Source: Parachitinimonas caeni (GTDB lineage: Bacteria > Pseudomonadota > Gammaproteobacteria > Burkholderiales > Chitinimonadaceae). Taken from it: a DNA stretch of 64,000 nucleotides. Shown here piece by piece: positions 1 to 64,000 of the stretch. Where the stretch lies: the NCBI RefSeq assembly GCF_030129945.1, contig NZ_JARRAF010000004.1, positions 62,001 through 126,000 of the forward strand. The letters run 5' to 3'. Within the stretch, counting starts at the first letter, position 1, and each line of letters begins with the position of its first letter. Under the pieces are notes generated by a model. That model worked only from the letters and a program-made list of their open reading frames with translations, searched no databases and was not told the origin of the DNA. Made by a program: the position numbers and the translations under genes.

Positions 1-207
1 TGCGGGCGGCTTGGATTCCAGCTGGTCAATGAGTGGGATTGCAATGGCGACAAGAACAATCAGGACAACGGCAATGGCAAGTTTATTGCCTAGCCGACGT
101 CGCATTTCTCTTTGTTCCAGTAAATCATGGTCTGAAGCAGTATTTTGTTTTGATTCAGATTTTTCTGATTGCACCGGGAGGTTTCCAGTCTTGGTCGAAT
201 TAGGCAT
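1..207 (-). CDS. SPOR/DedD-type membrane protein, N-terminal part (partial)
   Basis: Read on the minus strand from an ATG at 205-207, this gives 69 codons without a stop up to the window edge. The N-terminus is polar (about 35 residues), then has a basic MRRRLGNK stretch and one membrane segment of about 18 residues (LAIAVVLIVLVAIAIPLI), followed by DQLESKPP. This charged tail, RRR and single helix pattern is how betaproteobacterial SPOR-domain (DedD-like) septal-ring proteins begin. The peptidoglycan-binding SPOR domain itself would lie beyond the edge, so the family is inferred. It is divergent from ndk. No convincing Shine-Dalgarno is visible. Confidence 0.5.
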   Translation of the reverse strand, partial: MPNSTKTGNLPVQSEKSESKQNTASDHDLLEQREMRRRLGNKLAIAVVLIVLVAIAIPLIDQLESKPPA

Positions 208-351
208 CGCTGACGCACTGCTTGTAAAAGCTGTTAGAATATTCGGTCGTATTTTGGGCAGCAAGCACGCTGCCAACTGAAGAATCAGCTTGCTTAGCTT
301 GTTTTCTCAGATTTTCATGCTCGTCATAATTACCAGTTTTGGAGATTTTCA

Positions 352-777
352 ATGGCTGTCGAACGTACCCTGTCCATCATTAAACCCGATGCAGTAGCAA
401 AAAATGTAGTGGGGCAAATCTATGCTCGTTTTGAAGCTGCTGGCCTCAAGGTTGTTGCAGCCAAGATGAAGCATCTCTCCCGTGCTGAGGCAGAAGGGTT
501 CTATGCTGTACATCGTGAGCGTCCTTTCTTCAAGGATCTGGTTGACTTCATGGTATCCGGCCCAGTCATGATTCAGGTGTTGGAAGGTGAGTCTGCCGTC
601 CTGAAAAATCGTGAACTCATGGGCGCTACCGATCCGAAGAAAGCAGATAAGGGCACCATCCGCGCGGATTTCGCTGACTCCATTGACGCCAACGCAGTTC
701 ATGGCTCTGATAGTGCAGAAAATGCTGCGATTGAAGTTGCTTACTTCTTCCCGTCTTCAGAAGTGTATAGCCGTTAA
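352..777 (+). CDS. ndk: Nucleoside diphosphate kinase
   Basis: Transfers the gamma-phosphate of ATP to NDPs and dNDPs through a phosphohistidine. At 141 aa it has the family length. The active-site motif NAVHGSDS is present with the phosphorylated His at residue 117, and the N-terminus [11 protein letters not shown] is typical. GGAGA at 341-345 is a good Shine-Dalgarno. A CATAAT at 325-330 could be a -10 element, but its -35 is unclear. It is first in the plus-strand housekeeping block and directly precedes rlmN, as in many betaproteobacteria. Confidence 0.97.
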
Positions 778-805
778 TTTGTTGTAGCAGTGTAAGGCCG
801 GGAAT

Positions 806-1933
806 ATGACTACGAATTTGCTCGATTTCGACTTCGCCGCCCTATCGGCATATTTGCAGGAAAGGGGGGAGAAGCCATTTCGTGCCAAGCAGTTAATGAG
901 ATGGATTCACCACTTCGGCGAATCGGACTTTGAAAAAATGACCGATATTGCCAAGTCGTTTCGGGCAAATCTTGCCGCAGAAGCAACGGTCACGCCCCCG
1001 GCCTTGATGGCAGAACAGATTTCCGAAGATGGAACACGTAAGTGGTTGCTGGATGTTGGCACCGGTAATGGCGTGGAAACTGTCTTTATCCCTGAAGATG
1101 ATCGCGGGACCTTATGTGTTTCATCTCAAGTGGGCTGTGCCCTGGAGTGCACCTTTTGCTCGACCGGCCGCCAAGGCTTTAACCGGAACCTAAGCGTCGC
1201 TGAAATCATCGGCCAGCTATGGTGGGCGAATCGTGCTTTGGGCAGAGACCCTAAGGGTGAAAGAATCATTTCAAATGTTGTCATGATGGGCATGGGGGAG
1301 CCACTTGCTAATTTTGACAACGTAGTCGCAGCTATGCGTCTGATGCTGGATGACAATGCTTATGGCTTGTCACGGCGTCGCGTCACCTTATCGACCTCAG
1401 GTATCGTTCCGGCAATGGATAGGTTGCGAGATGCATGCCCGGTTGCAATGGCCGTTAGCCTGCATGCGCCGAATGATCTATTGCGTGACGAGATAGTCCC
1501 GATTAACCGAAAATACCCATTGAATGAGCTGATGGCGGCGTGTTTGCGCTATCTTGAGAAAGCTCCGAGAGATTTCATCACATTCGAATATGTTATGCTG
1601 GATGGGGTCAATGACACAGACCAGCATATTGAACAGTTGTTGCGCTTAGTGAGAGATGTGCCTTGCAAGTTTAACCTGATACCTTTTAACCCGTTCCCAA
1701 ATTCCGGCTACAAACGATCTTCGCAGGAGTCCATTCGAAGATTTCGAGATGCGTTGATTCAAAACGGCTATGTAGTGACCGTACGCAAGACTCGAGGGGA
1801 TGACATTGACGCGGCATGTGGTCAGTTGGCGGGTCAGGTGCAGGACAAGACAAAACGTCAGGCTCGGCGGCAGCAGATTTCGCTTGTTGAGGTAAATTCG
1901 GCAATGAGCGCTCCCACAAAACCAAATGCATGA
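806..1933 (+). CDS. rlmN: Dual-specificity 23S rRNA/tRNA adenine-C2 methyltransferase RlmN
   Basis: Radical-SAM enzyme that methylates C2 of A2503 in 23S rRNA and A37 in some tRNAs. It is 375 aa with the 4Fe-4S ligands CALECTFC (C111, C115, C118). The glycine-rich SAM-binding MMGMGEPL follows, and a [10 protein letters not shown] segment near the C-terminus carries the second catalytic Cys. The upstream sequence GGGAAT is a short-spaced ribosome site. It sits 28 bp after ndk and ends just before pilW, so it is probably in the same transcript. Confidence 0.96.
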
Positions 1934-1943
1934 GGCTTGGGGA

Positions 1944-2708
1944 ATGAGATATTTACCTCTCGGTATTATCGTTTGCTTGATTGCAGGTCCGGTTTTCGCA
2001 GACAAGGATCCCAAGAGCCAGGAGAGGGCAAGATTAAGAACGGAATTGGCTGCAGCGTATTTTACTCGAGGCCAGTTTGGCATTGCTCTGGAAGAAATAC
2101 AGAATGCACTATCGGTGGATGCTGAATACGCACCAGCATTCAATGTACAAGGATTGATTTATTCAGAATTGAAAGAGGATGACAAAGCTGAGGAGAGTTT
2201 TAGAAAGTCGCTTCAGCTAGATGCTCAGGATTCTAATGCCAATCACAACATGGCATGGTTTTTGTGTAACAAGAAGAGAAAATACGCAGAAGCTGGTGTC
2301 TATTTCCGCAATGCACTCAAAAACCCTCTTTATTCAACGCCCGAGAAGTCGTTATATTCTGCTGGGATCTGTGCTGCGCGTTCTGGAGAAATGGGCGAGG
2401 CAGGAGACTGGTTCTCGCGTGCCTTGCGTTTGAAGCCAAATGATCCTCAGCTGCTATTTGCATCGGCGGAATTGGCTTATAAGCGGCAGCAGTATGAACT
2501 GGCTAAGCAATATATCGGACAAATGGGGAAATTGACTAAGGCTTCGCCTGAAGTCATGTTACTGCATATTAGGGTTGAAAGGCGCCTGGGAAATAAAGAA
2601 CTGGAAACCGCACTTTCTGAGCAATTAAGAAGGCAGTTCCCTGATTCATCCGAAGTGAAAATGCTGAACGATGCACAATCTGATCAATATACCAGCACGA
2701 TAAAATGA
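1944..2708 (+). CDS. pilW: Type IV pilus biogenesis/stability lipoprotein-like TPR protein PilW (PilF)
   Basis: TPR protein needed for secretin (PilQ) multimerisation in type IV pili. I chose the ATG at 1944 because it is preceded by GGGGA and opens a signal peptide (MRYLPLGIIVCLIAGPVFA). A longer reading from 1926 would overlap rlmN. There is no Cys at the cleavage site, so lipidation is not evident here. Several 34-residue TPRs follow (AYFTRGQFGIALEEIQNAL, AFNVQGLIYSELKEDDKAEE and more), covering most of its 254 aa. The stop overlaps the rodZ start (ATGA). In this genomic position the gene is the standard pilW/pilF. Confidence 0.88.
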   Translation: MRYLPLGIIVCLIAGPVFADKDPKSQERARLRTELAAAYFTRGQFGIALEEIQNALSVDAEYAPAFNVQGLIYSELKEDDKAEESFRKSLQLDAQDSNANHNMAWFLCNKKRKYAEAGVYFRNALKNPLYSTPEKSLYSAGICAARSGEMGEAGDWFSRALRLKPNDPQLLFASAELAYKRQQYELAKQYIGQMGKLTKASPEVMLLHIRVERRLGNKELETALSEQLRRQFPDSSEVKMLNDAQSDQYTSTIK

Positions 2709-3691
2709 CTGATATGAATGTAGGTGGGATGATTGGGGAAACCGAATTTCAATCGGCAGGTGCTGCGCTAGCTTCCAGACGGCGACAAATGGGTTGGTCG
2801 ATTGATGAGGTAGCTAACAAGCTGAAGCTAGGTAAGAAACAGGTTGAGGCCATTGAGGCTGATCGTTTTGGGCAATTGCCAGGAAATACATTTGTCCGTG
2901 GATTTGTAAAAAATTATGCGCGGCTTCTGGAAATGGATGCTGCCCCTCTATTGCGATATTTGGATCAGCATTTGCCAAATGAAACGCCTCAAGCGGCATT
3001 GCCTCAGTTACGGGAGGAAGCAATGCCTGTACTTGGGTTGAGCGGTGCGCGTGGCCGGACTTCAACAATTGGCATTGTTCTGGGTTTAGCGGCGGTTGGC
3101 CTTGTATCTTTTGGGATATGGAAATTGTCTAGTCAACGTTCCGAGCCAACTTTATCCGTTTCAAAAGAAGCGGTTACTTCTTCTTCGGCCGCTCCTGTGA
3201 CTATGGCATCCAGCCTTCCTCGTAATTCAGAGATCAGTTCTGCGGTGACCAAGGAGAGTTCAAGCGTTACTTCTGAAGTTATCAAAGGTAATGAGGGCGG
3301 TAGTTCGGCTTCTGAGGCGCCCAAGGCAGTCGATAGTAGCGCGCTGCCGCCCGTAGGTAACGCTGATCAACAATCTTATAGGCCCCCTGAAGCTATCGCC
3401 GCAACCGCATCTCACGTTGATGTTGCAAGTACTTCAGCTATTCCTGCTACTGCCGGCAATGAGTTGAAAATTGTGGCGGACGCAGATACTTGGGTTATGG
3501 TGGTTGATTCGCAAGGAGTGAAGCTAGCAAGTGAGTTGATGCGTGCAGGTATGACGAAAGACCTGAAGGGAGTTGTTCCGTATCGTATTCGCATTGGTAA
3601 TGCTCCTCATACCAAGTTGTATTTTAAAGGCCAAACCGTTGATTTGGGACCTTATACCAAAACAGACGTTGCCAATCTTGAATTGAAGTGA
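2705..3691 (+). CDS. rodZ: RodZ-like cell-shape protein (HTH, membrane segment, periplasmic DUF4115)
   Basis: Membrane protein that couples MreB to the elongation machinery. The layout is classical. A cytoplasmic Cro/C1-type helix-turn-helix lies at about residues 22-80 (LASRRRQMGWSIDEVANKLKLG, shown in part). One membrane helix lies around 120-140 (IGIVLGLAAVGLVSFGIW). A Ser/Ala-rich linker of about 110 residues follows, then a C-terminal DUF4115 beta domain with VADADTWVMVVDSQG. It is 328 aa and translationally coupled to pilW by a 4-bp overlap. The pilW-rodZ-ispG-hisS order is conserved in betaproteobacteria and gammaproteobacteria. Confidence 0.92.
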   Translation: MTDMNVGGMIGETEFQSAGAALASRRRQMGWSIDEVANKLKLGKKQVEAIEADRFGQLPGNTFVRGFVKNYARLLEMDAAPLLRYLDQHLPNETPQAALPQLREEAMPVLGLSGARGRTSTIGIVLGLAAVGLVSFGIWKLSSQRSEPTLSVSKEAVTSSSAAPVTMASSLPRNSEISSAVTKESSSVTSEVIKGNEGGSSASEAPKAVDSSALPPVGNADQQSYRPPEAIAATASHVDVASTSAIPATAGNELKIVADADTWVMVVDSQGVKLASELMRAGMTKDLKGVVPYRIRIGNAPHTKLYFKGQTVDLGPYTKTDVANLELK

Positions 3692-3706
3692 TCGTCGGAT
3701 TTTGAA

Positions 3707-4975
3707 ATGTCGAATTTATTGCGCCGCAATACCCGTGCTGTCGTCGTAGATCATCTGAAAATCGGTGGGGGTTCGCCGGTTGTGGTGCAGTCTATGACTA
3801 ATACCGATACTGCCGATGTTGATGCGACAGTTTTGCAGGTATTAGATTTGTGGCGCGCAGGCTCTGAAATGGTCCGAGTGACCGTTAATACTATCGAGGC
3901 CGCCGCCGCGATTCCTGCAATCCGAGTGGCGCTGGATAACCAAGGGTGTCCTGTTCCGTTGATTGGTGATTTTCATTTTAACGGACATAAACTGCTCAGT
4001 CAGTATCCAGAATGTGCTGATGCACTTTCTAAATATCGAATCAATCCTGGTAACGTTGGAAAAGGTTCCAAAAAGGAGGAACAGTTTGCAACGATGATTG
4101 ATGCTGCCGTCCGCTACAGCAAGCCAGTCCGCATTGGTGTAAATTGGGGTAGCCTTGATCAAGCAATGCTCGCCTCCATGATGGACGAGAATAGTCGCTC
4201 GGATTCTCCCTTGGCTGCCGATGCTCTCATGCGGGAAGCATTGATACGGTCTGCTCTGGAAAGTGCATCGGCTGCCGAGGTGTTAGGGTTACCTGCTGAT
4301 CGAATTGTTCTCTCATGCAAAGTTAGCGGTGTTCAGGATTTGATTGCCGTTTATCGTGAGCTCGCTCGCCGGGGTGATTACGCCTTGCATCTTGGCTTGA
4401 CGGAAGCTGGCATAGGTTCGAAAGGGATAGTTGCCTCAACCGCAGCGTTATCGGTTTTGCTTCAGGAAGGGATTGGAGACACAATTCGTGTGTCATTGAC
4501 ACCTCTGCCAGGGGAGTCACGGACCACTGAAGTAGTGGTTGCTCAGGAAATCCTCCAAACGATGGGTATCCGTTCCTTCACCCCGTTGGTTACTGCTTGT
4601 CCGGGATGTGGGCGTACAACTTCCTCATTCTTTCAAGAGCTTGCCCAGAAAATTCAACAATACCTTCGTCAGCAAATGACGATTTGGCGAAGCACCTATC
4701 CTGGTGTTGAAAATATGAATGTGGCTGTCATGGGGTGTGTGGTTAATGGCCCTGGAGAGTCCAAGCTTGCCAATATTGGTATTTCGTTACCTGGTACAGG
4801 GGAGGTGCCTGTTGCACCGGTTTTTGTTGATGGTCAAAAAACGGTGACATTAAAAGGCGAGACAATTGCGGAAGATTTTCAGGCAATTGTGGATGCCTAT
4901 GTAAAAGAAAATTACGGTGAGGGTGGGAGGTTGCGAGCTACTCGTCGAATTATTCCAGTTAAGGCCATTGCTTGA
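3707..4975 (+). CDS. ispG: 4-hydroxy-3-methylbut-2-en-1-yl diphosphate synthase IspG (GcpE)
   Basis: Catalyses the penultimate MEP-pathway step, MEcPP to HMBPP, using a 4Fe-4S cluster. It is 422 aa. The cluster ligands are visible as CPGC (C298, C301) and GCVVNGPGE (C344, with the conserved Glu following). The TIM-barrel N-terminus has [14 protein letters not shown]. The length and the insert near [10 protein letters not shown] match the longer betaproteobacterial form. It ends immediately before hisS. Confidence 0.96.
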
Positions 4976-6253
4976 ATGAACGAGAAAATAGAAAGAATTA
5001 AAGGCTTTTACGATGTTCTGCCTGGGGATTCAGCCTTGTGGCAGCGGTTTGAGCAAACAGTCCAAAAGGTCTTGGCTCAATACGGCTATCGCAGCATCCG
5101 TCTCCCGATTGTAGAGATGACCTCACTATATGTTCGGAGCGTTGGCGAGCATACGGATATTGTCGAAAAAGAAATGTACTCTTGGATCGATGCTCTGAAC
5201 GGTGATCACCTCACCCTTCGACCGGAGGGAACGGCTGGGTGTGTTAGATCTGTCGTCGAACATAACTTGACATACAATGGTCCGCAGCGGTTGTGGTATA
5301 TGGGGCCAATGTTTCGGCATGAGAAACCACAAAAGGGGCGGCAGAGGCAGTTTTCTCAAGTTGGAGTGGAGGCCTTTGGCTTTCAAGGCCCTGACATCGA
5401 TGCTGAATTGATCATCCTGCTTGCAAGGCTTTGGAAAGAACTTGGCATTGCGGATGTTTCGTTGCAATTGAATACGATTGGAAATGCTGAAGAGCGAGCG
5501 AAGTATAGACAGTCGCTGATAGATTATTTTTCACGGCATCCAGCCCTCCTGGATGAAGACTCTAGAAGAAGGCTTCATTCCAATCCGATGCGTATTCTTG
5601 ATAGTAAGAATCCTGCAATGCAGGAACTTATTATGTGCGCACCCAAACTTTCTGATGTTCTGGGGGAAGATAGTCGCCTTCATTTTGAAGGGCTTTGCAA
5701 GCTTCTACAGCTTGCCGGTGTTGATTACCAACTCAATCATCGTTTGGTGCGTGGGCTGGATTATTACAATCGAACAGTTTTTGAATGGGTTACCACTAAG
5801 CTTGGTTCGCAAGGCACGATTGCTGGCGGTGGCCGATATGATGGGCTGATGGAAACATTGGGAGGAAAGCCAACCACTGCTTGTGGGTTTGGTCTTGGCA
5901 TAGAGCGGGTTATATTATTGATGCAAGAATATGGCCTGGTTGGGAATGATGCGCCGGATGTGTATCTCGCATTTTCGGGAGAGCGGGCGGCCCATATAGC
6001 GCCCTTAGTTGCTGAGAGGTTGAGAGATTCGGGACGATCGGTAGTATTGCACGCCGGTGGTGGTAGTTTTAAGTCTCAGATGAAGCGTGCAGATGCATCA
6101 GGTGCGCAATTTGCTGTGATTATTGGCGATATGGAAGCCAATGCGAATGCGGTGAACTTGAAGGCCCTACGGTTTGAGATGGAGCAAAGGCTGGTATCAA
6201 TATCAGATTTGCCGGATATATTGCGCAAAGAAATTTCGAGTCGGGTGAACTAA
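4976..6253 (+). CDS. hisS: Histidyl-tRNA synthetase
   Basis: Class II aminoacyl-tRNA synthetase, 425 aa. Motif 2 (TLRPEGTAGCVRSV), the histidine-specific loops (LVRGLDYYNRTVFEWV and AGGGRYDGL) and motif 3 (GFGLGIERVILL) are all present, with a C-terminal anticodon-binding domain. The ATG starts on the base after the ispG stop, so it is probably translated by coupling. The window also has hisZ (13274), a catalytically dead paralogue. This copy has the full length and motifs of the true synthetase. Confidence 0.97.
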   Translation: MNEKIERIKGFYDVLPGDSALWQRFEQTVQKVLAQYGYRSIRLPIVEMTSLYVRSVGEHTDIVEKEMYSWIDALNGDHLTLRPEGTAGCVRSVVEHNLTYNGPQRLWYMGPMFRHEKPQKGRQRQFSQVGVEAFGFQGPDIDAELIILLARLWKELGIADVSLQLNTIGNAEERAKYRQSLIDYFSRHPALLDEDSRRRLHSNPMRILDSKNPAMQELIMCAPKLSDVLGEDSRLHFEGLCKLLQLAGVDYQLNHRLVRGLDYYNRTVFEWVTTKLGSQGTIAGGGRYDGLMETLGGKPTTACGFGLGIERVILLMQEYGLVGNDAPDVYLAFSGERAAHIAPLVAERLRDSGRSVVLHAGGGSFKSQMKRADASGAQFAVIIGDMEANANAVNLKALRFEMEQRLVSISDLPDILRKEISSRVN

Positions 6254-6318
6254 GTACTAATTTTCAGGTCAACTCTTGCCTTGGAACTTAGTAATTTTTG
6301 CAAGCTAGGCGCTCTTTG

Positions 6319-6339
6319 CCTCCGCCCTTTAAGCGGAGG
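6319..6339 (+). other. Intercistronic hairpin upstream of yfgM
   Basis: CCTCCGC (6319-6325) pairs with GCGGAGG (6333-6339) around a 7-nt loop. No U-run follows, so it is not a canonical terminator. It lies 24 nt before the yfgM ATG and may protect or gate the downstream message. Confidence 0.6.
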
Positions 6340-6363
6340 GGTAAATATTGGATTGGGCATGAA

Positions 6364-6999
6364 ATGGCATATGATTTACAGGAACAAGAGCAGATCGCAG
6401 AGTTAAAAGCTTGGTGGGGAAAATGGGGTAAGCTTATATTGACCTCCGCTGCTGCCGGTATATTTACATTTGGCGGTGTTCAAGCATGGAATTACTACAA
6501 TAGCCAACAATCTATTGGTGCTAGTCTGTATCTCTCTGATATGGAGAAGATATTAGCAGAGAAAAATCCTACAAAGATTATTGCATTGGCAGACAAGGCA
6601 ATTGCTGAATATCCAAAAAATGCGTACACCGCTAGGGTGGTTTTTCTAGCTGCTAAAGCAGCTCATGATAACGGGGATGTTCTGGCATCCAAGAGATTAC
6701 TGATGTGGATTGCTGATAATGCTTCTGAGGATATTTTATTGCCAATTGCGAAGCTTCGGTTAGCCGCGATTTTGGCGGATGAAAAGAAGTATGATGCTGC
6801 TTTGGATCAAGTTAAGACCTTCAGTGACGACGGCTATGCTGGGCTTTTCCTTGATGCGAAGGGTGACATTTTGACGGCTAAGGAGGATTTTCCTGCAGCA
6901 AAGACAGCCTACAAAGAGGCAATTGCTAAACTCGGTAAAGACTCCCCTAATGTAAGATTTGTTGAGCTGAAATTGAGTGCGCTGGAGACTAAAAATTGA
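6364..6999 (+). CDS. yfgM: YfgM family membrane-anchored TPR protein (ancillary SecYEG chaperone)
   Basis: Inner-membrane protein with a large periplasmic TPR domain. In E. coli it associates with SecYEG and PpiD. The start at 6364 gives the family N-terminus MAYDLQEQEQIAELKAWWGK. Upstream codons to 6298 do not match the family. A single membrane helix (LILTSAAAGIFTFGGVQAW) lies at about residues 24-42, followed by helical repeats. It is 211 aa. The stop overlaps the TTG start of bamB, in the conserved hisS-yfgM-bamB-der order. Confidence 0.92.
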   Translation: MAYDLQEQEQIAELKAWWGKWGKLILTSAAAGIFTFGGVQAWNYYNSQQSIGASLYLSDMEKILAEKNPTKIIALADKAIAEYPKNAYTARVVFLAAKAAHDNGDVLASKRLLMWIADNASEDILLPIAKLRLAAILADEKKYDAALDQVKTFSDDGYAGLFLDAKGDILTAKEDFPAAKTAYKEAIAKLGKDSPNVRFVELKLSALETKN

Positions 7000-8135
7000 T
7001 TTTAAAGTCCGTCCGTGCATTTTTATTATTTGGATTTTTTTTCGTCCTAACGGGTTGTTCTTCTGTCGATAATAGCCAGCCACCTTCGCCATTGGTTGAA
7101 ATTACGAAGCCGATCGGTAAGTTGGAAATTGCTTGGAAGGCGTCGGGTGGTTCAGCAGAGATATATCGTTTTTTTCCTAGCGTTGATTCAAATGTGCTTG
7201 TCTCTGGAGCGGCTTCCGGACAAATAAATGGATTCGATATAAATTCTGGCCAACAGTTATTTTCGGTCAAACCGGAAGCAGGACTTTCTGGCGGTGTGGC
7301 AGGTTGGGGGGAGTTGGTTGTCGCGGGAACGAATAAAGGGGCTGTTTTGGCCTATGGCCGTTTGACTGGCCAAAAGAAATGGCAGACTCAATTAGGAAGT
7401 GAGATTATTGCCTCACCTGTTATTGCAAACGGGCGTGTTGTTGTAAGAACTGGGGATGGTCGTATCTTTGGTTTGGAAGCGACTGATGGGAAAGTTGTAT
7501 GGCAGGTTCGACGTAGCCAGCCGGCACTGATTTTGCGCAATTATGCATCAGCAACCGTTGTCGAGGGTGTCGCCTATGTGGGGTTGGCTGGAGGTAAGCT
7601 GGTAGCCATCGCAGTATATGATGGCAAGATTCTGTGGGAGTCTGTAGTGGCGTCTTCTCGCGGGGCGACAGAGCTTGATCGGATCAGTGATGTTGTAAGC
7701 CAGTCGGTTGTTTCCGGCGGACATGTCTGTGCAGTTGCGTTTCAGGGTAAAGTTGCCTGTTTTGCTGCGTCGAATGGCACGCTACTTTGGGCTAAAGATG
7801 TCTCAAGCTCTGCGGGATTAGCAATTGATGCTCGGAATGTTTATGTCACAGACAGCGCGGGTGCTCTAGCAGCGTATGAACGGTCTATAGGAAGGCTTGT
7901 TTGGCGGCAGGACTCATTAACCGGCCGTAGATTGACGGCACCGATTCTTTTTGGGAAGTATCTCGCTGTTGGAGATTTCGAGGGGTTTGTTCACTTACTT
8001 GATGCTGAGGATGGTGCCTTGGTCGCGCGTACGGCAACCGACAGCAGTAAGGTTTTGGTAGCCCCAATTGTGAATAATGAGCGTTTGATCGTTCAGACTG
8101 AAAGTGGCAGCGTTTATTCGCTTGCCTTGCGGTAA
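6996..8135 (+). CDS. bamB: Outer membrane protein assembly factor BamB (lipoprotein)
   Basis: Lipoprotein of the BAM beta-barrel insertion complex. It starts with TTG in a 4-bp overlap with yfgM, and GGAGACT at 6984-6990 is a suitable ribosome site. The signal peptide ends in the lipobox LTGC. The mature part is an eight-bladed PQQ-like propeller with repeated G..W blade motifs (GQKKWQTQLGSE, GKVVWQVRRSQ, GKILWESVV, GTLLWAKDV). It is 379 aa, the usual length, and is followed by der after 9 bp. Confidence 0.95.
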   Translation: MILKSVRAFLLFGFFFVLTGCSSVDNSQPPSPLVEITKPIGKLEIAWKASGGSAEIYRFFPSVDSNVLVSGAASGQINGFDINSGQQLFSVKPEAGLSGGVAGWGELVVAGTNKGAVLAYGRLTGQKKWQTQLGSEIIASPVIANGRVVVRTGDGRIFGLEATDGKVVWQVRRSQPALILRNYASATVVEGVAYVGLAGGKLVAIAVYDGKILWESVVASSRGATELDRISDVVSQSVVSGGHVCAVAFQGKVACFAASNGTLLWAKDVSSSAGLAIDARNVYVTDSAGALAAYERSIGRLVWRQDSLTGRRLTAPILFGKYLAVGDFEGFVHLLDAEDGALVARTATDSSKVLVAPIVNNERLIVQTESGSVYSLALR

Positions 8136-8144
8136 GTTAAATAC

Positions 8145-9470
8145 ATGAAACCAACAGTAGCATTGGTGGGTAGGCCCAATGTGGGCAAGTCTACCTTGTT
8201 TAATCGTCTTACCAAGACTAGAGATGCCTTGGTTGCGGATATTCCTGGGCTTACTCGTGATCGCCATTATGGTCACGGTCGCGTTGGAAATAAGCCCTAC
8301 TTTGTGGTTGATACAGGTGGTTTTGAACCAGTCGTGCAAGATGGGATTATGCATGAAATGGCCAGGCAGACTTTGCAGGCTGTTGATGAAGCAGACTGCG
8401 TCGTGTTCATCGTTGATGCCCGTATCGGTATTACCCCCCAGGATAAGGTTATTGCAAATCACCTACGTCAGATCTCGCAGCCGGTCTGGCTTGTGGTCAA
8501 CAAATCTGAAGGCATGCAGCAGAGTATTGTGGCGGCGGAATTCTACGAGCTAGGATTGGGTGATCCTTTGGCAATATCCGCTAGCCATGGTGAGGGTGTG
8601 AAGCACCTCATGGAGTTGGTGCTTGAGCCATTTGAGGTTGTAGATGATGCTACTTTGAGTGATCACCCGAAATTTGCGGTTGTTGGTCGGCCAAATGTAG
8701 GTAAGTCCACTTTGGTTAATGCGATCCTCGGTGAAGAGCGGGTAATTGCGTTTGATCAGCCAGGGACTACGCGAGATAGCATCTATATTGAATTTGAACG
8801 AGATTCACGTCCCTATACTGTTGTTGATACAGCAGGCGTGCGCAGGCGAGGCAAGGTCACCGAGGTGATCGAAAAGTTCTCTGTTGTTAAGACTATGCAG
8901 GCTATTGAGGACTGCAATGTTGTTGTCTTGGTGTTGGATGCAAGGCAAGACGTTTCGGAACAGGATGCAACTATCGCTGGATTTGTTCTGGAGACAGGCC
9001 GCGCCTTGGTTGTAGCTGTAAACAAGTGGGAGGGGCTTGATGTCGCTGTAAGGGATCAAGTCAAGCGCGATATTGGCCGAAAGTTAAATTTTTTGGAATT
9101 TGCGAAGTTTCATTTTATCTCCGCTTTGCAGGGCAAAGGTGTTGGTGATTTGTTTGACTCGATTGATACTGCCTATAAGGCTGCGATGGTCAAATTGCCA
9201 ACACCAAAGCTGACCCGTGCTTTACAGCTTGCCGTCGAAAAGCAACAGCCGCCTCGCGCTGGTGCGGTCAGACCCAAGCTAAGATATGCCCATCAAGGGG
9301 GGGTGAATCCGCCTGTTGTGGTGGTCCATGGTAATGCGTTGGAGCATATTCCTGATAGCTATTGGAGATACCTTGAGCATACATTTGTCAAAATGTTTAA
9401 GTTGCAAGGAACTCCGCTGAGAGTGCAATTCAAACGCAGTGACAATCCATTTGATAGCCAAAGTGGTTGA
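8145..9470 (+). CDS. der: Ribosome biogenesis GTPase Der (EngA)
   Basis: Double-Era GTPase needed for 50S maturation. Two tandem G domains are plain: the first P-loop GRPNVGKST is at about residues 8-16, and a second identical motif is at about 180-188. Each is followed by D-T-[AG]-G switch II and NK-D specificity motifs (NKSEG, NKWEG). A C-terminal KH-like domain ends about residue 441. It closes the yfgM-bamB-der set. Confidence 0.97.
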
Positions 9471-9586
9471 TTGATGGTGGCGTAATGCCATAAAAGCTGC
9501 TATTACTCCTAGGTGCCTTTACTTACAAGATTGTTTTTATTTAGGTACCACTTCTAATTTTATTACCCTAAACGGAGAACTAAAAA

Positions 9587-9859
9587 ATGAGCGCAAAAGG
9601 GCAAATGCTACAAGACCCGTTTCTCAATATTCTGCGCAAAGAGCATGTGCCTGTGTCGATCTACCTTGTGAATGGCATCAAATTGCAAGGGCAGATAGAG
9701 TCATTTGATCAGTATGTCGTGCTATTGAGGAATACTGTCACTCAGATGGTATATAAGCACGCCATTTCGACAGTCGTTCCATCCCGCCCTGTTAGCATTC
9801 CTTACGAGCAACATTCCCACGGTAATCAACCGCAAACGACGGGGTCTGCTGAGTCGTAA
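9587..9859 (+). CDS. hfq: RNA-binding protein Hfq
   Basis: Hexameric Sm-like RNA chaperone, 90 aa. Sm1 ([20 protein letters not shown]) and the Sm2 signature ([10 protein letters not shown]) are both complete. The short C-terminal tail is His/Gln-rich, as is usual in betaproteobacteria. CGGAG at 9573-9577 gives a good ribosome site. A TTGTTT (9531-9536) and TAATTT (9555-9560) pair with an 18-nt spacer may be its promoter, but the match is weak. Confidence 0.98.
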
Positions 9860-9880
9860 ACTAGCAAATCCTCTCAAGCA

Positions 9881-9914
9881 GTCGCCATTCCCTCTGTGGT
9901 ATGGCGACGTTTTT
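9881..9914 (+). terminator. Rho-independent-type terminator between hfq and hflX
   Basis: Perfect 8-bp stem GTCGCCAT (9881-9888) with ATGGCGAC (9901-9908), a 12-nt loop, then GTTTTT. It would separate a short hfq mRNA from the hflX-hflK-hflC message or give partial read-through. Confidence 0.72.
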
Positions 9915-9944
9915 GTGTCGGCTCTATAAGGTCGCAGTTAAATA

Positions 9945-11063
9945 GTGTTTGAACGTCATAATCGTGGCGCTTCTGCTGTGTTGGTCTGCCTGGATTTTGG
10001 AGACAGCGAGTATCAAGAAGCGGTGGAGGAGTTCAAGCTTTTGGCTTCCGGTGCAGGTATTGATCCTGTTGCGGTTGTTCAAGGGCGAAGACATCGACCA
10101 GATCCAGCTTTGTTTGCCGGAAGTGGTAAAGTCGAAGAAATTGCTGAAGTAGTGCGCCTACATGGCGCTCAAATGGTGATGTTCAATAGCACCTTGTCAG
10201 GTGCGCAGGAACGCAACCTTGAACGAGCTCTGCAATGTCGTGTAATTGATCGAACTAAGCTAATTCTGGACATATTTGGGCAACGTGCCCGAAGTCATGA
10301 AGGTAAGCTTCAAGTAGAGCTGGCCCAGCTGCAGTACTTGTCTACGCGCCTTGTAAAAGGGTGGACTCATCTGGAGCGTCAACGTGGTGGTATTGGTGTG
10401 AGGGGCGGGCCTGGTGAAACTCAGCTTGAGATTGACCGACGGCTGTTGAATGAAAGGATCAAAGCCTTAAAGGATAAATTACAGAGCCTTGGAAAACAAC
10501 GGGCGGTGCAGCGCCGGGCGCGCGAAAGAAGTCGGCAATTTTCAGTTTCCTTGGTAGGTTATACCAATGCGGGTAAGTCAACGCTCTTCAATTCACTGAC
10601 GCATGCAAATGCGTATGCTGCAGATCAGTTGTTCGCGACTTTGGATACAACAAGTCGCAAACTTTATCTGCAACCTGGTCAGCAAGTAGTTCTCTCCGAT
10701 ACCGTCGGATTTATAAGGCAATTGCCACATGGCTTGGTCGCGGCGTTTCGGGCTACTCTGGAAGAGACGGTTAGGTCTGATTTATTGCTACATGTGGTGG
10801 ATAGCCACAGTACCAGTCGCGATTCTCAGATTGAAGAGGTAAATAAAGTATTGAGTGAAATCAGTGCTTCCGATATTCCGCAGATATTGGTCTGGAACAA
10901 GATTGATCTGTGCGAATGGGAGCCCGGTATCGAGCGTGATGAGGTCGGCAGAATCAAGGCGGTAAAAGTTAGTGCAAAAACTGGTGTAGGACTTCAGTAT
11001 CTGCGAGATGCTTTGATCGAAATCACTGCAAATACAAATTCCAATAACTTGGAACCGACATAA
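9945..11063 (+). CDS. hflX: GTPase HflX
   Basis: Ribosome-associated GTPase that rescues stalled or heat-damaged ribosomes. The GTG start at 9945 gives the family N-terminus MFERHNRGASAVLV. The N-terminal HflX domain has the Gly-rich GGIGVRGGPGETQLE linker, and the G domain has P-loop GYTNAGKST and DTVGFIRQLPH. NKID is the specificity motif. It is 372 aa. It follows hfq and precedes hflKC, the classical order. Confidence 0.95.
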   Translation: MFERHNRGASAVLVCLDFGDSEYQEAVEEFKLLASGAGIDPVAVVQGRRHRPDPALFAGSGKVEEIAEVVRLHGAQMVMFNSTLSGAQERNLERALQCRVIDRTKLILDIFGQRARSHEGKLQVELAQLQYLSTRLVKGWTHLERQRGGIGVRGGPGETQLEIDRRLLNERIKALKDKLQSLGKQRAVQRRARERSRQFSVSLVGYTNAGKSTLFNSLTHANAYAADQLFATLDTTSRKLYLQPGQQVVLSDTVGFIRQLPHGLVAAFRATLEETVRSDLLLHVVDSHSTSRDSQIEEVNKVLSEISASDIPQILVWNKIDLCEWEPGIERDEVGRIKAVKVSAKTGVGLQYLRDALIEITANTNSNNLEPT

Positions 11064-11067
11064 GACT

Positions 11068-12252
11068 ATGGCACAACAAGACCCTCAATGGGGACGTCGA
11101 AATAACGATGGTCCGCCAGATCTTGACGAAATATTCCGGAATTTTAAACGCCGATTGCAACAATTTTTTGGTGGTAAAGGCTCCGCACAGGACCCAGAAC
11201 CTCCGGCTGCTTCAGCTGTAAATGGTGGCTTAATTATTGCGGGTTTGATTTTTGTATTTTTATGGCTGTCGAGTGGGTTTTATGTCGTCGATGAACGTGA
11301 AGATGCCGTTCTGATTCGATTTGGCAGCTACTTAGAAACTGTTAAGGAGTCAGGACTGCATTGGCATATGCCCTATCCCATAGAGAGGGCTGAGATTGTA
11401 AATGTTACTGAATATAGAAGTCTGAAGCTTGGCGTGAAGGGAGAGGCTGGAACAGCACAGGAAGCCTTGATGGTGACTGGCGACCAGAATTTGATCGAAG
11501 TGCAGCTTGAAATTCAATTCAACGTCAAAGATGCCAAAGACTATGCCTTCAATAATTTGATTCAAGAAAAAGATGGTCGTGATTTGGTGCGGCAGGTGGC
11601 TCAGACCGCAGTGAGAGAAGTCGTTGGACGTAGTCGGGTTGATTCGGTACTTAACGAAGATCGGGGAGCGATTGCCGATACCACCAAGAGCATCATGCAG
11701 GTGCTGCTTGACAAATATGGTTCGGGTATATCTTTGTCCAGGCTGAATATTTTGGATGTGCAGCCGCCAGAGCAGGTTCAGGAGGCTTTTGCAGACGCCG
11801 TTAAGGCTCGCCAAGATAAGGTTCGATTGATCAACGAAGGTAAGGCATATTCGAATGATGTTGTTCCGAAAGCAGCAGGTATTTCTGCTCGATTGAAAGA
11901 AGAGGCTGAGGCATACAAGTCTAGGGTTGTTTCGACGGCTGAGGGCGACGCTTCGAGATTTAAGCAAGTGGCTGCTGAATATGCGAAAGCGCCCGTGGTC
12001 ACGCGAGAGCGTATGTATCTTGAAGCCATGCAGCAGATATATACCAATACCACCAAGGTCTTGGTGGATCAAAAGTCAGGCGCTGGTAATTTTCTCTATC
12101 TACCTTTGGATAAGCTCATTCAGTTAAGTGGGCAAGGTACCAGTGTGGCTGATAACACTAACAAGCCGGCGGCAGATCCATCCGGCAACTTAGAGTCAGG
12201 CCCAAGGGCTAGGCTGGATTTGTCGGTACGTGGTGAGAGGGAGGGGCGCTAA
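11068..12252 (+). CDS. hflK: FtsH protease modulator HflK
   Basis: Inner-membrane SPFH protein that forms the HflKC cage around FtsH and limits its access to substrates. It has a polar Gln/Gly-rich N-terminus, one membrane helix at about residues 54-70 (GLIIAGLIFVFLWLSSGFYVV), and an SPFH domain starting DEREDAVLIRFG. A coiled-coil and a Pro/Gly tail follow. It is 394 aa. hflC begins on the next base. Confidence 0.95.
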   Translation: MAQQDPQWGRRNNDGPPDLDEIFRNFKRRLQQFFGGKGSAQDPEPPAASAVNGGLIIAGLIFVFLWLSSGFYVVDEREDAVLIRFGSYLETVKESGLHWHMPYPIERAEIVNVTEYRSLKLGVKGEAGTAQEALMVTGDQNLIEVQLEIQFNVKDAKDYAFNNLIQEKDGRDLVRQVAQTAVREVVGRSRVDSVLNEDRGAIADTTKSIMQVLLDKYGSGISLSRLNILDVQPPEQVQEAFADAVKARQDKVRLINEGKAYSNDVVPKAAGISARLKEEAEAYKSRVVSTAEGDASRFKQVAAEYAKAPVVTRERMYLEAMQQIYTNTTKVLVDQKSGAGNFLYLPLDKLIQLSGQGTSVADNTNKPAADPSGNLESGPRARLDLSVRGEREGR

Positions 12253-13131
12253 ATGAATAAGCTTTTGACAACAGCGCTGACGCTTTTGCTTGCATTGATG
12301 CTTGTTAATGCAAGTATTTTTACCGTTGATCAACGACAATATGCAATTGTCTTCCAGTTTCGTGAAGCTGTTCGAGTGATTACCAAGCCAGGAATACAAT
12401 TCAAGATTCCGTTGCTGCAGGATTATCGTTACTTCGATCGTCGTATCCAGACGATTGACGCTGATGAACCCGCAAGGATTCAAACTATCGAAAAAATGAA
12501 TCTTAAAGTCGATAGTTACGTAAAGTGGCAAATTGTTGATGTTGAAAGGTATTACAAGGCAGTTGGTACCGAGTCGCGCCAAGCTGCGGATCGTTTACGC
12601 AATACCGTCAATAACGTATTGCGCAACGAGTTTGCCCGTAGAACTGTGCAGGATGTGATATCCGGCAAGCGGGATGAGGTGATGGCTTTGGCACAGACGA
12701 TTGCTGATGCGGATGCTCGCCGTATTGGCGTACGCGTGATTGACGTCAGGGTGCGCCGTGTTGATTTTGAGGATCGCACTAGCCAGTCGGTATTTGATCG
12801 AATGCAGTCTGAGCGAAAGGCGGTGGCGAATCAGTTGCGTGCAGAGGGGGCTGCTGAGGCAGAACAGATACGTGCTCAAGCTGATCGCACGAGAGAGGTG
12901 ATGCTGGCTGAGGCATACAATCATGCACAACAAGTAAAGGGTGAGGGCGATGCCAAGGCGTCCGCCATTTATGCACAAGCGTATGGGCAGAATCCTGAAT
13001 TCTATAGTCTTTATAAGAGTCTGGACGCTTATAAACAGAGCTTTAAAAGTCGTACTGATGTAATGGTTTTGGACCCTAGTTCTGACTTCTTTAAATACCT
13101 GAAGACACCTGGACGAAGTGGGGGTAAGTAG
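12253..13131 (+). CDS. hflC: FtsH protease modulator HflC
   Basis: Partner of HflK. The N-terminal membrane anchor (LLTTALTLLLALMLVNASIF) is followed by an SPFH domain (TVDQRQYAIVFQFREAV) and a long Ala/Glu-rich helical segment (AEQIRAQADRTREVMLAEA). It is 292 aa. It starts directly after the hflK stop, so equal expression by coupling is likely. The small DUF2065 gene that often sits between hflC and hisZ was not found here. Confidence 0.96.
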   Translation: MNKLLTTALTLLLALMLVNASIFTVDQRQYAIVFQFREAVRVITKPGIQFKIPLLQDYRYFDRRIQTIDADEPARIQTIEKMNLKVDSYVKWQIVDVERYYKAVGTESRQAADRLRNTVNNVLRNEFARRTVQDVISGKRDEVMALAQTIADADARRIGVRVIDVRVRRVDFEDRTSQSVFDRMQSERKAVANQLRAEGAAEAEQIRAQADRTREVMLAEAYNHAQQVKGEGDAKASAIYAQAYGQNPEFYSLYKSLDAYKQSFKSRTDVMVLDPSSDFFKYLKTPGRSGGK

Positions 13132-13174
13132 GTTATTGGTGTTTGGCAGTTATTCGTATTTGTGTAAAGTGAGT

Positions 13175-13204
13175 TGCCCTCGAATTAATTTCGAGGGCAT
13201 TTTG
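13175..13204 (+). terminator. Terminator after hflC
   Basis: Ten-bp perfect stem TGCCCTCGAA / TTCGAGGGCA with a 5-nt loop, followed by TTTTG. It closes the hflX-hflK-hflC transcript. Confidence 0.85.
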
Positions 13205-13273
13205 CTGTCTGTGAATTGCGTTGTACCAGGGTCTGGCTTGCCGTTCATTTTTGTCAATTTGGAGTAGGTTTAA

Positions 13274-14446
13274 GTGTCGATTGCATCCATGCAACACTGG
13301 ATATTGCCGGAAAATATTTCAGACGTACTGCCACCAGAGGCAAGGCGTATTGAGTTTCTGCGGCGTAAGCTGCTGGATTGCTGTTCCCGGTTTGGGTATG
13401 AATTGGTGATGCCCCCGCTACTGGAATACGTCGAGTCACTTTTTACTCTAGAGGATGCTGCTCTTGATCTAAAGACATTTAAGTTGACGGATCAATTATC
13501 TGGGCGGCAGATGGGGTTGCGTGCTGATATTACTCCTCAAGTTGCACGGATTGATGCACATTTACTCAATCGGCACGGCGTAACGCGACTGTGCTATGCC
13601 GGTTCGATTGTGAATACCCGACCGGATGGCATTTTGAGTTCCCGTGAACCACTGCAGGTTGGAGCTGAGTTGTACGGCCACGATGGCCTCACTGCGGATG
13701 TTGAGATCATCGAATTGATGCATTCATGCCTGAAGTTGGCAGGAGTGGAGAGTATTCATCTGGACGTTGGCCATATTGGACTATTTTTAGCCTTGGCTGA
13801 CGAGGCGGAGCTGAGTGGTGATCTGCGGCAGGCAATTTTTAATGCAATGCAGAAGAAAAATTTACCTGAGCTCGCGACACTTACTGCACACTTACCCGAG
13901 ACTATTCGCAAAGGCATTACCTCTTTGCCTCAGCTTTATGGTGGAGTGGGAGTATTGCATGATGCAGCAAGACTTTTGCCGGATTTTCCTCAAATTCGTT
14001 CCGCATTGAGTGATTTACAGCTGCTATCTGAAGCTTTGCAGCTGCTGGGGATTGAGGTCTTTTTTGACTTGGCTGAATTGCGGAGTGGTTACTATCACAC
14101 AGGGCTGGTTTTTGCTGCATATGCTCCGGGCTGGTCTAACGCGATTGCCAGAGGTGGCCGTTATGATCGAGTGGGAGAAAAATTCGGTCGACCCAGGCCC
14201 GCGACGGGCTTTAGTGTTGACTTGAAGGAACTGGCTTGGAAGTTGCCACCACCTCCTGCCAGACCGGCTATCTTGTCTCCTGATTGCATCGATCCCGCTC
14301 TAATTGAGTTAACCCGTTCGCTACGTGCTTCCGGTGAGACTGTAGTGGTCAAGCTTGGGGATGTCATGGATGTTGATGAACTCAAGGCGGATCGAGAAAT
14401 TCGGCAGGTTGCTGACAAGTGGATAGTTGTGCCGATTGATGTCTGA
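13274..14446 (+). CDS. hisZ: ATP phosphoribosyltransferase regulatory subunit HisZ
   Basis: Histidyl-tRNA synthetase paralogue that activates the short form of HisG in histidine biosynthesis. It is 390 aa. It keeps the class II fold (WILPENISDVLPPEARRIE, LRADITPQVARID, IARGGRYDRVGEKFGR) but lacks the C-terminal anticodon domain. The GTG at 13274 has GGAG nine bases upstream. An ATG at 13289 is the alternative start and would remove five residues. The hisZ-purA adjacency is common in betaproteobacteria. Confidence 0.93.
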   Translation: MSIASMQHWILPENISDVLPPEARRIEFLRRKLLDCCSRFGYELVMPPLLEYVESLFTLEDAALDLKTFKLTDQLSGRQMGLRADITPQVARIDAHLLNRHGVTRLCYAGSIVNTRPDGILSSREPLQVGAELYGHDGLTADVEIIELMHSCLKLAGVESIHLDVGHIGLFLALADEAELSGDLRQAIFNAMQKKNLPELATLTAHLPETIRKGITSLPQLYGGVGVLHDAARLLPDFPQIRSALSDLQLLSEALQLLGIEVFFDLAELRSGYYHTGLVFAAYAPGWSNAIARGGRYDRVGEKFGRPRPATGFSVDLKELAWKLPPPPARPAILSPDCIDPALIELTRSLRASGETVVVKLGDVMDVDELKADREIRQVADKWIVVPIDV

Positions 14447-14598
14447 TGCACTGTAGTAAGTTGGTAATTTACTTGCAGACTTGTTTGCGGCGCACGTTTT
14501 CTGATTTGGTTCACGGTTCTTGGCTGTAAATTTCAGTGAGCAATGAGTGTATGAGCTACCCTTTACGTGAGGGTGGGGTTGGACTTGGGTTGAAGTAG

Positions 14599-15930
<1,332 letters not shown>

Positions 15931-15938
15931 CTAGCAAC

Positions 15939-15965
15939 AAGAGCGGCAGCTTGCCGCTCTTTTAT
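15939..15965 (+). terminator. Terminator after purA
   Basis: Ten-bp stem AAGAGCGGCA / TGCCGCTCTT with a 3-nt GCT loop and a T-rich tail, nine bases after the purA stop. Confidence 0.9.
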
Positions 15966-16064
15966 TGCACGGCATGGCAACTGACTGCATCACACAGCTT
16001 GGTTGTAAAGGCGTGGGCTTATTCTGCTGTTTTGGTCTGTATGCGAAGAGCTGGGCGGGAATGC

Positions 16065-16094
16065 AAAAAAGCCCTAGCATTTGCTAGGGCTTTT
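16065..16094 (-). terminator. Terminator of the downstream tRNA-Leu copy
   Basis: GCCCTAGCA / TGCTAGGGC stem flanked by A and T runs. Read on the minus strand it ends with GGGCTTTTTT, just 3' of the tRNA at 16106-16192. Confidence 0.88.
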
Positions 16095-16105
16095 CCTAAA
16101 TTTGA

Positions 16106-16192
16106 TGGTGCCCAGGAGAAGACTCGAACTTCCACGGTATTGCTACCGCTAGGACCTGAACCTAGTGCGTCTACCAATTCCGCCACCTGGGC
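16106..16192 (-). tRNA. tRNA-Leu (anticodon CAG), copy 1
   Basis: An 87-nt class II tRNA on the minus strand with encoded CCA. The acceptor is GCCCAGG / CCTGGGC, the D-loop contains GGCGGAATTGGTAGACG, and the anticodon stem CTAGG/CCTAG frames the CAG anticodon (complement of 16156-16158). A long variable arm follows, then T-arm GTTCGAGTC. It is identical to the copy at 16364-16450. Confidence 0.96.
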
Positions 16193-16236
16193 TTCGACTA
16201 ACTGCAAAGAACTTTTCAGTGCGTCGAGAGGTGTGA

Positions 16237-16264
16237 ATTATAACGTTTTATTGCCGCCTGTCAA
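16237..16264 (-). promoter_or_regulatory. Consensus sigma70 promoter for tRNA-Leu copy 1
   Basis: On the minus strand, TTGACA (16259-16264), a 16-nt spacer, then TATAAT (16237-16242). Both hexamers are perfect consensus. It lies about 45 bp upstream of the tRNA. Confidence 0.85.
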
Positions 16265-16323
16265 CAATAAATTCATAAAAACAACTTTGAATTATTTGGA
16301 TGACATTTGGAAGAAACAAAATA

Positions 16324-16354
16324 AAAAAGCCCCAGAATTATCTGGAGCTTTTTC
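16324..16354 (-). terminator. Terminator of the upstream tRNA-Leu copy
   Basis: Minus-strand stem AAAAAGCTCCAGA with TCTGGGGCTTTTT (one U-G pair) around a 4-nt loop, ending in a T run. It separates the two tRNA units. Confidence 0.85.
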
Positions 16355-16363
16355 TGAATTTGG

Positions 16364-16450
16364 TGGTGCCCAGGAGAAGACTCGAACTTCCACGGTATTG
16401 CTACCGCTAGGACCTGAACCTAGTGCGTCTACCAATTCCGCCACCTGGGC
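16364..16450 (-). tRNA. tRNA-Leu (anticodon CAG), copy 2
   Basis: An 87-nt tRNA with sequence identical to the copy at 16106-16192. The CAG anticodon is the complement of 16414-16416, and CCA is encoded. It has its own promoter upstream (16494-16521) and terminator downstream (16324-16354), so the two copies are separate transcription units. Confidence 0.96.
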
Positions 16451-16493
16451 TTCGATTTGCTGTAATACTTAGTCAGCGCGTCGAGAGATGCGC

Positions 16494-16521
16494 ATTTTAG
16501 AGAATCTGAACGGTGTGTCAA
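16494..16521 (-). promoter_or_regulatory. Promoter for tRNA-Leu copy 2, with GC discriminator
   Basis: On the minus strand, TTGACA (16516-16521), 16 nt, TAAAAT (16494-16499), then GCGC immediately after. A GC-rich discriminator is typical of stringently controlled stable-RNA promoters. The -35 lies 5 bp from the rnr start codon on the other strand. Confidence 0.8.
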
Positions 16522-16525
16522 CACT

Positions 16526-18805
16526 ATGAACGCTAAAAAATCAAAAATTAAATCTGCTAATTTTAAATCCCTTAGAGAATCAGACCCCTATCTGGAGGAG
16601 GAGCGAAAAAAATATCCGACGCCGCTGCCCAGCCGGGCATTCATGCTGGAGGTCATGGCGCAAAGAGGGGTGCCGATGTTCTCGGATGAACTGGCTCAGC
16701 TCTTTGAAATTTCGAAGCAAGAGCTGGAATTTTTCACGCGTCGCTTAAGTGCCATGGCTCGTGACGGTGAGATCGTTGTCAATCGCAAAGGCGCTATTTG
16801 TGTTGCAGACAAGCTTGACCTGATCAAGGGACGGGTACAGGGGCATCCAGAAGGCTTTGGTTTTGTTATCCCTGAGGACGGCAGCCCAGATCTATTCCTT
16901 TCGCCGAAAGAGATGCACAAGGTCTTGCATGGCGACAAAGTCATGGCAAGGGAGATTGGGCTTGATCGTCGCGGGCGGCGCGAAGGCAAGGTTGTTGAAG
17001 TGCTGGATCGTGGTAATAGGCTCGTTGTGGGGAGATTACATTCCGAGCGCGGCGTAGCCTTTGTGATTGCCGAAGATAAACGCATCAGCCAGGACATTCT
17101 GATTGCCCAAGGAGCCGATGCAGGTTTGCCCGCCAAGCCGGGCCAGGTGGTGGTGGCCGAGATCCTTTCTCAGCCCAGCAAGTATGCGCAGTGTGTGGCG
17201 AAGGTGGTTGAAATCCTTGGGGATTATGGAGATCCGGGGATGGAAATCGAGATTGCCTTGCGTAAACATAATTTGCCGCATGTGTTTTCTGATGCCGCGT
17301 TGGCGCAGGCAAAAAAGACACCAAGCAAGGTGCGTAAGCTAGATTGGAAAACTCCTGAAGGCTTGAAGCGTGTGGATCTTCGCGATATTCCTCTGGTGAC
17401 GATTGATGGCGAAACCGCTAGAGACTTTGATGATGCGGTCTTTGCTGAACGCAAAGGCAAAGGCTGGCGCTTGGTGGTGGCGATTGCAGACGTTAGCCAC
17501 TATGTCCGGCCGGGGGATGCGTTGGATGAAACAGGTTATGAGCGGGGTAACTCCGTGTATTTCCCTCGCCGCGTCATCCCAATGCTGCCGGAAGCGCTGT
17601 CGAATGGCATTTGCTCATTGAATCCGGACGTCGAGCGTTTATGCATGGTATGCGACATGACCATCGGGGCGCGGGGCGTGGTTAAGGATTACCGTTTTTA
17701 TCCGGCGGTGATGTTGTCTCAGGCACGTTTTACTTACACCGAGGTATGGAACATTCTGCAAGAGCCGCAAGGTGTCGCAGCGCAGAAGCGGGCGTCGCTG
17801 GTCCCTCACCTCCAGGAACTGTACGCGCTATTCAATGTGTTGTTGCAAGCCAGGCAGCGCAGAGGGGCAATTGATTTTGATACCACTGAGACGCAGATGA
17901 TCTTCAACGACGTGGGCAAAATCGAAAAGATCGTGCCAGTTCATCGGAATGACGCCCACCGCCTGATTGAGGAATGCATGCTGGCTGCTAACGTTTGTGC
18001 TGCAGAATTCCTGCGTAGCAATCGGCACAAAGCTCTGTATCGGATTCATGAGGGGCCAACCGAGGAAAAGCTCGATAATCTGCGGCGGTTCCTGAACGAG
18101 CGTGGTTTGAGCTTAGGCGGCGCAGAAGAGCCGACCACCAAGGACTATGCGAAGCTGGCGGAACAGATCAAAGCCCGTCCCGATGCGGCGCTGTTGCAGA
18201 CCATGTTGCTTCGTTCCATGCAACAAGCGGTGTATAGCCCGGACAAAGTCGGCCACTTTGGTTTGGCATATGAGTCTTACACCCACTTCACTTCCCCGAT
18301 ACGGCGCTACCCGGACTTATTGGTACATCGGGCCATTAAGGCTGTGCTGTCTCAGACCGAGTACAAGCCGGGCAAGTGGAAGGATATTGGTGAGCATTGC
18401 TCGGCAACTGAGCGTCAGGCCGATGATGCAACGCGCGACGTGGAGAATTGGCTCAAGTGCTACTACATGCGCGACAAGCTTGGCGAGGTTTTCTCCGGTA
18501 CGGTCAGCGCCATTACCAGCTTCGGCTTGTTCGTGTTGCTTGACGATGTGTTCGTGGAAGGTCTCGTGCATATTTCCGAATTGGGAAGCGACTATTTCCA
18601 CTACGAAAAGGGGCGGCACGAGTTGCGTGGAGAACGTAGCGGCAAGGTCTATCGGCTCACAGATCGTTTGACCATCAAGGTTGCCCGAGTCGATCTGGAA
18701 ACCAGCAAAATTGACTTCGTATTGGTGGAAACGCCGCGTGAGCGTGTGTCGGCCGAGGCAGCGCCTGCAATACCCGCCAAAGGCCGTAAGCGGGTCAAAC
18801 GCTAG
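16526..18805 (+). CDS. rnr: Ribonuclease R
   Basis: Processive 3'-5' exoribonuclease that degrades structured RNA. It is 759 aa. It has an N-terminal winged-helix region, cold-shock OB domains (IKGRVQGHPEGFGFVIPEDG, shown in part), and the RNB catalytic domain with the metal-binding Asp cluster TARDFDDA at about residue 300. An S1 domain (SGTVSAITSFGLFVLLDD) and a short basic tail follow. No clear Shine-Dalgarno precedes 16526, and the start abuts the divergent tRNA promoter. rlmB, a frequent neighbour, does not follow. Confidence 0.95.
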   Translation: MNAKKSKIKSANFKSLRESDPYLEEERKKYPTPLPSRAFMLEVMAQRGVPMFSDELAQLFEISKQELEFFTRRLSAMARDGEIVVNRKGAICVADKLDLIKGRVQGHPEGFGFVIPEDGSPDLFLSPKEMHKVLHGDKVMAREIGLDRRGRREGKVVEVLDRGNRLVVGRLHSERGVAFVIAEDKRISQDILIAQGADAGLPAKPGQVVVAEILSQPSKYAQCVAKVVEILGDYGDPGMEIEIALRKHNLPHVFSDAALAQAKKTPSKVRKLDWKTPEGLKRVDLRDIPLVTIDGETARDFDDAVFAERKGKGWRLVVAIADVSHYVRPGDALDETGYERGNSVYFPRRVIPMLPEALSNGICSLNPDVERLCMVCDMTIGARGVVKDYRFYPAVMLSQARFTYTEVWNILQEPQGVAAQKRASLVPHLQELYALFNVLLQARQRRGAIDFDTTETQMIFNDVGKIEKIVPVHRNDAHRLIEECMLAANVCAAEFLRSNRHKALYRIHEGPTEEKLDNLRRFLNERGLSLGGAEEPTTKDYAKLAEQIKARPDAALLQTMLLRSMQQAVYSPDKVGHFGLAYESYTHFTSPIRRYPDLLVHRAIKAVLSQTEYKPGKWKDIGEHCSATERQADDATRDVENWLKCYYMRDKLGEVFSGTVSAITSFGLFVLLDDVFVEGLVHISELGSDYFHYEKGRHELRGERSGKVYRLTDRLTIKVARVDLETSKIDFVLVETPRERVSAEAAPAIPAKGRKRVKR

Positions 18806-19263
18806 GCGCTATTGACGTTTTTCCGGCCGACGTTTTTGCGGCCGCGCCGGGCTGAGTTTGGGGGCGGAGCGATACCCTTAAGGGAGTAGACCGTGAAGGG
18901 TAAGGAGCTAAAGCGCCAACCACCACACATGGCGGGGTGAGAGCAGCTCGGCGCGCGAATTAAGCGGCCCCTGACGACACCCTCTGCCCCAAAACCCGAC
19001 CCGGCCTTGCGTGGCGGTTGCCGCAAAGCGGCTTGTTGCCACGCCATCCCCCTTGAGGGATGGAGGGCCTCGCCGGATTTAAGCCGGTCGCCACATTGAT
19101 GGCCAGGTTGTAAAGCTTGCATCGTGCGCCAACAGCCTGTGAGCCGAGACGGGAAATCGCGTGATTTGCCACTAATCGGCGCGCTTTCGCCTTGCATCAG
19201 GCTCCAATCCGACGAAGCGCGATCCGGAAATTCAATGTCAACAGAGTCCAGGCAGATAGCGCA
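18806..19263. other. Gene-free stretch with hairpins and a dispersed intergenic element
   Basis: I see no credible gene in these 458 bp. The first part (GGCGCTATTGACGTTTT) and the segment 19071-19124 (ending CCAGGTTGTAAAGCTTGCAT) resemble the sequence after the GGDEF gene at 48733-48840. A nested stem lies at 19009-19044: GCGTGGC pairs with GCCACGC, and inside it GCCGC pairs with GCGGC. Confidence 0.55.
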
Positions 19264-21918
19264 ATGAAAGCAATCGAATGGTCAACGTTACCAGCGTATG
19301 AATGGCTGGCGACTCCTGTCTGGGTATTCGATCTTTCGTTGTGGCGCATCCGCTGGGCCAATGCTGAGGCGGTCAGGCTATGGCAGGCCAGCAGCCTGGA
19401 GGCGTTGCTGCAGCAAGATTTTTCTGGGATTTCCGAAGTCGCGATCGTACGGCTGACTGCTGCGCTGGCACGTGTAAGTGCTGGTGAGTGTTGCTCGGAG
19501 CAGTGGACCATCTACCCTGGGCAGGAGCCCAAGCCACTGCACCTGACGGAAATGGCTGTGGCCTTGCCCGAAGGCAGAATGGGACTGCTGTTTCAAGCGC
19601 AGCTGGCTGACCAGATTGCCGACCCGGCAACGCTACGCGGTCTTGAAGCCATGCGGCACACGGATGCCGTAGTCGCCTTGTTTGGCCTGGATGCCGGGGT
19701 ATTGATGCACAACCCTGCAGCCTTGCAGGCGTTTCCCCAGCTGGCTGATACCAATAGCCGGAATCACCTCACAGAACTGTTTATCGACACCGATCTGGGC
19801 TTGCTGGTGTGGAGCCAGGCTGTGGCCGGGGAGGTGGCCAGCGTTGAGGCGGAACTGCAAACCCGGCGTGGCCAGGTCTGGTTCAGCATTGACTTGCGCC
19901 AGATCCCGGACCCGGTGACCGGCTCGACGGCCTTACTGCTAAATGCCCGCGATGTCTCTGGTCAGCGGGAATCGGAAGACCAATTTCGGCTGCTGTTTGA
20001 GCAGTCGGCAGATGCCATGCTGCTGGTTGATCCTCGCAACAATCGAGTAGTGGATTGCAACGCCGCCACGCTGGAAATGCTGGGTGTGGATCGTGGCGAA
20101 TTGATTGGCCACGACACCGCACGGTTCTATCCAACCACTCAGCCTGATGGGTCGCTCTCCGTCGAGCGTGCCCGCCAAGCCGTTGAGCTGGTTCGTCGGC
20201 GGGGCTGGCATCGCTTTGACTGGCAATTCAGGCGCGATGACGGCAGTGACCTGTTTGTCGAAATTGCCATCACTGAAGTCACCTTGGGCGACCGCTCGCT
20301 GATTCTGGGCATCTGGCGTGACCTGACCTTGCGTCGGGCATTTGAGCGTCAGCTGATTGACGCGCGTGAAGCGGCGGAAGCGGCGAGCGTCGCCAAGAGC
20401 CAGTTCCTCGCCAATATGAGCCATGAGATCCGGACGCCGATGAATGCCATTGTCGGCGTGAGTGGTCTGCTGGCGGAGACGGGGCTTAATGATGAGCAGC
20501 GCGAGCTGGTCGAAATCGTGCGGGTGTCGTCACAGAACCTGCTGAAAATCATCAATGACATTCTCGATTTCTCGCGGATTGAGGCCGGCAAGCTGGCCAT
20601 TGTGCAAGAGCCTTTCAGTTTGCGGGAGGTTGTCGATCAGACCATTGCTGTTCTGGGCCTGTCGGCCGAAGACAAGGGGTTGGCGCTGGCAAACGAGGTT
20701 GCGGAGGCCGTGCCAAACGGGCTGCTGGGAGATCCTGGCCGTTTGCAGCAGGTGCTGGTGAATCTGATTGGCAACGCCATCAAGTTCACGGAAGTCGGCA
20801 CGGTTTCGCTAAGGGTAAAGCTGGAGGCTGCCGAACCATCCCAGGTGCGTTTGCGGTTTACTGTGGAAGATACTGGCATCGGTATCGCCCCGGATAAACA
20901 AGGCGCGGTTTTCGAGTCGTTCTCGCAAGCTGACAACTCGATTACCCGGCGTTACGGCGGAACCGGGCTGGGCCTGACCTTGAGCCGTCGTCTGGTGACG
21001 ATGATGGGCGGAAAAATGTGGCTGGAAAGCGAGCTGGGCAAAGGGAGTACCTTCCGCTTTACTCTGGAATTCCCAATTGCCGAGCCGGTTGTGGAACCAC
21101 AACCGCAAGAGGCTGAAATTGCCAAGCCCATGAACATTCTGGTGGTGGAGGATCACCCGATCAACCGGCGCTTGGCTTCGGCTCTACTGGAAAGAGATGG
21201 CCATGTAGTGACCTTGGCCGAGAATGGTGCAGAAGCGCTGGAACAGTTTGCCAGCCAGCCCTTTGATCTGGTGTTGATGGACATGCAGATGCCTGTCATG
21301 GACGGCCTGGAGGCGACGCAGCGTATCCGTGCCATGGAACGGGAGTGGGATAACAAGCCGGTGCCGATCGTGGCGTTAACGGCCAATGTTCTGCCGGCAG
21401 ATCGGCTGGCCTGCTTCGAGGCTGGGATGGATGCTTATTTGTCCAAACCCATCATGCCTGATGCCTTGCGGCGAACGCTGGTTGATGCGGCAGCGGGCCG
21501 CCTTGGTTCTAGTCCCGAGACTTTGCCGGTGGCTGAGCATGGCCTTCCTCCTGCCTTGTTTGACCCAGATCAGGCACGTCAGCACGCCGGAATCGACCAC
21601 GCCTTGTTTCGTCAGTTGGCGGAAATGTTTGTCCGCAGCTGGCCTGCCGAGCGGGAGGAATGCCTATCTGCGATGGAGCACGACGATGCCATCACGGTGC
21701 AACGTTTTGCCCATCGCCTGAAGAGTACGCTGGCGGCGGTTGGCGCGGCACAAGCGGCCCTGCTGGCGGCTGAATTCGATCGCATGGCCAAGCAGATGCT
21801 GCGTGTGGGCGGCGAGCATCAGATGAGTGAGCTGCACCCGCAGTGGGTGAAGCTGGACGATACGATTCGCCTGTCGGTGAGGAAAATGCGGCGTTGGCTC
21901 GCGAAAGGTCAAACCTGA
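19264..21918 (+). CDS. Hybrid sensor histidine kinase (PAS, HisKA, HATPase, REC, HPt)
   Basis: Multistep phosphorelay kinase of 884 aa from the ATG at 19264. There is no membrane segment, so it is probably cytoplasmic. Order: two or three PAS-like domains (second at about 240-370, FRLLFEQSADAMLLVDP), then the HisKA H-box (MSHEIRTPMN, His387). HATPase with DTGIGI and GGTGLGLTL follows, then a REC domain with phospho-acceptor Asp673 (LVLMDMQMPVMDG). An HPt domain with AHRLKS (His817) is last. This is the ArcB/BarA-type architecture. The signal and target are not shown by context, and no separate response regulator is adjacent. Confidence 0.9.
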   Translation: MKAIEWSTLPAYEWLATPVWVFDLSLWRIRWANAEAVRLWQASSLEALLQQDFSGISEVAIVRLTAALARVSAGECCSEQWTIYPGQEPKPLHLTEMAVALPEGRMGLLFQAQLADQIADPATLRGLEAMRHTDAVVALFGLDAGVLMHNPAALQAFPQLADTNSRNHLTELFIDTDLGLLVWSQAVAGEVASVEAELQTRRGQVWFSIDLRQIPDPVTGSTALLLNARDVSGQRESEDQFRLLFEQSADAMLLVDPRNNRVVDCNAATLEMLGVDRGELIGHDTARFYPTTQPDGSLSVERARQAVELVRRRGWHRFDWQFRRDDGSDLFVEIAITEVTLGDRSLILGIWRDLTLRRAFERQLIDAREAAEAASVAKSQFLANMSHEIRTPMNAIVGVSGLLAETGLNDEQRELVEIVRVSSQNLLKIINDILDFSRIEAGKLAIVQEPFSLREVVDQTIAVLGLSAEDKGLALANEVAEAVPNGLLGDPGRLQQVLVNLIGNAIKFTEVGTVSLRVKLEAAEPSQVRLRFTVEDTGIGIAPDKQGAVFESFSQADNSITRRYGGTGLGLTLSRRLVTMMGGKMWLESELGKGSTFRFTLEFPIAEPVVEPQPQEAEIAKPMNILVVEDHPINRRLASALLERDGHVVTLAENGAEALEQFASQPFDLVLMDMQMPVMDGLEATQRIRAMEREWDNKPVPIVALTANVLPADRLACFEAGMDAYLSKPIMPDALRRTLVDAAAGRLGSSPETLPVAEHGLPPALFDPDQARQHAGIDHALFRQLAEMFVRSWPAEREECLSAMEHDDAITVQRFAHRLKSTLAAVGAAQAALLAAEFDRMAKQMLRVGGEHQMSELHPQWVKLDDTIRLSVRKMRRWLAKGQT

Positions 21919-21946
21919 TCAGCCCGCATCGGCAACCCGCCCAAGC

Positions 21947-22291
21947 CTAGACATTCTGGTTGCGAGAATACTGCTCCAGTTTGGCTTTGTATTCCGGGCT
22001 GACTTCGGTCAGCTTCATCCCCGTGCGAAATTCGCCATTCGATCCGACCAAGGAGGAATAGACCGGCTTGCCATAGACCTCGACATAGCTCTGTGTCGAG
22101 TGGGTGAGGTCGGGTACGGCAATGATGATGCGGTAGGTAGTGTTGACCTGCAGCTGCTCCTTGCAGAACATCGCCAGCCCCTTCGGTGCGACTTCGGTGC
22201 AGAAGGCCTGTATGACGTGCTCTGTATTGACTGGAATCACAGCGGCTTTCCAGCGTACCAGTCGGCGATTGCCAGTGCGTTGATCGAACAT
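21947..22291 (-). CDS. PilZ-like small protein
   Basis: 114 aa. An N-terminal RRLVRW segment is followed about 25 residues on by TEVAPKGLAMFC. This roughly fits the RxxxR and [DN]xSxxG c-di-GMP contacts of PilZ domains, although the second motif is degenerate. The rest is beta-strand-rich (TYRIIIAVP, SYVEVYGKPVYSSLV). It converges on the hybrid kinase with a 28-bp gap. The window has GGDEF and EAL proteins that could supply c-di-GMP. The PilZ call is tentative, and binding may be lost. Confidence 0.5.
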   Translation of the reverse strand: MFDQRTGNRRLVRWKAAVIPVNTEHVIQAFCTEVAPKGLAMFCKEQLQVNTTYRIIIAVPDLTHSTQSYVEVYGKPVYSSLVGSNGEFRTGMKLTEVSPEYKAKLEQYSRNQNV

Positions 22292-22993
22292 GATGCGTGC
22301 TATCCGACGGTTCGATAGTTGATGAGATGCCCAGACTGAAATGAAGTTTCTTTTATCGATGACACTTCTTCGAGGCGGTGCCTGGCATAAAGTGAAGCGC
22401 GCTCAGCGTCTTCGGTCATACATGCGTTAATCAATGCCCAAACTGACCAACTCCCTGGCTTCGCAAGAGAACGTGTGGCAGTTAGAGAGCTACCGCAACG
22501 GCCGTGAAAGATCCGACCACCCCGAAGCTGGTGCCAATTCTGGTGGGTTCTAGCCAGAGAATTGGCATGGCAAAAAGCCTGACCTGAGCCTAAATGTCAC
22601 ACGTTGGCGATTCCGTGGCAAGACTTTGTCGAACTGGCATACGGCTGTGACGGAGTGAGATCTGAATGACGCAAAGCCCCCTTCCTTGTGTACTTACTTG
22701 AAAGAATAGGATGCTTTGAACCGAGGTGCCGCCACGTTGATTGATGGTGCGGGCCATTACATCCCATTCGGTGAATGCTATGCTGTGGTGCAGCATACTC
22801 GTTGGGAAACGCCAGGCATTGCCGATAATGAGTTTGTGGATTGCGCTGAGGATCAAGCTGATTTAGGAGGCGAACTCATACCGCAGCAAACCCAATTCCG
22901 GCGAGATCGGGCGTGAGATACCAGCAGAGACAGGCATTCGCCGGATTTCGCAGTTCTAATCAATTTCAATTCAATACCGCTCAGGAGCCCACT
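22292..22993. other. 700-bp gene-poor stretch
   Basis: Only short open frames with unconvincing composition occur on either strand. One perfect 10-bp inverted repeat is present, TGCCAATTCT (22532-22541) with AGAATTGGCA (22558-22567), separated by 16 nt. The sequence may be a degraded gene or an insertion scar; nothing recognisable remains. Confidence 0.5.
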
Positions 22994-23353
22994 ATGTATT
23001 TTGTCGATAGATCCATCGCGGTCATCAAACCCAAGCAGCCATTTCTGGACTGGCTCAATGGCGTGCCAGAAAACGACATCAAGCTCTCGCTGGCGGACAT
23101 CCGCAACGACTGCACGGTGCTGATGATTCCCGAAGTCAACGAACAGGAAGACGGCATTTCGTACATCGACGACATTGCCGACAAGTTGTTCGAAATGGAA
23201 CTCGCCTCCTGGTACGAAGACGAATCAGTATGGCCGCAGAAACGGACGCTCAAATTGTTCTGGGAGTGGTTCGATGTGGAAATCCATTCCATGCTGGTCG
23301 ATACCCTGGATAGTGAAATCCAGAACAGCCCGCAAGACGTTATTGCTCAATAA
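22994..23353 (+). CDS. Conserved hypothetical acidic protein
   Basis: 119 aa, starting at an ATG with CAGGAG seven bases upstream. It is acidic, with several Trp-rich stretches (ELASWYEDESVWPQ, LFWEWFDVEIHS) and an N-terminus IAVIKPKQPFLDWLNG. I recognise it as resembling an unnamed proteobacterial family, but I cannot give a function. It has no signal peptide, membrane segment or catalytic motif. It lies 16 bp before the SIMPL-domain gene and may be cotranscribed. Confidence 0.75.
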   Translation: MYFVDRSIAVIKPKQPFLDWLNGVPENDIKLSLADIRNDCTVLMIPEVNEQEDGISYIDDIADKLFEMELASWYEDESVWPQKRTLKLFWEWFDVEIHSMLVDTLDSEIQNSPQDVIAQ

Positions 23354-23369
23354 ACTTGGTCGAGGAGAG

Positions 23370-24062
23370 ATGCTGTTGAATCTGCACCTGAAACATTTTG
23401 TATTGGCTGCCGGCCTGCTGGTGGCGCTGCCTGCTTTCGCAAAAACTACCGTGAATCTGCAGGCGGAAGCCCGGCGGGAAGTTGCCAATGATGTCGGCTT
23501 TGCCACCCTATATGTCGAACTCGATGACAAGGACGCGGCCCGACTGGCCGATAAAGTGAATCGCAGCGTGACTGAGGCATTGGCGGTCTCGAAGCCTTTC
23601 AGCGCTGTCCGGGTGACCACAGGTGGCAACAGCAGTTACCCGATTTACGGCAAATCGAATCGGATTGATGGCTGGCGGGCCAGGGCCGAAGTCCGGCTTA
23701 ACAGCAAGGATTTTCGTCAGCTGGCAGAGTTGATTGGCAAGCTGCAACAGACAATGCAGCTGACCGGAGTAAATTTCTCGGTCTCGCCTGAAGCGCGCGA
23801 AGCGGCTGAGAATCAGCTGGTGCAGGAAGCCATGCAGGCATTCAAACGGCGGGCTGAGCTGGTGCAGCGCGCCTTGGGTGCCAAGAGCTATCAGCTTGCC
23901 AATATTTCGCTCAATACCCGTGGCGGAGTACAACCACAGCAGCGTTTCGAGTCATTCCGGGCCGCACCAATGGCAGAAGCGGCAATTGCTACGCCCTCGT
24001 TTGAAGCCGGGTCTGGGGAGGTCACGGTCAATGTAAGCGGCGCGGTTGAAATCAGCGACTGA
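23370..24062 (+). CDS. SIMPL (DUF541) domain periplasmic protein
   Basis: 230 aa with a signal peptide (HFVLAAGLLVALPAFA) and then the SIMPL layout: an N-terminal beta domain (VNLQAEARREVANDVGFATLYVE, shown in part) and a C-terminal FSVSPEAREAAENQLVQEA helix region. The end (EVTVNVSGAVEI) is the family signature strand. Members are periplasmic or outer-membrane-associated, of unclear role, some oligomeric. The ATG at 23370 is very close to its GAGGAG, and a TTG at 23376 would be better spaced. Confidence 0.85.
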   Translation: MLLNLHLKHFVLAAGLLVALPAFAKTTVNLQAEARREVANDVGFATLYVELDDKDAARLADKVNRSVTEALAVSKPFSAVRVTTGGNSSYPIYGKSNRIDGWRARAEVRLNSKDFRQLAELIGKLQQTMQLTGVNFSVSPEAREAAENQLVQEAMQAFKRRAELVQRALGAKSYQLANISLNTRGGVQPQQRFESFRAAPMAEAAIATPSFEAGSGEVTVNVSGAVEISD

Positions 24063-24133
24063 GCACCAATCCCAATTCCCGTTTGATACGGAACACTCCG
24101 CCGCCTTGATCCCGCCGGAAAGAAGGGAGTGTA

Positions 24134-24538
24134 GTGAGTTTCAATACGACACTGCATTTACCATTGCGCCCGAGTCGTTTACAGCAGCTGTGGCTGTTGG
24201 CCCTGCATGGCTTGGCGGTGCTGTGCCTGCCTTGGCTGGAACCCGCACTTACCGTAGCGGCGGGCGTGCTTTGGGCGGCTAGCGCCGGGTGGTGCTGGTA
24301 CCGCTTTCACCACCAGCCGGCGCACCAATTGCAGTGCCAGCCTGGGGGACTGCTTCAACTCGATGGTGAGCCCATACAGCTGTTGCCGCAGCCTTTTGTG
24401 TCTATTTGGCTCATTTCCTTGCGTTACCGATCTCAGGATGGGCGAAAAGCCACTTTGCTGATCTGGCCGGACAGCTGTGATGCAGTGGCTCGCCGCCGCC
24501 TGCGGGTATGGTTGCGTTGGTGCTGGGCCCGTACCTGA
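24134..24538 (+). CDS. YgfX-like small membrane protein
   Basis: 134 aa from a GTG with AAGGGAG upstream. The pattern is LHLPLRPSRLQQLWLLALHGLAVLC, two closely spaced membrane segments, then a basic-aromatic stretch (WCWYRFHH), then a soluble domain with LQLDGEPIQLL and a C-terminal RRRLRVWLRW. This matches the YgfX (CptA) family. In E. coli YgfX is encoded with SdhE, but no sdhE is adjacent here. The residue run quoted first is an outline of the start only. Confidence 0.65.
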   Translation: MSFNTTLHLPLRPSRLQQLWLLALHGLAVLCLPWLEPALTVAAGVLWAASAGWCWYRFHHQPAHQLQCQPGGLLQLDGEPIQLLPQPFVSIWLISLRYRSQDGRKATLLIWPDSCDAVARRRLRVWLRWCWART

Positions 24539-24643
24539 TGCTCGGATTTCTTCCTCAAGCTGTGACCAGTCATGGCGTAGCATCCCGAACCGGGTTACGA
24601 TTCGCGCCCGTTTTCCGGAATTAATCTGCAAGGAGCCTGGCCC

Positions 24644-25390
24644 GTGTTTTACCAAAAGCTTGTGTTTATCAATCGCGAAGAGCATGCCAACCTCAAGCTC
24701 GACCCGATTACCGACTACTTGTTTGCCGCCACGGCGGATTCTGTCCCGGTGGCTGGCGTCGAATTCTCAGAGCTGGCGCGTGAAATGCCGGTGGTGTTTG
24801 CTGTGTCGCCTGACGGTTCTGCCATGCCAGTGGCGCTGATGGCGCTACGTGATGGCGAAAACCTGTTTGTGACCGAAAGTGGGGCTTGGGATGGCCGCTA
24901 CGTGCCAGCTTTTATCCGCCGCTATCCATTTGCCCTCGCTGATAACGGCACAGGCCGCTATGCCCTGTGCTACGACGAAGCCCACACCGGCTTCGGCACG
25001 GAAGCTGGTGAGCCGCTATTCAAGGCCGATGGCGAGTTGGCAGAGCGCCTGGCGGGCACGCTGGACTTTCTTGAGAATGTTCGCGTTCATTTCGACGAGA
25101 CCCATGAATTCACCAAATGGCTGGTTGAGAACCAGCTCTTGGTCCCAACCGATGCCAAGGTGACGCTGCGTTCAAACAATCAGGAATTCCGCCTTGCCGG
25201 TTTTCATGTCGTTGATTCGGAGAAATTCGGTCAGCTGAGTGGTGAAGCGCTGGAATCCGCATTCCGCAAGGGCTTTATCGGCTGGGTGTTTGCGCACTAT
25301 CAATCGCTGGGTAATCTCGACGCCCTGGGGACTCGCCTGTCGATGCGTATGGAGCAGGATGTAAAGAAGGCCCCGCCTGCCGTGCATTGA
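24644..25390 (+). CDS. SapC family protein
   Basis: 248 aa from a GTG at 24644 with AAGGAG eight bases upstream. The sequence matches the SapC (PF07277) family of surface-layer or peptide-resistance-associated proteins: YLFAATADSVPVAGVEFSEL, FVTESGAWDGRYVPAFIRRY and LRSNNQEFRLAGFHVVDSEK. No signal peptide is visible. The biochemical function of the family is not known. It stands alone between ygfX-like and PCu(A)C genes. Confidence 0.85.
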   Translation: MFYQKLVFINREEHANLKLDPITDYLFAATADSVPVAGVEFSELAREMPVVFAVSPDGSAMPVALMALRDGENLFVTESGAWDGRYVPAFIRRYPFALADNGTGRYALCYDEAHTGFGTEAGEPLFKADGELAERLAGTLDFLENVRVHFDETHEFTKWLVENQLLVPTDAKVTLRSNNQEFRLAGFHVVDSEKFGQLSGEALESAFRKGFIGWVFAHYQSLGNLDALGTRLSMRMEQDVKKAPPAVH

Positions 25391-25548
25391 TCTTCAAGCC
25401 GAATTGCGCATCATTGTTGCAGATTCGAAACACACTTCTGACCGAATGGTGTTTGCCCGTGCAGAAGTAGCGACCGGCAGAGTGCCGGGCTGCTGATAGC
25501 TGCCGGGCAACGCCCAAAAAACTATATCTATATGTGGAGTTTAATGAC

Positions 25549-26022
25549 ATGCGATTGATGGTCACGCTGGCGTTTGCTTTGCTGATGGGAGGGCTGGTGC
25601 AGGCTTCCGACGTCAAGCAAGGCGCCCTTGAGATTCAACAGCCCTGGGCCAGGGCCAGCATTCCTGGGACTACCACCGGTGCGATTTATCTGAAGCTGGG
25701 GAATTCTGCCGATGTTCCGGACGCCCTGGTTGGTGCCAAGGCTGATGGACTGGCGGACCGGATCGAGTTGCACACCCATGTACATGAAAAGGGTGTTATG
25801 AAAATGCGGCAAGTCTCAAAAGTTGTCGTTCCAGCCAAAGGCAGCATTGCGCTGCAGCCCGGAGCGGAACACATCATGTTGTTTGGCTTGAAACGTGCGC
25901 TGAAGTCGGGTGAGAAAATACCTTTGACCTTGCAGTTTGAAAAAGCAGGCATGGTGGCAGTTGAGGTCAAAGTCGAAGCAATCGATGCCAATCCGGCTGA
26001 TATGCAAAAGAAGGCACACTAA
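25549..26022 (+). CDS. Periplasmic copper chaperone PCu(A)C
   Basis: 157 aa with a signal peptide (MRLMVTLAFALLMGGLVQA). The copper site is the spaced H-M-H-M set: ELHTHVHEKGVMKM and later GAEHIMLFG. In the family it delivers Cu(I) to the CuA centre of cytochrome oxidase. The ATG at 25549 has GGAG nine bases before it. A GTG 15 bases upstream is less likely. Confidence 0.92.
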   Translation: MRLMVTLAFALLMGGLVQASDVKQGALEIQQPWARASIPGTTTGAIYLKLGNSADVPDALVGAKADGLADRIELHTHVHEKGVMKMRQVSKVVVPAKGSIALQPGAEHIMLFGLKRALKSGEKIPLTLQFEKAGMVAVEVKVEAIDANPADMQKKAH

Positions 26023-26075
26023 CTGCTGATCCCGAAAACCCGAGTTGTCGGGCACTACGGGATGGGAAGTTCCCT

Positions 26076-26107
26076 AAAGGCTGGTCAGTGACCAGCCTTT
26101 TTATTAT
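26076..26107 (+). terminator. Bidirectional terminator between PCu(A)C and the methyltransferase
   Basis: AAAGGCTGGTC / GACCAGCCTTT stem with a 3-nt loop, followed by a T-rich tail. The A-run on the other side lets it also end the convergent minus-strand gene. Confidence 0.85.
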
Positions 26108-26125
26108 CCGGCATCCTGTTTCATC

Positions 26126-26917
26126 TCAACCGGCTTGCTTGCGTGCATAGCCCATGTAAGCGATCTGCTGGTTCTTGCAAGCCACCATCCGCATGTCCCT
26201 ACCGAGCTGCGCATAGCTGGAGAAGCCTAGCTTTTGCCGCATCAGGGCTAACACTGCAGCCCAGGGCGATACCCCTGGACCAAGCCCTGAAATATCAGCT
26301 AGCGTCAAACGTTGCTGCCCCAGCAGTTGCTGCAGATCATTAGGCTTGATGAATTGGTGCCATACATGGGTATTCGGTGGCATCACACGCGTCAACCTCC
26401 AATCCTGCGCCAGCTTGACTGCCACCAGCCAGCTAAGAGGGGTGCGGTTAATTGTATCGAACAGGAATAGTCCCCCAGGCTTAAGAACACGGGCGATCTC
26501 ACTGACGACCTGCGGGAGGCTCTCCACGTGCTCCAGGACATCGCAACAGCACACCACATCCATGCTTGCTGGCGGGATTGGCAGGTTTTCAGCAACCCCC
26601 TTTTCATAGTGAATATCTAAGGCCTGTTGTGTGGCATGCCGACGGGCAATGCTCAACGTAGCGTCGGAACGGTCTATTCCTGTCACCTGATACCCGAGTT
26701 CAGCGAATGCTTCCGCCAGAAAGCCACCACCACAGCCGATATCAAGTACTTGCGGCGATGTTTGTGGGCCAGCCCCAGAGGTTTGCAGGATCTGCCTGAA
26801 GTAAGCCAAGCGTGCAGGATGAATACCGGTGCGCAGCAATGCCATGAAGCTCTCGTCGCTCCACCATTCTTCGTAGAGGGTGTCGTACAGCGCATTGTTT
26901 ATGCTGGGAGTGTTCAT
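26126..26917 (-). CDS. UbiG-like class I SAM-dependent methyltransferase
   Basis: 263 aa. The SAM-binding motif I VLDIGCGGGFLAEAFAELG is followed by acidic GIDRSDA, then DVVCCCDVLEHVE and LKPGGLFLFDTINRT. These match ubiquinone 3-O-methyltransferase UbiG closely, including the THVWHQFI region. UbiG acts at two O-methylation steps of ubiquinone synthesis. No other ubi gene is nearby, so it could be a paralogue with another substrate. It is divergent from the DCC gene. Confidence 0.75.
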   Translation of the reverse strand: MNTPSINNALYDTLYEEWWSDESFMALLRTGIHPARLAYFRQILQTSGAGPQTSPQVLDIGCGGGFLAEAFAELGYQVTGIDRSDATLSIARRHATQQALDIHYEKGVAENLPIPPASMDVVCCCDVLEHVESLPQVVSEIARVLKPGGLFLFDTINRTPLSWLVAVKLAQDWRLTRVMPPNTHVWHQFIKPNDLQQLLGQQRLTLADISGLGPGVSPWAAVLALMRQKLGFSSYAQLGRDMRMVACKNQQIAYMGYARKQAG

Positions 26918-26956
26918 AAGATTCTCGTTACTTGAATGGTTGTGGTTGCATTAGTA

Positions 26957-26972
26957 TTAACTAAATAGTTAA
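26957..26972. promoter_or_regulatory. Palindrome in the divergent intergenic region
   Basis: Perfect 7-bp arms TTAACTA and TAGTTAA separated by AA. It lies in the 93-bp gap between the divergent methyltransferase and DCC genes, so it may be an operator for both. No regulator gene is adjacent. Confidence 0.45.
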
Positions 26973-27010
26973 ATATGTTCAAATCTTTCTTCATCATGAA
27001 AGGAACTGCA

Positions 27011-27460
27011 ATGCAAACACAGGCACAGGACCGGGCGGATATCTGGCTGATCTACGATGGCGAATGTCCAGTCTGCACAATGTACTGTCGCTATGTCCGT
27101 ATCCGCGAAGCAGCAGGGGTGTTGCGTCTTGTGGACGCACGCCAACCCGGTGCGCTGATGGACGAAGTCACTGCCGCCGGTTTGGATATCGATCAAGGGA
27201 TGGTGGTAAAAATGGGCGAGGTGCTTTACTACGGTGCCGATGCGATCAATGTTCTCAGCCTGCTTTCCACTCGGTCTGGCTGGTTTAACCGGCTGAATTA
27301 CCTGGCATTTAGTAGCCCGCTTGGGGCTAGGGTGCTCTATCCGATAGGGAAGGGATTCAGGAATCTGCTGTTGAAACTGCTGGGGATTCGTTATATCGAT
27401 AACTTGCAGCAGACAAGTCGCTCTGACCAGAAACGAGGAAAAGCCGGCTTGGAGCACTAA
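27011..27460 (+). CDS. DCC-family thiol-disulfide oxidoreductase-like protein (DUF393)
   Basis: 149 aa from the ATG at 27011, chosen because AAAGGA lies seven bases upstream. Earlier in-frame ATGs at 26975 and 26996 lack such a site. The signature YDGECPVCTMYCRYV carries the DxxCxxC motif, in a thioredoxin-like fold. The family is poorly characterised. The C-terminal part is hydrophobic and basic (GARVLYPIGKGFRNLLLKLLG). Confidence 0.85.
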   Translation: MQTQAQDRADIWLIYDGECPVCTMYCRYVRIREAAGVLRLVDARQPGALMDEVTAAGLDIDQGMVVKMGEVLYYGADAINVLSLLSTRSGWFNRLNYLAFSSPLGARVLYPIGKGFRNLLLKLLGIRYIDNLQQTSRSDQKRGKAGLEH

Positions 27461-27545
27461 GGCGAGGCTTGACCACTCCTGGGTGACGGCTGAAAGTGGC
27501 ATTATGGGCGGCCATCGTCGCCGTGATCGACTGAGACCAAAACAA

Positions 27546-28166
27546 ATGAAAGTAACCCGCCACCTTTCGATGATTCGCAGTTTTCATCTTGCAGACTGGA
27601 TTACCCTCGGCAATGCATTTTGTGGGACGGGTGCCTTGTTTTCGGTGATGTCTTACCTGCAGAGCGGGGAGGCATTTCATCTGTTGCTGGCATGTGGTTT
27701 ACTGCCGCTGGCATTGGTGTGCGATGTGATGGATGGTCAGGTTGCGCGTTGGCGTCATGAGCAATCCCCACTGGGAAGGGAGCTGGATTCGCTGGCGGAT
27801 GTGATTTCATTTGGAATCGCCCCTGCGGCGATTGCCTATGGTGCAGGGATGCAGGGGCTGTGGGATCGTGTGATTCTGCTCTACTTTGTCGCCTGCGGCG
27901 TTAGCCGCCTCGCCCGATTTAACATTACAGCCGAGGAGCTGACTGGGGATGCGGGCAAGGTGCGCTACTTTGAAGGCACACCTATCCCAACATCCCTGGT
28001 GCTGGTGTTGGTGCTGGCGATTGCGGCATGGCAGGGCAGAATTGGGGACCAGCTGTACCTCGGGTTGATCTACATTGGCCCCTGGCAGTTTCACCCACTG
28101 GTTACCATGTATGCGATTTCAGGCTCGCTGATGATCAGCCGGACGTTGCGTATCCCCAAGCCCTGA
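27546..28166 (+). CDS. pssA: CDP-alcohol phosphatidyltransferase, probable phosphatidylserine synthase
   Basis: About 206 aa, multi-spanning inner-membrane enzyme. The CDP-alcohol transferase motif DG..AR........G...D...D is complete (DGQVARWR, GRELDSLAD). The N-terminus HLADWITLGNAFCGTG and the later RLARFN and FEGTPIP match PssA-type enzymes, which make phosphatidylserine from CDP-diacylglycerol and serine. The start at 27546 fits the family, though its ribosome site is weak and 27483 and 27570 are alternatives. The serine specificity is inferred. Confidence 0.75.
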   Translation: MKVTRHLSMIRSFHLADWITLGNAFCGTGALFSVMSYLQSGEAFHLLLACGLLPLALVCDVMDGQVARWRHEQSPLGRELDSLADVISFGIAPAAIAYGAGMQGLWDRVILLYFVACGVSRLARFNITAEELTGDAGKVRYFEGTPIPTSLVLVLVLAIAAWQGRIGDQLYLGLIYIGPWQFHPLVTMYAISGSLMISRTLRIPKP

Positions 28167-28172
28167 GCGGCT

Positions 28173-28553
28173 TCAGTCGCGATTGAATCGGTCGATTTGA
28201 CGGCGTAGCTTTTTGGTCGGCCGACCTTTGACGTCGGGGTGATCAAACTGCGGCGCCAGAGCTTTCAGTTCGGCTTCCCGTTCGCGTTTGACGAGGCTCT
28301 CTTCCGTTTCTCGATACAGAGTCCGGGCTTCAGTGGCCGGTCCTCTCCGGTCCGAAAGGCCCTCGACGACGATTTCATATTCACCGCTTTGGTTCCGGAC
28401 TCTGATCCTGTCGCCAAGTTTTACCGTACGAGCGGGCTTGGGCCGGTCACCATTGATGTGGACATGGCCGCCATCAATGGCATCTTGTGCCAAGCCCCGC
28501 GTCTTGAAGAAACGGGCCGCCCAAAGCCACTTGTCGATGCGTGGTGCATCCAT
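28173..28553 (-). CDS. hslR: Heat shock protein 15 (Hsp15), S4-domain RNA-binding protein
   Basis: 126 aa. The S4 domain begins RIDKWLWAARFFKTRGLA and includes GHVHINGDRPKPAR. The C-terminal region is basic (GRPTKKLRRQIDRFNRD). Hsp15 binds 50S subunits carrying a stuck nascent chain and helps recycling. The start overlaps the yciK stop (ATGA), so the two are coupled. Confidence 0.93.
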   Translation of the reverse strand: MDAPRIDKWLWAARFFKTRGLAQDAIDGGHVHINGDRPKPARTVKLGDRIRVRNQSGEYEIVVEGLSDRRGPATEARTLYRETEESLVKREREAELKALAPQFDHPDVKGRPTKKLRRQIDRFNRD

Positions 28554-29317
28554 CAGCTTTGACCTGATGCGGCAACGTCAATGAGCTCACCGCTACGTCC
28601 TGTGCTGGCTGGGCCCATCCAATAGAGCAGTCCTGGTAGCAAGGATTCGATCGACGGCAGCGAGTCTTTGGATTCGCCTGGGTGAGTCTTGGTACGGAAG
28701 GGGGAGTGGACCGGCCCCGGCACAAGCATATTGATACGCAGGTTTGGCAGGTTGTCCCACTCGCTCGCGGCAATGGTCAGGAATGGCGACAGTGCCGACT
28801 TGGTGACTGCATAGCCGCCCCAATAAGCTTTGGGTGCCTGCGCGTGCGTTTCGCTCACCAACAGCACGGCAGCGTCTGGGGAGCGCTTCAGTAGCGGCAT
28901 ACAGGCGCGGGTAAGGCCGAATGGTGCGGCAACGTTAACGCGGAACATCTCTACCCATTCATCGACCTTCTGCAGCAAAAGGGGCGAAAGGTGCGAGAAG
29001 CCATGGGCGCAGTGCAGGATGCCATCCAGCCGCCCCAATTCCTTCCAGACCAGATTGGCCAGGTTTTCGTAATCCTGATCAGTCGCCGACTTCAGGTCAA
29101 AGGGGATGGCGGCAGGTTGTGGGCCACCGGCAGCCTCGATGGCGTCATAGACTTTTTCCAGCTTTTTTGCGGTACGGGCGATCAATACCACCGTGGCGCC
29201 ATGTCTGGCCAGCGCCAGCGCAGCGGCTTCGCCAATACCTTGAGATGCCCCTGTTACCATGATTACCCGATCTTTCAAAAGGTCTGATGGGGCCGAGTAG
29301 TGTTTCCAGTCGCTCAT
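28553..29317 (-). CDS. yciK: YciK-family short-chain dehydrogenase/reductase
   Basis: 254 aa. The Rossmann motif GASQGIG is at about residues 23-29, with an AHG after the fourth strand and the catalytic Ser...Tyr-x3-Lys (LLVSETHAQAPKAYWGGYAVTK, shown in outline). The N-terminus with YSAPSDLLKDRVIMVTGAS is that of the YciK group. The substrate is not known. It is the first gene of a two-gene unit with hslR. Confidence 0.88.
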   Translation of the reverse strand: MSDWKHYSAPSDLLKDRVIMVTGASQGIGEAAALALARHGATVVLIARTAKKLEKVYDAIEAAGGPQPAAIPFDLKSATDQDYENLANLVWKELGRLDGILHCAHGFSHLSPLLLQKVDEWVEMFRVNVAAPFGLTRACMPLLKRSPDAAVLLVSETHAQAPKAYWGGYAVTKSALSPFLTIAASEWDNLPNLRINMLVPGPVHSPFRTKTHPGESKDSLPSIESLLPGLLYWMGPASTGRSGELIDVAASGQS

Positions 29318-29540
29318 GTCTGCGATGTCGTTGGTTTGATGTCAAAGCAACATTTTACCTGAATCGCACCTCCGGCCGTCTTGCGACAACGCAAGAAGGT
29401 CGGCGCTTTGTGGCACAGGGTCTTTACGTCAAAAGTGCGAAAGCGAAAGGCGGTGGGTAAGAAAACTGCAAAGTCAAGCGGGCAGGAATTGTGACTTTGC
29501 CGGATAATACGAGGGTTTTCTTAAATCCTGACTGATCTAA

Positions 29541-31013
29541 ATGTTCGAAATATTCTCAGGGCTTGAGCCGGGTATTGCTCTAAGTCTTTGTTTGGCATTG
29601 TCTTTTGTTCTGGCTTTTGAATTTATCAATGGCTTTCACGACACCGCAAACGCAGTTGCCACGGTGATCTACACCAAGGCGATGCCGCCAAGGGTGGCTG
29701 TGGTTTGCTCGGGCATCTTCAATTTTTTGGGCGTGTTGCTGGGGGGGGTTGGCGTAGCGTACGCCATCGTGCATCTGCTACCTGTCGAGTTGCTGATAAA
29801 CGTCAGCACCGGGCATGGTCTGGCAATGGTCTTTTCCCTGCTTGCTGCAGCCATTCTTTGGAACTTCGGGACTTGGTACTTCGGTATCCCCGCATCGAGC
29901 TCCCACACTCTGATCGGTTCAATCCTGGGCGTTGGCTTGACCAATGCCGTGTTGACCGGTGTGCCAGTAGCGGAGGGGATCAACTGGAAAAAGGCCACTG
30001 ATATCATGATATCGCTGGTGGTATCTCCTACAGCAGGATTCCTGCTGGCAGGCCTGATGCTGTGGCTGTTCCGGCGCTACCTGCCTTTGTCGAAAATGCA
30101 CAAGACGCCAGAGATGCGTCGCCTTGATGACGGAAAGAAGCATCCCCCATTCTGGAACCGCTTGGCACTGGTGCTGAGCGCGATGGGTGTGAGCTTTGTG
30201 CACGGTTCAAATGACGGCCAGAAAGGTATCGGCCTGATCATGCTGGTGCTGATTGGGATTGTTCCGGCCAAATTTGTGCTGGATCTGGATGCTACGCCCT
30301 ACCAGATTGAGCGAACACGTGATGCAGCAGCGCATCTGGCACAGTTTTATCAGCGCAATCAAGCCCACCTTTCTGATTATCTGGCTCTCGGCAAGCGGAC
30401 GCAGAGCGAGCTACCCGCCAAGTTCAAATGCGAACCCACGCTGACCGAACCGACCATTTTCGCCTTACAGGCGGCGCTTAACGGCGTAAACAACTACAAC
30501 ACGCTGGCCCCAGAAACCCGCCAACAGGTTCGGCGCTATCTGCTGTGTCTGGATGACACAGCCAAGAAGGTCGCGAAGCTGCCCAAGTTGCCAAAGCGTG
30601 AAGTGGCTGATCTGGAGAAGTTGCGTAAAGATCTGACTACCACTACCGAGTACGCGCCGGTGTGGGTGATTGTGGCAGTGGCCCTGGCATTGGGCATTGG
30701 CACCATGGTGGGTTGGAAGCGCGTGGTGGAAACGGTTGGTGAACGTATCGGACGCCAAGGGATGACCTATGCCCAAGGTATGTGTGCGCAGATCGTTGCT
30801 GCCTGTTCAATTGGTCTGGCAAACGTCTTCAGCCTGCCGGTGTCAACGACCCATGTGCTGTCATCTGGCGTGGCGGGCACGATGGTGGTTGGTGGTAGTG
30901 GCGTTCAGGGCGGTACGGTTCGCACTATCCTGATTGCCTGGGTGCTGACTTTGCCATCAAGCATGGCGCTTGCAGCCGGATTATTCTGGATACTGACCCA
31001 TATTCTGGGCTGA
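29541..31013 (+). CDS. pitA: Low-affinity inorganic phosphate transporter (Pit family)
   Basis: 490 aa, about ten membrane segments in two halves. The two Pit signature repeats are plain: FINGFHDTANAVATVI near the N-terminus and FVHGSNDGQKGIGLI near the middle. SSSHTLIGS and VSTTHVLSSG are the paired pore motifs. A soluble loop of about 120 residues (about 245-370) lies between halves. It imports metal-phosphate with protons. No PhoU-like pit accessory gene is adjacent. Confidence 0.93.
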   Translation: MFEIFSGLEPGIALSLCLALSFVLAFEFINGFHDTANAVATVIYTKAMPPRVAVVCSGIFNFLGVLLGGVGVAYAIVHLLPVELLINVSTGHGLAMVFSLLAAAILWNFGTWYFGIPASSSHTLIGSILGVGLTNAVLTGVPVAEGINWKKATDIMISLVVSPTAGFLLAGLMLWLFRRYLPLSKMHKTPEMRRLDDGKKHPPFWNRLALVLSAMGVSFVHGSNDGQKGIGLIMLVLIGIVPAKFVLDLDATPYQIERTRDAAAHLAQFYQRNQAHLSDYLALGKRTQSELPAKFKCEPTLTEPTIFALQAALNGVNNYNTLAPETRQQVRRYLLCLDDTAKKVAKLPKLPKREVADLEKLRKDLTTTTEYAPVWVIVAVALALGIGTMVGWKRVVETVGERIGRQGMTYAQGMCAQIVAACSIGLANVFSLPVSTTHVLSSGVAGTMVVGGSGVQGGTVRTILIAWVLTLPSSMALAAGLFWILTHILG

Positions 31014-31038
31014 CCTTAAATCCCGGCTTCTACCCTAA

Positions 31039-31072
31039 AACGCTGCTATCGCGAGATGGCAGCGTTTTTTTA
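31039..31072 (+). terminator. Terminator after pitA
   Basis: AACGCTGC plus TATC pairs with GATG plus GCAGCGTT around GCGA, then a run of seven T. Confidence 0.9.
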
Positions 31073-31481
31073 TTACCTGAATGGATTGCCTGAGTGCAAA
31101 TCCAATCCGTATCTTGCTACATGCAGTTTGTTTGCTTGCATCTTATTCGCATGTTTTATAGAGATTCTCTGATCGCCCGTATCAGGTATTTGATAGTAAT
31201 GGAAGAGGCAATAATCCCATCTCAATACCTCTATTTTTCTTTGTTTTGGTATACGGGAAAACGCTAATACTTGTTAAAATCCAACGTAGTTTGATTGTTT
31301 GATGGTTTGACAATCATTCTGGTTGAGGTGCGAGCTTGCAAGGGAAATGCTTGTTGCATAAAGCTTATGCCCGTCAGAGTTTTTGATCTGAAAATTCAAT
31401 CATAATTAAGTTATTGATTTCTATAAATATTTAAAACGAAGATGGATCAATGACATATCTTGTTTATTGCGGAGAAACCAA
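31073..31481. other. AT-rich upstream region of the secreted beta-helix gene
   Basis: No gene seen in these 409 bp. The stretch is clearly more AT-rich than its surroundings and has TTTGATTGTTTGATGG-type repeats around 31291-31320. No confident promoter can be assigned. Confidence 0.5.
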
Positions 31482-33377
31482 TTGAATACCCGAATTTCAT
31501 TTCGTGGTACATGGCTCATGCTATGTGCGATTTTCCTTTGTTGCCTTGCAATTCATCGAACCAGTTTTGCAATAGGTCTTGAGTTTGATGGTGTTTACCA
31601 GGCTAACGATGCTGCATCCAAACCCTGCAATGTGGCCAACTTCCTGACAGGTAAGTGTTCTTGCCCAAGTGTTGAGGGACCCGCTTATAACGTTCGTGTG
31701 ATTGGAGACGGTGCTGGGGGAATTGGCGGTTCTAATTTCTTGGCGTGCTCATCCGGCTCCTCGGCGCTGAGTTCATTTGCTGGTCTATATATGCATGATG
31801 ACAGCAAGAACTGCAGGATCGCGAATAAGTTGACAGGGTCCTGTTCCTGCCCAAGCGGTTCCAGTCCAATTGCGTTGCGTACCCTGTTTGATCCCAGTCC
31901 TGGCGTGATTTGGGGTTCGACACTAGCGCTGTGTGCTAAGAGTACGAATGCTCCCGTGGCATTCGGGGGGGCATATCAGATTGATGACAATGCGGTGTGT
32001 CGAAGCGGGAATCCCTACACAAATGGCACTTGCTCGTGCCCTGCAAATTTCCAGGCGCAGCCCACGCGTGCGGTTATTGATCGGGGACCAGGTCAGTATG
32101 GTGGATCTACCATTCACACCTGTTTGCCACAAAAAATAGTCCAGATCTGTAAGTCCTCAACTGGGCAACCGGTGATGGCTGATATTTCCGGCGCTACTCC
32201 TGCGTCAAGAGCGATTCAAACCTGTTTGGATAGCTTGCCAACCGGGGGGGTTCTTGCGTTACCCGCAGGGAAATATCGGGTTGATAGTCAGATTGGCCTG
32301 AAGAAGTCGGTAACGCTCCGCACCCAAGGATTGGAGAATTCAACGACCAGATGCGCCATAGACGGTAATGAGTGTGTGCGTTTGATCGCTGATCCACAGC
32401 TCCTCGTCTATGCAGGGATGTTGAACACGGTTGATGCCAATGGTAAGAGCGGCAGTATCGATAGTAAGACCAATCCACCCAATCGAGTAGATGGGATCAC
32501 AATTGATCACATCGTACTGGACGGCAATCGTGCAAGTCGAAGTGGGAGTGCCGCATATACAAAGTGTAAAGGCGCTGGCGACGGCGGTTTCGATAATCGT
32601 TATGGATTTAATGCAGAATTATTCGGTGACAATCTCACCGTAAAGTATTCGGCATCAATTAACGCTCTGTGCGGTACAGCGCTCGGTTTTTTGGGTAACA
32701 ACGCTACGATTCGCTCAAACACTATTTCAAATAACGGGGTAAATGAACCCAATCTGTGGTCTGACGGATTAACGGCAAGTTATGCGCACAACAGTGTGAT
32801 TGCTGACAACTGGCTGGTTGACAATACCGATGTGGGTCTGATCGTTGGAGGGGGTAGAAACGTTAAAGTGACCGACAACAGGGTAACTCAAGTTGGAAAG
32901 AAAGCTTTCTCTGCCATGATGTTACATAGTTTCTTTCACAATACGCCGGAGGATCGCATCAGTGCCAAAGGATGGGGAGACTTTACCGGGGCTTTAATTA
33001 CCGGTAACACCGTAGATTGTGCATATACCGATACCAATCCAGGTAAGCAGTGCTTTTATGGCTTTAATTTAGGTGACCATGCCTGGACGGCTGGAACGAT
33101 CCCGCTGTGGGGAGGGACTATTGCCAATAACAATATTCGCGGGGGTGTTATCGCGATCAATCTGGATGGGATGGGCGATGCAACTCACCCCACTACGTTG
33201 AGTAATAACACGGCTGTGACAAAACTTAACGTTCTTACTTCCTGCACTGAGGTTCCAAGCGGCAGGGCTATCGCCAGTAGCGCTTATAACTACAATACGG
33301 CAGATTCGAAAGCTGTCTTCAGCCCGATGCCCGCTGGTGTAACCAATCAGGAAACGCACGCTTGTATCGGTAACTAA
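31482..33377 (+). CDS. Secreted protein: three Cys-rich repeats plus parallel beta-helix domain
   Basis: 631 aa from a TTG at 31482, chosen for GGAGA six bases upstream. The next upstream TTG (31467) has none. A signal peptide ends near residue 30. Residues 35-89, 99-151 and 161-214 are three tandem repeats, each about 55 residues: F-x-G-x-Y, a Cys, TG-x-CSCP (TNGTCSCP in the third), then a GGS or GS and a final Cys. Each has four cysteines. From about 220 the sequence is a right-handed beta-helix of pectate-lyase type (GNRASRS, NATIRSNTISNNGV, GGGRNVKVTDNRV). Substrate binding or hydrolysis of a polysaccharide is plausible but unproven. Its base composition is AT-richer than its neighbours. 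Confidence 0.8.
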   Translation: MNTRISFRGTWLMLCAIFLCCLAIHRTSFAIGLEFDGVYQANDAASKPCNVANFLTGKCSCPSVEGPAYNVRVIGDGAGGIGGSNFLACSSGSSALSSFAGLYMHDDSKNCRIANKLTGSCSCPSGSSPIALRTLFDPSPGVIWGSTLALCAKSTNAPVAFGGAYQIDDNAVCRSGNPYTNGTCSCPANFQAQPTRAVIDRGPGQYGGSTIHTCLPQKIVQICKSSTGQPVMADISGATPASRAIQTCLDSLPTGGVLALPAGKYRVDSQIGLKKSVTLRTQGLENSTTRCAIDGNECVRLIADPQLLVYAGMLNTVDANGKSGSIDSKTNPPNRVDGITIDHIVLDGNRASRSGSAAYTKCKGAGDGGFDNRYGFNAELFGDNLTVKYSASINALCGTALGFLGNNATIRSNTISNNGVNEPNLWSDGLTASYAHNSVIADNWLVDNTDVGLIVGGGRNVKVTDNRVTQVGKKAFSAMMLHSFFHNTPEDRISAKGWGDFTGALITGNTVDCAYTDTNPGKQCFYGFNLGDHAWTAGTIPLWGGTIANNNIRGGVIAINLDGMGDATHPTTLSNNTAVTKLNVLTSCTEVPSGRAIASSAYNYNTADSKAVFSPMPAGVTNQETHACIGN

Positions 33378-33400
33378 GTAGATCTTTTCGTAGGTTTTGG

Positions 33401-33437
33401 GCCCCGCCGTAAGTTGATTGCGACGGGGCTTTGTTTT
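33401..33437 (+). terminator. Terminator after the beta-helix gene
   Basis: GCCCCGCCG pairs with CGACGGGGC (one C-A mismatch) around an 11-nt loop, followed by TTTGTTTTG. Confidence 0.82.
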
Positions 33438-33594
33438 GTCGAAAGGTCTGTCGGGAATGCGACTCCAACGAGGGGGGGCTGATGCGGCTTTAATAAAGCC
33501 TCGGTATATCAAGCAATTGTCTGATGCACGGTTTATATTTTGAGAAGTCCGTCTGCTTTAAGACGATGGTCGCTTACTGGTTGGGGAGGCGCCG

Positions 33595-34485
33595 ATGCAA
33601 CGCTTGCTGTGGATCTGTGCGGGGCTTTTGTCGTTCTGGAGTTCGACCGTCTGTGCTGACGACGAAGTAATTTTTCCGGCTCCGGAATCAGCGGCGGATG
33701 TTCGGCATAACGATGTGCTGGAAATGCTGCGAACGTCGCTGGAGCGAACCAAGGCCAAGCATGGTGGTTATGTGTTGCGTCAGGCCGACTTGCCGATGAA
33801 CAAGGCCAGACAACTTGCGACTTTGAGTAAGGGCGACCAGCTCACCATCATCTGGAGCGGAACGTCGATGGAGATGGAGACGGACTTTCTTCCCGTAAGA
33901 ATCCCTTTGCGTAAAGGCTTGGGTGGCTGGCGGATTTCGCTGATAGCGAGGGAGATGCAGCCAGAGTTTGATAAGGTTCGTACTCTGGATGACCTCAAAC
34001 GCTTTTCGATGGGGCAGGGCAATGGCTGGGCCAGTGCAGATGTCTTGAAGATGGCAGGTCTGAATGTGGTAACCAGTAACTATGACAGCCTGTTCAAGAT
34101 GGTGGCGATGAAGCGGATTGATATGTTCCCGCGTGGCCTATCGGAAGCCTTTGTCGAGCTGGAGGCCAATGCGGCAAGGATTCCCAATCTGATGGTCGAG
34201 CAGAGTCTGGTGATCCGTTATGACACCGCCTATTACTTCTTTTTGAACAAGCAGAATAACCGGCTTGCCAAGCGAATTGAGGAGGGGCTGCGCATGATGA
34301 TCAAGGATGGTAGCTTCGACGAGATTTTCTGGCGTTACAACGGCGATTCGATTCGCAAAGCCCGGCTTGCAGAGCGACGTGTGATCCGGATCGAAGACCG
34401 TACTTTGCACCCGTTAACGCCGCTTGCGGATAAAAGTCTCTGGTTTGACCCGGCAACGACCAAGATGCCACCCGCTCCGAAATAA
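33595..34485 (+). CDS. Periplasmic substrate-binding-like protein (SBP type 3 fold)
   Basis: 296 aa with a signal peptide ending around STVCA. GGGGAGG six bases upstream sets the start. Two-lobed binding-protein features are visible: VRIPLRKGLGGWRISLI, LDDLKRFSMGQGNGWASADVL, and a last lobe with RLAKRIEEGLRMMIKDGSFDEIFWRY, which is the usual end of amino-acid-binding SBPs. No ABC permease is adjacent. It may be an orphan sensor-type binding protein. Confidence 0.65.
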   Translation: MQRLLWICAGLLSFWSSTVCADDEVIFPAPESAADVRHNDVLEMLRTSLERTKAKHGGYVLRQADLPMNKARQLATLSKGDQLTIIWSGTSMEMETDFLPVRIPLRKGLGGWRISLIAREMQPEFDKVRTLDDLKRFSMGQGNGWASADVLKMAGLNVVTSNYDSLFKMVAMKRIDMFPRGLSEAFVELEANAARIPNLMVEQSLVIRYDTAYYFFLNKQNNRLAKRIEEGLRMMIKDGSFDEIFWRYNGDSIRKARLAERRVIRIEDRTLHPLTPLADKSLWFDPATTKMPPAPK

Positions 34486-34523
34486 GACTGCTCCAAGGCG
34501 AGATGGGCCTGCAGGAGGGGGGA

Positions 34524-35762
34524 TCAGATTGACTCGCCCAAGGCGGCTGCCCATTGCATGGCGGCTATCAAAAATTGATTGAGTTCATTCAGATCCAGTC
34601 GCTGCCAGTGGCCGAGTAGCGCCGAGGCCGTTGCGACGTCGCCTTGCTCCGTGGCTTGGGTCAGGCGTAGAAGGTCACCCAGCAAGCCTGCCTGGCTGAT
34701 CAGTGCCGATTCGACAGAGGCGTCGAGGTTGAGGGGCTTGATGATTTCGGGTAGCGGCATCCCGAACAGTACGTCAATCAGTGACAGCATTCCTACCATG
34801 AAGGCCCGGTCTTGCAGGACCTTGTTATCGGGCGCCAACTTGCCCGCCACTAGCTCCATCATCCTGCCGCGGGTTGCTGCGGTTTGCACCAGCGGGTCGC
34901 GGTCTGGTGCGATGCCGGATGAGCTGGCAAATACCATGATCTGAACCCAACGCTGCAAATGCTGCCGACCCAGCATGGTTAACGCGGCGCGCATGCTGCC
35001 AATTTTGCGGGATGACCCGAATGCCACCGAGTTGATCAGCCTCAGCAGGGCGACCGAGAGGTCGGGGGCGAGTTTCAGCGTCTCTTCGATTTCCAGGGTA
35101 TCGGCATCTGCCATGACTTGCGTCAGTAGCCTGATCAGCAAGCCGACCGATGGGCTGGCTGGTTTGCCGGTAAGGATGGTGGGCTTGGCAAAGTAATAGC
35201 CTTGAAAGTAATCGAAACCCAGGTCCAGACAAAGCTTTTGTTGTTCGGGGGTGTCTATCTTTTCGGCGAGAAGTTTGACCGGATATTGGCGCATGGCCTT
35301 CACCAAAGGCGCCAGCTGATCAGGAGGGATGGCCAGGACATCAAGCTTGACCACGTCAATCAACGGCAAAATGGCTTTCTGCGTAGCATCGAGGCCAATG
35401 ACGTCATCCAGCGCCAGCCGGTAGCCTGCTGCTTTGAGGACCTTGGCGCGGGCGATGACCTCCGGTGTCAAGGCGACGGTCTCCAGTATCTCTAGTACAA
35501 CGTGCTGTTTGGGCAGCAATTGCAGCGCATCGCTCATCAACAGGCCTTCGCCGATGTTGATGAAGCCCAGGCTCTGGCCGAGTACATTCTGTACCCCGAG
35601 ATTGGAAAATGCATGCTGAATGACCGACGCCGAGGCCTCGTCATCATCCAGGACATTTGCTTCGTTGACTTTTCCATCCCGGAACAGCAACTCATAAGCC
35701 TGCAGTTCCTGCTTGCGTCCCACAATGGGCTGCCGACCGAGGAAGAACTGTTTCGGGTCCAT
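34524..35762 (-). CDS. EAL-HDOD signalling protein (YuxH/CdgI type)
   Basis: 412 aa from the ATG at 35762 (MDPKQFFLGRQPIVGRKQ). The N-terminal EAL-like domain has LGRQPI, LEILETVALTP instead of EAL/EVL, and LALDDVIG instead of DDFG, so c-di-GMP hydrolysis is probably lost. The C-terminal half is an HDOD domain (LLIRLLTQVM, LLRLINSVAFG, ALTMLGRQHLQRW). Such proteins act as regulators. An alternative start 66 bases upstream has no clear ribosome site. It is last of a minus-strand group with TPR and ParA genes. Confidence 0.87.
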   Translation of the reverse strand: MDPKQFFLGRQPIVGRKQELQAYELLFRDGKVNEANVLDDDEASASVIQHAFSNLGVQNVLGQSLGFINIGEGLLMSDALQLLPKQHVVLEILETVALTPEVIARAKVLKAAGYRLALDDVIGLDATQKAILPLIDVVKLDVLAIPPDQLAPLVKAMRQYPVKLLAEKIDTPEQQKLCLDLGFDYFQGYYFAKPTILTGKPASPSVGLLIRLLTQVMADADTLEIEETLKLAPDLSVALLRLINSVAFGSSRKIGSMRAALTMLGRQHLQRWVQIMVFASSSGIAPDRDPLVQTAATRGRMMELVAGKLAPDNKVLQDRAFMVGMLSLIDVLFGMPLPEIIKPLNLDASVESALISQAGLLGDLLRLTQATEQGDVATASALLGHWQRLDLNELNQFLIAAMQWAAALGESI

Positions 35763-35896
35763 GAGCTGTCTGTGTCCCCTGCTGAGAAGTTCACGCGCAC
35801 TACGGCTACCCGCTACGCCTGGCTGCATCGGGCTGACGGTGGGCAGACAATGGGTGTTTGTTCAATGACTATAGCAGCTGGCTGGCGCGATGCTGC

Positions 35897-36820
35897 TCAT
35901 TGCGGCTGTGCCATCTGGCGCAACCGGGCGAGACGGGCGGGTTCGTTGCGCACCAGCCAGGCATCGTGGTTCAGCACGAAATAGGCTTTGCCGTAGTAGT
36001 TGCGTGCTTCGTTGGCGCGGCCCAGCAGGCGCAAGGTCTCGGCGATTTCCTCGTAGACGTAACCATCTTCCTCCTTGCGGGCAGCGAAGGCAGCTTCAAG
36101 CCGGACCTGCATATCGAGCGCCTTTTCCAGCTGACCACTGATGCGCAGTAGCTTGCCAACCGACCAGCGAGCGAGCAACAGCGGCTTGCCGGTGCTGTTG
36201 GCCTCGTGCCATTCCAGGGCTTTTTGCAGGTAGACCAGCGCCTTGGCGTAGTCGTTCAGGTCGTGATAGGTCCAACCCATATTGTTATAGATGGAGCCGA
36301 CCCACTCATTGGCGCGCTTGTCGGTAGTGGTCTCGGCCAGCTGCAGGGCTTTCTGGTTCCATTCCAATGCGGTTTTGCCGGTTTCGCTCAGGGCGACCAT
36401 ATGGGCGGCGTCAATTGTGTAGAAATCCAGTCGGTGCTTTTCGGCAAACAGATAGGCACTACGAAACCAGCGCTGGGCTTTCTTGGGTTCGCCCGCCGCG
36501 CTGATCAACCGACCACGTTCGAGCATGTAACGGGCGCTGACGGTAGGGGAGAGGTGGCTGAGTTCATCCTGAACCGAATCGAGTGTCAGGTGGGCCTGAT
36601 CAAACTTCTCCTGCATGCCCTGGGCGCGGGCAATCTGTGTCCTGACTTCGGCTCTGGCGGAGGGGTTGGACTTGAACTCTTTACTGTCGAGAAGCTTGGC
36701 AAAGCGTGTTTCGGTCTTGGCGGGATTGTCATAATCCCACTGCTTGTCAAAATCAACCAGGGCGCTGGCAGTGGCACAAAGCCAAACTGCCATACCCATT
36801 GCGAGTGCTACGGAGCGCAT
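35897..36820 (-). CDS. Exported TPR-repeat protein
   Basis: 307 aa with a signal peptide (MRSVALAMGMAVWLCATASA). The mature protein is helical with tetratricopeptide-type repeats: RWFRSAYLFAEKHRLDFYTI, IYNNMGWTYHDLNDYAKALV, and ETLRLLGRANEARNYYGKAYF (outline). It probably forms a scaffold in the periplasm. It starts nine bases after the ParA gene ends, so the two are likely one transcript. Function is unknown. Confidence 0.75.
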   Translation of the reverse strand: MRSVALAMGMAVWLCATASALVDFDKQWDYDNPAKTETRFAKLLDSKEFKSNPSARAEVRTQIARAQGMQEKFDQAHLTLDSVQDELSHLSPTVSARYMLERGRLISAAGEPKKAQRWFRSAYLFAEKHRLDFYTIDAAHMVALSETGKTALEWNQKALQLAETTTDKRANEWVGSIYNNMGWTYHDLNDYAKALVYLQKALEWHEANSTGKPLLLARWSVGKLLRISGQLEKALDMQVRLEAAFAARKEEDGYVYEEIAETLRLLGRANEARNYYGKAYFVLNHDAWLVRNEPARLARLRQMAQPQ

Positions 36821-36829
36821 ATTGGTGGG

Positions 36830-37594
36830 CTAAACACGTATAAAGCCGCTTTCTACCAGTTCGTCGAGCAAAAAGGCAAAATCTTCTGCGCCTTCCGAAT
36901 CGGGTGCGAAGCTGAAAACGTCTTGATGAGCGCCGACACCTTCCATGACGTTTTGACTTTCATAAATCTTGGTCCGGCAGAATTCCTTGCCGTAGCGCTT
37001 CGAAAGCTCGTGCCCGACTTTCTCGCCGCTGGGATGGCCGCGAATATAACGGTTGAGGAAGTAGCGGCGTGGCCGGTATAAGCCCATGGCAGTCAGGCCG
37101 CGCAAGGTATTTTCGAGTTGGTGGGCGCCGTTTAGGGCCAGATACTCGGCAGTGACGGGCACCAGAATCACGTCGGCGGCAATCAGGGCCGACAAGGACA
37201 GCACACCCAGCATGGGGCAGCAATCGATCAGTACCGGGCAACCACTATCCGCCAGCATTTCCTCCTGCATGCCCCGTCTTAGCTTGCGCAGGCTTTTCTG
37301 ATTCTGACTCATCAGCACATCGACCCGTGCCAGCTCCATATGCGAGGGGATCAGATTGACGCGGTTGCTCAGCTGCCTCACCAAATCCGAAAGACCTGCC
37401 TTTTCCTGAAAGAAGGCGTAGACCGACTGGTCGGCGGGTACTTCGACCCCGCATAGCATGGTCAGGTGTGCCTGCGGGTCGAGGTCTATCATCAAGGGTT
37501 CGAGATTGTTGCGTGCCATGGCCGCTGCAAGGTTAGCGGTCGATGTGGTTTTGCCTACTCCACCTTTCTGGTTGAACACTGCAATCACGGTCAT
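36830..37594 (-). CDS. Orphan ParA/MinD-type ATPase
   Basis: 254 aa. The deviant Walker A KGGVGKTTS starts at residue 10, and MIDLDPQAHL and LIDCCPMLGVLS give the switch and Walker B. The sequence matches chromosomal ParA ATPases. No parB lies in the window, so it is not the main chromosome-segregation locus. Orphan ParAs position chemotaxis arrays, flagella, pili or carboxysomes. Here the partner may be the exported TPR protein coded just downstream, though it would be across the membrane. Confidence 0.87.
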   Translation of the reverse strand: MTVIAVFNQKGGVGKTTSTANLAAAMARNNLEPLMIDLDPQAHLTMLCGVEVPADQSVYAFFQEKAGLSDLVRQLSNRVNLIPSHMELARVDVLMSQNQKSLRKLRRGMQEEMLADSGCPVLIDCCPMLGVLSLSALIAADVILVPVTAEYLALNGAHQLENTLRGLTAMGLYRPRRYFLNRYIRGHPSGEKVGHELSKRYGKEFCRTKIYESQNVMEGVGAHQDVFSFAPDSEGAEDFAFLLDELVESGFIRV

Positions 37595-37622
37595 AGGTTT
37601 TCCTTGTTGCCGATCGTTTTAT

Positions 37623-37654
37623 GGGCCGGACTCCGCACAGACGGGGCCGGCCCC
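37623..37654. repeat. GC-rich inverted repeat between parA-like and phoH genes
   Basis: GGGCCGG (37623-37629) pairs with CCGGCCC (37647-37653). A perfect 12-bp palindrome GGGGCCGGCCCC lies at 37643-37654. No T-run follows on either strand. Confidence 0.5.
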
Positions 37655-37661
37655 ACCACCA

Positions 37662-39077
37662 TTAAAGCACCTCGGCTGCGTGGTCGGCGAGTCGTGAGCG
37701 CTCCCCGCGCTGCAACGTGATGTGGCCGGCGTGTTCCCAGCCCTTGAAGCGATCCACGACATACGTCAGGCCGGAACTGCCTTCGGTCAGATATGGCGTG
37801 TCGATCTGCGAGATATTGCCAAGACACACCACCTTGGTGCCTGGGCCGGCGCGGGTGATCAGGGTCTTCATCTGCTTGGGGGTCAGGTTCTGCGCCTCGT
37901 CAATGATCAGGAATTTGTTGAGGAAGGTCCGCCCGCGCATGAAGTTGAGCGATTTGACCTTGATGCGGGAGCGGATCAGATCGCGCGTGGCGGCACGTCC
38001 CCATTCACCAGATTCGCCATCGCTTTGATTGAGCACATCCAGATTGTCGTCCAGCGCCCCCATCCACGGTGTCATCTTCTCTTCTTCGGTGCCAGGCAGG
38101 AAGCCGATGTCTTCGCCAACCGGCACGGTGACGCGGGTCATGATGATTTCGGTATAGGTCTTGTGCTCCAGCGTCATCATCAACCCTGCGGCAAGCGTCA
38201 GCAGGGTCTTGCCGGTACCGGCCTGACCTAGCAGCGTGACAAAGTCGATTTCCGGATCCATCAGGAGATTGAGCGCAAAATTCTGCTCTCGATTGCGGGC
38301 GGTGATCCCCCAGATCGCGTTCTTGGGATGGGTGTAGTCCTTGATGCTGGCAAGGACAGCTGTCTTGCCGCTGACTTCGCGCACAATCGCCAGGAACGGG
38401 CGCTCCCCGCCCTCCTGAAACACCATCTCGTTGAGCAGCAGGTTGCTGCAGTCTGGCCCTGTCAGCCGGTAATACGCATGCCCGGCTTCCTGCCACGACT
38501 TCATGTCCTTGCCATTGCGCTCCCAGAAGGTGTCGTCAATTTCACGCATGCCGGTGTAGAGCAGATCGGCATCTTCCAGCACTTGATCATTGAAGTAATC
38601 CTCGGCGGATAGCCCGAGCGCGCGGGCCTTGATCCGCATATTGATGTCCTTGGACACCAGAACCACTTCACGCTTGGGGTTCAGCCGCGCCAGATGCATC
38701 ACGACGGCCAGAATCTGGTTGTCCGCCTTGCCCACCGGTAGCTGTACCGGCAGCTCTCCTGAAACCGCCTGGGTTTGCAGAAACAGATTGCCACCTGCCA
38801 GCCCTTTGCTGGGCTCGCTCAGGGCAACGCCTTCGGTAATTGAGGCTTCAGATCCTGAAACAATTTCATCCAGAAAACGACTGGCCTGCCGTGCATTGCG
38901 CGCTACTTCCGACATGCCTTTCTTGTGGCTGTCGAGTTCTTCCAGCGTCACCATTGGCAGATAAACATCGTGCTCTTCAAAGCGATAGAGGCTGGTAGGG
39001 TCGTGCATCAATACATTGGTATCGAGCACAAACAGCTTGGATTGCCGGGCTTTCGATTTGGATTTGCGAGTAGCCAT
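37662..39077 (-). CDS. PhoH family protein with N-terminal PIN domain (YlaK type)
   Basis: 471 aa from the ATG at 39077, with an AGGAAA ribosome site. The PIN domain has the acidic start KLFVLDTNVLMHDPTSL and later VLVSKDINMRIKA. The PhoH ATPase domain has Walker A GQAGTGKTLL and Walker B FLIIDEAQNLTP, plus GPGTKVVCLGNISQID. PIN-PhoH proteins are RNA helicase/RNase-type factors. A longer reading from 39248 adds a Pro/Arg-rich, non-family N-terminus and was rejected. Confidence 0.92.
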   Translation of the reverse strand: MATRKSKSKARQSKLFVLDTNVLMHDPTSLYRFEEHDVYLPMVTLEELDSHKKGMSEVARNARQASRFLDEIVSGSEASITEGVALSEPSKGLAGGNLFLQTQAVSGELPVQLPVGKADNQILAVVMHLARLNPKREVVLVSKDINMRIKARALGLSAEDYFNDQVLEDADLLYTGMREIDDTFWERNGKDMKSWQEAGHAYYRLTGPDCSNLLLNEMVFQEGGERPFLAIVREVSGKTAVLASIKDYTHPKNAIWGITARNREQNFALNLLMDPEIDFVTLLGQAGTGKTLLTLAAGLMMTLEHKTYTEIIMTRVTVPVGEDIGFLPGTEEEKMTPWMGALDDNLDVLNQSDGESGEWGRAATRDLIRSRIKVKSLNFMRGRTFLNKFLIIDEAQNLTPKQMKTLITRAGPGTKVVCLGNISQIDTPYLTEGSSGLTYVVDRFKGWEHAGHITLQRGERSRLADHAAEVL

Positions 39078-39424
39078 GACCAAGGTTTCCTGAAGAGCCG
39101 GCAAGGTACCGGCGATGGAACGCTGCCCGCTGGCAGGACACGCTTCCTGCCGGATCGGGCTCTGTGGGCACCCGTCATGACGGCAGGGCCGTTTGGGGGT
39201 GCCAGGGCACGGTTGAGGTTTTGTTTCCGGCGAGACCCGGAGAGGCACGCTGTTGTGGAGGCTCTCCCGCTCGGGATAGCCGTACTGCGCACACTGCCTT
39301 GCCCCAGAGTTCGGTCCGGTGCCGACCGGAAATGAAAATCAACAGAGCCTATGTGAGTGCATCAGGTGTGCGAGAAAGTTGTTTGAAGATATCAGCCCTC
39401 TTTCAGTACAAGCGCAAACAGAGC
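39078..39424. other. Gene-free stretch with possible dispersed-element copy
   Basis: No gene seen in these 347 bp. The sequence GTTGAGGTTTTGTTTCCGG at about 39212-39230 is close to the start of the element after 48733. Several short palindromes (such as CCGTCATGACGG at about 39172) are present. Confidence 0.4.
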
Positions 39425-39883
39425 CTAGGCCAGTTTCTGCACGAATGCCAGAACCTCGGCAACATGGCCCGGAACCTTGACCCCACGCCACTCTGCGACG
39501 ATCTGACCCGTGGCATCAATCACAAAGGTACTGCGCTCGATGCCTCTTACCTGTTTGCCGTACATGTTTTTCATTTTCATGACAGAGAAGGCAGTGCAGG
39601 CGGTTTCTTCGGGGTCGGATACCAGTTCAAACGGTAAGGTCATCTTGGTCTTGAACCCTTCGTGCGACTTCAGACTGTCGCGTGAAAGGCCGAAAATGCG
39701 GCAATTGGCTGCAGAAAATGCCGCATGATGATCACGAAAGTCAGCGCTTTCGGTCGTGCAGCCAGGCGTGTTGTCCTTAGGGTAGAAATACAACACAAAG
39801 GCTTGCCCGCGCAGACTGTGGGTATCAAAGGTGGCGCCGCCGGTCATGGGCAGGGCGAGAGTAGGGCAGGGGGTGTTCAGCAT
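39425..39883 (-). CDS. bcp: Thiol peroxidase Bcp/PrxQ
   Basis: 152 aa peroxiredoxin reducing H2O2 and organic hydroperoxides. The peroxidatic Cys42 is in FYPKDNTPGCTTES. The E. coli-type resolving Cys five residues later is an Ala here (CTTESADFRD), so it may act as a 1-Cys enzyme or use Cys61 or Cys96. The DPEETACTAFSV and ERSTFVID segments are typical. It is on the minus strand between fnr and phoH. Confidence 0.92.
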   Translation of the reverse strand: MLNTPCPTLALPMTGGATFDTHSLRGQAFVLYFYPKDNTPGCTTESADFRDHHAAFSAANCRIFGLSRDSLKSHEGFKTKMTLPFELVSDPEETACTAFSVMKMKNMYGKQVRGIERSTFVIDATGQIVAEWRGVKVPGHVAEVLAFVQKLA

Positions 39884-39940
39884 GAGGGCTCCTGAGAGGG
39901 ATGGCTTGTGTGGGTTGTTTGACGTCGTAGAAGCCGGGAG

Positions 39941-39962
39941 CCTGTCCGCAGAAGCGGACAGG
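39941..39962 (-). other. Strong hairpin between fnr and bcp
   Basis: Perfect 9-bp stem CCTGTCCGC / GCGGACAGG with an AGAA (TTCT on the minus strand) loop, 18 bp after the fnr stop. No U-run follows, so factor-independent termination is uncertain. Confidence 0.6.
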
Positions 39963-39980
39963 TCGAAGAGTCAACGGAAC

Positions 39981-40739
39981 CTAGCTATGTGCGCCCTGGC
40001 AACCCGTCAGCAGGCGCTTGATCGCCGGTAGATCGACGAGTTCGATCTGCTTGTTCTGTACAGTGATCAGGCCGTCAGCCTGGAATTTCGAGAGGGTGCG
40101 GCTCACTGTCTCCAGCTTCAGGCCGAGGTAGCTACCAATTTCCTCTCGCGTCATCCGCAGGTGAAATCCAACGGCCGAGAAGCCTCGGGCAGCCAGGCGT
40201 TGTGACAGGTTGATCAGAAATGCCGCCAGCCGCTCTTCTGCCCGCATATTGCCTAGTAACAGCATGACGCCTTGGTCTCGGACGATTTCGCGGCTCATTA
40301 CCTTGTAAAAATGCAACTGCAGGGCTGGAATGTCGCGGGACAGGCTCTCGATCTTGCTGAAAGGCAGTTCGCAGACTTCGCAGTCTTCCAGCGCAATGGC
40401 ATCGCAGGCATGGGTTTCGGTACTGATCGCATCCAGGCCGATCAACTCCCCAGACATCTGAAAACCGGTGACCTGCTCTCGCCCATCTTCCGAAACCACA
40501 CAGGTTTTGAAAAAGCCGGTGCGGATGGCGTAGAGCGAGCGGAACGGGTCTCCGGCACGAAACAGATACTCGCCCCGTTTAACCGGGATGCGCTGGTTGA
40601 TGATGGTATCGAGCTTGTTCATCTCGTCCTGGCTCAATCCCAGCGGCAAACAGAGTTCGCGCAGGCTGCATGCCGAGCAGGCGGCTTTGAAATGGTGAAG
40701 GGAGACGTCGGTGATCGGTACCGTTACGTTGGGCTGCAT
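39981..40739 (-). CDS. fnr: FNR-type oxygen-responsive transcription regulator
   Basis: 252 aa CRP/FNR-family activator. Four Cys match the 4Fe-4S ligands: Cys21, Cys24 and Cys30 in the N-terminal CSACSLRELC, and Cys123 in CEVCELPF. The DNA-recognition helix EEIGSYLGLKLETVSRTL has the E..SR residues that read TTGAT-N4-ATCAA. It is divergent from hemN, with an FNR box between them (40808-40821). Confidence 0.94.
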   Translation of the reverse strand: MQPNVTVPITDVSLHHFKAACSACSLRELCLPLGLSQDEMNKLDTIINQRIPVKRGEYLFRAGDPFRSLYAIRTGFFKTCVVSEDGREQVTGFQMSGELIGLDAISTETHACDAIALEDCEVCELPFSKIESLSRDIPALQLHFYKVMSREIVRDQGVMLLLGNMRAEERLAAFLINLSQRLAARGFSAVGFHLRMTREEIGSYLGLKLETVSRTLSKFQADGLITVQNKQIELVDLPAIKRLLTGCQGAHS

Positions 40740-40807
40740 GGTGTTGCTTTCAAGTTGGATGCGATTCTTTATGGCCGCGTAAGTCGGTGTTACGCGCTGC
40801 GAACCGG

Positions 40808-40821
40808 TTGATCAAGGTCAA
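40808..40821 (+). promoter_or_regulatory. FNR box upstream of hemN
   Basis: TTGATCAAGGTCAA matches the consensus TTGAT-N4-ATCAA with one mismatch. It lies 59 bp before the hemN ATG, in the shared fnr/hemN intergenic region. A centre at 40814.5 would place a class II start site near 40856. Confidence 0.75.
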
Positions 40822-40879
40822 TACCGTCAGTTTGCCGTTTAGGCACACTGCGAATCAATCTCAGTTGGAAAATTTAAAT

Positions 40880-42307
40880 ATGAATACGCTGCCTTTCCCG
40901 TCGCCACTGGCGCGGGCATCAGAGTTGCAGAGGGTCGAATTCGACCGTGAGCTGATTCGCCGGTACGACGGCAAGGGGCCGCGTTACACTTCCTACCCCA
41001 CGGCTGACCGCTTTATCGAAGCCTACACTGCAGAAACTTACGCGAACTGGGTAGGAAAGCGGCAGCTGGGCGCAGTCAGCCATACTCTGTCGCTCTACGT
41101 TCATTTACCGTTTTGCAACACGGTTTGTTACTACTGCGCCTGCAACAAGGTCATTACCGCCAATCGTAACCACGCTGACAAATACCTTGACTATCTGGAG
41201 CGGGAAATTGCCATGCAAAGGGCGCTGATCGAGGGGCCTGCCAAAGTTGATCAGCTGCATTTCGGTGGGGGGACGCCGACTTTTCTGTCGGATGCCCAAC
41301 TCGAACGTCTGATGACAACCATCCGCCACCACTTCGATTTGCAACCCAATGGCGAATTTTCGATCGAGATTGACCCTCGCAAAGTGGCACCCGCCACCAT
41401 AGCATTGCTTGCGCGGCTGGGTTTTAACCGGATGAGCGTCGGTGTGCAGGACGTCAATCCGCAGGTGCAACAGGCGGTGAATCGTGTTCAATCCATCGAC
41501 GACACTATCGGGGCAATCAAAGGGGCGCGTAGTCATGGTTTCAAATCTGTCAGCATTGATCTGATTTATGGCCTTCCGCTGCAAACGCCTGCCAGCATGC
41601 ACGAGACCATTCGGACCGTCATCGACATGGACCCCGATCGCATTGCCCTGTATAGCTATGCGCATCTGCCAAAGCTGTTCAAACCCCAGCGACAGATTGA
41701 TGAGCAACAATTGCCGTCAGCTGCTAGCAAGCTCGATATCCTGCAACAGTCGGTTGAACAGCTGCTGGCTGCCGGATACCTGTATATAGGTATGGACCAT
41801 TTTGCCAAGCCCGGTGATGAGCTGGCAGTGGCTTTACGCCAAGGGCGCCTGCATCGCAATTTCCAGGGCTACTCTACGCACGCGGATTGCGACATGCTGG
41901 GGCTTGGTGTTTCCGCCATTGGTAAGGTGGGGCCAACCTACAGCCAGAATCAGCGTAGTCTTGACGACTACTACGACATGATCGACCGCGGCGAACTACC
42001 GATCATGCGGGGCATGGTGCTGAGCGCAGATGATCTGGTGCGCAGGGCGGTGATTCAGGCGCTGATGTGCCAGTTCGAATTGAGTTTCGAACCGATTGAA
42101 ACTGCCTATCTGATCGAATTTGATAGCTACTTCGCCAGCGAATTGCAGCGCCTGCAGGCATTGGCAGAAGATGGCCTGATCCAGTTCGAGCCGGGCCGCC
42201 TGGTGGTGACGCCCAAAGGACGCTTTCTGGTCAGGGTGATTGCCATGGTTTTTGACAAGTACCTTCAGGCCGAGGAAGCAAGTCATCGCTACTCGAAAGT
42301 AATCTGA
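40880..42307 (+). CDS. hemN: Oxygen-independent coproporphyrinogen III oxidase HemN
   Basis: Radical-SAM enzyme that makes protoporphyrinogen IX anaerobically in haem synthesis. It is 475 aa from the ATG at 40880. The HemN motif CNTVCYYCAC places C79, C83, C86 and C88. FGGGTPTFLS and SVGVQDVNPQVQQAVNR follow. An upstream in-frame reading from 40787 runs through the FNR box region and was rejected. Control by FNR fits anaerobic induction. Confidence 0.94.
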   Translation: MNTLPFPSPLARASELQRVEFDRELIRRYDGKGPRYTSYPTADRFIEAYTAETYANWVGKRQLGAVSHTLSLYVHLPFCNTVCYYCACNKVITANRNHADKYLDYLEREIAMQRALIEGPAKVDQLHFGGGTPTFLSDAQLERLMTTIRHHFDLQPNGEFSIEIDPRKVAPATIALLARLGFNRMSVGVQDVNPQVQQAVNRVQSIDDTIGAIKGARSHGFKSVSIDLIYGLPLQTPASMHETIRTVIDMDPDRIALYSYAHLPKLFKPQRQIDEQQLPSAASKLDILQQSVEQLLAAGYLYIGMDHFAKPGDELAVALRQGRLHRNFQGYSTHADCDMLGLGVSAIGKVGPTYSQNQRSLDDYYDMIDRGELPIMRGMVLSADDLVRRAVIQALMCQFELSFEPIETAYLIEFDSYFASELQRLQALAEDGLIQFEPGRLVVTPKGRFLVRVIAMVFDKYLQAEEASHRYSKVI

Positions 42308-42375
42308 CCCGTTTGCGAGCCCGTCAGTGGCCGGTGGAGCTAGCCTCCATCGGCCATTTTCGTTTAGGGTGTATT

Positions 42376-42475
42376 TAGGCGCTGTTGTTGTTTGCTTTTG
42401 GTCCCCTCTGCAGGGACGGAGGGGGCTGCCGAATTCGGGCTTGCTGCCACGTTAATCTGCATCTGGCAGCTAAAT
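42376..42475. repeat. Copy of a dispersed intergenic element
   Basis: TAGGCGCTGTTG, then GTTTGCTTTTGGTC and GGGCTTGCTGCC, align with pieces of the sequence after 48733. The copy is imperfect and was found by eye only. Confidence 0.4.
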
Positions 42476-42541
42476 AAAATCCGCCGCTTAGCGAACCGAC
42501 AATATTTGATACCCCAAGTTAAATTTGAAAGTTGAGCAGAG

Positions 42542-43225
42542 TTGTTAGACCCCGGATTGATCGGCATTTTTCTGGCAGGTTTGCTGGGTGGCACCCACTG
42601 CGTTGGCATGTGCGGTGGTTTGGTAACCGCTTTCGCGCTGCAACTTCCGTCGCACCGACGCCCATTTCCATACTTTCTGGCGCTCAATACTGGTCGATTG
42701 TTTTCCTATTGCTTGATAGGTGCCTTGCTGGGTGGCATTGCGGGTGGTGCTCTTGCGCTGAGCCCCGCAGCGAAATTGCAACAGGTGCTGTTTATTGTGG
42801 CGAATGCACTGCTGGTCGCGATGGGCTTGTACCTTGCGGGAATCAGTGCCATCACCTCCCGTCTTGAGCTAATCGGCAACTGGCTGTGGCCACGCCTGCA
42901 GCCGCTGCTTCGCCATTTCCTGCCGATACGAAGCGTGTTCTCGGCGACCGCTGCGGGGGCCATCTGGGGCTGGTTGCCCTGCGGTTTGGTTTATACCGCT
43001 GGTTTGTCTGCCTTGGCCTCTGCAAGTGCCTGGCGGGGGGGGCTGGTGATGCTGGCGTTCGGGTTGGGAACCCTGCCTAATTTGCTGCTGATGGGCGTTG
43101 CGGCACAGACCCTGCGCCAGTGGGTGGCAAAGCGGCCATTGCGCTTGGCTGCCGGGCTCTGTCTCATATCAATCGGCACGTGGCGCTTGCTGGACACCAT
43201 CTGGTATCTGAGCGCAACCCAGTAA
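42542..43225 (+). CDS. Sulfite exporter TauE/SafE-like (DsbD_2) membrane protein
   Basis: About 227 aa, roughly six membrane segments. GTHCVGMCGG near the N-terminus and GWLPCGLVYTAGLSALAS in the middle are the family's Cys-containing membrane motifs. A homologue next to fnr and hemN is a common arrangement beside cytochrome cbb3 assembly genes, though no cco gene is visible here. It starts at a TTG; an in-frame stop at 42533 prevents a longer start. Confidence 0.82.
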   Translation: MLDPGLIGIFLAGLLGGTHCVGMCGGLVTAFALQLPSHRRPFPYFLALNTGRLFSYCLIGALLGGIAGGALALSPAAKLQQVLFIVANALLVAMGLYLAGISAITSRLELIGNWLWPRLQPLLRHFLPIRSVFSATAAGAIWGWLPCGLVYTAGLSALASASAWRGGLVMLAFGLGTLPNLLLMGVAAQTLRQWVAKRPLRLAAGLCLISIGTWRLLDTIWYLSATQ

Positions 43226-43286
43226 ATATTGAAACGTACCCTTACCTAAACCTACTTCAGCCCACCCCAAAGCGGAGGTCTTCAGC

Positions 43287-43778
43287 ATGGAAACCGAAAC
43301 CGGCTTGCAACCCGGCCCTTTTGACAGCGAAACGATCTGGCGTGAGGCGTTGTTCTCATGCCTGCAAAAAGCCCAGCGTCGTATTTGCCTGTTTGATCGG
43401 GATTTGGCTGGATGTGGTATCGAAACTTTGGCCACGGCCGAGCTGATGCAGAAATTTCTGGCAGAGTCGCGTTACAACGAAGCGCATTGGCTGATCCATG
43501 ACTCGGACTATTTCCTGCGCCGCTGCCCTCGTCTGATCAAGTTGCTGGAGACATTTGGCCATGGCTTCAAGATAAAAGTCACAGCCCCCCATGATCAACG
43601 TGCCGAAGATTGCTTTCTGTTCGCTGACAAAGCGTATTCGGTGCGACGTTTTCATGTGGATCAGCCCCGTGGCGTTTACAGTGAGAACCCTGCTGATGTC
43701 GCTGTACTGCAACAAAAATTCGCCAGAATGTGGCAAGAAGCAACTGACCTGAGCGGCTGGCAGCGCCTGATGGTATAA
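43287..43778 (+). CDS. Conserved hypothetical protein (phospholipase-D-like, DUF7931 type)
   Basis: 163 aa with CGGAGGT eight bases upstream. The pattern RRICLFDRDLAGCGIETL, HWLIHDSDYFLRRCPRL and APHDQRAEDCFLFADKAYSV is that of a small betaproteobacterial family with a phospholipase-D-like fold. The paired HxK motifs of true PLD enzymes are not seen. Function is unknown. No signal peptide. Confidence 0.7.
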   Translation: METETGLQPGPFDSETIWREALFSCLQKAQRRICLFDRDLAGCGIETLATAELMQKFLAESRYNEAHWLIHDSDYFLRRCPRLIKLLETFGHGFKIKVTAPHDQRAEDCFLFADKAYSVRRFHVDQPRGVYSENPADVAVLQQKFARMWQEATDLSGWQRLMV

Positions 43779-43837
43779 ACTATGTTCCTGACATGCAGGG
43801 TGAGATTCGCTTTTGCATGTTGCAGTGCAATTTGCGA

Positions 43838-43866
43838 CTGGCAATTTTTGCCGGACCTGCTAGAAT
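43838..43866 (+). promoter_or_regulatory. Promoter upstream of the Ala/Pro-rich lipoprotein
   Basis: CTGGCA (43838-43843), a 17-nt spacer, and TAGAAT (43861-43866); 4/6 and 5/6 matches to sigma70 consensus. It would give a leader of about 160 nt containing the hairpin at 43895. Confidence 0.5.
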
Positions 43867-43894
43867 TTTGCGGTCGGTCGTAAGTGAAGCTTCT

Positions 43895-43947
43895 GGGCCG
43901 GTTAGTAGTTGGGTTGCAACTGATACGACTCAATTACTAACCGGCCC
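43895..43947 (+). other. Long hairpin in the leader of the lipoprotein gene
   Basis: Arms at 43895-43911 and 43931-43947 pair over 17 bp with only one G-U pair, around a 19-nt loop. The arms begin GGGCCGGTTAGTA and end TACTAACCGGCCC. No U-run follows, so it is not a terminator. It may stabilise the mRNA, gate translation or be part of a small RNA. Confidence 0.75.
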
Positions 43948-44034
43948 CGGTTTAAAAGCCCTCGATCAACGGTCGATCGAATGGTTGGTTTAATTTCTCT
44001 GTCTTAACTCTGTACTAGTTTAAAAGGTATAACG

Positions 44035-44295
44035 ATGAACAAGTCCCTGCTCGTTGCTGCTCTGTTTGCTGTTGCTCTGACCGCTTGCGGTGAGAAGAAG
44101 GCTGATACTCCTGCTGCTGATCCTGCTGCTGCAGCGCCTGCTGCTACCACTCCTGCTGCTCCTGCTGCAGAAGCCAAGCCTGCTGAGCCTGCAGCTGCTC
44201 CTGCTGCCGCTCCTGCTGCAGAAGCCAAGCCTGCTGATCCTGCTGCTCCTGCAGCCGCTCCTGCTGCTGCTCCCGCAGAAGCTCCTAAGCAGTAA
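44035..44295 (+). CDS. Small Ala/Pro-rich lipoprotein
   Basis: 86 aa. AAAGGT lies seven bases before the ATG. The signal peptide ends in lipobox LTAC, so the mature N-terminus is lipidated Cys. The rest is almost wholly Ala, Pro, Glu and Lys, with the repeat AAEAKPA[ED]PAA. Codon use is strongly biased to GCT, which suggests high expression. It probably forms an extended tether in the periplasm. A 29-bp direct repeat lies inside it. Confidence 0.88.
   Translation: MNKSLLVAALFAVALTACGEKKADTPAADPAAAAPAATTPAAPAAEAKPAEPAAAPAAAPAAEAKPADPAAPAAAPAAAPAEAPKQ
44158..44237 (+). repeat. Direct repeat inside the lipoprotein gene (29 bp, period 51)
   Basis: The same 29-bp sequence starts at 44158 and at 44209 (both begin GCTCCTGCTGCAGAAG). 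Slippage between the units would change protein length by 17 residues in frame. Confidence 0.8.
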
Positions 44296-44381
44296 TAAGG
44301 ATGCTAGCCGCCTGCCTTATGGGCGGGCGGTGCGCCTACTGGCGTAAAATTGTAATCAGTCAGTAATTGATTGGTTAAAAC

Positions 44382-44408
44382 AAAAAGCCCACCAATGGTG
44401 GGCTTTTT
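44382..44408 (+). terminator. Terminator after the Ala/Pro-rich lipoprotein
   Basis: Perfect 12-bp stem AAAAAGCCCACC / GGTGGGCTTTTT with a 3-nt AAT loop. Confidence 0.93.
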
Positions 44409-44550
44409 GTCGTTCCAGGGCCTTGAGAAGCTTCATTGAAAGCCATGTGTTGTGAAGTTGGGAGTACTACGCGAGTTAGAGTTGATCAGATATGAGTGGC
44501 AACCAAACTATCCCCAGGCTTGATCGCGTGCTTGCGGACTTTCCCTGAAG

Positions 44551-44584
44551 CAAAACAAAACCCCCTGCTACGACAAGCAGGGGG
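44551..44584 (-). terminator. Terminator of the NHL-propeller gene
   Basis: Stem CCCCCTGCT / AGCAGGGGG with a 6-nt loop. On the minus strand it is followed by TTTTGTTTTG. Confidence 0.9.
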
Positions 44585-44650
44585 TCTGTCTGTGGCATCC
44601 AATTAACGTCGATGGCTGTACATCAACAATTTTATTGTCGGCATGCCGCC

Positions 44651-47020
44651 TTAGTTGCCAATACTGGTTGCACGCTTCAGGTAATCGGCTAGCGACCCCA
44701 AATCATTCAGTGCCCCGCCATTGGCATCAAGGTAGTAGACACGGTCATCGCGAACACCAACGTATCGGTTAGTACCTTCAAAGTAACGATAGTAGTAACC
44801 GCCAGCGGTCAGGGATGGTGCATCTGCGGGTTGCAGGATCGTTGGGTAGGTTTGTACCGCCCAGTCGAGTACACGGTCTGCATCCGACTTCTGGTTGTCG
44901 GCAGGCAGGCCGCGAATGCGATTGTTGCCGCTATCTGCAAAGAACAGATTCCCCTTGGCATCTACCGCAACGGCACGCGGCTGGCTTAACAGAGCAGCTT
45001 TGCCAGGCATACCGTCACCATTGAAGCCTGCAGCGCCACTACCGGCAACGGTGTCGATGGTGCCTGTTTTGGCATCAACACGGCGGATGGCGTGGTTGAG
45101 GGTGTCGGCGATGTAAATATCGCCATTTGGCGCAACCGACAACGAAGCTGGGAAGTTCAGGGAAGCGACGACCGCTGGCCCACCGTCACCGGCGTATAGC
45201 CCTGCACCCTTCGATGTCTTGCCGTTACCGGCGATGGTGGTGATGGTGCCATCGAACAGATTGACCTTACGCACCAAGTGGTGAGTCCAGTCTGCAATCA
45301 GCAGGTGACCATCCTGTGACATGGCGATATGGGCGGGTGCACCAATATCGGCCTGAGTGGCCAGGACGCCATCTGCCAGCTCTTCGCCACCCCCTGCGAT
45401 CGTGGTAATGACACCAGTCTTAGCGTGGATGCGACGGATCAGACCGTTCAGCGAATCGGCGATGTACAGGTTGCCGCCTTTATCAACAGCCAGACCTGCC
45501 GGCTTATTGAAGGCTGCATCGATAGCTGGGCCATCATCGCCGCCGTAGCCAGCCGTTTCTACGCCAGCGATTACAGACAGTACGCCGGTCTTGCCATCAC
45601 GGCGCAGAATACGATGGTAGCCGGTATCGGCGATATAGACGTTGCCGCTGGCATCGACGGCGACACCTGCAGGCGCCTTGGCGTATTCAGCATCAGGAAT
45701 CCGGCCATCGGCTCCGCGGCGCTTGCCGCCGGCGATGGTGGCAAGACGACCCTTGGTATCAATCATGCGGACGCGGTTGTTGTCGGTGTCGGCAACATAG
45801 AGGTTACCGACCGCATCAAAGGCCATGGCGCGGGGGGCCACAAACGGTGCAGAGAGGGCAGGGCCGCCGTCACCGAGGATGTCGCCAACACCAGCAAACG
45901 TGCTGATCAAGCCCTTGGTATCGATCTTACGGATGCGATGGTTTTCCGAGTCGGCAACAAACAGGTTGCCAGCGGGGTCGATTGCGATCTGTGCCGGGTT
46001 GTTCAGACGGGTCTGGTTGGCGGTAACGCCATCCTTGTCGTAGCCGCCGTAGGTGGTGTTGCCATAACCGGCCAGAGTGGAAATGACTTTGCTGCGACTA
46101 TCGATTTTACGCAGACGGTTGTTCGAACTGTCGCTGATATAAACATTGCCTGAAGCGTCAACTGCTACGCCTTGTGGCCAGTCGAAGTTGGCGGCGGTGG
46201 CAGCAATGCCATCCCCCCCCATGCCGGTGGCGCCAGTGCCCGCGTAGGTCGTGAGCAGACCCGACACGGCATCGACGCGGCGGATGCGATTGTTGGCTGC
46301 ATCGGCAATGAACATATTGCCAGTCTGGTCGAAGGCAATGGCTGTCGGGTTGGCCAACTGTGCGCCAATGGCGGGACCGCCATCACCACTGAAGCCACCA
46401 TCGCCTTGAATGCCGGCAAAAGCGGTCACGATGCCGGACTTCATGTCGATCTTGCGCACGCGGTGGTTGTAGCTGTCGGCAACGTACAGATTGCCGGTGC
46501 GGTCAAAAGCCAGACCTGTCGGGTAGTTGAAGCCTGCCTGCTTGGCTGGGCCGTTGTCGCCACGGTAGTCGGCAAATTCGGTGCCAGCAATGGTGGTGAT
46601 GATGCCGGTGGCGGCATCAATGCGGCGGATGCGCTGGTTCAGGCTGTCTGAAACGTAGACATTACCGGCTGCATCGACGGCGATGCCTTCGGGAGAGTTG
46701 AAGCGTGCCAGTCGGGCAGGGCCGTTATCACCGGCAAACCCCAGTGCGCCGGTGCCAGCGATCACTTCACTCTTGCCCGTGGCGCCGTCGATCTTGCGGA
46801 TCATGTGGCGCTGGGTGTCGGCGATATAGAGATTGCCTTTCGAGTCGGTTGCAACAGCGGTGGGACGTCTCAGAATCACATCCGTCGCAACGGCCGGCTC
46901 AATCTTGGCATTGCCGGCGATTGTTACCAGACCGCCAGCATTCGCGGCGACAGGGAAGCAGAGTGAAAAAGCGGCGCAGAGCGCGGTCAGCCCAAGTGTG
47001 GTTTTTTTGTAGTGTCTCAT
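44651..47020 (-). CDS. Large secreted NHL-repeat beta-propeller protein
   Basis: 789 aa with a signal peptide ending in VAANA. It then has about twelve NHL-type units, each with a version of GNLYIADTxNHRIRKID and TIAGxGxxGFxGDGGPA, probably forming one or two propellers. The last 75 residues are a separate module (VLDWAVQTYPTIL, GYYYRYFEGTNRYVGV, DRVYYL) seen at the C-terminus of many exported betaproteobacterial proteins. Exported binding or scaffold role is likely; the target is unknown. The gene is on the minus strand with no operon partner. Confidence 0.88.
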   Translation of the reverse strand: MRHYKKTTLGLTALCAAFSLCFPVAANAGGLVTIAGNAKIEPAVATDVILRRPTAVATDSKGNLYIADTQRHMIRKIDGATGKSEVIAGTGALGFAGDNGPARLARFNSPEGIAVDAAGNVYVSDSLNQRIRRIDAATGIITTIAGTEFADYRGDNGPAKQAGFNYPTGLAFDRTGNLYVADSYNHRVRKIDMKSGIVTAFAGIQGDGGFSGDGGPAIGAQLANPTAIAFDQTGNMFIADAANNRIRRVDAVSGLLTTYAGTGATGMGGDGIAATAANFDWPQGVAVDASGNVYISDSSNNRLRKIDSRSKVISTLAGYGNTTYGGYDKDGVTANQTRLNNPAQIAIDPAGNLFVADSENHRIRKIDTKGLISTFAGVGDILGDGGPALSAPFVAPRAMAFDAVGNLYVADTDNNRVRMIDTKGRLATIAGGKRRGADGRIPDAEYAKAPAGVAVDASGNVYIADTGYHRILRRDGKTGVLSVIAGVETAGYGGDDGPAIDAAFNKPAGLAVDKGGNLYIADSLNGLIRRIHAKTGVITTIAGGGEELADGVLATQADIGAPAHIAMSQDGHLLIADWTHHLVRKVNLFDGTITTIAGNGKTSKGAGLYAGDGGPAVVASLNFPASLSVAPNGDIYIADTLNHAIRRVDAKTGTIDTVAGSGAAGFNGDGMPGKAALLSQPRAVAVDAKGNLFFADSGNNRIRGLPADNQKSDADRVLDWAVQTYPTILQPADAPSLTAGGYYYRYFEGTNRYVGVRDDRVYYLDANGGALNDLGSLADYLKRATSIGN

Positions 47021-47580
47021 CGTTAAATTGTCGTCTTGAAAAAATCAGGAAAATGAACAAGCGCGAGGGATTATTGCGGGCAGCGGGCGAGCCTTGCAAG
47101 TGGATTCATCAGAGAAGTCGAATATAGTTTCGAGCCGGGCTTTAGAGTGGGGGCCAGAAGCAGTCTGGTGTCAGGTTGTCCTGCGTAATCTGTAAGGGCC
47201 AAAGTGACATTACGGATAACGATGTTTGTTGCGGTAATTGCAATGTGCGGGTTAAAACTTTTTTAAATTCAACGATAAACAGCAATATCAAGCCAGTTGC
47301 TTGTCGGCTAGAAATAAGAAATGAACAGGCCGCCTAGCCAAACAGCTATGGAGCCAGGTTGGTCTGACTGCCTGGCATGTGTCTGGGCAGGTCATGGCGA
47401 GGTGTTCTGATCCGTGTCGGTGCAACATTTGGTGAATCACGCCATGGGTGCAGATTGGGGTACCTGTTGCCTGACTACGACAGTTGGTCGGGTGAATTGT
47501 TCGATTCGCTGGCTTTTGAGGTGAATCCTGGCTGGATCAGCCCCCGGCGCAGGGGGGTAGGGGGCGCAGAGGAATCGTTG
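47021..47580. other. 560-bp intergenic stretch upstream of the NHL and GGDEF genes
   Basis: The divergent genes here share this region. I see no gene. An in-frame extension of the GGDEF gene up to 47377 is open but lacks family similarity. AT-rich sequence around 47250-47290 may hold promoter elements, but I cannot assign them. Confidence 0.5.
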
Positions 47581-48735
47581 ATGGAACTGGATGTCAGAAC
47601 CCTCTATGTCGCACTGATGGTCGCCACGCTCTGGTCGGCCATCATGGTGGGGGCTGCCAATCTGGGAAACCAGGCAGCACCCGGCGTTTGGCGTTGGGTG
47701 TTGGCCTACTTGATGTTGACTGCGAGCTGGGGGCTGGTGGCGCTGCGAGGACACGCCCCGAACTGGCTGACGGTATTGACGCCAAATTTGCTGATTTTCT
47801 CGGCATGCGCGCTGATTCACTCGGCGATCGTGGTGGTGCTGGGCAGTTATCGCCGATTGCAGCTGACATGGTCGATCACTCTGGCTGGCAGCCTGGCTTT
47901 CACCCTCTGTTTTCCCTTCGTTGAGTTTTGGGCACTGATCTGCATCAATTCGTTCACTGTGGGGTGCATCCTGCTCAATGTTAGTACCGTGTTGCTGCAG
48001 GGAGCCAAGCGCAGTGCTGCCCCCGCTCGATGTACCTTGGGTTTGTGGCTGGGAATGGGGGGCGTGATGATGATGGTGCGGCTGGTCAACGGCGTGCTCA
48101 ACCGGCCGATTGACCTGATGCCCAATGGCTGGCCACAAGTCTTGATCCTGCTGATCGCGTTAACCATTGTGCTGGGCAGCGTATTCGGCTTTGCCCTGAT
48201 GTCGCGGGAAGAAATGTTGCTGGAGCTGAACCGGCGCGCAACATTCGATGCCCTGACCTGCGCCTATAACCGCCATGCCTTCGACCCGGTCGGACAGGCT
48301 GCGCTTGCCCGCCTGGCACGCGAAGGCGGCGCGGTGTCTGTGCTGATGCTGGATCTTGATCATTTCAAGCAGATCAATGACAGCTATGGCCATGCGACGG
48401 GCGATGTCGTGCTGCAGACCGTCACAACCCGTTTTCAGGATCACCTGCGAGCAGGCGATGTATTGGCGCGTTATGGCGGGGAAGAGTTTTGCGTGCTGCT
48501 CCCTGCAACACCTTTGCATGACGCCCTGGACGTGGCTGAGCGTCTTAGACTGGCGATTGCTGGCCAACCGGTGATGGCGGAGCAGCGTCAGCTGATTGTC
48601 ACCGTGAGCATCGGTGTTGCTTCCACCGCTACCAACGGCGTTTTCTCCGATCTGATTGCCCGTGCAGATTCTGGTCTTTACGCAGCCAAGGCAGCGGGCC
48701 GCAACTGTGTGCATGTTGAAACGACATTCAGCTAG
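47581..48735 (+). CDS. Membrane-anchored diguanylate cyclase
   Basis: 384 aa from the ATG at 47581 (AGAGGA seven bases upstream). The N-terminal half has six membrane segments (about 5-215). The C-terminal GGDEF domain makes c-di-GMP: the active site is GGEEF (residues 299-303). An inhibitory I-site RAGD lies five residues upstream (290-293), so product inhibition is expected. LDLDHFKQINDSYGH is the other signature. An EAL-like and a PilZ-like protein are coded elsewhere in the window. Confidence 0.93.
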   Translation: MELDVRTLYVALMVATLWSAIMVGAANLGNQAAPGVWRWVLAYLMLTASWGLVALRGHAPNWLTVLTPNLLIFSACALIHSAIVVVLGSYRRLQLTWSITLAGSLAFTLCFPFVEFWALICINSFTVGCILLNVSTVLLQGAKRSAAPARCTLGLWLGMGGVMMMVRLVNGVLNRPIDLMPNGWPQVLILLIALTIVLGSVFGFALMSREEMLLELNRRATFDALTCAYNRHAFDPVGQAALARLAREGGAVSVLMLDLDHFKQINDSYGHATGDVVLQTVTTRFQDHLRAGDVLARYGGEEFCVLLPATPLHDALDVAERLRLAIAGQPVMAEQRQLIVTVSIGVASTATNGVFSDLIARADSGLYAAKAAGRNCVHVETTFS

Positions 48736-48840
48736 GCGCCGTTGACGTTTTGTTTCCGGTCCTCCTTGTGGGGACTTCGAATTTCGCCGGATGTGGGCTT
48801 GCCGCGGTGTTGACTGCCAGGTTGTAAGGCTTGTATTGCA
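48733..48840. repeat. Dispersed intergenic element after the GGDEF gene
   Basis: Begins with the stop codon (TAGGCGCCGTTGACGTTTT) and ends CCAGGTTGTAAGGCTTGTAT. Close relatives of both ends lie after rnr (18803-18822 and 19098-19124). Confidence 0.5.
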
Positions 48841-48904
48841 AGTTTTACAACTTGTACGCCCCTTTGACCGTGGCTGCCTGGTCGCTCATGCCAATCGCCG
48901 CCGG

Positions 48905-50359
48905 CTAGGATGAACAGCTGACTGACAGGGTTGCAGCCCAATCCGGGGGCAGATCGGCGTAGGCCTCCCATGCCGGCTGTTCGTCGAAAGGTGCCTTCAG
49001 CAGCTGATGCAGGCGCTCCACCTCGCTGAAGTCCCCGGCTTGCGCATGACGGATGGCGGACTCCGCCAGATGGTTGCGCAGGACGTATTTGGGGTTGACC
49101 TGATTCATGCGGATGCTTCGGGCCGCATGCTGGCTTTCCTCTCGTAATAGACGCTGGCTGTAGCGCTCTGCCCAGGCGTCGAAACGTTCCCTGTCCAATA
49201 CCTGATCACGCCAGCGTGTGAGATCGCCCCCTGGCGTGAACATGGCGAGGCTGCGCCAGAAGCGGGTCCAGTCGCTGCGTGCCTGGGCAAGCAGCTCCAG
49301 CAATTCTTCCAGCAGCGCTGCGTCCGTGTCTTCTTCGGTAGCAAGCCCAAGTTTGCGGCGCAGCATGGCCAGATAGTCAGCCTCGAATCTTGGCTGGAAT
49401 GCCTGCAGCGCTGCCACCGCAGCATCTCGGTCGAGCAACGGGATCAAGGCCTGGGCCAGGCAGCTGCAGTTCCACAGTGCAATCTGTGGCTGCTGGCTGT
49501 AGGCATATCGCCCGGTTTCGTCGGAGTGGTTGCAGATGTGGCCTGGATCAAAGCCGTCCAGAAATCCATACGGGCCATAGTCGAGCGTTAGCCCGAGGAT
49601 GGACATATTGTCGGTATTCATCACGCCATGGCAGAAGCCAACCGCCTGCCATTGCACCAGTAGGTCGGAAGTGCGGGCGATCACTGCTTCCAACAGCGCC
49701 TGATACGGATTGTCTTGCTCCCGGCAGGCTGGGTAGAAGTGGTCGATGACGAAGTCGGCGAGTGTCTGGATTTGCGCGTGCTGACCTCGGTAGAAAAACA
49801 GTTCGAAATGGCCAAATCGGATATGGCTTGGCGCCAGTCGGGTCAACACGGCAGCTGTTTCCAGCTGCTCTCGCCAAACCGGTGCGTTTGAGCCGCCAAT
49901 CGCCAGCGCACGGCTGGTGGGGATGCCCAGACCGTGCATGGCCTCAGAGGCCAGATATTCGCGGATGGTTGACCGCAAGACGGCCCTTCCGTCCCCCATG
50001 CGTGAATACGGCGTGGGGCCGGCACCTTTCAGCTGCATCTCCAGCCAATCGCCGTTGCGCGTCTGCACCTCGCCCAGCAGCAAAGCCCGGCCATCTCCCA
50101 GCTGAGGGACATACACACCAAACTGATGGCCTGCGTACACACTGGCAATGGGGCGCGCCGAGGCGGGCATCTGGTTGCCGACCAGCCAGTGTGGTAACTC
50201 GTCGCCAGAGGGCAAGGCGATGTTCAGTTCACTGGCCAGATCGTGGTTGAACGCCACCAGATAGGGGTTGGGCAAGGGCGTAGCAGGCACTTCGCGGTAA
50301 AACGAAGGGCCCAGGTCGTGAAAGCGGTGCTGCATCGGTATGTCGGAAGAGGTGGGCAT
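48905..50359 (-). CDS. selO: Protein adenylyltransferase SelO (YdiU)
   Basis: Pseudokinase-fold enzyme that transfers AMP to proteins; linked to redox stress in the family. It is about 484 aa from the ATG at 50359. LGDGRALLLGEV, QLKGAGPTPYSRMGDGRAVLRS (outline) and HGVMNTDNMSILG, with its metal-binding Asp, are the signatures. An ATG 24 bases downstream (MQHRFHDLG) is an equally possible start. No ribosome site is clear. The C-terminus ends in two Ser after CS; the usual C-terminal selenocysteine is absent in bacterial forms. Confidence 0.9.
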   Translation of the reverse strand: MPTSSDIPMQHRFHDLGPSFYREVPATPLPNPYLVAFNHDLASELNIALPSGDELPHWLVGNQMPASARPIASVYAGHQFGVYVPQLGDGRALLLGEVQTRNGDWLEMQLKGAGPTPYSRMGDGRAVLRSTIREYLASEAMHGLGIPTSRALAIGGSNAPVWREQLETAAVLTRLAPSHIRFGHFELFFYRGQHAQIQTLADFVIDHFYPACREQDNPYQALLEAVIARTSDLLVQWQAVGFCHGVMNTDNMSILGLTLDYGPYGFLDGFDPGHICNHSDETGRYAYSQQPQIALWNCSCLAQALIPLLDRDAAVAALQAFQPRFEADYLAMLRRKLGLATEEDTDAALLEELLELLAQARSDWTRFWRSLAMFTPGGDLTRWRDQVLDRERFDAWAERYSQRLLREESQHAARSIRMNQVNPKYVLRNHLAESAIRHAQAGDFSEVERLHQLLKAPFDEQPAWEAYADLPPDWAATLSVSCSS

Positions 50360-50409
50360 GGCGCTTGCTGACAATGGCAGGAAAGACCGGAAACGGTGGC
50401 TCGGCAAGA

Positions 50410-51306
50410 TCAGATCAGTGCACGGCCGCACAGCTGCTCCAGCACCTTCAGCGGCGAGCGGCTGGGGTCGTACAGACCGGACACGGGTAGGTGCAGGGTT
50501 TGTTCAAGCAGAAACTGGCCTGACATGGCGGCATGCGGGGTTTGATCGGAAAAGCAGATCCAGACGCTGCCAGGGGGAAAATCAACCGCCAGCTGCGGCG
50601 AATGGATCTGATAATCGTTGTCTGCCTTCATGGCATCGTGCAGATGGAGCATCAGATGGTCATATTCACTACGACGTGACTTGGTGATGCCCAGTGCCTG
50701 CAAGATTGCGGCGCTACCCGGAAAAGGGCGGCTGATACCCGGCAGAAAGCGTTGGGCGACCGTGGTGAAATCCTGCCCCACTCGCCAGCGGCGCGGGAGG
50801 TCATCCGGGTTGATATTGCAGAATACCCTCAGGATCCGCTCCCCATGATTCGGCCGCGACGGAAATGCATCGACGTGCAGTCGAGTATCGTCCTTTTTGC
50901 GCGAAGACGGGCGGCCTGCCACCTCAAATGGGCGAAAGCTGGTCCGCGCGACCTGCAAGGTCTTGCTGTAATGCGGTAACAGCGATTGGATCAGGCCCAC
51001 CGCGCGGCTACGGTAACGACTGATCATCGCTCCAAGGGCTTTCAGCTCCTCCTCGTTACCGTGGGCGCCTTTTAGCTGACCATTTTTGGATTCAAAACTG
51101 ATGTTCTTGGCACGGCCATTTGACCAGCTTGGCGACAGGAAGCGCTCCTCGTCCGAATTTAGCCGAAAAGCCAGCTGCGGCAGATAGAGCACTTTGCCGT
51201 CTTCCAGGGCCGATGCCAGCTGGTTGGTTTGCTGAGGGTCAATCTCGGGGTCCCATTGGCTGATGTTCAGCGTCATCAGGCGGTTTTGCATGGCGTTCAT
51301 GGGCAT
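50410..51306 (-). CDS. Kdo hydroxylase family protein (KdoO)
   Basis: 298 aa Fe(II)/2-oxoglutarate oxygenase-type protein that hydroxylates Kdo in the LPS inner core. The metal ligands are the HxD in TRLHVDAFPS (His144, Asp146) and a distal His258 (QTPHAAMSG). Starting Met candidates cluster at residues 1, 3, 6 and 11; I kept the first. It is separated from selO by 50 bp, on the same strand. The Kdo call rests on recognised family motifs. Confidence 0.82.
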   Translation of the reverse strand: MPMNAMQNRLMTLNISQWDPEIDPQQTNQLASALEDGKVLYLPQLAFRLNSDEERFLSPSWSNGRAKNISFESKNGQLKGAHGNEEELKALGAMISRYRSRAVGLIQSLLPHYSKTLQVARTSFRPFEVAGRPSSRKKDDTRLHVDAFPSRPNHGERILRVFCNINPDDLPRRWRVGQDFTTVAQRFLPGISRPFPGSAAILQALGITKSRRSEYDHLMLHLHDAMKADNDYQIHSPQLAVDFPPGSVWICFSDQTPHAAMSGQFLLEQTLHLPVSGLYDPSRSPLKVLEQLCGRALI

Positions 51307-51739
51307 GATGAAAAGACGGTACCGCCGCGAGGGTTAAAAACGGCCCGAGGCTAGCAAAAAGCGCTGGTCGGGACAAAACATTTCCTGATGGCTACTTGCC
51401 CTGCGCCGCTGGCGTGAGATCGTGCCTCTGAAAAAGCGAGTGCCGGAGAAACCGCCGCTGCCGCTGCGGAACAGGCGGATGGGTGCAAAAAGTGCGCCGT
51501 TTGTACAACACTTCTGGGGGAGACGGTCGGACGGATCGTCGGGTTACAAAACCCGGGTGTCTAGTGGCAATTGCATGAATCGAAAAGAAATTTGTTACTG
51601 CTCTGGTGTCGATGCCCACCCACTGCCAACGCCAGGCTGACTTGGCTGCCGGGCTTGCTATAAACCAATCACACGGGCCGCCGGATGCGCGAGTACAATG
51701 CGCGCCCTTTTAACCCCCCGTTTCACATAGGAAGCAGCC
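51307..51739. other. Intergenic stretch upstream of speA
   Basis: Only short open frames occur, with no support as genes. A TACAAT at 51694-51699 followed by GCGCGCC could be the speA -10 element; no -35 is convincing. Confidence 0.5.
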
Positions 51740-53620
51740 ATGAACTGGACGGTCGCGGACAGCCGCAGCGTGTACGGCATCCGGCACTGGGGTGCCGGTT
51801 ACTTTGACATTGGTAGTAACGGTCAGGTGATTGCCCGGCCGAATGGTCCGCAAGGGGGAACGATCGACCTGTATGAGCTGACACACAGCTTGCGTCAGGC
51901 CGGTCTTAGCCTGCCCATGCTGGTCCGCTTTCCCGCCATCCTGCAGGATCGGGTAAGGCAACTGACCGGCGCCTTCAACGAAGCTTGCCTCAAGTTTGGT
52001 TACAACAACCGCTACACCGCGCTGTATCCGATCAAGGTTAACCAGCAGGAAGCGGTGGTCAACAGCCTGATTGCCACGCCAGATGTCTCGATCGGGCTGG
52101 AAGCGGGCAGCAAGCCAGAGTTGCTGGCCGTGCTGGCCTTGGCGCCGGCAGGGGGCACCATTGTCTGCAATGGCTACAAGGATCGTGAATTCGTCCGCCT
52201 TGCACTGATTGGCCAGAAGCTTGGGCATCAGGTGTTCATCGTTATCGAGAAAGAGGCAGAAGTGCCTCTGGTGATCGAAGAAGCCCGCAAGCTTGGCATC
52301 ATGCCGAATGTGGGTGTGCGTGTACGTCTGGCCTCGCTGGGGAGCAGCAAATGGGCCGATACCGGGGGTGAGAAGGCGAAGTTCGGCTTGTCGGCGGCAC
52401 AGTTGCTCTCTGTGGTGCGGCGCTTTGTCGATGCCGGGATGCGTGAGAGCGTACGTCTCTTGCATTTCCATATGGGTTCACAGATCGCCAACCTTGCCGA
52501 TTATCAGGTTGGTTTCAAGGAAGCGACCCGCTATTTTCTGGAGCTACGCAATCTTGGCCTGCCGATCGACCATGTCGATGTAGGGGGCGGTCTGGGTGTG
52601 GATTACGACGGGACTCACTCGCGCAACCCAAGCTCCATCAACTATGACCTGGACGAATACGCGGGTGCCATCGTCTCGATGCTCAAAGAGTGTTGCGACG
52701 AGCATGAAATGCCGCATCCGCGCATCATGAGCGAGTCGGGTCGGGCGCTGACGGCGCATCATGCCGTGCTGGTGCTGCAGGTGACTGATGTCGAGCAGCC
52801 CTTTGACACCATGCCTGAGATTGAAGATCTGCAAGATCAGCCGGAAACCATGCAGTGGTTGTATGAGTTGCTGTCGCAGTCCGATGAAGACATGGCGACC
52901 GAAACCTACCATCGTGCCACCCACTACTTTACCGATCTGCAGCAGCAGTATGCTGATGGCCGCATCAACCTCGCGCAACGCGCACTGGCCGAGCAATGCT
53001 ATTTTGCGCTGTGCCGGCGCCTGCAGCGTATTTTGCAAGCCGCACATCGCTCGCATCGTCAGGTGTTCGACGAGCTGCACGAGAAGATGTGCGACAAGTA
53101 TTTCTGCAACTTCTCGGTATTTCAGTCCTTGCCAGATACCTGGGCGATCGGCCAGGTGCTGCCGATTTCTCCGCTGCATCGTCTCGATGAACAACCCACG
53201 CGCCGTGCTGTCCTGCAGGATCTGACCTGCGATTCGGATGGCCGCGTCAAGCAGTACGTGGATCAGCAGAGCATTGAATCGAGCATGCAGGTCCACGATC
53301 TGCGGCCCGGCGAGGAATACCTGTTAGGCGTGTTCCTGGTGGGGGCGTATCAGGAAATTCTGGGTGATATGCACAATCTGTTTGGGGACTCGGACTCGGT
53401 GAATGTCTACCTCGACGAACGCGGCGAAATCAGCCATGAGCGCGTGGAGGTGCATGACACGATTGAAGACATGCTGCGCTATGTTCACCTGCAGCCCGAG
53501 CAGTTGCGTGCCTTCTATCGTCAGAAAGTGGCCAATGCCTTGTTGACACCTGCGGAGCGGGCCGATTTTCTGGATGCCCTACAACTTGGCCTCACCCGTT
53601 CTTCCTATCTCACTACGTAG
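51740..53620 (+). CDS. speA: Biosynthetic arginine decarboxylase
   Basis: PLP-dependent enzyme making agmatine for polyamine synthesis. It is 626 aa. PLP Lys99 lies in YPIKVNQQ; the HFHMGSQI and [10 protein letters not shown] motifs bind PLP phosphate; [11 protein letters not shown] follows. AGGAAG lies five bases upstream of the ATG. speB is not adjacent. A terminator follows at 53699. Confidence 0.95.
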
Positions 53621-53698
53621 TTATTGCAAACGTGCAGACGAAGGAATGGCGAGATTAAACAGGTATGAGCTCCTGAGTTAAAATCAAGTCTGGCTTGC

Positions 53699-53727
53699 AA
53701 TCGGCGCTCTATGGCGCCGATTTTTTA
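53699..53727 (+). terminator. Terminator after speA
   Basis: AATCGGCGC / GCGCCGATT stem with a 6-nt loop and a run of six T. Confidence 0.93.
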
Positions 53728-53812
53728 TGGCGTGACACGGATTGGCGGGATAAATAATCTGTCTCAATTTTCTGCGAAAATGCCAGAAATGATTCTATGG
53801 AATTAATTTTGA

Positions 53813-54505
53813 ATGACCCAAATTGCTCAATATAAATATTTTGCTCTGATGCTAACTTCATTTGCCCTGGTCGGTTGTGCGACAACAGGCAAGCCAGACC
53901 CTCTGGATCGTGAAGGTGTGATGCAAAATCCCAAGCAGCCGGTGTATTTGCTCAGTATGACGCTTAGGAATAATGTCAAACCAAAGCCGCCACGGGTCCT
54001 TGAAGTGGAAATTGAAAAAGAGAATGCTACCCAGGATGATATTGATCATCTGATATTTAAAACCGATAAACGGGGGGTGGTACGGGGCAAAGTGGAAAAT
54101 ACCTATTACTTCCGGATGGAGGGTGAAAAGGGTAAATACCATGTCAAATCGATTCGTGGAGAAGCAAATTATTATCCGATGATCTGCAGATTCGAGGTGC
54201 CGCTATTTATGGATATTCCGTCGGATAAACCTGGCGTGTATTACCTCGGGCATGTCGATGCGACCGTCCGGGAAGCAAAAGGCGACGAGTTCCGGGCTGG
54301 CCCCTTGCTGCCAATACTGGATCAGATGGTTTGCGGGTTTCCCGACGGAACCTTTGAAGTAAAAATTACGGATGAGTTGGCCAGTGACAAGGCGAAATTT
54401 CTGCAGATGTACCCGAGTTTGCAGAATGCCGATATCCAGACAACCCTCTTGCCTCCCCATGATCGAAGTCGCGCCCAACGCTGGTGGGCGCCAGCGGTGC
54501 GTTGA
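53813..54505 (+). CDS. Putative lipoprotein of unknown function
   Basis: 230 aa. The signal peptide ends in lipobox LVGC (GCATTGKPD follows). The mature protein is rich in charged residues, with beta-type strands (YYFRMEGEKGKYHVKSIRGE) and YYLGHVDATVREAKG. I do not recognise the family. The upstream region is AT-rich. It converges on pstS with the shared terminator at 54558. Confidence 0.75.
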   Translation: MTQIAQYKYFALMLTSFALVGCATTGKPDPLDREGVMQNPKQPVYLLSMTLRNNVKPKPPRVLEVEIEKENATQDDIDHLIFKTDKRGVVRGKVENTYYFRMEGEKGKYHVKSIRGEANYYPMICRFEVPLFMDIPSDKPGVYYLGHVDATVREAKGDEFRAGPLLPILDQMVCGFPDGTFEVKITDELASDKAKFLQMYPSLQNADIQTTLLPPHDRSRAQRWWAPAVR

Positions 54506-54557
54506 CCAGGACGCGTGCGTGCTTCAGCGATGCTTGGTGAGGCGGGCGATGTAAAAC

Positions 54558-54581
54558 AAAAAGGGCCGAAAGGCCCTTTTT
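54558..54581. terminator. Bidirectional terminator between lipoprotein and pstS genes
   Basis: Perfect 10-bp stem AAAAAGGGCC / GGCCCTTTTT with a GNRA-type GAAA tetraloop. A and T runs on both sides let it work on both strands. Confidence 0.93.
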
Positions 54582-54600
54582 GTTATTGTCGCAAATCAAA

Positions 54601-55644
54601 TCAGAAACCGGCTTTGTAACCGAAGCGGCGGCTCCAGGATTGCCGCACCCGCAGTTTCATGGCGTCGGGCAGCGGAACGTAGCCCGCTTCGCGCAAGCTG
54701 CTGTCACCATTCTTGTAACCCCAGTAGATGAAGTCGAGCACACTGTTTACATCCTTGCCGGCTTTGGGCACCACCACGAAGGTGGCCATCGACAGTGGCC
54801 AGCCACGATAGGTGTCATTGTTGGCCAAGACCAGATAGAAGTCGGAATCCCCATAGGTACGCGCCTTTTCAGCCTCGTATTGGGTGGAAGCCTGGATCGA
54901 CTCGGCACTGGCGCTCAGAAATACCCCCATGCGATTCGGCAACTGGGTGAAATCGAGTTTTTCGCGTGCGGCACGGCCATAGTCGAGGTAGGCGATTCCG
55001 CCGATGGTTTTCTTCAGCGTCTCTACGACGGCACTGCTGCCCTTTACCGGCAGACCAGAAAGACCGGTAACTGCCGATTTGACGCCCTTGCCCGCCGCTT
55101 TCCAGCTGGTGTTGGTGGAATCCAGATAGCTGCTCAGGATGAAGGTCGAGCCCGATGGTTCGGTTCGATAGATTGGGATAATCCCGACGTCCAGCGCCTT
55201 GGCGGGAAGCTGGCTGTTCAGTTCGACGATTTTCGGGTCGTTCCAGCGCTTGATTTTGCCAAGATAGATGTCAGAGATCAGCTCCGGGGTGAGCTTGACC
55301 TGGCCAGCGGGTATGCCCGGCAGATTGATGGCCATGACCAGTCCACCGAGGGCAACCGGATATTGGGCGATACCCCGTGCTTCCAGATCGTTGGATTTGA
55401 GCGGTTCATCCGACGCGCCAAAGTCGCTGCGTCGTTCCAGTACGCTCTTGATGCCTTCGCCTGAGTCGGTAGGCGTGAAGCTCAGATCCTTGCCGGTGGC
55501 GGCGCCATAGGCGGCACCCCATTTTTTGTACAGCCCTTCACTGAAGCTGGAGCCGGCGCCATTGAGGGCGGCGGCGAATGTGCTGGAAGTGGACAGGGAT
55601 AATGCGACGAGAATTGCGATATTACGTGTTGCCTTGACGACCAC
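54601..55644 (-). CDS. pstS: Phosphate-binding periplasmic protein PstS
   Basis: 347 aa from a GTG with GAGGT four bases upstream. The signal peptide ends in STFAA. Phosphate-binding motifs are NGAGSSFSEGLYKKW, DFGASDEPL, YRTEPSGSTFILSSYL and GGIAYLDYG. pstC, pstA and pstB are not adjacent, so the transporter must be coded elsewhere. I did not find a clear Pho box upstream. Confidence 0.92.
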   Translation of the reverse strand: MVVKATRNIAILVALSLSTSSTFAAALNGAGSSFSEGLYKKWGAAYGAATGKDLSFTPTDSGEGIKSVLERRSDFGASDEPLKSNDLEARGIAQYPVALGGLVMAINLPGIPAGQVKLTPELISDIYLGKIKRWNDPKIVELNSQLPAKALDVGIIPIYRTEPSGSTFILSSYLDSTNTSWKAAGKGVKSAVTGLSGLPVKGSSAVVETLKKTIGGIAYLDYGRAAREKLDFTQLPNRMGVFLSASAESIQASTQYEAEKARTYGDSDFYLVLANNDTYRGWPLSMATFVVVPKAGKDVNSVLDFIYWGYKNGDSSLREAGYVPLPDAMKLRVRQSWSRRFGYKAGF

Positions 55645-55959
55645 ATTTACCTCAAAAAAAGCGATGAGAGCTTGCTGGCATATTGGTGAAACTACGGAGT
55701 TTCAATTGCTATATTTTATGCAGGCTCTATGTAAGTGACTGAAAAAATGAATTATATCATTTATTGCGTCGCAGCAAATCTGGTTTAAATGTCGGACAGT
55801 CAATTTGGCGGTGTGGATTTCCCCAATCGAAAAGGGTTTTAAAAGGGCGCGGGGCTTCCTTACCGGAATAGGGCAAGCGCTACAGGCGGCTCAGATGAGG
55901 CGTGGGTTGAGGGGAGGGGGCGGCGGGCAGGGCGCCTGCCGCAGGGGGGCGAGATGCTT
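55645..55959. other. Intergenic stretch upstream of pstS
   Basis: No gene seen in these 315 bp. A GC-rich hairpin near 55920-55945 (GCGGGCAGG with CCTGCCGC, one bulge) lies after the DUF498 gene; it lacks a U-run. Confidence 0.5.
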
Positions 55960-56328
55960 TTACTTGTACAACACGGCCAGCAGCACCTGCCGTCCTTCAC
56001 TCATCAGAATATTGTAGGTACGGCAGGCTGCACCCAGGTTCATGGCGTCCAGGCCGATTTGCGCCTGCATCAGTGCGCTGGTCAGTCGCGGATGGGGGAA
56101 GCGTTGTTGGCTGCCGGTGGCCAGCAGAACGAGTTCGGGCTTGAACGCGATCAGCTCGGCGAAGTCTTCTGCCTGCAGTGCATCGAAGCTGTCCGGGCGC
56201 CAGGGGGCCATGCGCTCGGGCATTACCAGCATGCTGCCGGTGTGGCGTTGCGCGTTGATCATGACGAAATCGTCGCCATAGCCGGTAAAGGTGTTGAGAT
56301 GGGTGAGCGCGTGGCTTTGCAGTTTCAT
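55960..56328 (-). CDS. Mth938-like (DUF498) protein
   Basis: 122 aa. VMINAQRHTGSMLVMPERM, ELVLLATGSQQRFPHPRL and GLDAMNLGAACRTYNILM are typical of the DUF498/Mth938 family, whose human relative NDUFAF3 assists complex I assembly. Role in bacteria is unknown. It sits alone on the minus strand. Confidence 0.88.
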   Translation of the reverse strand: MKLQSHALTHLNTFTGYGDDFVMINAQRHTGSMLVMPERMAPWRPDSFDALQAEDFAELIAFKPELVLLATGSQQRFPHPRLTSALMQAQIGLDAMNLGAACRTYNILMSEGRQVLLAVLYK

Positions 56329-56468
56329 CGTAGGCTCCGGAGCAAATGGGAGGGATTTTTGCGTATTTTCCCATCAATCGCTGCTGGATGGGTGCCAACA
56401 GGTGTGGCCTGGGCGTTGTTGACCCCTCACGTTTGATGAAAAGGGGCCGTACAGAACGCCAACGGCGC

Positions 56469-57872
56469 TTAGCGCAGGGCGATGGTCTGTTGCTTCCAGA
56501 GTGGGTCTTGCCAGCGATAGAACACGCTCAGAGAGCTGGGGTTGTCGGCTTTTCGTTCCACTTCCAGTGTATCAAGCTGAATCGACTCGAAGCTGCGTTT
56601 ATAGCGGCCATCGACCCGTGCTTCCCGCGCTACCAGAAACTGCTTGCCCCCCGGCACCCAGCCGGCAAATTCCACATAGCCTACATCCGGTCCACTCAGG
56701 GAAGGTGGCATGACGTCTACCGTCCAACCCTCTGCGGTCTGGCGGAACATCCATAGCTCACGCCAGCTGTCGAGCGGTTGTACGGCCAGCGCCAACGCGG
56801 TGCCCTGAGGGTGGGTGCTGGCGGATGCGGTCCAGACCAGCCCATAGGTGCAGCGGCGTAGCAGCGGGGTGCTGGCATCGTGTTTGGCATCGACCAGTGC
56901 AACGCATGTTTCGCCGGGTTGGCCGGGGGTGGTAACCACCGTCAGCTTGGGAGGGCGAGCCGGCACGGTTTCGGCGGCCAGGCGGGATGCTCCTACCCGC
57001 ACGGCGGCATCGGAGTACAGATAGCTGTCTTCTTCAGGCAGCTCTGCCTTGTTGATGGCGGCCAGTTCGTGCAGCGAGCGTTTGGCGGCCAGATCTGCCG
57101 TTTCTCCGCGTCGGATTTTTTGATAGGCCAGACTGGCCCAGATGCCGGCACGGCGCATGCGCAGACGATTGCGGGTGTAATCGGGCAAGGGGGTCAGATC
57201 AATCTGATCCAGGACTTCGGCGCGCCACAGATCCAGGTTATAGCGATCAGTCGGCCTAAGATTGGGGTCTATGCACTCGTGGCGGGTCAGTGCCAGCGCG
57301 GCACGGGCGCGTTGTTCGGGCTGGGCCTGCAAGGCGAGCACCCGGCGGAAGGCTTCTCCGTCATAGCACAGTTGTACCCGGCCTTCGCGCTCAAAGCTGC
57401 GCAAGTTGATGCCAACGCTGCTGACCACTTCAAGATGCGCTGCCAGAGTGGGATCGGTGGTTTTGCCAACTTTTACCGAAGCCCGTCGAGCCAGGCGCTC
57501 GGCCATGCTGCCGAGGGCATCGAAGGGTTCGGCGGTGATCGCATCGGCTGACGCAGCCTTCAGATACGCGGCGGCGTAGCTGATACCCAGTGCTTCGGCG
57601 CCGGGGGTGTCACGTAGAAAACGGACAACCGACAATAATTCCGGGGCATCGGTGGCCTGCAATGATTGCACTCTTACCTGACTGGCGCGGATATAACCGC
57701 CACGCTCACGCCGGTGGTCATATACCTGCAGGTAATCTTGTTTGCTGCCACGGATTTCCAGGCTATCGCCCTGCCACAGCGCGGCTTGCAGGGTAGCGGT
57801 TTCTCGGGGGGCGGCGCGCAGGGCGGCCTGATCCTGGGTCACGATGGCCAGGATGGCAAGAGCGGTCAACAT
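56469..57872 (-). CDS. Exported SH3-like domain protein
   Basis: 467 aa from the ATG at 57872, with AAGGA eight bases upstream and a short signal peptide-like start ([19 protein letters not shown]). An SH3-like domain lies at about residues 20-70 ([20 protein letters not shown], then GGYIRASQV). The middle is helical and Ala/Arg-rich; the last 120 residues are strand-rich with several Trp. Bacterial SH3 domains bind cell wall. It lies 94 bp downstream of the SPFH gene on the same strand. A longer reading from 58064 runs back over that gap and was rejected. Confidence 0.7.
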
Positions 57873-57966
57873 GCTGGGTGTCCTTGAATGCGGGAAGAGG
57901 GGGCGGACGGGCAGCAGGCGGTTACTGGCTTGACCTGCTGCTTGGCCGGGGCGGTTCTTGTGGTAT

Positions 57967-59292
57967 TTACTCGGCAGGCGGAGCCTCTTCCGGTTGGGTT
58001 GGGGCTGGCGTAACCGGGGCGGGCTTGCTGGCACCGAGCAAGGCAGAGCCGATGAAGCCGCCATCAGCAGGTGGCGGGGCGATGATGACCGAGATCTTGT
58101 CCGATAACTTGTCGGCCAGGGTTTTCTGGATCAGTAACGGGTTCTTCGCAATCAGGGCGCCATCGCGGGCCAGTTGCTCGCTGGCCACCTTGCCGACCTT
58201 CTCCATACGATAAACCTCGGCATCGGCCAGCTTGTGGCGAGAGTCCGCTTCACCGGCTGCTTCGATGCGTCGGGCCTCGGCGCTGGCCTCCGCCGTCTTG
58301 ATGCGCGAGATCTTCTCGGCTTCGGCTTCGAGCTGGCGTTGCTCGATCTGCTTCTGCTTGAAGGGCAGCACATGCTTCATGGCCTCGGCTTGGGCGCGGG
58401 CGGCGATGATCTGCTCCTGTCCGGCGGCCTCGGCGGCCTTTTCGCGCTTGACCTTCTCGGCTTCGGCTTCCAGTTCATTCTGCTTGACCTGCTTGCTGCG
58501 CAGATCGAGGGTGTAGCGCATCTTGTCCGATTCCATCTCGGCCGCCAGCATCTTCTCCAGACCGGCCTTGTAGTCAGCAGGCAGATCCACCTGGCCAATC
58601 ATCACCGACTTGAGCACGATGCCATCGGCGGCCAGCTTGGGCTTGAGCTCGTCGGCAATCGACTGCTGGATTTCCATCCGCTTGGTCGAAAAGATTTCCT
58701 TGACCGAGTAGCGGGTGAAGGTGCGGTACACAATGCCCTCAATCACCGGCTGGACAATTTCTGTGCCGACATTGTCGGGCAGGCGTTTCGAAACCTGGGC
58801 GAGCTTGGTTGGGTCGAGTGCGTAGCGCACCGAGAGGTCCACCCCGACGGCTAGTCCTTCCATCGACTGGAAGGGGGCATTGCCACTGGCGCTACGGCTT
58901 TCGGTTGGCCGGAACAGCTGGTCCCGCATCGAATACACCCTGACCGAGTGCAGACCGGGGATTTCCAGCAGCGGCCCCTCGCCGAATTCGGCGCTGTTGC
59001 CGGTGAGCTGATTGGTGCGGATCGCCATCTCGCCGCGCTCAACAGTCAGGAACGGTGGGTGGGTATACAGGGCATAGGCAGCGACGGTGGTGACTCCCAG
59101 CGCCAGCAGTCGGCCGCGCATGCGGTTGATGCTCTGCAGCAGGGAGGGCACCCGGCTGAACACCGCCTCGCCCATGCTGCCCAGCAACCGTTGCAGTGCC
59201 TCGATCAGTGTGGTGAGAACCTTCTGCGTGGCTTCAATCGTGGCGACGACTGTGGACTGAAGCACCTCTGCGACACTTTTCCGTTCCGACAT
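57967..59292 (-). CDS. SPFH/band 7 membrane protein
   Basis: 441 aa. One membrane helix is at about residues 62-78 ([17 protein letters not shown]), then an SPFH domain ([17 protein letters not shown]). Next is a long Ala/Glu/Lys-rich coiled coil (about 250-390) with repeated EAEAEK and EAGE-like motifs. A Pro-rich tail ([18 protein letters not shown]) ends it. This is a prohibitin/stomatin relative, probably an oligomeric membrane scaffold. It is not hflK or hflC, which are coded at 11-13 kb. Confidence 0.85.
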
Positions 59293-59605
59293 GATATTTA
59301 CCCCTGAATGCGCAATTTAAGTAGATGCGAAGCGCGGAGCATCCGACTTTCTCTTCTGTGATCGGTGGTTCCGGGTTGACGGTTACCAACGTGATCGGCG
59401 CCTCGCGTTTTCGTGGAGACCATCTTGCGCGGCGAGGGGGGGAAGGTTCAAAGCCCGCACGGGGCGAGAATCGTTCGTTGTGTGTAGATCCGGTTAGCCG
59501 GCGGAAGAAACCTTCACGGCTGTGGTGTGACTGCACGGTTCAAAAGCCGGATACTGTAGGCTCCATGTCATCTGGTATCCAGGGGCAGAACAGCCTGAGG
59601 TCATC
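59293..59605. other. Intergenic stretch between the SPFH gene and the response regulator
   Basis: The divergent genes share this 313-bp region. No gene, terminator or clear promoter seen. Confidence 0.5.
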
Positions 59606-60334
59606 ATGTCTACAGAACCCCGTGTTGCCATCATCGAAGACGACATTCCCACCAGCAAACAGCTACGGGGCTGGGTCGAGGCTGCCCGGCCCGGCATCCG
59701 GGTTGACCAGTGGTTCAATCGTGACGACGCCGAAGCCGCGATTGCCCGCGAACGTTACGATCTGGTAGTGCTCGACATCGAGCTGGGGCGGGAACGCCAT
59801 GCCGGCGTGGCCATCATCAACGCCATCAACAAACTCCACGGCACACCGGTGCTGGTGGTGTCGGCGATGCCGGCGACGATCTACCGCAGCATCATGAAAG
59901 CGCTCGATGCCTGGGATTACCTGCAGAAGACGACTTTCGGTGAGGCTGATTTCATCGACACCTTTCTGGAGATCCTGCGCGCAGCCAAGGATAGAAAGGT
60001 GGAGGCTACCGAGAGCACACCGGCGGAAAAGCGCGAGCTGTCGATTGATCCGCTACGGCAGAGCACGCCGATCTGGCGTGGCCAGCGCGTCAACCTGCCG
60101 CTGACGGCACAGCGGATTCTGGACGCGCTGTATCAACGGCGCGGCGAAGTCGTGTCGTACGAAGAGCTGTATGGCGTCGTGAAAAGCGGCCGTAATCGCG
60201 ACAATATCCGCAAGCATGTCAGTACGATCCGCGATGCGTTTCGCGAGCTGGACCCGGATTTTGACTGTATCGAGAATATTCCGATGCGGGGGTTCCGCTG
60301 GAGTGACACCGCACCCAGCAACGGTCGCCACTGA
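59606..60334 (+). CDS. Response regulator (REC plus winged-helix)
   Basis: 242 aa. REC domain has the acidic pocket EDD (residues 11-13), phospho-acceptor Asp57 (LVVLDIEL), Ser86 and Lys108. The C-terminal domain (about 150-235) is OmpR-like with LTAQRILDALYQRRGEVVSY and RDNIRKHVSTIRDAF. The kinase gene starts two bases after the stop. It is probably a DNA-binding regulator of its own target set. Confidence 0.88.
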   Translation: MSTEPRVAIIEDDIPTSKQLRGWVEAARPGIRVDQWFNRDDAEAAIARERYDLVVLDIELGRERHAGVAIINAINKLHGTPVLVVSAMPATIYRSIMKALDAWDYLQKTTFGEADFIDTFLEILRAAKDRKVEATESTPAEKRELSIDPLRQSTPIWRGQRVNLPLTAQRILDALYQRRGEVVSYEELYGVVKSGRNRDNIRKHVSTIRDAFRELDPDFDCIENIPMRGFRWSDTAPSNGRH

Positions 60335-60336
60335 TC

Positions 60337-62427
60337 ATGTCCGCGTTGTTGCGCTTTCTTAGTAGTTTCCGCCTGCGTTTTCTGTTCCGGGGCGCGTTTT
60401 TGCTGCTGGCCCTGTCGATTCTGGCGCTCGCCTTGTATTTGCTGCAGGAAGAGAAGCAACTCAGTTACAAGAATTACCGCCACAGCTTTCATAAAACCGA
60501 AGAGCAGATCGCCGCCAAACTGCGTCATCCCACCGGGCAGCTGGCCTTGCTCAACCCAGGGTACAGCGAAGGCAATGTCACGCCCTTGCGCCCGATGCTG
60601 CTGCCGTTCTCGGCGCTGGATTTTGACGACCAGAACAAGGTGCGCAATGCCGTCGAAATGGCCGGTTGTCTGGTGCAGTACGGCCAGGATGGCAATGTCT
60701 GCGTCGCGATTGGCAATAATCCTTGGGCGGGTGGGTTTATCTATATTGCCGGCAGCTTCGCCAGCGAGCGCCTGCAGCCGCATATTCAGGGCGAAACCGA
60801 TCTGACCTCCTCGCACCGCATCCGGGTGGAAGTCGCCTTGCGTGGCCAGACTTACCAATGGGTGGCACCGTTTGAATATTCGCCGGATATGGGGCAGAGC
60901 GGGCAGAGCAACCCCGACGTGCGCGGCCGCTTTACCGGCTTTGTTGATGTCGGGGACGTGCTCAAGCCTCATACCCGGCCAGTGCGCGAGTTTCGCGGGT
61001 GGGTCTGGCAGGCCGCCGAGTGCATCCAGCCCGAGCGGGCCGAGTTCCGGCAGGGCTGCCAGTATCAGACGTTCTATTCTTTGCGCCTGCCGGTCGAGGT
61101 ACTGCGCGATGCCTTGTTTCAGAAGCCCAGGCCGGTTTGGCCTCCGGCCGATCTCAACCAGATCAAGGCCCGCATCCAGGTATTGGCGCCGGGTGTGGGA
61201 CAAACCCTGTTCGATAGCAATCGCGATGGTGCCATCCCGCCATTTTCCCTGACTGCGCTCAAGCCGCTGTTGTTGCCGGGAGAGTCCCTGCGCATCCGCA
61301 AGCTTGCCAGTCAGGCACAGCGCGAGCTGATCCATCTGACCGGCAGCGATGAAACGCCTGATGACTCCTGGCGGTTTTTGAATCGGGTGATTCAGCAATT
61401 ACCCGTTGATGAACAGAATGCGCCGATTGAGGCGCGCCAGTTGATCACCACCCCGGTAGGGATCTACGAAGTTCTACTGACGGGCGATAGCCGCAGCGTC
61501 AACAAAAGCCTTGCCGTGGTGGCGCAGCGCGGTGCGTGGTTTATTGGCGCCATGCTGCTGGCGCTGCTGGTGGCCTGGGTGGTGATCGAAATCGGCATCA
61601 TCCGCCGCATTGCCAAGCTGACGCGGCGGGCGGCTTCGGTGTCCCGCAGCGTGAAAGGTAGCGTAGGGCCGGAACATCTCGACCTGCGCGACATGCGGGG
61701 AGGGGATGAGCTCGGCATTCTCGCCAGCTGCCTGCATGACCTGCTGCAACGGGTGAAGGAGGATGCCGAGCGCGAGAAGATCCGCGCCGAGCAGGAGAAG
61801 GATATGTGGCACGCCGTCGGCCACGAGATCATGTCGCCCCTGCAATCGCTGATGGCCCTGCATGCCGCCCCGGATGACCCCAGCCAGCGCTATATCAGCC
61901 GCATGCAGCAGGCGGTGCGGGTGCTCTATGGTAGCGCCTCGCCCAGCGAAGCCTTCCAGTCAACCACCTTGCAGGTGGCGGCGATGGATATAGACGGATT
62001 TTTGCAGAACGTGGCAGGCAACGCCCCCTGCGTCGGCATCGAAAATGTGCAGTATCAAAGCCTCGGCCAGCCGGTGTGGGTGCGGGCAGATGACTATTCG
62101 TTAGAGGATGTTGTCACCCACATCCTGCGTAATGCCGATCGCTACCGGGTGCCAGGCACTGCTATCGAATTGACGCTGACGACCAGCGAAACCACGGTCA
62201 GCGTCAGCATCTTCAATCAGGGCCCGCCAGTCGCCGACGAGATGCTGGACCGGATCTTCGAGTATGGGGTGTCCGACCATCAGGACTCCGCCGCCAATGG
62301 CAATCGCGGGCAGGGCCTGTTTGTCGCCAAGACTTACATGGCAAAAATGGGCGGGACTATTTTGGTTCAGAATCAGCCCGAAGGGGTGACGTTCTGCCTG
62401 AGCCTGCCAAGATTGAATCAGGCGTGA
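60337..62427 (+). CDS. Sensor histidine kinase with large extracytoplasmic domain
   Basis: 696 aa. Membrane helices at about 18-37 and 402-420 bracket a sensor domain of about 360 residues, which is large and has no known signature. A HAMP-like linker (RRIAKLTRRAASVSRS) follows, then the H-box GHEIMSPLQSL with His496. It differs from the common HE[LI]RTPL in having MSP. HATPase motifs are VTHILRNADRY, IFNQGPPVADE and GNRGQGLFVA. It partners the response regulator gene directly upstream. Confidence 0.88.
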   Translation: MSALLRFLSSFRLRFLFRGAFLLLALSILALALYLLQEEKQLSYKNYRHSFHKTEEQIAAKLRHPTGQLALLNPGYSEGNVTPLRPMLLPFSALDFDDQNKVRNAVEMAGCLVQYGQDGNVCVAIGNNPWAGGFIYIAGSFASERLQPHIQGETDLTSSHRIRVEVALRGQTYQWVAPFEYSPDMGQSGQSNPDVRGRFTGFVDVGDVLKPHTRPVREFRGWVWQAAECIQPERAEFRQGCQYQTFYSLRLPVEVLRDALFQKPRPVWPPADLNQIKARIQVLAPGVGQTLFDSNRDGAIPPFSLTALKPLLLPGESLRIRKLASQAQRELIHLTGSDETPDDSWRFLNRVIQQLPVDEQNAPIEARQLITTPVGIYEVLLTGDSRSVNKSLAVVAQRGAWFIGAMLLALLVAWVVIEIGIIRRIAKLTRRAASVSRSVKGSVGPEHLDLRDMRGGDELGILASCLHDLLQRVKEDAEREKIRAEQEKDMWHAVGHEIMSPLQSLMALHAAPDDPSQRYISRMQQAVRVLYGSASPSEAFQSTTLQVAAMDIDGFLQNVAGNAPCVGIENVQYQSLGQPVWVRADDYSLEDVVTHILRNADRYRVPGTAIELTLTTSETTVSVSIFNQGPPVADEMLDRIFEYGVSDHQDSAANGNRGQGLFVAKTYMAKMGGTILVQNQPEGVTFCLSLPRLNQA

Positions 62428-62436
62428 TCTGACGAC

Positions 62437-62458
62437 CCATACGCGAATCGCCGTATGG
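62437..62458 (+). other. Small hairpin after the sensor kinase gene
   Basis: CCATACG / CGTATGG stem with an 8-nt loop, 10 bp after the kinase stop. No U-run, so termination is doubtful. Confidence 0.45.
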
Positions 62459-62502
62459 CAATGGAATAAAACGCCTGCTAGATTTGTGCTTCATTTTATG
62501 CG

Positions 62503-63612
62503 GTGAAAAAAGCAGGCATGGATCAGAGCGCATCACCTAGCAACCCTATCCCCACCGCCCGTGCCCTACCGTTAGCTCCCTTGTCGATTGCGGCAGCGGG
62601 TTTGTGCTGTGCGGTCGGCCATTCACTGGCGGCGGCCTCAGCCGCCATCCGGGCCGGGATGGATCATTTTCAGGAAAGCCAGTATGTGACGCAGGAAGGT
62701 TACCGCTTGCTGACCGCACGGCTGCCGGACGACACCCTGTGGGGTAAAGCGAGACTGGCTCGCTGGATCAGCCTGGCAATCGCGGATTGCCTGCGGGGAC
62801 TAGCGGTGCTGGACACCCGGCAGATTCCCGTGATCTGGCTCGCACCCGAGCAGGAACGCGCCGGCTACGATGCTGACTGGTATCGCGAGGCATTTGATCT
62901 GGCCCTGCATCAATTGCAAGCCAGTTTTCATACCCACTCCGGTGTTCTGCCGCATGGTCGGGCTGGGTTGGCCCCAGCCTTGCAACAGGCGGCTAACTGG
63001 ATTGCCAGTGGTGAGGTGCAGCAAGTCTTGCTGGTTGGGGCTGATTCATTGCTGGAAGCCCCCACCATCAATGCCTATTTGCAAGCCCATCGATTGCAGG
63101 CGCCAGGTAATGTCGATGGTTTCATTCCCGGCGAGGCCGCTGCAGCCCTGTTATTGACCACGGCCAGCCTGGCGCCCACCGGCCTTGTCCTGTGCGGCGC
63201 CGGCATGGCGCTGGAACCTGGCCGGATCGATGGCAGTGTGCCCAGCCGCGCACAAGGGCTATCCGCTGCCATCCGGGCAGCGCTGGCCGCCGCCAACCTT
63301 GATTTTGCCGCACTGGATTTCCGGTTCAGCGACCAGAACGGCGAGTCTTTCTACGCCAAGGAAGCCGCCAATGCTCTCAGTCGCGTAACACCGGTTCATG
63401 GCCATCAGCTACGACTGATGACGCTGGCCGATTGCCTGGGCGAAGTCGGTGCTGCTACCGGGCCGGCAATGCTGGCGTATTTGCACAGTCTGCGACAGAA
63501 GCGGGGGCACTATCGACCCCCACTCGGCCCGACTGGCTTATTGCATCTAGCTAATGACAATGGCCTAAGAAGTGCGGTCGTGGTGGAATACCCGGCCGAC
63601 TTGCCCGAATAA
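62503..63612 (+). CDS. Ketoacyl-synthase-fold protein lacking the catalytic Cys, T6SS-associated type
   Basis: About 369 aa; the GTG-started N-terminus MKKAGMDQSA is uncertain, with an ATG at 62518 as an alternative. The fold of KAS enzymes is clear (VDGFIPGEAAAALLL, ADCLGEVGAATGPAML, VLLVGADSLLEA). Where the catalytic Cys is expected, before the active-site helix, the sequence is LPHGRAGLAPALQ with no Cys, and the usual HGT motif is missing. It is thus probably a binding or scaffold protein. It comes just before a DUF4150 gene, an arrangement seen in type VI secretion effector loci. Confidence 0.75.
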   Translation: MKKAGMDQSASPSNPIPTARALPLAPLSIAAAGLCCAVGHSLAAASAAIRAGMDHFQESQYVTQEGYRLLTARLPDDTLWGKARLARWISLAIADCLRGLAVLDTRQIPVIWLAPEQERAGYDADWYREAFDLALHQLQASFHTHSGVLPHGRAGLAPALQQAANWIASGEVQQVLLVGADSLLEAPTINAYLQAHRLQAPGNVDGFIPGEAAAALLLTTASLAPTGLVLCGAGMALEPGRIDGSVPSRAQGLSAAIRAALAAANLDFAALDFRFSDQNGESFYAKEAANALSRVTPVHGHQLRLMTLADCLGEVGAATGPAMLAYLHSLRQKRGHYRPPLGPTGLLHLANDNGLRSAVVVEYPADLPE

Positions 63613-63644
63613 GGCCCCGCAAGGGCCCTTCGCCTGGAGAAAAC

Positions 63645-64000
63645 ATGGAAACCCACGTTTATATCAACGACAACGAAGCCTGTTCGAAAGCTGCTGACGG
63701 CGTCAGTCTGGGGGCTTTCCCCGACCCCTGCTGGAGCCCACCGCCGCCTGGTGCCGGACCCGTGTTGATTCCCTACCCCAACACCGCCACGGCCAGCAAT
63801 CTGCAGAACGGCAGCTGCACCGTGTTTGTCTGCAATACCGAAGTAGCGCTGAAGGACGTGTCCTATCTGGCCAACAGCACCGGCAATGAGCCGGCGACGC
63901 CAAATCTGCCAAAAGGTCTGAAAACCGGCGTGATTAAAGGCAATGCCTACTTTGTTGACTGGTCGGTCAATGTCAAATTCGAAGGACTGAATGTCTGTCG
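63645..64000 (+). CDS. DUF4150 PAAR-like tip protein (partial)
   Basis: Starts at 63645 (CTGGAGA upstream) and runs off the window end; 118 codons are seen. NDNEACSKAADGVSLGAFPDPC and later IPYPNTATASNLQNGS, then KDVSYLANSTGNEPATPN, are those of DUF4150 proteins, PAAR-like domains that cap the VgrG spike of type VI secretion systems and often carry a toxin C-terminus. Toxin and immunity genes, if any, lie beyond the edge. The quoted segments are outlines. Confidence 0.82.
   Translation, partial: METHVYINDNEACSKAADGVSLGAFPDPCWSPPPPGAGPVLIPYPNTATASNLQNGSCTVFVCNTEVALKDVSYLANSTGNEPATPNLPKGLKTGVIKGNAYFVDWSVNVKFEGLNVC

Follow-up and report, generated by a model that had tools for sequence, protein, structure and literature searches.

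The window analyzed here, a stretch of 64,000 nucleotides, contains on its forward strand a gene for a secreted protein in which three cysteine-rich repeats precede a right-handed beta-helix (31482–33377). The reading frame spans 31467–33377 and is open from a TTG at 31467. Inspection of the sequence revealed GGAGA approximately 7 nt 5′ of the TTG at 31482, which is for this reason the preferred and probable start; the TTG start of the initial annotation was therefore kept. A signal peptide (MNTRISFRGTWLMLCAIFLCCLAIHRTSFA), recognized by eye in the sequence, is encoded by 31482–31571. The three P2-like modules that follow on the same strand were delimited by repeat alignment and profile, and each contains four cysteines (numbering of product P0001): repeat 1 at 31581–31748 (Cys54, 64, 66, and 94), repeat 2 at 31773–31934 (Cys116, 126, 128, and 156), and repeat 3 at 31959–32123 (Cys178, 189, 191, and 219). 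The right-handed beta-helix part, of about 409 residues with 10 further cysteines, is encoded by 32148–33374, also on the forward strand, and was identified by its match to Pfam PF13229 (E=6e-7).

The flanking genes are ordinary, including those for a phosphate transporter, a solute-binding protein, and an EAL/HDOD protein. The gene has a GC content of 49.6% versus 53–58% for its neighbors, and a GC3 of 0.48 versus 0.61–0.65 for its neighbors on the forward strand. It is thus AT-rich relative to its surroundings, as initially noted, although the difference is mild. No further copy of the module was found elsewhere in the same genome, and a search scoring few candidates per genome found it in none of the 397 other genomes sampled from the phylum. 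Based on the lower GC content, the single copy, and this absence, the acquisition hinted at in the initial annotation is plausible at most. Full-length homologs were found in neither 60 relatives nor 398 genomes sampled from the same phylum, and in neither IMG/VR nor phages; plasmids yielded beta-helix matches only. The intergenic stretch upstream of the gene (31014–31466) is strongly AT-rich, with 36.9% GC, and a 14-pair terminator-like hairpin lies at 31037–31068, after the phosphate transporter gene.

Aligned with one another, the three repeats are 34–38% identical and share 16 invariant columns, including all four cysteines of each repeat. Their pairwise local scores were 100, 74, and 105, versus a maximum of 52 in 2000 shuffling trials. 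An independent profile of 42 modules from other organisms, from which the window's own modules were excluded, recovered all three copies from the six-frame translation of the window (E=1e-28); the next open reading frame scored E=1.9. The beta-helix match to PF13229, at 29.6 bits, exceeds the gathering cut-off of 25.9. No Pfam enzyme family scored above its cut-off, PF12708 being sub-threshold only. None of the curated Pfam and NCBIfam models covers the three repeats. These results bear out the initial description of three tandem four-cysteine repeats, assigned to no named domain, in front of a pectate-lyase-like beta-helix. The repeats are a real domain, so far unnamed; a relative of solved structure nevertheless exists, namely the P2, or MABP, domain of MPEG1.

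When the profile contained no more than the three window repeats, MPEG1/perforin-2 was its sole match in the PDB (E=0.0038). With a profile of 45 bacterial modules, the matches were again MPEG1 chains only (E=8.6e-14), the best chain being the isolated P2 domain, and no other PDB protein was found at E<10. Two stretches of each MPEG1 chain match in order, FGGVYQ...NLLTGDFSCPPGYSP and then one of 23 residues, the match spanning the first ~40 of the 52 profile columns. Reversed decoys with comparable profiles reached E=0.025 at best. According to Ni et al. (PMC6989145), P2 has pseudo-threefold symmetry; each repeat has three strands and a single conserved disulfide between strands, and a hairpin in repeat 1 mediates binding to PS, cardiolipin, E. 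coli lipids, and LPS. It is also named the MABP beta-prism domain (PMC7593815, PMC6753088), and a 2019 structure paper gave the MABP domain of MPEG1 less than 5% sequence similarity to other homologs (PMC6753088). We consider it very probable that the window repeats are bacterial relatives of P2; as homologs of a solved domain, they have a fold that is already known.

Structure prediction led to the same domain. In a template-free AlphaFold2 model covering the three repeats (mean pLDDT 70.7, pTM 0.46), each repeat had a strand and a long hairpin of two strands, and most also had a short strand. P2 crystal structures headed the Foldseek results for this model (E=2.7e-6, prob 1.00) and were the only significant matches, the next unrelated chain having E=0.29. 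Using VIA-align, Z was 6.8 for 6sb1, and one repeat superposed on 6u23 at 1.8 Å over 48 residues. The three-strand fold predicted for the repeat thus agrees with that of P2. The match holds at the level of the repeat but not of the packing: superposition of the whole domain on P2 gave an rmsd of ~15 Å over all three repeats, so the mutual arrangement of the repeats in the model, at a pTM of 0.46, is unreliable.

Further carriers were sought with the DNA pattern N-P-x-T-G-x-C-S-C-P-x-G-[FY] in one genome per species from 84,980 species, which returned 84 stretches. The repeats do occur elsewhere, and the carriers include lipoproteins, a secreted family, PilV/minor-pilin-like proteins, and tail-fiber-like proteins. 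They fall into three groups: three-repeat proteins, single C-terminal pilin modules, and single modules on other shafts. The set comprises 79 proteins with one module, some of them incomplete and lying at the end of a contig or locus, and 17 with three. None contains more than three, and in two proteins scored as having two modules the third was seen by eye. When profiles were built separately from the one-module and the three-module class, each also recovered the opposite class together with the window protein (E=7e-20 and 1e-30). Pattern match L016, from IMG/VR, has no module reading frame and is probably a chance DNA match; L008–L012, obtained with the first profile, lay mostly in stop-containing frames and were left out.

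Among the three-repeat proteins, the lipoproteins of Myxococcota and related lipoproteins have repeats colinear with the window domain (190 versus 191 residues, 42% identity). Repeats 1, 2, and 3 of the closest Myxococcota group pair in order with those of the window, and the triplication therefore predates the split. The module occurs in 9 of the 237 Myxococcota genomes sampled. Three C-terminal P2-like modules are also present in a secreted family of Burkholderiales (L004:316-1845, L007), whose modules lack Cys1 and Cys2 and have Cys3 and Cys4. In cysteine pattern, these modules are closest to MPEG1 repeat 2, and one member comes from the window's own family. All modules examined have Cys3 and Cys4. 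Where Cys2 is missing, Cys1 is missing as well, yet Cys3 and Cys4 are retained; since the relatives were found with a motif requiring Cys2, the co-occurrence of Cys1 and Cys2 is drawn from one lineage lacking both. Single modules also occur on tail-fiber-like or other shafts, including in Patescibacteria. A small secreted or shaft-like protein with a C-terminal module occurs in L066, L067, L095, and L096, from Falkowbacteria, Nomurabacteria, and Parcubacteria of this group, and in L054, from a small-genome bacterium.

In Achromobacter, Bordetella, Pusillimonas, Pseudomonas, and others, single modules end PilV/shufflon-like and pilin-like proteins. The locus of Pusillimonas minor (L038:1944-6166) has the parts of a complete shufflon: a PilV-like gene ending in the module is followed by seven sfx-like repeat copies (CCGGATTGGCAA), and the locus also contains alternative tip cassettes in reversed orientation, several with the module and others with different tips, and a tyrosine-recombinase-like gene. 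The shufflon tips of R64 lack the module. In TP114, recipient recognition is altered by the shufflon tips (PMC9045228), and TcpB and CofB, two minor pilins of type IVb, form homotrimers (PMC9565799). We infer that a trimer with a single module on each chain would be equivalent to one chain with three modules. A tblastn search of plasmids with single modules returned noise apart from a Vibrio pilus operon. On plasmid p48 of Vibrio tubiashii, a small protein with the module is encoded directly after type IV pilus genes (L017:4764-5117); it is annotated as hypothetical only and is a candidate pilus-tip protein.

The best reading of the gene product is a secreted beta-helix protein with an N-terminal P2-like surface-binding domain, to which we assign no activity. 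The N-terminal 190 residues would be a bacterial version of the MABP-type, pseudo-threefold beta-prism domain of perforin-2. Each repeat would contribute about three strands, closed by a disulfide between the conserved Cys3 (of CSCP) and the terminal Cys4, and Cys1 and Cys2 may form a second, local pair. The three repeats are expected to form one threefold unit, a state that other carriers could reach through homotrimerization instead of within one chain. Such a domain could bind a cell-surface ligand (LPS, a glycolipid, a glycan, or an anionic lipid) and would thereby place the C-terminal beta-helix, probably a carbohydrate-active or carbohydrate-binding part, at the cell surface. The occurrence of the module at pilus tips and in perforin-2 suggests a surface-binding module common to bacteria and animals. 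The binding module of the initial annotation is accordingly plausible, with relatives at pilus tips and in the lipid- and LPS-binding P2 of perforin-2, while the polysaccharide-active protein that it suggested is at this point a hypothesis. Taken as a whole, the surface-binding reading is one that we favor with some reserve.

Three other explanations were weighed against it. It is extremely unlikely that the repeats represent an EGF-like or other small disulfide-rich domain acting as a spacer or in protein-protein contacts. The motif C-x-C-P-x-G-[FY] resembles the C-terminal signature of EGF, and this likeness accounts for the scattered weak scores of a few relatives with Pfam EGF models (2e-6 at best, in one of ten members). 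An EGF-like identity was rejected as each repeat has four cysteines instead of six and the window's own repeats have no EGF match; moreover, a PDB search with the family profile recovers MPEG1 P2 whereas EGF chains are absent at E<10, and the model, made of strands and long hairpins, matches P2. We regard as very unlikely that the resemblance to P2 reflects convergence on a short Gly/Cys motif by a domain with a fold of its own and no common descent. The aligned stretch is indeed short and Gly/Cys-rich, covering the first 40 of 52 columns, and the superposition of whole domains is poor. Convergence would leave unexplained that two MPEG1 stretches match in order with a total E of 8.6e-14, far beyond the E=0.025 of reversed decoys and unaccompanied by any further PDB protein at E<10, and that template-free prediction leads to the same P2 domain.

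The remaining explanation accepts the homology and removes the ligand: the domain would be a disulfide-braced cap, a folding aid for the beta-helix, or an oligomerization device. Beta-helix proteins often have caps N-terminal of the helix; the domain here lies directly N-terminal of the beta-helix, and it lacks the lipid-binding hairpin of MPEG1. Other carriers, however, have the module at the distal end of pilins and of lipoproteins that contain no beta-helix, and its swapping by a shufflon fits recognition better than capping. A solely structural role is thus rather unlikely, and surface binding by a P2-like domain remains the preferred reading.

No description of bacterial P2 relatives was found in the open-access literature that we searched. 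More tentatively, the P2 domain of animal perforin-2 may belong to a bacterial family, so far unrecognized, whose members are surface-recognition modules acting in sets of three, either in tandem, as in the window protein, the Myxococcota lipoproteins, and perforin-2, or singly on each chain of a homotrimeric pilus tip or fiber, where they are sometimes swapped by a shufflon. On this view, the domain in animals would go back to an adhesin module of bacteria. Clear bacterial relatives would provide an innate-immune domain of MPEG1 with evolutionary context and simple bacterial models, and P2 would serve as a structural template for some type IVb pilus tips. The relatives also predict a rule of three modules per unit that is open to testing.

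Compared with known systems, the beta-helix part is distantly related to a right-handed beta-helix protein encoded on plasmid Lpl of Novosphingobium sp. PP1Y. The two are 23% identical across 337 residues and share WSDGLT, DNTDVG, and MLH, corresponding to the motifs WxDGxT, DNTDV, and MLH. The Novosphingobium protein lacks the cysteine repeats and is encoded within a glycosyltransferase/ABC transporter cluster, a location that points weakly to polysaccharide. The Myxococcota lipoproteins with three C-terminal repeats (L021, L030, L062, L076, L078, and L026) share the four-cysteine pattern at 30–42% identity; in these, the repeats are preceded by either CG-rich Cys repeats or a linker rich in Pro and Asp, and there is no beta-helix. 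The PilV and type IVb minor-pilin-like proteins of Achromobacter, Bordetella, and Pusillimonas share the module N-P-x-T-G-x-CSCP-x-G-Y ... C but have a single copy, which forms the very C-terminal end of a pilin-type shaft and is sometimes part of a shufflon.

The P2 domain of MPEG1 (PDB 6sb1, 6sb4, and 6u23) and the window domain each consist of three repeats in a secreted or extracellular protein, with the common core F-G-G-x-[YF] ... N-P-x-T ... SCP-x-G-[YF]. MPEG1 P2 has one conserved disulfide per repeat, and the window modules retain the corresponding Cys3 and Cys4, which are presumably bonded. MPEG1 lacks Cys2, whereas each window repeat has a second pair of cysteines. The long lipid-binding hairpin in repeat 1 of MPEG1 has no counterpart in the bacterial modules; in the alignment, the membrane-binding beta-hairpin insertion is absent from window repeat 1 (56 residues). 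Because the hairpin belongs to MPEG1's own first repeat, we claim homology to the domain and not to its mode of lipid binding, and the ligand of the window protein need not be a lipid and may differ. Finally, P2 is joined to a MACPF pore domain in MPEG1, whereas the window domain is joined to a beta-helix.
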